Virus record (IMG/VR): IMGVR_UViG_3300006928_000112
Coordinates: 1 to 21,734 of that record
DNA from: a virus
Strand: one strand, 5' to 3'
DNA: 21,734 bases
Positions 1 through 21,734 of this stretch are shown here, one piece after another (positions within the stretch are counted from its first letter, which is position 1; each line of letters opens with the position of its first letter). A program made the position numbers and the translations under genes. The notes below the pieces were generated by a model that was given only the letters and a program-made list of their open reading frames with translations, had not been told where the DNA came from and searched no databases.

Positions 1-1697
1 CTCTCTTTTGCGTCTTTGATATCTCTGGCCAACTTCTCAAACACACCTCTATCCCCTTCACTCATCTTATCTTTTAACTTATCCATCATGGCCTTGATGT
101 CTGTATCAGCAGTTACCTCTTCCATCTGAATACCAAATGCTCTTGCTTTGGCGTTCATACGTTTCTCAGCAATTGCTGCTTCCTGTGCCTTTTGTTGTGC
201 ATTCTCCTTTTTGAGTTCAGCAAGTGCTTCCTCATAGGATGTGCCAGGCAACAGTGACTTGCCGTATGCCTTCAGAGTGATCATGATGTCAGTAAAGACA
301 TTGGATAGCATTCTGCCCAGTCCACTAAAAGCATTTTTGATGTCTGCTACTAGTGCTGAGGGGTCAACAAAGTATTCACTAATGCGTAGGGCACCGTCCA
401 TCATCTTGTTGACAAACTTTTTGATTGTGCCAAAAACCAACTCAACGACTCCGTCAAACTCAAGAGGTTTGCCTGTCTTTGGATCTGAGAATAATCCTCC
501 AGTAAAATTGTTGAGAGCACCTAGTATTGATTTGCCGAACTTACCCATGTTGGCGAAAAACTGAGACAACTTGCCTGGTTTACCATCTGTGCCAAATGCA
601 CTATCAAAAACATCCTTGAATAGTTTACCAACCTCAGTTCCAATCTTGATGAAGCCATTGACCAGTGGGGTGATGTACTTAGAAATGGTTGCGGTTATTT
701 GACCTACGTCAACTCCACTCTCCTTCATCTTTGCGCCAAGGTCAACTCCAAACAATGACTTGATCCCATCATTAATGAAACCCCATAACTTGTCCAGCAT
801 GTCCTTTACGCCACCCTCTGTGACCTTTGTTGCTTCTCCACCACCTGTGAATATACTACTAAGGAACTTACTGATGTCATCCCAGAACACTGTCATGAGA
901 CCTGTTGCTAGTCCTAAGATCCCTAACTTGCCGATGTTCTTAACAAGGAACTTTCCTATGCCACCAAACAAACCTTTGAACAGGCCAGTGGCCATCCCCA
1001 TTGATTTGTTCATCATGTTGCCTAAGAAACCTTTTGCTTTATCTTTTGCCTTGCCCAAGTCCTCACTAAGACCACTCTCACCACCTGCTTTTCTTGCTGC
1101 TGCCTTTGCTTCCATTCGTTCACGTGCATCTTTATTGCCAAAGTAAGCAAGTAGTTTGTCTGAGTGACCCTTAGCACGATCACCAAGTGCCTGCGTCGCA
1201 GATCTGAACCCTGTTAATGTGCCACCGACAATCATCTCAGGCATGCGAGATAAACTCTCTTTCATATGTTGGCGGTTGTCCTTGAGGGTTGTGTTCAGGC
1301 TATCTATACCCATGACCAACTTTTTGTTGAGTGAATGGGCAGTCTGATGCATCATTGATTTTGCTGCGCCATCTTGTGACATAAATTTGCCGAAGTTGGA
1401 GCCAAAATTAGTAAACCCTTGACCCATCAGTTTGAGATTCGTGATAGTCTTAAGACCAGACTCATACTGTTTCTGTGTTGCCTCACTTTGAGTCTTTAGC
1501 CACTTAGAGTTTTTAGCTAAGTTGAGGTCGCTCCTCTCCATAATGGAAATACGTTTCGCATCATGTTTCTTAGTGCGGTCTCTCCACTTCTCATCGCCAC
1601 GTTGGGTACCATCCCACTTCTTGTGGCCAGTCTTAATCTGTTTGATGACCTCTTTATAAAATGCTTTAGTTTCTTGACTTTCCTCTTTTTCAGCCAT
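1..1697 (-). CDS. Probable tail tape measure protein (gp29 position), 3' end outside window
   Basis: The complementary strand is open for 565 codons from the ATG at 1697-1695 to the window edge, so the C-terminus is missing. AGGA precedes the start (GTAGGAACAT then ATG). The N-terminus (residues 1-60) is highly charged and Lys-rich. Residues about 220-285 are Gly/Phe/Leu-rich and hydrophobic (for example GLFKGLFGGIGKFLVKN). Around residues 480-520 is an Ala/Glu/Lys/Gln-rich probable coiled coil. Length (at least 565 aa), mixed helical and hydrophobic segments, and position just downstream of gp26 match the T4 order 26-51-27-28-29, where 29 is the tape measure, and the general rule that the tape measure follows the tail-assembly chaperone. 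I recognise no specific sequence motif, so the function rests on composition and context. It could instead be another large hub or tail protein. Confidence 0.6.
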   Translation of the reverse strand, partial: MAEKEESQETKAFYKEVIKQIKTGHKKWDGTQRGDEKWRDRTKKHDAKRISIMERSDLNLAKNSKWLKTQSEATQKQYESGLKTITNLKLMGQGFTNFGSNFGKFMSQDGAAKSMMHQTAHSLNKKLVMGIDSLNTTLKDNRQHMKESLSRMPEMIVGGTLTGFRSATQALGDRAKGHSDKLLAYFGNKDARERMEAKAAARKAGGESGLSEDLGKAKDKAKGFLGNMMNKSMGMATGLFKGLFGGIGKFLVKNIGKLGILGLATGLMTVFWDDISKFLSSIFTGGGEATKVTEGGVKDMLDKLWGFINDGIKSLFGVDLGAKMKESGVDVGQITATISKYITPLVNGFIKIGTEVGKLFKDVFDSAFGTDGKPGKLSQFFANMGKFGKSILGALNNFTGGLFSDPKTGKPLEFDGVVELVFGTIKKFVNKMMDGALRISEYFVDPSALVADIKNAFSGLGRMLSNVFTDIMITLKAYGKSLLPGTSYEEALAELKKENAQQKAQEAAIAEKRMNAKARAFGIQMEEVTADTDIKAMMDKLKDKMSEGDRGVFEKLARDIKDAKE

Positions 1698-1703
1698 ATG
1701 TTC

Positions 1704-1898
1704 CTACGCTAGCAAATTGTTGTCGTTATTATGGGCATTCTTTTCTTCTTCCATATTATTCAGAACTTGAATAATGTAGATTTTTCGTTCCCAGGGTACC
1801 ATTTCATTTATATCTGATAAGGCATATCCATGATATTTGTGCAGGGCAAAGTTGGTCTTAAAATGATTAGCCAACGAATCATGAGATATGCATATTAG
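1704..1898 (-). CDS. C-terminal extension of gp26, probably made by -1 frameshift (tail-assembly-chaperone-like)
   Basis: This frame is open from the slippery site at the end of gp26 to TAG at 1706-1704, just before the tape measure start at 1697. It encodes 64 residues, including a conserved-looking EMVPWERKIYIIQVLNNMEE segment followed by an acidic/Asn-rich tail (KNAHNNDNNLLA). It has no ATG before the Met inside that segment (1802-1800). A TTG at 1874 has no ribosome binding site. Read through a -1 slip on T TTT TTC, it fuses in frame to gp26 to give a 303-aa product (239 + 64). Position and logic match gpG/gpGT of lambda-type tails, where the fused form brings tube subunits to the tape measure. 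T4 gene 51 lies at this place in the T4 order, but T4 gp51 is much larger and I cannot claim homology. Coding status is inferred from the sensible sequence and the close fit to the gap. Confidence 0.65.
   Translation of the reverse strand, partial: LICISHDSLANHFKTNFALHKYHGYALSDINEMVPWERKIYIIQVLNNMEEEKNAHNNDNNLLA
1851..1882 (-). promoter_or_regulatory. Possible H-type RNA pseudoknot downstream of the slippery site
   Basis: In minus-strand mRNA, AUGAUU (1882-1877) can pair with AAUCAU (1868-1863). The loop segment GUUGG (1875-1871) can pair with CCAAC (1855-1851). The connecting loops are 1, 2 and 7 nt. The structure begins 15 nt after the heptamer, longer than the usual 5-9 nt spacer, and stem 1 is AU-rich, so its role as a frameshift stimulator is tentative. 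Confidence 0.35.
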
Positions 1899-2614
1899 AA
1901 AAAACTTTGCAACCCACTGACTTCATAGTCAAATGGTTGACCGCACGTCACACACCTTTTTAAGTGTATTGTGTGCTTTAATGCTGGCATGCCAGTGAAG
2001 AACTCCTGCAACTTCATAAACTGGTCTGTCGACATTGAATCAATGAACTGTTCTTTTTCTTCTTTATCTGCATCACCAAAGGCATGGGTCTCACCATCCT
2101 TCGTGAATACAGTTTCAATGCAGTTTTCCAACAGTGCGAATGATGCTTCAGTTTCATTCATATCAGCATCGCCTAAGTTGGCGATCATTCTCATGGTTGG
2201 GTACCGCATGATCACACCGATATTTTTATCAAGCATGATCTTTTTGTCATGATCTTTATTGAATTGGACTTTGACTTCCTGCAGATTCAACTGCACTTCA
2301 GTCCTATCACATTCTTCTGAGTCAGGGTGAGGCAGAAGCAAATCAACTTTTGATCCAACTGACTCTGCCCTTAACTTTAGGAAAAGGAACTCAAGATCAA
2401 ATGATGGGAGGTTCTCAGCATCGAAGTCTGTCTCCCCCTGTACGCACCTTTCCAATATTTGTTTTACTGCATCAGTCACTTCATTGGGTGTCCCACTTGC
2501 TGACTGCAACAGTAACTTTTCTTCTGCGACCAAAAAAGGTCTCAGTCTGATCTTTTGATCATTTGATGGTTGTCTCACCTCAAATGTTTTTACCGCTAGC
2601 ATCGGTAAAGCCAT
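1895..2614 (-). CDS. gp26: gp26-like baseplate hub / tail-assembly protein (T4 gp26 family)
   Basis: This 239-aa protein has the look of the T4 gp26 family: an N-terminal region with KIRLRPFLVAEEKLLLQSA (about residues 21-39), a middle region of alternating strands with PSFDLEFLFLKLRAESVGS, and a C-terminus of the form CxxCG...GLQSFF (about 222-239). T4 gp26 is about 208 aa, so the length is similar. The start at 2614 follows AGGAG with 8-nt spacing. In T4, gp26 is needed for hub assembly and its exact structural role is poorly defined. The Cys pair near the end could be half of a metal-binding knuckle, but no second pair is evident. The gene lies directly before the tape measure and ends in a slippery heptamer, which suggests a tail-assembly chaperone role with a short (239 aa) and a long (303 aa) product. 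Confidence 0.8.
   Translation of the reverse strand: MALPMLAVKTFEVRQPSNDQKIRLRPFLVAEEKLLLQSASGTPNEVTDAVKQILERCVQGETDFDAENLPSFDLEFLFLKLRAESVGSKVDLLLPHPDSEECDRTEVQLNLQEVKVQFNKDHDKKIMLDKNIGVIMRYPTMRMIANLGDADMNETEASFALLENCIETVFTKDGETHAFGDADKEEKEQFIDSMSTDQFMKLQEFFTGMPALKHTIHLKRCVTCGQPFDYEVSGLQSFF
1898..1904 (-). promoter_or_regulatory. Putative -1 ribosomal frameshift slippery heptamer U UUU UUC
   Basis: On the minus strand the last gp26 codons read CAA AGT TTT TTC TAA. The heptamer T TTT TTC has the X XXY YYZ form in the gp26 zero frame, directly before the stop codon. A -1 slip lets both Phe tRNAs re-pair on UUU and continues with CTA ATA TGC, the frame of the 64-codon downstream extension. The stop codon immediately after the heptamer would favour pausing on the slippery codons. 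Confidence 0.65.
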
Positions 2615-2630
2615 AATATACTCCTAATTA

Positions 2631-2637
2631 TATTTAC
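2631..2637 (-). promoter_or_regulatory. Weak candidate late promoter core GTAAATA upstream of gp26
   Basis: GTAAATA lies on the minus strand 16 nt before the gp26 ATG and overlaps the TAA stop of the preceding gene. An AGGAG follows it, so a transcript starting a few bases downstream would still carry the ribosome binding site. It matches only the TAAATA core and could be chance in AT-rich sequence. Confidence 0.25.
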
Positions 2638-3383
2638 TGTCGATTTCTTGCTTCAGACTCTTGTTGTTTGAGTATTGCTAAATCAGACAGCATGTTACCT
2701 TCAAAATTGAAATTTGTCTTGAACTCTTTGTTGGCTTGTGCACCACGTTCAGTCCAGTTGTTAAGAATATCTTTCCATCTATGCACAGCAAAGGTTACGC
2801 CAAAGGTGCTGACATTAGAGTCACTTTGACTTACTGCAACTTCTGCGATAGACTTTGGGAATGCGTTCTCAAGTTTAATTCCAACGACCTTACGTATTGG
2901 ATTTGGCGTGGTGCCTCCAATCGATGAGTCAGTTGCATTAAGACCATTCCCAGCATTCATCAAACTTAGATAGACATCGCAACTATAATCATCAACATAT
3001 GATACATATGAAGTTGTTGGGTTGACAATAATATCCATCCAGTTGTTGAAAAATGCCCAAGTGTTTCTTCCTTGTTTGTTATGCTCAACCAGGAATGTGC
3101 ACGTGACATCAGAATACTGCACATTATATGCCATTGGTTTAGGTACTGATTGAGTAAACCTCTCCTTTGTAATAAGTGATTTGCCAGGAATACTTGCTGA
3201 CTGGCATGCGACTGCTACGCCTGGAGAAGACTTATCAGCAATATCTGCCAACCTGACTGCTGATCCATTATGCACCTTTGCAAAGTCGATGTAGCAGGCA
3301 AACAGATTACTATACGCAAATCCATCTTTAAAATAACCTACAAATGAATCAATGTTATGTGCAGGTGTTATTGCTCTTGCCAT
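2634..3383 (-). CDS. Tail-tube-fold protein, probable baseplate tail-tube initiator (gp54-like) or tube-like protein
   Basis: The 249-aa protein has a pattern typical of the T4 tube superfamily (gp19, gp48, gp54): PGKSLITKERFTQSVPKPM around residues 66-84, then YSDVTCTFLVEHN and WAFFNNWMDIIVNPTTSYV (about 128-146), and a C-terminal strand-rich part with FGVTFAVHRWKDIL. Its ATG shares one base with the stop of the gene before it (TAATG), indicating translational coupling. T4 gp54 (about 320 aa) starts tube polymerisation on gp48; the tube subunit gp19 is about 163 aa. The length lies between them. Neighbouring baseplate genes favour a gp54-like role, but a tube subunit or paralogue cannot be excluded. 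The fold assignment is by eye. Confidence 0.5.
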   Translation of the reverse strand: MARAITPAHNIDSFVGYFKDGFAYSNLFACYIDFAKVHNGSAVRLADIADKSSPGVAVACQSASIPGKSLITKERFTQSVPKPMAYNVQYSDVTCTFLVEHNKQGRNTWAFFNNWMDIIVNPTTSYVSYVDDYSCDVYLSLMNAGNGLNATDSSIGGTTPNPIRKVVGIKLENAFPKSIAEVAVSQSDSNVSTFGVTFAVHRWKDILNNWTERGAQANKEFKTNFNFEGNMLSDLAILKQQESEARNRQ

Positions 3384-4057
3384 TATTTATCCTTAAGCAT
3401 GTCCTTGGAATCCTTATATACTTGTGCTGCAGATCCTTTCTGCCATCTTGCTACAGGGAGGTAAACTGCCACATCCCATTCATCTGCAGGTACCTGAACT
3501 GCGTAACCTACGTTACTAACCAAGTATTTTTTCACTGCTGGTTTCACTTGAGGTATTTTCCTAAGTTGATTCCAGTTCAATCGCAAAAAGGTATTTGAGT
3601 CCAACTCTGGTGAACTCTTATATTTAAATATTGCATCCATCAATGCTGCCCTGTGATATGGGGGCAGGTAGTGTAGATTTAATCCCATCAAGTGTGGTGG
3701 CTTGTAGTCAAAGAAAATAGTTACAGGGTACCTATCCCAATATGGAAGTGTTGCCTTATGCTTGGCATCATATTCATAAAAGAACATCTTACCATACACT
3801 GTCTTCTTGTCGGTAAACTGGACTTTGGAGTATCCACCTTTCTTGAATAAATCATTTGGTTTCATACCTGACATCCCACCAATGGCGGATGCCCTTGCTC
3901 CCCTAAATGTCTGCCTGGATAACTTACGACCCTGCTGAAATTTGGAGCGAAACCAGTCTTTTGCTTTTACTGATAGGTTCTTTGCCTTGCCCGTCCTTAG
4001 AGCATCTTTGAACTTATCCAGTATCGATTCATGTATGTCTTGTCTTTTTGTGGCCAT
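3383..4057 (-). CDS. Probable gp2-like DNA end protector / head completion protein
   Basis: The 224-aa protein has a basic N-terminus (residues 1-55, many Lys/Arg). A characteristic block follows: GKMFFYEYDAKHKATLPYWD, then YPVTIFFDY and GLNLHYLPPYHRAALMDAI (roughly 90-145). A C-terminal block ADEWDVAVYLPVARW sits around 192-206. I associate this pattern with the protein annotated as DNA end protector gp2 in T4-like marine phages. The basic N-terminus fits DNA binding, and in T4 genes 2 and 4 are also adjacent. gp2 binds packaged DNA ends and protects them from host RecBCD exonuclease after injection. The ATG directly follows the gp4 stop (TAAATG), and the stop overlaps the next start. The name rests on remembered family resemblance plus context; it could be another hub or neck protein. 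Confidence 0.5.
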   Translation of the reverse strand: MATKRQDIHESILDKFKDALRTGKAKNLSVKAKDWFRSKFQQGRKLSRQTFRGARASAIGGMSGMKPNDLFKKGGYSKVQFTDKKTVYGKMFFYEYDAKHKATLPYWDRYPVTIFFDYKPPHLMGLNLHYLPPYHRAALMDAIFKYKSSPELDSNTFLRLNWNQLRKIPQVKPAVKKYLVSNVGYAVQVPADEWDVAVYLPVARWQKGSAAQVYKDSKDMLKDK

Positions 4058-4498
4058 TTAGTATTTTAAGTTAAGTCCAAGGTTTTTGATTAGATCTTTT
4101 TCTGTCCAGACCATCCAAACTAGTCCATGCCTGTCGCAGAAGTCTTTTGCTGCAATCCACTTGTTCTGGTTTATCTTATATCTTATCTGTTCTTTGATAA
4201 ACCTACGTTTGGATTTGCCTTCCTTTGGTGGTCTGGTCTGTGCCAAAGGTTTAATTTCAACGAGGTATTTCTTTCCATTGGCATGTTCAAAGTATACGTC
4301 AGGAAAATAACGATGTTTTTGCCCTTTATGATCTAGGTAGGGTATAATTATTTCCTCGCTCGCCCATGAGACTATTTTGTTGCTTTGTTCAAAGAACTTG
4401 AACACCTCATATTCCCATGATGATCTATATGTAACTTTACTGGGGTCCCCGAGATACTTGTCAGGCACCTTCACCTTATATTTTCCACGGTATGCCAC
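4058..4498 (-). CDS. gp4: gp4-like head completion nuclease
   Basis: The 146-aa protein strongly resembles T4 gp4 (about 150 aa). It starts YRGKYKVKVPDKYLGDPSKV, continues YRSSWEYEVFKFFEQ, and then has a TnsA/PD-(D/E)XK-like core: WASEEIIIPY, HRYFPDVYFEH and KKYLVEIKPLAQTRPP. The Glu near residue 45, Asp in FPD near 66 and Glu-x-Lys near 82-84 fit that nuclease motif. gp4 acts late in head completion, before tail joining. The start is GTG at 4498-4496; no Shine-Dalgarno is visible, and a CTAAATA late-promoter-like core ends 4 nt before it. Homologues begin at the equivalent of this residue, so I keep this start. It is the first gene of the leftward operon. Confidence 0.85.
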   Translation of the reverse strand: MAYRGKYKVKVPDKYLGDPSKVTYRSSWEYEVFKFFEQSNKIVSWASEEIIIPYLDHKGQKHRYFPDVYFEHANGKKYLVEIKPLAQTRPPKEGKSKRRFIKEQIRYKINQNKWIAAKDFCDRHGLVWMVWTEKDLIKNLGLNLKY

Positions 4499-4502
4499 GA
4501 TT

Positions 4503-4509
4503 TATTTAG
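4503..4509 (-). promoter_or_regulatory. Candidate T4-type late promoter core CTAAATA, leftward
   Basis: CTAAATA lies in the 51-bp divergent gap and faces the gp4 operon. It matches the TAAATA core of T4-family late promoters (T4 consensus TATAAATA). The last A is only 4 nt from the GTG start of gp4, so transcription starting at the usual distance would produce an essentially leaderless message. Confidence 0.45.
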
Positions 4510-4515
4510 GCTAAA

Positions 4516-4522
4516 CTAAATA
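4516..4522 (+). promoter_or_regulatory. Candidate T4-type late promoter core CTAAATA, rightward
   Basis: CTAAATA(TA) lies 27 nt before the gp48 ATG. An AAAGGAG Shine-Dalgarno at 4536-4542 is spaced 7 nt from the start. A transcript starting about 6 nt after the core would have a leader of about 20 nt containing the ribosome binding site, a normal late-gene layout. It opens the rightward baseplate operon. Confidence 0.55.
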
Positions 4523-4549
4523 TATTGATTAATCGAAAGGAGTTATTAC

Positions 4550-5425
4550 ATGGCAGGACAGGCTAGAACTGATACAGGATCAAACAATCGAGACATGACC
4601 TGGCCCAAGGGACTTGGCGATCAGAGGGAGGGTGAACCCAACTTCATATTATTTACAGCCAAAGAACGTGGGGTAGTGTCAGGCACTGGGACAGATGAAA
4701 TACTGGGAACAGTTGCTTTACCAATACCGATTGGTGCTCTTGCATCAACTTACAAAGCTAATTATGAGAACCAAGCACTTGGATTATTAGGTGGTTTGGC
4801 ATTTGATGCTGCTGAAAAGATGACTACGACCATGAGCAAACAGGGAGCAAACTTCTCAGATATGAGAGAATCACTGTCAGAGGATGTCAAGAAAAAGACT
4901 AATCAATCAGGTGATACTGGTGACCTTGGTACTGCGGCAATCGCATCATTGGGCGGAAACAGTGCCCTATCCAAGTTCAAAAACAATGTTATGGGGACAA
5001 TCAAAAACCCATTCCAGTTTGTGTCCTATGCTGGTCCTGAGTTCAGATCATTTAATATGAACTGGACTTTGATTCCATCAAGTTCAGATGAAGCAGCGAC
5101 GATACATAAAATAACAAAATTTTTCAAGAAGTGTGCAGTCCCATCTGTAGCAGGTTTTGGTGGTGCATCATTCTTTAAGATGCCACCATTTTTTGGCATT
5201 GAGATGAGGATATTTCGTTTTCAAGGTGGCCAAGTTGCTGCTGAGGATGGCATAGTCCATAGGTTTGCTAAGTCAGTTTTGACTACAGTTGACGTGGATT
5301 ATAATGGAGTTGGAGCACTTGTGCCAACCTTTTTCCATGATGGTTATCCGACTGCTACTAAGTTAACACTTGGATTCCAAGAAACTTCCTTGATCTCAAG
5401 GGAGATGGTTGAGGAAGGTTACTGA
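4550..5425 (+). CDS. gp48: gp48-like baseplate tail-tube cap protein
   Basis: The 291-aa protein follows a strong AAAGGAG ribosome binding site. The diagnostic part is the middle: NPFQFVSYAGPEFRSFNMNW (about residues 145-165), followed by LIPSSSDEAATIHKITKFFK, which resembles the gp48/gp54 block in which a tube-fold strand precedes a helix. The C-terminal third is strand-rich (FFGIEMRIFRFQ, LTLGFQETSLI). T4 gp48 (364 aa) sits on the baseplate hub and nucleates tube assembly through gp54. The N-terminal 140 residues are Gly/Ala-rich with short hydrophobic segments. The gene starts the rightward operon and its stop overlaps the gp53 start by one base. The family call is good; separation from gp54 is less certain. 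Confidence 0.7.
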   Translation: MAGQARTDTGSNNRDMTWPKGLGDQREGEPNFILFTAKERGVVSGTGTDEILGTVALPIPIGALASTYKANYENQALGLLGGLAFDAAEKMTTTMSKQGANFSDMRESLSEDVKKKTNQSGDTGDLGTAAIASLGGNSALSKFKNNVMGTIKNPFQFVSYAGPEFRSFNMNWTLIPSSSDEAATIHKITKFFKKCAVPSVAGFGGASFFKMPPFFGIEMRIFRFQGGQVAAEDGIVHRFAKSVLTTVDVDYNGVGALVPTFFHDGYPTATKLTLGFQETSLISREMVEEGY

Positions 5426-5979
5426 TGGCAAAAGCACATGAACCAGTTCCTTCTTCTCAATACTTTGCGCAGTTTCCAAAGGTTCAGTTTGATATTAATA
5501 AGACTCAGAAGTATAAATCAGTACCTGACCTAACTGTCACAGCAAAGTTTAGAAAAGAAGCACTTGATACAGTTAAGCAATACCAACCTTACTACATACC
5601 AGATGGTGAGCGACCTGACATAACCTCATTTAAGTTATATGGAGATGTCAGGTATGTTTGGGTGATAATGTTTGTCAACAATATACAAAATATCTATTCT
5701 GATTGGCCCAGGTCAAGCAATCGACTTGATGAGAGGATGACTAGAATATACGGAAGTCCTGCCACTGCCCAAGCAACCATCCATCACTATGAGGATGATA
5801 GAGGCAATGAGATAGACCGAGCAAAGTATATTCAGGATACAGATCAGAATCGGATCATTACTGCCTTTGACTTTGAGGTTGATGAGAATGAACAAAAACG
5901 AGAGATAATTTTACCACAGGCAGCATATCTACCAACACTGTTGTCAGACCTTTCACAAATATTTCAACCTACTTCATAA
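5425..5979 (+). CDS. gp53: gp53-like baseplate wedge protein
   Basis: The 184-aa protein matches the T4 gp53 pattern (T4 gp53 is 196 aa). It has an N-terminal YFAQFPKVQFDINKTQKYKS followed by VTAKFRKEAL (about 12-50), the YYIPDGERPDITSFKLYGDV region, then the LysM-like VRYVWVIMFVNNIQNIYSDW (about 75-95). gp53 joins baseplate wedges around the hub and completes the dome. TGATG overlaps the gp48 stop, and GAGGAAGG upstream serves as ribosome binding site. In T4, gene 53 lies between 4 and 5; here it lies close to both, with 4 on the opposite strand. Confidence 0.85.
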   Translation: MAKAHEPVPSSQYFAQFPKVQFDINKTQKYKSVPDLTVTAKFRKEALDTVKQYQPYYIPDGERPDITSFKLYGDVRYVWVIMFVNNIQNIYSDWPRSSNRLDERMTRIYGSPATAQATIHHYEDDRGNEIDRAKYIQDTDQNRIITAFDFEVDENEQKREIILPQAAYLPTLLSDLSQIFQPTS

Positions 5980-7541
5980 TGGCAACTAAAAAGAATACAC
6001 CTGGCGAGTTTTATATCACGGAACTCACTGTACAGAATTATCAAGGTTTGTTATTTGACATATCTGATAAGTGGGTGATGATTGATATATTTGAATCAAT
6101 ATATGATCCCACTGTTGAGTTTCAGGTAGTGATCAATGATGCTGTTGGCCTGCTTGAGACCATTCCATTTTTGGGTGAGGAGAAAATATTCTTCACTTTC
6201 CACACAGGTGATCAGCAGAAGTCTATTCGCAGAATATACAATGTCTTCAAACTGTCTGACATGAAAGATGGGACAGGTGTGCAGACCATATACAGACTTC
6301 ATTGCGTCTCACCTGAGGCAATGCTGAATACTCGACTGCGAGTCTACAGTAACTATTCATTGACACGATATTCAGATATGGCCCAAGCCATATACAATGA
6401 GTATTTTCAGAGGGAACTCCAATCCTTATTCTCAAGACACTATGAGAAGGAGTTCAATATTGAGCCAACGGCAGGGCAATATACGATTGCATTCCCTGGT
6501 TCACGACCTTTTGAGGCAATGGAGATGTGTGCACGTAGGTCGACGACGGCAGTTGATCCAAGGAACATACCTGGAGCATTATTTTTCTTTTGGGAAACTT
6601 TGCATGGGTACTACTTTAGAAGTCTTGAGACCATCATGCTAAGAGCATCAAGGTTGAGGACAGAGGGTGTGCTTGATGAGATACCAAGGTACTTTGTTAG
6701 ACCTAAAAATAGAGGTGGAGTTGAAGAGGAAGATTTTACAACTGTTGATTCTTTTGAGTATAGTAACTATTTTGACACACTAAGGGGTATGACTGATGGT
6801 ATGTTTACCCGTAAGTTTCTTGGCCATAACCTATTTAACATGACTGTTGAAGAGACTGAATACCTCTATGATAGGGATGGGTTAAAGGAAGCACACATGA
6901 ATGGACCCAGTATTTTGGCTTCTTCTAAATCAATGGGACTTGCTCCTGAGGGCACTGAACTAAAGGGTTCAAAGCATAATAAGTTTGCTCATGTTGAATA
7001 CTATCCAGTTAGTGGTAGTGGTTACAGCACCACGTTTGTCAATAAGGCAGAGCATTGGAAAGTCCATAGAGGTTCGCAGATGGAGCAACTCAAATCTCTC
7101 AACCTTGAGGTACGTATACCAGGTGATGATAGAGTTGAGTCAGGGACAGTTATTTTACTCGACATCAAGTCCAAAATACCATTTGATGAGTCAAGCACAG
7201 AGAGTTTAAGGTCAGGGGCATTCATGGTGACAGGTGTACACCATCAGTTTTTTGGTGACACCTATTCAATGAAACTTGACCTCGCAAAAGATTCCTATGA
7301 GGGAAATCTGAATGACGTGTTCTTCAAACCAAATCCAAACCAGCAGATTGACCCTGAGACGCAGGTGCCTTTGTCACATAGTGAAGCCAAGACACCTTCA
7401 ACGATACCAACAAGAAGCAAGGGTCGAGGCACAGATGATAATGACACAGATGAGAAAATGTATAAGATATTTTCATTCGCAAAGGATCAGGGTGATCCAG
7501 TTCCAACAGGACCACGTGCAAGGGAGGTTGAAGAGCGATGA
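5979..7541 (+). CDS. gp27: gp27-like baseplate central hub protein
   Basis: The 520-aa protein starts GEFYITELTVQNYQGLLFDI, then MIDIFESIYDPTVEFQVVIN and a GLLETIPFLGEEKIFF block (about 52-67). This is the N-terminal tube-like domain signature of gp27-type hub proteins. T4 gp27 is 391 aa, so there are about 130 extra residues, mainly a polar C-terminal tail (about 440-520, rich in D, E, T, S). A typical late strand pair is SGAFMVTGVHHQFFGDTYSM near 410-430. A gp27 trimer forms the collar that adapts sixfold tube symmetry to the threefold gp5 spike. It sits directly before gp5 and overlaps it by 4 nt (ATGA), consistent with coupled synthesis of the two partners. There is no clear ribosome binding site at its own TAATG start. 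Confidence 0.75.
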   Translation: MATKKNTPGEFYITELTVQNYQGLLFDISDKWVMIDIFESIYDPTVEFQVVINDAVGLLETIPFLGEEKIFFTFHTGDQQKSIRRIYNVFKLSDMKDGTGVQTIYRLHCVSPEAMLNTRLRVYSNYSLTRYSDMAQAIYNEYFQRELQSLFSRHYEKEFNIEPTAGQYTIAFPGSRPFEAMEMCARRSTTAVDPRNIPGALFFFWETLHGYYFRSLETIMLRASRLRTEGVLDEIPRYFVRPKNRGGVEEEDFTTVDSFEYSNYFDTLRGMTDGMFTRKFLGHNLFNMTVEETEYLYDRDGLKEAHMNGPSILASSKSMGLAPEGTELKGSKHNKFAHVEYYPVSGSGYSTTFVNKAEHWKVHRGSQMEQLKSLNLEVRIPGDDRVESGTVILLDIKSKIPFDESSTESLRSGAFMVTGVHHQFFGDTYSMKLDLAKDSYEGNLNDVFFKPNPNQQIDPETQVPLSHSEAKTPSTIPTRSKGRGTDDNDTDEKMYKIFSFAKDQGDPVPTGPRAREVEER

Positions 7542-9484
7542 TGTATCCTAGTTTTAATTGGTGGACTGGCGTAGTTGAGAACAGACATGACCCTCTGAAG
7601 ATGGGTCGTTGTAAGGTTAGGATTGTTGGTTATCATTCTCCAGATATGAGAAAGATGCCATCTGATTCACTACCATGGGCAGTCCCAATGATGCCTATCA
7701 ACTCTGCTGCTCAGACTGGTGTTGGATGGTCTCCAACAGGTCCAGTTGAGGGCACTTGGGTTGTTGGTTTCTTTCGTGATGGGGAGGATGGTCAAGAACC
7801 TGTAATGATGGGAACACTCCCAGGTATACCTCGGCAGGGTGGCTCAAAACAAGGTGGCCCATTCAAGGACAATCGATGGCGTAACGTCGAGTCAATGTAT
7901 GAGGCGACTGGTGACCCTGATAATCCAATAGCAAAGAACACAAAGACAGGTAATCCTGACTTGGATGGGGCAATACCAAAACGACCTGCTTCACTATTAT
8001 ACATTGAAGAAGGTACTCCCATTGATTCAGCAGGAACAATGTTCCAGTTAAAGAATGAGATTGTTTCATGGGACTTTGATCCAACTCCATATCCAAGTGG
8101 TAGACTGATCAATGTGCCAACAATGCCAAGAGTGAGTTTGGGTTACGATGATGCTCGGGCAGCACACGGGTTTAAACAAGATCCCAACTATTCAACCAAG
8201 TTAAAGGATGTATCCAACCTTGAAAAGTCTCAAGTATATCTAAAAGAGACTACAAGACAGTCACTTGGTTCATTTCAAACTGCACGTTCAACCTCACTTG
8301 CTGCTCAGAATGTACCACTAAGTTTCCAAGAGCCAAAGAGTTTCTATAAAGCAAAGTATCCATACAATCATGCAAGGGAAAGCGAATCAGGACACTTGGT
8401 TGAGGTTGATGATACACCAAAGTCTGAACGTATGTCTTGGCAACATCGGATGGGGACATTTACAGAGTTTGGTCCCAATGGTTATAGGTTTAACAGAACA
8501 CATGGAGATCAGTACGACACCACGGTGGGGGATAACTATGAGGGCACGTTAGGAATCAAGGCAGTCACTGCAAGAGGTATCCACATGGCTGCGACGACGT
8601 CAGAGATTGTGATGAAAGGTCTTGGATCTGCTGAGGTAAATATTGAAACCAACACTGGTAACATGAATCTTTTCTCAGGTGGTTTCGTAAAGTTGAGTTC
8701 AAAAAGGGGCATGATCATAGACAGTGATGGTGGAGACAACGGCATCATACAATTTAGAACCAAAGAGTTGGATGTCCTGGCGACTGGTAATTCAAGGATT
8801 GAGACCTCAAAGGCATTTGATGTTCAAGGCAATACTATCAAGATGAAGGCATCATCCAAAATGGAATTTTCCTCAATGGGTAACCTTAATCTTGCTCCTA
8901 AGTTTGGCTTCATGGTCAAAGGTGGTTACAGTAAAGAGTTTTATACCAATGAGTTTATTGGTACAGGCAGACTGCCTTTCACAGACTGGACTGGTAAAGA
9001 GATTGAGACCATGATGGGCAATATTGCTCTCAAGGTGAATACTGCGAACCCAAAACTTGGTGCGATTGAGTTGATGGTCAAAACTGCTCCCATACCTGAG
9101 GGTATCGACCTCCCAACCAACGTCATGGGTATGACTTATCTAAAATTAAACCCACTTGGAACGCAGGGCATATTGATGGGTTCACCAACTTACATCTCAA
9201 GGGGAACTCCTGCGACACCAACACCTTTGATCTCAGATGATGGGATTATTAATACGTATACAGCCAAGGCAGTGACAATAGTCAAGTCAGGGGCAGTTAC
9301 GATGTTGGACGCACCCTTCCATTTTATTGGAGGTATTGGTATTGAACCAGCAGTTTTAGGTTTACAGTTTGCGACAGAATACGCATCACACATGCACTTG
9401 ACGCCATCAGGACCAAGTAGTCCTCCGACGACCGCAGCGAAGATCATGGCATGTTTAAGTAAGAAAATTTTCTTGGCAGGATAA
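7538..9484 (+). CDS. gp5: gp5-like central spike protein without a lysozyme domain
   Basis: The 648-aa protein begins with a gp5 OB-fold domain: WWTGVVENRHDPLKMGRCKV (about 8-27), LPWAVPMMPINSAAQTGVGW and EGTWVVGFFRDGEDGQEPVM (about 1-100). A VgrG/gp5-type transition follows: ESESGHLVEVDDTPKSERMS near 280-299, then HRMGTFTEFGPNGYRFNRTH. A repetitive beta-prism needle region spans about 320-480. The C-terminus has a His/Pro-rich HMHLTPSGPSSPP. T4 gp5 (575 aa) carries a T4-lysozyme-like domain between OB fold and needle; here residues 100-275 show no catalytic E-D-T pattern and no lysozyme helices. The spike should pierce the outer membrane. Either of two adjacent ATGs could be the start. Confidence 0.8.
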   Translation: MMYPSFNWWTGVVENRHDPLKMGRCKVRIVGYHSPDMRKMPSDSLPWAVPMMPINSAAQTGVGWSPTGPVEGTWVVGFFRDGEDGQEPVMMGTLPGIPRQGGSKQGGPFKDNRWRNVESMYEATGDPDNPIAKNTKTGNPDLDGAIPKRPASLLYIEEGTPIDSAGTMFQLKNEIVSWDFDPTPYPSGRLINVPTMPRVSLGYDDARAAHGFKQDPNYSTKLKDVSNLEKSQVYLKETTRQSLGSFQTARSTSLAAQNVPLSFQEPKSFYKAKYPYNHARESESGHLVEVDDTPKSERMSWQHRMGTFTEFGPNGYRFNRTHGDQYDTTVGDNYEGTLGIKAVTARGIHMAATTSEIVMKGLGSAEVNIETNTGNMNLFSGGFVKLSSKRGMIIDSDGGDNGIIQFRTKELDVLATGNSRIETSKAFDVQGNTIKMKASSKMEFSSMGNLNLAPKFGFMVKGGYSKEFYTNEFIGTGRLPFTDWTGKEIETMMGNIALKVNTANPKLGAIELMVKTAPIPEGIDLPTNVMGMTYLKLNPLGTQGILMGSPTYISRGTPATPTPLISDDGIINTYTAKAVTIVKSGAVTMLDAPFHFIGGIGIEPAVLGLQFATEYASHMHLTPSGPSSPPTTAAKIMACLSKKIFLAG

Positions 9485-9485
9485 T

Positions 9486-9962
9486 ATGGCACTAATACCA
9501 GCACAGATGCAAGCATCATGGGCACCTTTGAATGCCCCAAGTACAAGTGGGAGTTTGACTGCTGAAATCATAATGACAGGATTTCAGGGGTATGCTATGG
9601 CAGCACAGAACTCAATGGGATTCCCTGTTACTGCTATGCCAGGATTCTCAGCAGGTAAGGCACAACTCAAGGCAGCAATGGCTGCACCAATACCATCAGG
9701 TGCTTTGCTTGCCGCAACAATCACTGGGGCAATATCAACTGCATGGGGTTCAGTGATGACTCAGTTTCAGACGAGTCCAGTGATACATGTGCCACCAAGT
9801 TTACAAGGACAGTTAGCAGGGGCACTCGCAGCACCAATCCCTGCAGGAGCACTTTTCATTAATGCGTTGATGAATGCAATTCACACGTATGTATCGACCA
9901 GCAATATCATTGGAGTGATACCGGGATCTCCACCTGTTCCATTTGCTGGGCCACCATTATAA
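9486..9962 (+). CDS. Small three-repeat protein after gp5, candidate spike-tip or hub accessory
   Basis: I do not recognise this 158-aa protein. It is Ala/Pro/Gly-rich, has no Cys, and contains three copies of an about 49-residue unit. The anchors are APSTSGSL (17-24), APIPSGAL (67-74) and APIPAGAL (116-123). Each is followed by a helix-like hydrophobic stretch and then a Pro/Val-rich segment (FPVTAMPGF, SPVIHVPPS, GVIPGSPPV). The start follows AGGA with 5-nt spacing, one base after the gp5 stop. In T4 the position after gp5 is taken by gp5.4, a PAAR spike-tip protein. PAAR proteins are single chains with pseudo-threefold symmetry that cap a trimer, so a chain with three internal repeats here is suggestive. 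I see no PAAR motif or zinc ligands, so this role is inference only. Confidence 0.75.
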   Translation: MALIPAQMQASWAPLNAPSTSGSLTAEIIMTGFQGYAMAAQNSMGFPVTAMPGFSAGKAQLKAAMAAPIPSGALLAATITGAISTAWGSVMTQFQTSPVIHVPPSLQGQLAGALAAPIPAGALFINALMNAIHTYVSTSNIIGVIPGSPPVPFAGPPL

Positions 9963-9970
9963 GAAATATT

Positions 9971-10579
9971 ATGGAAAAGAAACATCGACAAGTCTACAAG
10001 GAACACTACGGTGATATACCACCAAACTGTGATATTCACCATTTGATTCCTACATACAAGTGTAAACAGATTGGGATTGATCCAAACTTTCCTGAAAACC
10101 TGATTGCTGTTACACGGGAAGAACATATTGCTATTCACCTTGACAGATATTTTAGGAAAGGGAACAAGAAAGACCTCAAAGCATGGAGAATTTTAAAGGC
10201 AGCAAAGAATATTTTTGAGGGTGGTGAATATATGCGTGAGTGGTATCAGACAGAAGCAGGTGAAAAGAATAGAGCAAAAAAGGCAGTTGATTTAGGAAAG
10301 AGAAATAAGGTGATGAAGTTTTTTGGTGAAGATAACGCAATGAATAAGCCAGGAGTTCGAGAGTCACACGCAAAAGGACAGGCAAAGGTTGATTGGGTAG
10401 CAGTTGGATTAAAAAATAAGGAAACAGAGGGTTGGGCGAAATCGCAAGATGATCTAAACCAAAGATTGAAAGAAGATAATCCAAACAAAATACTGGTTGA
10501 ATGTCTCACTTGTAACAAAACAGGGGCAGCACCAGGTATGAAAAGGTGGCATAAAAATCACGAAATAAGAGTTATTTAA
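9971..10579 (+). CDS. Free-standing HNH homing endonuclease
   Basis: The 202-aa protein has an N-terminal HNH/beta-beta-alpha-metal motif at about residues 20-56: CDIHHLIPTYKC, then FPENLIAVTREEHIAIHLDR. His23/His24, the Asn of PENL and the His of EEHIAIH are the likely metal and catalytic residues. A NUMOD3-like DNA-binding motif follows (GEDNAMNKPGVRESHAKG, about 117-134). The C-terminus has a zinc-finger-like CLTCNKTGAAPGMKRWHKNH with C-x2-C-x12-H-x2-H spacing. Such genes are common intergenic passengers in T4-like phages and cut neighbouring sequence in competitors lacking them. It is inserted precisely between two structural genes, 8 nt after one and 1 nt before the next, with a poor ribosome binding site and A-rich codons. 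It is not part of the virion. Confidence 0.88.
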   Translation: MEKKHRQVYKEHYGDIPPNCDIHHLIPTYKCKQIGIDPNFPENLIAVTREEHIAIHLDRYFRKGNKKDLKAWRILKAAKNIFEGGEYMREWYQTEAGEKNRAKKAVDLGKRNKVMKFFGEDNAMNKPGVRESHAKGQAKVDWVAVGLKNKETEGWAKSQDDLNQRLKEDNPNKILVECLTCNKTGAAPGMKRWHKNHEIRVI

Positions 10580-10580
10580 T

Positions 10581-13500
10581 ATGGGTGTATTTAAACAAGA
10601 CGAAGCAAATAAGGCAGACAAGGCACTGATTGATGGACCAGCAATGTTGGTTGATTCAAGACAACGTGTGCTTTCAGATATTATGGTCACAGAGGAGTTG
10701 TTCTCAGAACCAACTTACGAAACTTCTGTATCAGCACCACTATCATATCGTAAACCTTATGACTCAGCAGACTTTACTTGGGGCAGTGACCCTGAGAACT
10801 TGTCTTTCAGTTCATCAACTTATGGAACTGGAGTAACGACGCAAGCAAAGGCATTGACGGCACTGGGTAAAAAACTGACAGTGTTGCATGGTTATCACCA
10901 GGATCAGTCTTTGTACTTTGAGTATGGCAACATTATTGAGATGACTACGCCACCTGACCTTTACCTCTCAAATCTGTTTGAGGTTTCAGTTCAGATAGTT
11001 GACCTGGATCAGAATCAAGAGATCATTTTGAGTAATGATGTTGATTCCACAATGAACATAGATGGTAATACTTTTTCAACCTATGTAGGGAATTATTACC
11101 TCGCACAAAAATATGAGACAGGTGAACTGTACAACCTTGATGATGACCTTACAGTTTATACAGTTCCAGCACCTTATCTTCCCAAAAATGTGGTCAATGG
11201 TGAACCAGTTCAACAAGGGACTGATCCAAATGATCCTGCTGCATTGACTGACACAAGGTTTGATTTCTATCAATCAAATAGTGGTATCACTGTGATGGAT
11301 GTTTATGTACCTGAGCAGTATTGGGAAACTCAGTTGAACTCTGTATCAAACAATCTTTCATTTATCGCATCTGAGACACTGCTCTCAAAAAATCATACCA
11401 TGACCGTAAGTGAAGTTGGTGGAATGAATGTTGAGACAATGACAGTCAACCTTAATTCTATTGGCTTATCAAACACGACTGATGGTGTTGCTTTTCAGCC
11501 AGGTGATTACGTCAAGGGCATCTCATCAGGTGCTTTTGGTTATATTGGTGGCAATGAGAAGAAGTTTAGATGGTCAAGAGAGGGTGAAGGTGTCTTTATA
11601 TCAAACACTGAGACAATCGATGGTTATGATCAAGATGCATGGTCACAGCAATATGCGACAATGAACTGTATTAGTTATTTGTCACCAGACCCAGGTGGTG
11701 AGTATCCAGGCAAACTTATTTTATATAACTCTCTTGCCAATGGTTGCTCCAACACACTGACGGGTGCTACACAAAATACGACCAATACTGAGCATACAAC
11801 CTTTCCACCAATACTTGGAAAAACTTTAGTGTTGAGGAGGCATACTGCACATGATGCGAATACACCTGAGCATACCAATGCCCTGCTTGGAATTGTAAGT
11901 GGACGAGGTATGCAAATCAACTATGATTGGTATACAGGAAACAACAGGCATGATAATGCAGACAACACTGTAAGTACATTTACAACATCATATGATAGCA
12001 TTACCAAAATGAATCAGACTGATTGGGAGGCATATTTGGGTTGGTTCTCAAACACCCAGAATGAGATTACAAGGTCAGCAAAACGTAATGAGTATGTTTC
12101 ATCTCAGGCAAATACAGGTTCAGGTGATGCAACCTACTCATCAAATCGAAGTACGGTAAGAGACACAGAACACTATCACAGATTAGAATATAATCCATTT
12201 TATCCAAGGGCAGATGACCTGCCTGATGCAAGTGCTCCTTATGCGGGCAACTTTGTATATTGGGATGGCACACTTAACAAGGACTCAAATGGTGCACCTC
12301 AAGGTGGAATCGCCTTTGCTGTTCATAGTGAGTTGAGATGGAGGGGGTTACCAAACCCATTTCTCAGTGGTTATGATTATGCAAATGCTTATCACCAAAC
12401 CACACATAAGTTAGTGCCAGGATATTTAAACTCAGGTAATGCCAATGATGAGGTCACGACTCTCAATGAGATTTATAATCTAAGAGCACCCAACGCACTT
12501 GATGCAGGATTCTCAAGACTGGTTGAGGGCAGAGATGATGGCAACCAATCAGCAGGTGCAGGTCAAGCATTAAATGATTCATGGAAGTGGGTAACTGATG
12601 GTGATTTTGTTACAACATCATCCATTGGACCAGGGCAAACAGTCAATGGTGTCTCAACTTTATTCTTTGATGCGACTGCTGATTCATTTGTGATTCCAGG
12701 TTCAACAAGTAGTGGGAACTCAACCTATACACCGTATAGGAATGCAGATATTTACAATCCTGCAGACCCTGCTGCGGGACTGGTTGTTGAGGATCATCAT
12801 GCTACTATCTCAAATCCAAGCACCATATGGTCAAGAAATCATACAGCAAATATAAGTCCAGCAACAGGTGAGAACTCAGGTTGTGGTGGTAAGAATTATG
12901 AGGCAGGTACTTACTATAAAATATCAAATGGTAAAGTGTTTGTAGTGACTGCTGCCCATAATGGAGTAACGCCAGTTACGCAGACAACCAATGATGCAAC
13001 CACAGGTATTTCAACGACTATTACTTTATATTACAGACATTTTCTTAAGTTTACACAACAGGAATATCAAACTGACTTAAATATAATATACAGGTATCTC
13101 CAGTCAAATGACTTTACTGCTTTCAGGGCAATGAGGGATAGACTGGTCAACCCTGACTCAACTGCGAATACTTCAGCAGGTGATCCATATTCACTGGTGG
13201 GGTTTGTTGATCCTTTTTACGAGGACTATCAACCAAATCAGGTAAACACGCAGTCAGGTGAGGCATTGTATCTACATGGCCCATCAAAGAACACTTTACA
13301 AAACAAAGATGCAGCATTTGGAATGTATGTTGTTTGGCTATATGAGAGGATGGATGATTTAAGAGTCGCCCATCAAAATTATAGGAATGGGTATACAGCA
13401 TCAACCTCTGCGCAAACAGTAACAATGCCTTGGACAAACCAAGATTGGTATGAAGCATTATACCGTTTTAAATTTGTCTTGGGAGAATACATCAATAGTT

Positions 13501-13733
13501 TACGTTCAAGAATCGGATATCCAATCGACAACTCATCAGGCATCAACTGGAATGGTGGTGCTGGATTTAGTGCTGAGGGGTATTCACAAATTATGTATAA
13601 CACCATAGAAGTCCTATTAGGGGATGATACGGGAACAATACCAAAGGTACAAAGTGCGCTTAAAAATATCGGCAGCATCTACGACGATGTTATCAAAAAC
13701 CGTAAAAAGTACCGAACCTTCGCCGAGAACTGA
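10581..13733 (+). CDS. Large virion structural protein of unknown function
   Basis: This 1050-aa protein is rich in Asn, Thr, Ser, Tyr and Gly and poor in Cys, the composition of beta-rich extracellular or fibre-like phage proteins. There is no signal peptide or membrane segment. Notable stretches are a Tyr/Asn/Pro-rich middle (HHRLEYNPFYPRADDLPDAS, then LRWRGLPNPFLSGYDYANAY, about residues 530-610) and a C-terminal helix-like end (PKVQSALKNIGSIYDDVIKN). I recognise no domain. It lies between gp5 and gp25 among baseplate genes, so a baseplate-associated or short-fibre role is likely. Its ribosome binding site is probably AAGAG within the end of the HNH gene, about 9 nt before the ATG, which suggests its upstream region was adapted after insertion of that gene. 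The last 47 nt overlap the next small gene in another frame. Confidence 0.75.
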   Translation: MGVFKQDEANKADKALIDGPAMLVDSRQRVLSDIMVTEELFSEPTYETSVSAPLSYRKPYDSADFTWGSDPENLSFSSSTYGTGVTTQAKALTALGKKLTVLHGYHQDQSLYFEYGNIIEMTTPPDLYLSNLFEVSVQIVDLDQNQEIILSNDVDSTMNIDGNTFSTYVGNYYLAQKYETGELYNLDDDLTVYTVPAPYLPKNVVNGEPVQQGTDPNDPAALTDTRFDFYQSNSGITVMDVYVPEQYWETQLNSVSNNLSFIASETLLSKNHTMTVSEVGGMNVETMTVNLNSIGLSNTTDGVAFQPGDYVKGISSGAFGYIGGNEKKFRWSREGEGVFISNTETIDGYDQDAWSQQYATMNCISYLSPDPGGEYPGKLILYNSLANGCSNTLTGATQNTTNTEHTTFPPILGKTLVLRRHTAHDANTPEHTNALLGIVSGRGMQINYDWYTGNNRHDNADNTVSTFTTSYDSITKMNQTDWEAYLGWFSNTQNEITRSAKRNEYVSSQANTGSGDATYSSNRSTVRDTEHYHRLEYNPFYPRADDLPDASAPYAGNFVYWDGTLNKDSNGAPQGGIAFAVHSELRWRGLPNPFLSGYDYANAYHQTTHKLVPGYLNSGNANDEVTTLNEIYNLRAPNALDAGFSRLVEGRDDGNQSAGAGQALNDSWKWVTDGDFVTTSSIGPGQTVNGVSTLFFDATADSFVIPGSTSSGNSTYTPYRNADIYNPADPAAGLVVEDHHATISNPSTIWSRNHTANISPATGENSGCGGKNYEAGTYYKISNGKVFVVTAAHNGVTPVTQTTNDATTGISTTITLYYRHFLKFTQQEYQTDLNIIYRYLQSNDFTAFRAMRDRLVNPDSTANTSAGDPYSLVGFVDPFYEDYQPNQVNTQSGEALYLHGPSKNTLQNKDAAFGMYVVWLYERMDDLRVAHQNYRNGYTASTSAQTVTMPWTNQDWYEALYRFKFVLGEYINSLRSRIGYPIDNSSGINWNGGAGFSAEGYSQIMYNTIEVLLGDDTGTIPKVQSALKNIGSIYDDVIKNRKKYRTFAEN

Positions 13734-13929
13734 TGAAGGTAAGGCACCAACGACTGATTGGCATAAACCAGATTGGTCAATGCATAGAAAACATGCAGAA
13801 GAGTTGCATGAATTTTATGACAGGATTCAGAAACTAAAAACCCAGGTCGAAGAGACCAAGGAAGATATTTACAATGGCAGAAAACTGGCAGAGTCTGAAC
13901 TTAGGGCAGGGGAACACCAAGGCAATTAA
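13687..13929 (+). CDS. Small coiled-coil protein overlapping both neighbours
   Basis: An 80-aa frame starts at ATG 13687 inside the end of the 1050-aa gene and ends 56 nt inside the 1536-aa gene. The region 13734-13873 is covered by no other plausible gene. The N-terminal 30 residues are Ser/Thr/Pro/Lys-rich. Residues about 30-75 form a charged amphipathic helix with heptad-like spacing (HAEELHEFYDRIQKLKTQVE), likely a coiled coil. No good ribosome binding site precedes 13687. An in-frame ATG at 13624 (AGGGG only 3 nt upstream) would give 101 aa with a larger overlap, and translation may be coupled to the upstream gene. I do not recognise the family. A small structural or chaperone partner of one of the two large proteins is a reasonable guess. 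Confidence 0.6.
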   Translation: MLSKTVKSTEPSPRTDEGKAPTTDWHKPDWSMHRKHAEELHEFYDRIQKLKTQVEETKEDIYNGRKLAESELRAGEHQGN

Positions 13930-16900
13930 ATCCTTTTTGAAGGATATTGACAATGTTGTTAAGGTAGTTAAAACACTTGCGCAGTTAGCGCATGGCAACA
14001 TTGCTTTCCTTCAGATGTTACTTAAAGGTTTGTCCAACCCTTTGTTTATTGCTATCCAAATTTTAGCACAGGCAATCGAAGATTACGTCAACTCATTGTT
14101 TGGCACAGGTCTATGGTACATGATCATTGACCCAACCAATGTTGATTTGAAACGTATTGCCAAGCAAGCAGAGGGAGCAAAGTTCAACTATCCTGGTTTG
14201 CTTCTCAATGACATCATGTCTGATAACTTTGAGGATACCTTATCATTTGAGGTTCTTCAGATGGTGCTTGGAGTTGGTCCTGCTCAAATTGATTCGCAAA
14301 AGGTTCGTGATGCTGAATCAGATACAAGACCTGAATATGTTGCAGAACAGCAGTTGAGACCTTATGAACTTGAGTCCATGGAGTTTGTCAAGCAACGTCA
14401 ATCGACGATGCAAAAGCAGATGGGTCCTGAAGAGAAGAAAATATTAAGACTCCGATTCCTGTATAACAGAATTAAAGAGAATACTTTTCTTACTTACTAT
14501 TTTATCACAGTGTATGGTGAGGCAGCAAAGAGTATTGTAAATCAGGTATCACAGTTAGCAGGTCCAAATGCACGCACCATGGCAGATGGAACTGAGGATA
14601 ATGTTATAGGTAGTACGGCAAGGATGGTGAGATTCCTAAGTGATGCTGGTATGGCATACGTAGGTAAAAAGGCATCTGTCCTTGGTTTGGTATCAATGAC
14701 ACCACAAGATGTCCTTGCTGCTATGGCAACTGCTGTTGATGACCCAGGTGACTTCAATCGACCTGGTGCTCCAAACTTTATCCTTCATACATCAAAAGAT
14801 CAAGAGGGCAGAAAAGAAACTCTGCTGAAGAATCCTGAAAAATGGTATTATGCCAAAAACCAACTGTTACAGTTTGAGGCGATTTTATCTAACGCCAAAA
14901 CCTCGACGCAGGTTGATGTCAACCTTGTTAGTAGTTTAGAATCAAAAATATCTGGACTCAAGAGTGACATTACCAACATTGAGAAGGAAACCATTACTTC
15001 CTATGGCAAACTCAACAAGCCAAAAAAGGACTTGTATGGTAGACCAAGGATGATGGGATTCGACAATACACCTGCTTCATCTGACCCTTTCCAAGACAAT
15101 GATGGGGCATTCCCAATGTCTGACTATGAGGGTTCATTGAGCCAAGAGTTGGACTCAGGTTTTACAAAATACAGTGGGATCATTTTTATGATTGGTGCTC
15201 CCAGACTTGATGGCATACCTATTGGCATATTTGAGATGCTGGGTTACATATTTGGAGGAGGTTTCAACTCAGTTTTTGCTGATGCGATATCAAGAGTTAC
15301 AAATGCCTTTAGTGCTCATACGAGACAAAAAACAGTCCAAATTAGAAATGTCTGTATGGTCAAACAGGCCAAACCTCCAAGTGAGGCAAGTCAGTCTGAT
15401 CCAACAGTTCCAAAACAGAAGGTTCAAGAGACTCATTACAGGATTAGGAAGGGCACACTGCTCATAGGTGAGCAAAGTAAAAATACCATGATTGTCCTTG
15501 AGAATCAAAAGACAGAACGTGAGGTCTTGACTGCGATTGACGACAAGGGTAATAAGTATAATCCATACGCAGTCCTAACTGCTGCTGGTCAGAACATGGA
15601 ACGAAGGGTCAATTCAGATACCCAAAGTTCATTCAACCTGCCTGGTACTGGAACATCAACGACTGACTTTACTGCTGCAGATGTCCAACCTGTTTATAGT
15701 GCTCAAAAACTTTTGATTGCACCTTATGATAACTCAGCAGGTAGAGGTCAATATGATCCAGTCAATGGGAAAGCATTCCAAGATGGTGAGTTGGTCTACG
15801 TGGCATATGAAGAGAATGATGGCACCATAGATATTGATAGGTCAGTTGCAGGTCAAAATACGATGTCAGTCGTTTGTGGCAACTTCCAAGCAGAATTTCA
15901 AACTCCAATGGAGTATAACTTCCCACCATCCAAGGCACCTGACTTCAATGGTAAGATAACACTGGCTGAGATGATGCCTGACTTTGCTTATGCATTGAGA
16001 TCCGCAGCACTTGGTTTTGCTAACATGCTGAGAGGTTTTGTAGCAGGTGGAGGTAGTGCTGTCGATGAGATCATGGAGATGTTAGAAAATCTTATCAAGT
16101 ACCTCACTGAGTTAGCTAATGCTATACTTAGATTCTTGGCATGGTTTGAGGCACTAGCGACTTTGAGTGATGCAGGGATATACGCAGTCACATTTACTGC
16201 CAATGGTAAGGATGGACTCAAAAAGAAACTTAAAGAACTTGGGACTGTACCAAGTGCGCCATCAAGAAGTTTAAAGTATACCAGTGCTGTTCTGTTGTTG
16301 GGTGCTGAGGCAGATACCGCCAAGTTCATTAACTTTCTCAATACCAACCAAGCATTTAAGAACTGGGAAGCAGCGAGAGATAAGTTTGCTTCCAAACTTG
16401 AGGAGGCATTGGCAAGGTTTCAAGAGGATGCGGCGAAAGAGTTTGCTGAGGTGATGAGAAGGTCAGGGCACTTTGAGAGCCAGTTCAAAGATGATTATGA
16501 ACGTAACACAGATAGTGATACAAGTGGACAAAAATTCCCATCTGATCTGCCTGGGACATTGGTGACAGGACCCAACTTTGAGGTTGGTGCTGACTCCAAG
16601 TTTGATAATGGTGGGGCAGGATACGCAGCAGAGTTGGCTGCGGAGAACGCAGCATTTGGTGATATGTTGAACCAGATACCAGCCACCGCCAATGCAGGGT
16701 ACTTTGGATTTAGTGGACAAGAGATGCTTGACTCAACTTATGACATCAAGTTCTTTTGGAAGATATCAATTGAGCGATTGACAGCACAAGAGGAATTTTC
16801 ACAAAACATTGTTGGTTACAGACTTTATTGGGCCACCTCATCCCTTGATGCAACTGAGAACTTGCAGTTCAGCAGAGATGTTGAGATATATACTTTTGAC

Positions 16901-18484
16901 GATAATGATTTTACAAAGGGAGTTGATATTGATACTCCACTTGAGATCGAGATACAGGTTGGCCAAGGCACTATACCAACTGGCACAACTCACCTTGTCT
17001 TGGTATCAGTTGCAGGAGTTACAGACAAGTTAGGAAATCAAACAAGATATATTGATGTTGAGTCATTGGAACTTCATGCGATACCTATCAGCACAGGACT
17101 TCCACTAGCACCTGAAGTTATTGTCAATGAAACTGCTTCATCCCTATCACTGGAAGAATTATACATAACCAGACTTGAGTTTGAGATAGAAGACTTAGAT
17201 AACACTGGTGATGATGAACAATCAACTGTCTTGGGTTATAGAATCTTTTTTGCTGATAGCAGTCTCAAGCAGATTGATACCAAACCATTTAAGTCCATTC
17301 CCAAACCTGCAAGTGGAGGCAATGTTACAGTTGTCCTTGAGGACGTGGAGTTGAAGAGTGCAACCTTTGCTGAATGGGATCAGTTGTTGATATTCTCAGA
17401 AAATCAGAATGGTTACTCACCACCCGTATATTTTCCTCTCAACAGAATCACTGCTGCACTCGACAAAGCACAACAAGCAGTATTTACTGATGTTGAAAGC
17501 ACGAGGGGTAATATTGGTGGCAACATTGCTATCACTCCTGGTACTCATACTTCAATCAATGGTATTGATACTACTTACAGAGTTTTCTTTGGAACAAGGA
17601 ATCCAACAACCAATGTCATATCTCAGATTGGCACCCAAGTTGGGACTGATATAAGTTTCAGAGGGATTGATGGGACTGGTAGGTTAAACTCAACTGTTCC
17701 TACGCAAGCAATACCTGATACTGCCACACACTTTATGGTCTTTACATCACTGCAGAAGTTTGCTGTTCCAGGACAAACAGTAATGATGCGTGAATCATTA
17801 AATATAAACATTAATGACCTCGGCGACGTCCCTGCTTTCCAACCCACATCACTGATATTTAATGATACTGACTCTACACTGGGAACAGTAACAGGAACTT
17901 TTACGATTGGACCAGCAGGTGATGAACAGTTGATTGACAACTACATCGTCTACTTTGGTGATAACTCATTCAGACGAGTTGATGCGACAGGCAAATCAGG
18001 GAATGGTCAAGCATTCCTTACCAATGCAACACAGGATGCTAATGGATGTATAATCACTGTTGAGGATGCTAACCATGGAGCAGTTGCAGGTGATTATGTT
18101 CTGTTCAATGCCGTAGGAGGCATGGCAGAGTTAAATGGTAATAAGTATTATATCTCACCAAATGGGACTGAGATAGCATTGTTTACTGATGCCAATATGA
18201 ATAACCCACTTGACTCAAGTGCGTTTACACCATACACGAGTGGAGGTTCCTTTTTCCATGACGTGAATAACATCAATGACGATGATGTTGTTGAGTTAAA
18301 CAGGGCAATAACGGCAGTCCCTGTACCAGATACTGCCGCATATTACATGGTCTTTTCTAAAAATGGATTTGGTGAAAGTCGCCAGTATGCCTATGATGTT
18401 GTGGTTGATCCACAGTATCCGAATGAACCTGGCGAGATCGTAGAAATCGATAAATCGATCGTTAAGGTATTAGAGATCAACTAA
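13874..18484 (+). CDS. Very large virion structural protein with C-terminal Ig/Fn3-like repeats and a nested FCCH-like domain
   Basis: The 1536-aa protein follows AGGAAG with about 9-nt spacing. The N-terminal 350 residues are mostly helical, with hydrophobic helices early (FLQMLLKGLSNPLFIAIQIL, about 48-67). A middle section (about 705-770) is again helical and hydrophobic (LIKYLTELANAILRFLAWFE), followed by AVLLLGAEADTAKFINFL. From about 955 to 1515 there are four Ig/Fn3-like repeats recognised by a GYRLYW / GYRIFF / TYRVFFG / NYIVYFG strand and a late TAxxxMVFS-like strand. They fall at about 955-1070, 1086-1197, 1202-1314 and 1326-1515. The last repeat is interrupted by an FCCH-like insertion at about 1384-1458. 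The architecture suggests a tail- or baseplate-attached anchor carrying a surface-exposed sugar- or protein-binding stalk. Function is inferred, not recognised. Confidence 0.75.
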   Translation: MAENWQSLNLGQGNTKAIKSFLKDIDNVVKVVKTLAQLAHGNIAFLQMLLKGLSNPLFIAIQILAQAIEDYVNSLFGTGLWYMIIDPTNVDLKRIAKQAEGAKFNYPGLLLNDIMSDNFEDTLSFEVLQMVLGVGPAQIDSQKVRDAESDTRPEYVAEQQLRPYELESMEFVKQRQSTMQKQMGPEEKKILRLRFLYNRIKENTFLTYYFITVYGEAAKSIVNQVSQLAGPNARTMADGTEDNVIGSTARMVRFLSDAGMAYVGKKASVLGLVSMTPQDVLAAMATAVDDPGDFNRPGAPNFILHTSKDQEGRKETLLKNPEKWYYAKNQLLQFEAILSNAKTSTQVDVNLVSSLESKISGLKSDITNIEKETITSYGKLNKPKKDLYGRPRMMGFDNTPASSDPFQDNDGAFPMSDYEGSLSQELDSGFTKYSGIIFMIGAPRLDGIPIGIFEMLGYIFGGGFNSVFADAISRVTNAFSAHTRQKTVQIRNVCMVKQAKPPSEASQSDPTVPKQKVQETHYRIRKGTLLIGEQSKNTMIVLENQKTEREVLTAIDDKGNKYNPYAVLTAAGQNMERRVNSDTQSSFNLPGTGTSTTDFTAADVQPVYSAQKLLIAPYDNSAGRGQYDPVNGKAFQDGELVYVAYEENDGTIDIDRSVAGQNTMSVVCGNFQAEFQTPMEYNFPPSKAPDFNGKITLAEMMPDFAYALRSAALGFANMLRGFVAGGGSAVDEIMEMLENLIKYLTELANAILRFLAWFEALATLSDAGIYAVTFTANGKDGLKKKLKELGTVPSAPSRSLKYTSAVLLLGAEADTAKFINFLNTNQAFKNWEAARDKFASKLEEALARFQEDAAKEFAEVMRRSGHFESQFKDDYERNTDSDTSGQKFPSDLPGTLVTGPNFEVGADSKFDNGGAGYAAELAAENAAFGDMLNQIPATANAGYFGFSGQEMLDSTYDIKFFWKISIERLTAQEEFSQNIVGYRLYWATSSLDATENLQFSRDVEIYTFDDNDFTKGVDIDTPLEIEIQVGQGTIPTGTTHLVLVSVAGVTDKLGNQTRYIDVESLELHAIPISTGLPLAPEVIVNETASSLSLEELYITRLEFEIEDLDNTGDDEQSTVLGYRIFFADSSLKQIDTKPFKSIPKPASGGNVTVVLEDVELKSATFAEWDQLLIFSENQNGYSPPVYFPLNRITAALDKAQQAVFTDVESTRGNIGGNIAITPGTHTSINGIDTTYRVFFGTRNPTTNVISQIGTQVGTDISFRGIDGTGRLNSTVPTQAIPDTATHFMVFTSLQKFAVPGQTVMMRESLNININDLGDVPAFQPTSLIFNDTDSTLGTVTGTFTIGPAGDEQLIDNYIVYFGDNSFRRVDATGKSGNGQAFLTNATQDANGCIITVEDANHGAVAGDYVLFNAVGGMAELNGNKYYISPNGTEIALFTDANMNNPLDSSAFTPYTSGGSFFHDVNNINDDDVVELNRAITAVPVPDTAAYYMVFSKNGFGESRQYAYDVVVDPQYPNEPGEIVEIDKSIVKVLEIN

Positions 18485-18487
18485 ATA
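18481..18487 (+). promoter_or_regulatory. Candidate late promoter core CTAAATA overlapping a stop codon upstream of gp25
   Basis: CTAAATA includes the TAA stop of the 1536-aa gene and is followed by AACT then the gp25 ATG. The core ends exactly 4 nt before the start codon, as at gp4. No Shine-Dalgarno is visible before gp25. It is either a late promoter giving an almost leaderless transcript or a chance match in AT-rich sequence. Confidence 0.35.
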
Positions 18488-18491
18488 AACT

Positions 18492-18887
18492 ATGCCTTTA
18501 CAACCACCAAAATCGTTTTCGGATATCGATATGTCCTTGACTGCTAATCCAGTCACTGGGGACATTGCTGAACTCGAAAATGAGAAGGCAGTGGGTCAGA
18601 GCATACGAAACATTCTTGCCACAGGCAAGTATGAGAGAGTATTCAGACCTGACCTTGGAGCAGACTTGAAGTCGCTCCTGTTTGAGCCAATGAATCCTCT
18701 GACTGAACAGAGGATGAGGACTCAGATTGAGCTAGCAATAGCTAATCAGGAACCACGTGTTTCGGTTCAAGAGATTAGAATAACTGCTGATTATGATAGA
18801 AATGCATATGACCTATTTTTGGTATGCATAGTGAAGGACACAACTCAAGAGATTGTGGTAACACAAACATTGCAGAGAGGTAGGTAA
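18492..18887 (+). CDS. gp25: gp25-like baseplate wedge protein
   Basis: The 131-aa protein is nearly the same length as T4 gp25 (132 aa). It shows the family pattern: SFSDIDMSLTANPVTGDIAE at the N-terminus, AVGQSIRNILATGKYERVFR with the GADLKSLLFEP segment (about 32-61), and the invariant EPR in NQEPRVSVQEI (about 89-99). gp25 is part of the wedge core with gp6 and gp53 and contacts the first sheath ring; related proteins occur in type VI secretion and R-type pyocins. It has no obvious ribosome binding site and lies 7 nt after the upstream stop. Its own stop overlaps the gp6 start (TAATG). Confidence 0.92.
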   Translation: MPLQPPKSFSDIDMSLTANPVTGDIAELENEKAVGQSIRNILATGKYERVFRPDLGADLKSLLFEPMNPLTEQRMRTQIELAIANQEPRVSVQEIRITADYDRNAYDLFLVCIVKDTTQEIVVTQTLQRGR

Positions 18888-20764
18888 TGGCGGTCAATAC
18901 GGCACTCCAAGTATCTGAGTTAGACTTTGATGGAATCAAAGGTAACATAATCAATTTCATCAAGTCCAAAAATCAGTTTGCAGACTTTGACTTTGAGGGA
19001 TCAAATCTGAATCTGATGGCCGACATGTTGGCATACAACACGTTTTATAATTCATACTACGTGAACCAACTTGCCAATGAATCATTTTTACAATCTGCAC
19101 AGTTAAGAAATAATGTTGTCTCAAAGGCCAAAGCGATCGGCTATACACCAAGATCTGCCGTAGCACCAATGGCCATAGTCGACCTTTTAATTACTCCAGA
19201 CATTCCTACAGCAGCACCACTTGTTATAGAAGAATATACTGAATTTACTACAAAGGTCAATGAGCAGGAATATTTCTTTGTTACCACAGAAGCCATAACT
19301 GTTAAGCCAAACCGACAAGGTGACTACTTAGCAGAGGGTGTAGAGTTGCGGGAAGGTACTCCGATACGTCACACCTATGTGAATGATGAAACGGATGCTG
19401 ATCAAAAATTCCTAGTCAAGAATCCGAGTGCTGATGTCGGCACCTTGGACGTAGTCATACAATCAAGTCAATCTGACGATACTTCTGTAGTATGGTCCAA
19501 AGCAAATAACGTAACGGAGATCTTCCCTACAACCAACTGTTACTTTTTAGATGAGGTGGATGAAGGCAGGTTTGAGGTCACGTTTGGTAATGGATCACTT
19601 GGCAGGAAAATACAAGACGGCAATGTTATCCTTCTTGATTATATTTCAACTCAGGGGGAAGGGTCAAATAAAGCATTTGACTTTGTTCCCACAGGACGAG
19701 TTGCAGGTCAACTCCAGTGTGAGGTTACAACAGTACAGGCAGCATCAGGTGGTAAAGCGAAGGAGACAATCAGTGAGATTAAGTTTAATGCTCCCAAGTA
19801 TTTTGCTGCTCAGGGCAGACTTGTAACACTGGAGGACTACCTGACGTATACACGTGCGTTGGTAACAAACCTTGACTCCATAGCAGGGTGGGGTGGAGAA
19901 GATAATGATCCCAAAAGGTATGGTGAGGTCTTTATCTCGGTCAAACCAATGAACCGAGCATTTTATTCTAATGTTGAGAAAAAGTCTATTGCAAGGCAAC
20001 TCAAGGAACGTAACCTTGTGACTGTTAGGATAAATGTCATTGACCCAGACTATACATTCATTGAGATGAATATTGATATTTACTATAATCCTGAGTTTAC
20101 ACCTTTACCACAAGAGACCCTTGCTGCGAATATCGCAACATACATCAAAGGTTTCAGCAAAGATACTTTATTATTGTTTGAGAAAAACTTTAGATTTTCA
20201 AATCTTATATCTGAGATTGATAAGATAGACAAATCAATCAGAAACAACTTGACTGCGGTTAGGATGAGAAAGTCCTTTATCCCATCGATTGTCTCTGAGA
20301 ACAACTTGATTCTAAAGACAAACAATACTTTTTACTTACCCAATGATAGTTACATTGGTACCCTGACCTCATCCATGTTTACTCATAACAATGATGCTGG
20401 ATCAGAGGTCGCCAACTGCCAGTTTGAGGATATCCACTTTGAAGGATCAACAACGGGTCGACTGAGAATCATCCAAGTAAACTCCTTGACACAGGTGAAG
20501 ACAGTCGTTCAGTCAAATGCTGGTAGAGTCTACTACAATGAGGGTAAGATTGAGATATTAGGGTTCAACCCTCTTTCATATGATAATGATAAACTGGATA
20601 TATTCATAAGACCTGCCATTAATGATATCACCCCAGTGCGTGACCAAATCCTTGCTATACTTGATGAGGATATAAAAATAACTATGCATGGAGTCGTTGA
20701 CCGAGATGGAAATGACTCAACAAGAAATTTAAGTACGGTCACCTCAGCACAAAATAACGGATGA
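18887..20764 (+). CDS. gp6: gp6-like baseplate wedge protein
   Basis: The 625-aa protein matches T4 gp6 (660 aa) in length and pattern. The N-terminus has LDFDGIKGNIINFIKSKNQF (about 13-32), FEGSNLNLMADMLAYNTFYN, YVNQLANESFLQSAQLRNNV and AKAIGYTPRSAVAP, the classic baseplate J-like/gp6 block. A middle region DEGRFEVTFGNGSLGRKIQD (about 226-245) follows, then YLTYTRALVTNLDSIAGWGG, where the J-like core ends. gp6 forms the ring that holds the baseplate together and triggers sheath contraction. AGAGG lies upstream, and the one-base overlap with gp25 points to coupling. The order 25-6 is conserved across contractile tails. Confidence 0.93.
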   Translation: MAVNTALQVSELDFDGIKGNIINFIKSKNQFADFDFEGSNLNLMADMLAYNTFYNSYYVNQLANESFLQSAQLRNNVVSKAKAIGYTPRSAVAPMAIVDLLITPDIPTAAPLVIEEYTEFTTKVNEQEYFFVTTEAITVKPNRQGDYLAEGVELREGTPIRHTYVNDETDADQKFLVKNPSADVGTLDVVIQSSQSDDTSVVWSKANNVTEIFPTTNCYFLDEVDEGRFEVTFGNGSLGRKIQDGNVILLDYISTQGEGSNKAFDFVPTGRVAGQLQCEVTTVQAASGGKAKETISEIKFNAPKYFAAQGRLVTLEDYLTYTRALVTNLDSIAGWGGEDNDPKRYGEVFISVKPMNRAFYSNVEKKSIARQLKERNLVTVRINVIDPDYTFIEMNIDIYYNPEFTPLPQETLAANIATYIKGFSKDTLLLFEKNFRFSNLISEIDKIDKSIRNNLTAVRMRKSFIPSIVSENNLILKTNNTFYLPNDSYIGTLTSSMFTHNNDAGSEVANCQFEDIHFEGSTTGRLRIIQVNSLTQVKTVVQSNAGRVYYNEGKIEILGFNPLSYDNDKLDIFIRPAINDITPVRDQILAILDEDIKITMHGVVDRDGNDSTRNLSTVTSAQNNG

Positions 20765-20767
20765 TGA

Positions 20768-21734
20768 ATGGCACTGTTACATGATATAAATGTATCAAGT
20801 TTAATTAAAGAACAGTTACCTGAGTTTGTCAAGTCAAACCCATCTCAGAACTTCAAAGAGTTCCTTGAGGCATATTATGAGTGGCTTGAACTCGTACAGG
20901 TAGACTTAGACCGAGATGTATCTGAACTTTTTTACAAGGATCAGATATGTTATGGTGACCGCAGTGGTGCGCAAGCACTTATTGTTTCTATACCTACCAC
21001 AAATCGGATGTATGTCCGATACCTTACCCAGCAAAAGTTTCTACAAGACGAGAGGTTATTCACTGAAGGTCTATCTTGGGATGATCTGGTTGAAGAGCAT
21101 GCCAATAGGTTTGATGAGGATTTTTGGTCCAAGTCTCCAGGCACAGATTATACTGCAGGCATAACGGGTGTTTTTTACAATGCCATCCTTGCTACGAGTT
21201 ATATGCTCAACCTGCAGGACATCGATACAACTGACCTGGATATATTCCAAGAGACTTACCGTGATACACTTCTTGCTGAGTTTCCTGAACTAGAGGAAAA
21301 ACGATTCGTAAATGAACGGCAACTTGCCAAAATGATTCGGTCTTTCAACAACCGTAAGGGTGTTGATAAAACGATCAAGTTTTTATTTAAGTTGGTGTAT
21401 GGTGAAGACATAGATGTTTTCTTCCCAAATATCATGATGCTCAGAACATCAGATGGAAAATGGGATCAGCCAATCGTAACCTTCCTTGGGAACATACCTA
21501 CACATTATACACTGGCTGACTTTGTCGGCATGCGTATCAGGGGTAAGACCTCCAATGTTGAAGCACTTGTCATTAACTCCTATAAAAACCAACTGACGTC
21601 AAAGGAAGTAAACGTCCTTGTGTTGGAAGGTTTACCTGATTGGGTTGATGAGACTTCACCTGGTATTCCAGGCAACCCAACCATCAATGAGTTTATTGTA
21701 GGTGAAGAGATTGAGGTGCTTCCTGCAACCTTTA
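20768..21734 (+). CDS. Baseplate wedge structural protein, gp7-like by position, 3' end outside window
   Basis: The frame is open from ATG 20768 to the window edge (322 codons). The N-terminus has SLIKEQLPEFVKSNPSQNFK and FLEAYYEWLE (about 10-40), later LQDIDTTDLDIFQETYRDTL and KMIRSFNNRKGVDKTIKFLF (about 152-210). This start resembles the protein that follows gp6 in T4-like marine phages, where a short helical bundle precedes repeated beta modules. In T4 the gene after 6 is 7, a very large wedge protein that starts wedge assembly. An insertion-like segment at about 60-125 (GAQALIVSIPTTNRMYVRYL) separates the two helical parts. Two ATGs at 20761 and 20764 lie in a frame that closes at once, so 20768 is the start. 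The gp7 name rests mainly on order. Confidence 0.6.
   Translation, partial: MALLHDINVSSLIKEQLPEFVKSNPSQNFKEFLEAYYEWLELVQVDLDRDVSELFYKDQICYGDRSGAQALIVSIPTTNRMYVRYLTQQKFLQDERLFTEGLSWDDLVEEHANRFDEDFWSKSPGTDYTAGITGVFYNAILATSYMLNLQDIDTTDLDIFQETYRDTLLAEFPELEEKRFVNERQLAKMIRSFNNRKGVDKTIKFLFKLVYGEDIDVFFPNIMMLRTSDGKWDQPIVTFLGNIPTHYTLADFVGMRIRGKTSNVEALVINSYKNQLTSKEVNVLVLEGLPDWVDETSPGIPGNPTINEFIVGEEIEVLPATF

What the first reader, a model, noticed from the sequence alone, without database searches (positions are those of the whole stretch)
1704..2614. gp26 appears to be extended by a programmed -1 frameshift, making a lambda gpG/gpGT-like tail-assembly chaperone pair in a T4-like phage
gp26 ends CAA AGT TTT TTC TAA, so the canonical slippery heptamer T TTT TTC sits in frame immediately before the stop. 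The -1 frame after the slip is open for 64 codons, encodes a sensible sequence (EMVPWERKIYIIQ...), lacks a usable start of its own and ends 7 nt before the tape measure gene. This is the genomic and coding logic of tail-assembly chaperones in lambda, P2 and Mu-type phages. In T4, genes 26 and 51 are described as hub assembly genes without frameshifting, as far as I know. If real, it would assign gp26 of T4-like marine phages to the frameshifting chaperone class.
Basis: partly seen in the sequence, partly recalled or inferred. Interest (0 to 1): 0.82.

Follow-up and report, generated by a model that had tools for sequence, protein, structure and literature searches.

The report
Frameshifted gp26–gp51 tail chaperone, marine phage
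This marine T4-like phage very probably makes a short and a long version of a tail-building helper protein from one gene by having some ribosomes slip back one base. That is real and strongly conserved, but T4-like phages were already reported to make this protein pair, with slippery signals in some of them.

Summary
Gp26 (2614..1895, minus strand) ends AGT TTT TTC TAA, with an in-frame T TTT TTC heptamer at 1904..1898. The -1 frame runs on for 64 codons and matches the gp51 family (phrog_634). All 80 IMG/VR relatives, fetched on N-terminal gp26 motifs and not on the heptamer, carry T TTT TTY in frame with the gp51 region in -1. So do KVP40 and several other phages. Of 284 scored codon columns in the fused gene, only the two that make up the first four bases of the heptamer show no third-base variation, although one of them changes amino acid. 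The -1 frame is under purifying selection (pN/pS 0.22, against 1.05 and 2.48 in the other frames). T4, RB49 and Aeromonas gp51 is a single ORF collinear with the fusion, and gp26 and gp51 are paralogues. The gp26 model has the HK97 tail-chaperone domain among its best solved matches. Vladimirov et al. 2022 (Virology) identified these chaperones in T4-like phages; citing papers report poly-T slippery sites in some and short-plus-fused gene pairs in others. Frameshifting itself is inferred, not shown by experiment.

The parts
1895..2614 (-). gp26, short tail-assembly-chaperone form (TAC-N), 239 aa, zero frame
   Evidence: PF12322 T4_baseplate E 2.8e-53; phrog_150 E 1e-58; AlphaFold N-terminal domain matches HK97 TAC 2ob9 at Z 7.4 and YqbN 3klu at Z 6.5
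1898..1904 (-). slippery heptamer T TTT TTC (-1 frameshift site); base 1898 is read twice
   Evidence: in frame; T TTT TTN in 95 of 98 loci examined and in 80 of 80 IMG/VR loci; only zero-entropy third positions in the fused gene
1704..1898 (-). -1 frame extension, gp51 region, 64 codons plus stop, gives the long form (TAC-NC, 303 aa)
   Evidence: phrog_634 baseplate hub assembly catalyst E 7.5e-16 for the 56-aa part; purifying selection in this frame only; collinear with the C-terminus of single-ORF gp51 of T4, RB49 and AhMtk13a
3..1697 (-). presumed tape measure protein (at least 565 aa, runs off the window end)
   Evidence: position directly after gp51; no family match of its own; matches only L001 among relatives; the gene in this position hits tape-measure families in Syn1 (E 6e-12) and SynMITS9220M01 (E 2e-6)

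Best explanation
The locus makes two nested tail-assembly chaperones. Most ribosomes stop at the gp26 stop codon and give the short form. A minority slip back one base while TTT and TTC occupy the P and A sites of T TTT TTC, pass the stop, and add the 64-residue gp51 region, giving the long form gp26-gp51. By analogy with lambda gpG/gpGT, the gp26 part would bind the tape measure and the gp51 part would recruit tail tube subunits; both would leave before maturation. Shown by comparison: the conserved site, the selected -1 frame, and homology of the fusion to single-ORF gp51. Inferred: that slippage happens, its efficiency, and the partners bound.
For: T TTT TTN ends gp26 in frame in 95 of 98 loci and in all 80 IMG/VR loci, which were fetched on N-terminal gp26 motifs. 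The codon before FF is AGT, TCT, GAT, AAT, GCT or GGT, always ending in T; gene-wide, 61% of such codons end in T and 69% of Phe codons are TTT. Codons 237-238 are the only zero-entropy third positions of 284. pN/pS after the slip is 0.218 in -1, 1.05 in 0 and 2.48 in +1. Window against L001: extension 11 synonymous and 3 nonsynonymous changes; the zero-frame stop differs (TAA/TGA), but the -1 codons CTA ATA and CTG ATC keep L-I. Single-ORF gp51 of RB49 and AhMtk13a aligns across the junction. T4 gp51 is PF12322 plus phrog_634; T4 gp26 is PF12322 only. Fold match of the gp26 N-terminal domain to HK97 and YqbN chaperones.
Against: There is no protein or reporter data. No conserved downstream RNA structure was found (shuffle z from -3.3 to +1.1; RNAalifold empty). 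Most loci also have an ATG a few codons after the slip, often annotated as the gp51 start, so separate initiation could contribute there. Most VIA Z-scores of the chaperone matches (7.4, 6.5) are below the tool's own caution level of 8. The window lacks the SD-like GAGG element found upstream of the heptamer in many relatives.
Confidence: 0.91

Rival explanations
1. Gp51 is a separate small protein started by its own codon, or by stop-start re-initiation just after the gp26 stop; no fusion is made.
For: GenBank annotates gp51 as a separate CDS in S-H9-2, Syn1 and S-CAM7, and KVP40 has a separate hypothetical ORF there. Many loci have an ATG at -1 codon 4 or 7. VAP7 and K369 have TAATG overlaps and no heptamer.
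Against: 31 of 95 loci have no ATG in the first 18 codons and 15 have no ATG, GTG or TTG. The window has only a TTG. It does not explain why the heptamer's third bases never vary, nor the fused single-ORF gp51 of T4, RB49 and Aeromonas phages.
Confidence: 0.06
2. Transcriptional slippage on the T6/T7 run, not ribosomal slippage, makes the fused form.
For: The run is at least six T in every locus with the site.
Against: The run is kept short (six T then C in 72 of 95) and is always in the X XXY YYZ phase, which ribosome slippage needs and polymerase slippage does not. Efficient bacterial transcriptional slippage generally needs longer runs (own knowledge).
Confidence: 0.03
3. The frame break is an assembly error or a decayed single gene.
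For: It lies in a homopolymer of a metagenomic contig.
Against: The same break in the same frame occurs in 80 of 80 IMG/VR contigs and in many isolate genomes, and both frames are under purifying selection.
Confidence: 0.002

Closest known systems
[quoted passage not shown]
   Same: Judged the same gene family. PRFect (PMC10885494) says this paper found T4-like phages with a short gene plus a long fused gene instead of frameshifting, which is what T4 genes 26 and 51 look like here; the Adele paper (PMC12846349) cites it for poly-T slippery signals in TAC-N genes of T4-like phages.
   Different: A new, divergent marine member. The paper itself is not held, so which phages, genes and sites it lists could not be checked.
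Lambda gpG/gpGT
   Same: Short form plus a -1 frameshifted long form, encoded just before the (here presumed) tape measure.
   Different: Different heptamer (lambda G GGA AAG, own knowledge), larger N-terminal protein, contractile T4-like tail; no sequence comparison with gpG was made.
T4 genes 26 and 51
   Same: Gp26 is homologous to the short form and gp51 to the whole fusion.
   Different: T4 uses two divergently transcribed genes, each a complete ORF.
Vandenendeviridae/Andersonviridae TAC with GTTTTT site (PMC12846349)
   Same: Myovirus TAC with a poly-T -1 site.
   Different: Different motif and phage families; homology not tested here.

Membership tests
[quoted passage not shown]
Tail assembly chaperone (TAC) pair, G/GT type | TAC fold in the short form | tested here: met
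   Among 656 chains the best matches were 3fgx (Z 8.4, uncharacterised), HK97 TAC 2ob9 (Z 7.4, 85 aligned, rmsd 4.2) and YqbN 3klu (Z 6.5), all on model residues 1-96; the next row (5ir0, uncharacterised) is Z 4.6 and clearly unrelated rows are at most 4.4. Moderate strength: most of these Z are under 8.
Tail assembly chaperone (TAC) pair, G/GT type | gene directly upstream of the tape measure gene | tested here: inconclusive
   A long gene starts 6 nt downstream but has no family match; in two cyanophages the gene in that position hits tape-measure families
Tail assembly chaperone (TAC) pair, G/GT type | both forms are made, short in excess, required for tail assembly and absent from the virion | not testable with these tools
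   needs experiments; for T4, gp51 is required for assembly and absent from the particle (PMC3004832)
T4 gp26/gp51 family | PF12322 domain in the short form and phrog_634 region in the extension | tested here: met

The most novel reading that the evidence does not exclude
The gp26/gp51 family has three ways of making its two parts: frameshifting (marine, Schizotequatrovirus, Rhizobium and other phages), gene duplication with a fused long copy (T4, RB49, Tulanevirus), and, in Ackermannviridae-like phages, stop-start re-initiation (TAATG) or an unusual slip that would give an unfused C-part. The third would break the rule that the long form must be a fusion.
Probability: 0.2. Interest if true: 0.5.

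Novelty: new member of a known kind. Interest (0 to 1): 0.36.

Why it matters
It explains why gp51, annotated as a separate tiny protein in many marine T4-like genomes, often lacks a credible start: it is most likely the tail end of a frameshifted gp26. T4-like phages are abundant in the sea, so this would correct annotation widely, and it supports treating T4 hub chaperones gp26 and gp51 as the counterparts of lambda gpG and gpGT.

Tried and rejected
Sequencing error or decayed gene: rejected by conservation in 80 of 80 contigs. Conserved downstream pseudoknot or hairpin: none found (RNAalifold empty; single-sequence z-scores mixed; window hairpin z -1.5). SD-like stimulator: GAG precedes the conserved Gly in 47 of 70 cases where that residue is Glu, against 30% GAG among Glu codons elsewhere in the gene, 8-10 nt upstream of the heptamer. 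It is suggestive but absent from the window, and relatedness of the loci was not corrected for. Tape measure identity by Pfam/PHROGs and by comparison with relatives: only L001 matched. PDB sequence search with the gp26 profile: no real hit. Foldseek alone against PDB gave no significant match; VIA re-alignment was needed. A model of the fused protein was not attempted, because the structure tool does not accept a re-read base. Vladimirov et al. 2022 could not be read.

Full report
WHAT IS THERE. Gp26 lies on the minus strand at 2614..1895 and ends CAA AGT TTT TTC TAA. The heptamer T TTT TTC (1904..1898) is in the zero frame as X XXY YYZ. After a -1 slip the frame is open for 64 codons to a stop ending at 1704, 6 nt before the ATG of the next gene (1697), giving a 303-aa fusion. 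The zero-frame protein is T4_baseplate/gp26 (PF12322 E 2.8e-53; phrog_150 E 1e-58). The -1 ORF is gp51 (phrog_634, E 7.5e-16 for its 56-aa part). Upstream are tail tube-like, gp2-like (DNA end protector) and gp4-like (head closure) genes, as expected of a T4-like phage.

CONSERVATION. Eighty IMG/VR loci were fetched with patterns from the N-terminal half of gp26; all 80 end gp26 with an in-frame T TTT TTY and continue gp51 in -1. With the window, L001, L002 and annotated phages, 95 of 98 loci have T TTT TTN (72 TTC, 22 TTT, 1 TTG). Those with the site include cyanophages, a Methylophilales phage, KVP40, Aeromonas AsFcp_4, Rhizobium I1_9 and IG49, and Stenotrophomonas Ps15. The exceptions are VAP7 and Kuttervirus SM5 (both Ackermannviridae) and Vibrio K369 (unclassified, similar layout). 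The codon before FF is AGT, TCT, GAT, AAT, GCT or GGT, always ending in T. In the codon alignment of 94 fused genes (loci without the heptamer left out), columns 237 and 238 are the only ones of 284 with zero third-base entropy (mean 1.52), although column 237 is only 76% Ser. This points to selection on nucleotides, not on the protein.

SELECTION IN THE -1 FRAME. In the region starting two codons after the slip, pN/pS is 0.218 in -1, 1.05 in 0 and 2.48 in +1. Between the window and its 97% relative L001 the extension has 11 synonymous and 3 nonsynonymous changes. The two sequences use different zero-frame stops (TAA, TGA), and the two -1 codons there still read L-I in both, CTA ATA against CTG ATC. 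That stretch lies upstream of every possible start in these two sequences.

THE T4 COMPARISON. T4 gp51 matches PF12322 over residues 1-201 and phrog_634 over 147-246; T4 gp26 matches PF12322 only; RB49 and Aeromonas AhMtk13a behave the same way in Pfam, and RB49 gp51 also in PHROGs. A profile of the fused marine proteins finds T4 gp26 (E 8.8e-24), AhMtk13a gp51 (3.4e-18), RB49 gp51 (3e-17) and T4 gp51 (1.4e-10), with the best decoy at 0.13, and the AhMtk13a gp51 alignment runs straight through the frameshift junction. So T4-type phages carry a short gene and a long fused gene as paralogues, while this phage most likely gets both from one gene.

STRUCTURE. An AlphaFold model of gp26 (mean pLDDT 91.9) was compared with PDB. 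Foldseek alone gave nothing significant, but re-alignment put 3fgx (Z 8.4, uncharacterised), HK97 tail assembly chaperone 2ob9 (Z 7.4) and YqbN 3klu (Z 6.5) on top, all on residues 1-96; the next row is an uncharacterised protein from a Vibrio PICI-like element (Z 4.6), and clearly unrelated chains follow at 4.4 or less. This is moderate support for a tail-chaperone fold.

ALTERNATIVES. Separate starts exist in many loci, but 31 of 95 have no ATG in the first 18 codons of the extension and 15 have no ATG, GTG or TTG. Downstream structure is not conserved. An SD-like GAGG 8-10 nt upstream is enriched in relatives but absent in the window.

NOVELTY. Vladimirov, Gautam and Davidson (Virology 2022, 566:9-15) already identified the tail assembly chaperones of T4-like phages. 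The paper is not held. PRFect states from it that some T4-like phages carry one short gene and one long fused gene instead of frameshifting; the Adele paper cites it for poly-T -1 signals in TAC-N genes of T4-like phages. The window is therefore a new, divergent member of a known kind. What this report adds is a quantitative test on 95 loci. Frameshifting itself, the ratio of products and the binding partners remain inferred.

Noticed in passing
L016:2489-3417 (VAP7), L017:2435-3400 (K369), L018:2438-3430 (Kuttervirus SM5): Two Ackermannviridae and one unclassified Vibrio phage of similar layout keep a gp51-like C-part in the -1 frame but lack T TTT TTN; VAP7 and K369 show a TAATG stop-start overlap, VAP7 also has GTTTTTC, and SM5 has neither an obvious slippery site nor an ATG near the junction.
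   Followed up: partly
1905-1925 equivalent in relatives (e.g. L004:3691-3707): An SD-like GAGG 8-10 nt upstream of the heptamer is enriched beyond Glu codon usage (47 of 70 GAG against 30%), as in dnaX-type frameshift sites (dnaX from own knowledge); the window lacks it.
   Followed up: partly
9971-10579 (+): Free-standing HNH endonuclease gene (PF13392, E 1.5e-6) among the baseplate genes, probably a homing endonuclease.
   Followed up: no
L022, L023, L024, L026 and others, about 340 nt after the extension: In these loci, as in Methylophilales phage Melnitz-1, about 340 nt (room for a gene of about 110 aa, annotated in Melnitz-1) separates the gp51 region from the next long gene.
   Followed up: no
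L048, L057, L067: The heptamer sits 24 nt before the gp26 stop instead of 0-3 nt, so the short form gains about eight extra residues.
   Followed up: no
13874-18484 (+): A 1536-aa gene in the baseplate region with a match to the E1_FCCH domain (PF16190, E 6.8e-8) near its C-terminus.
   Followed up: no
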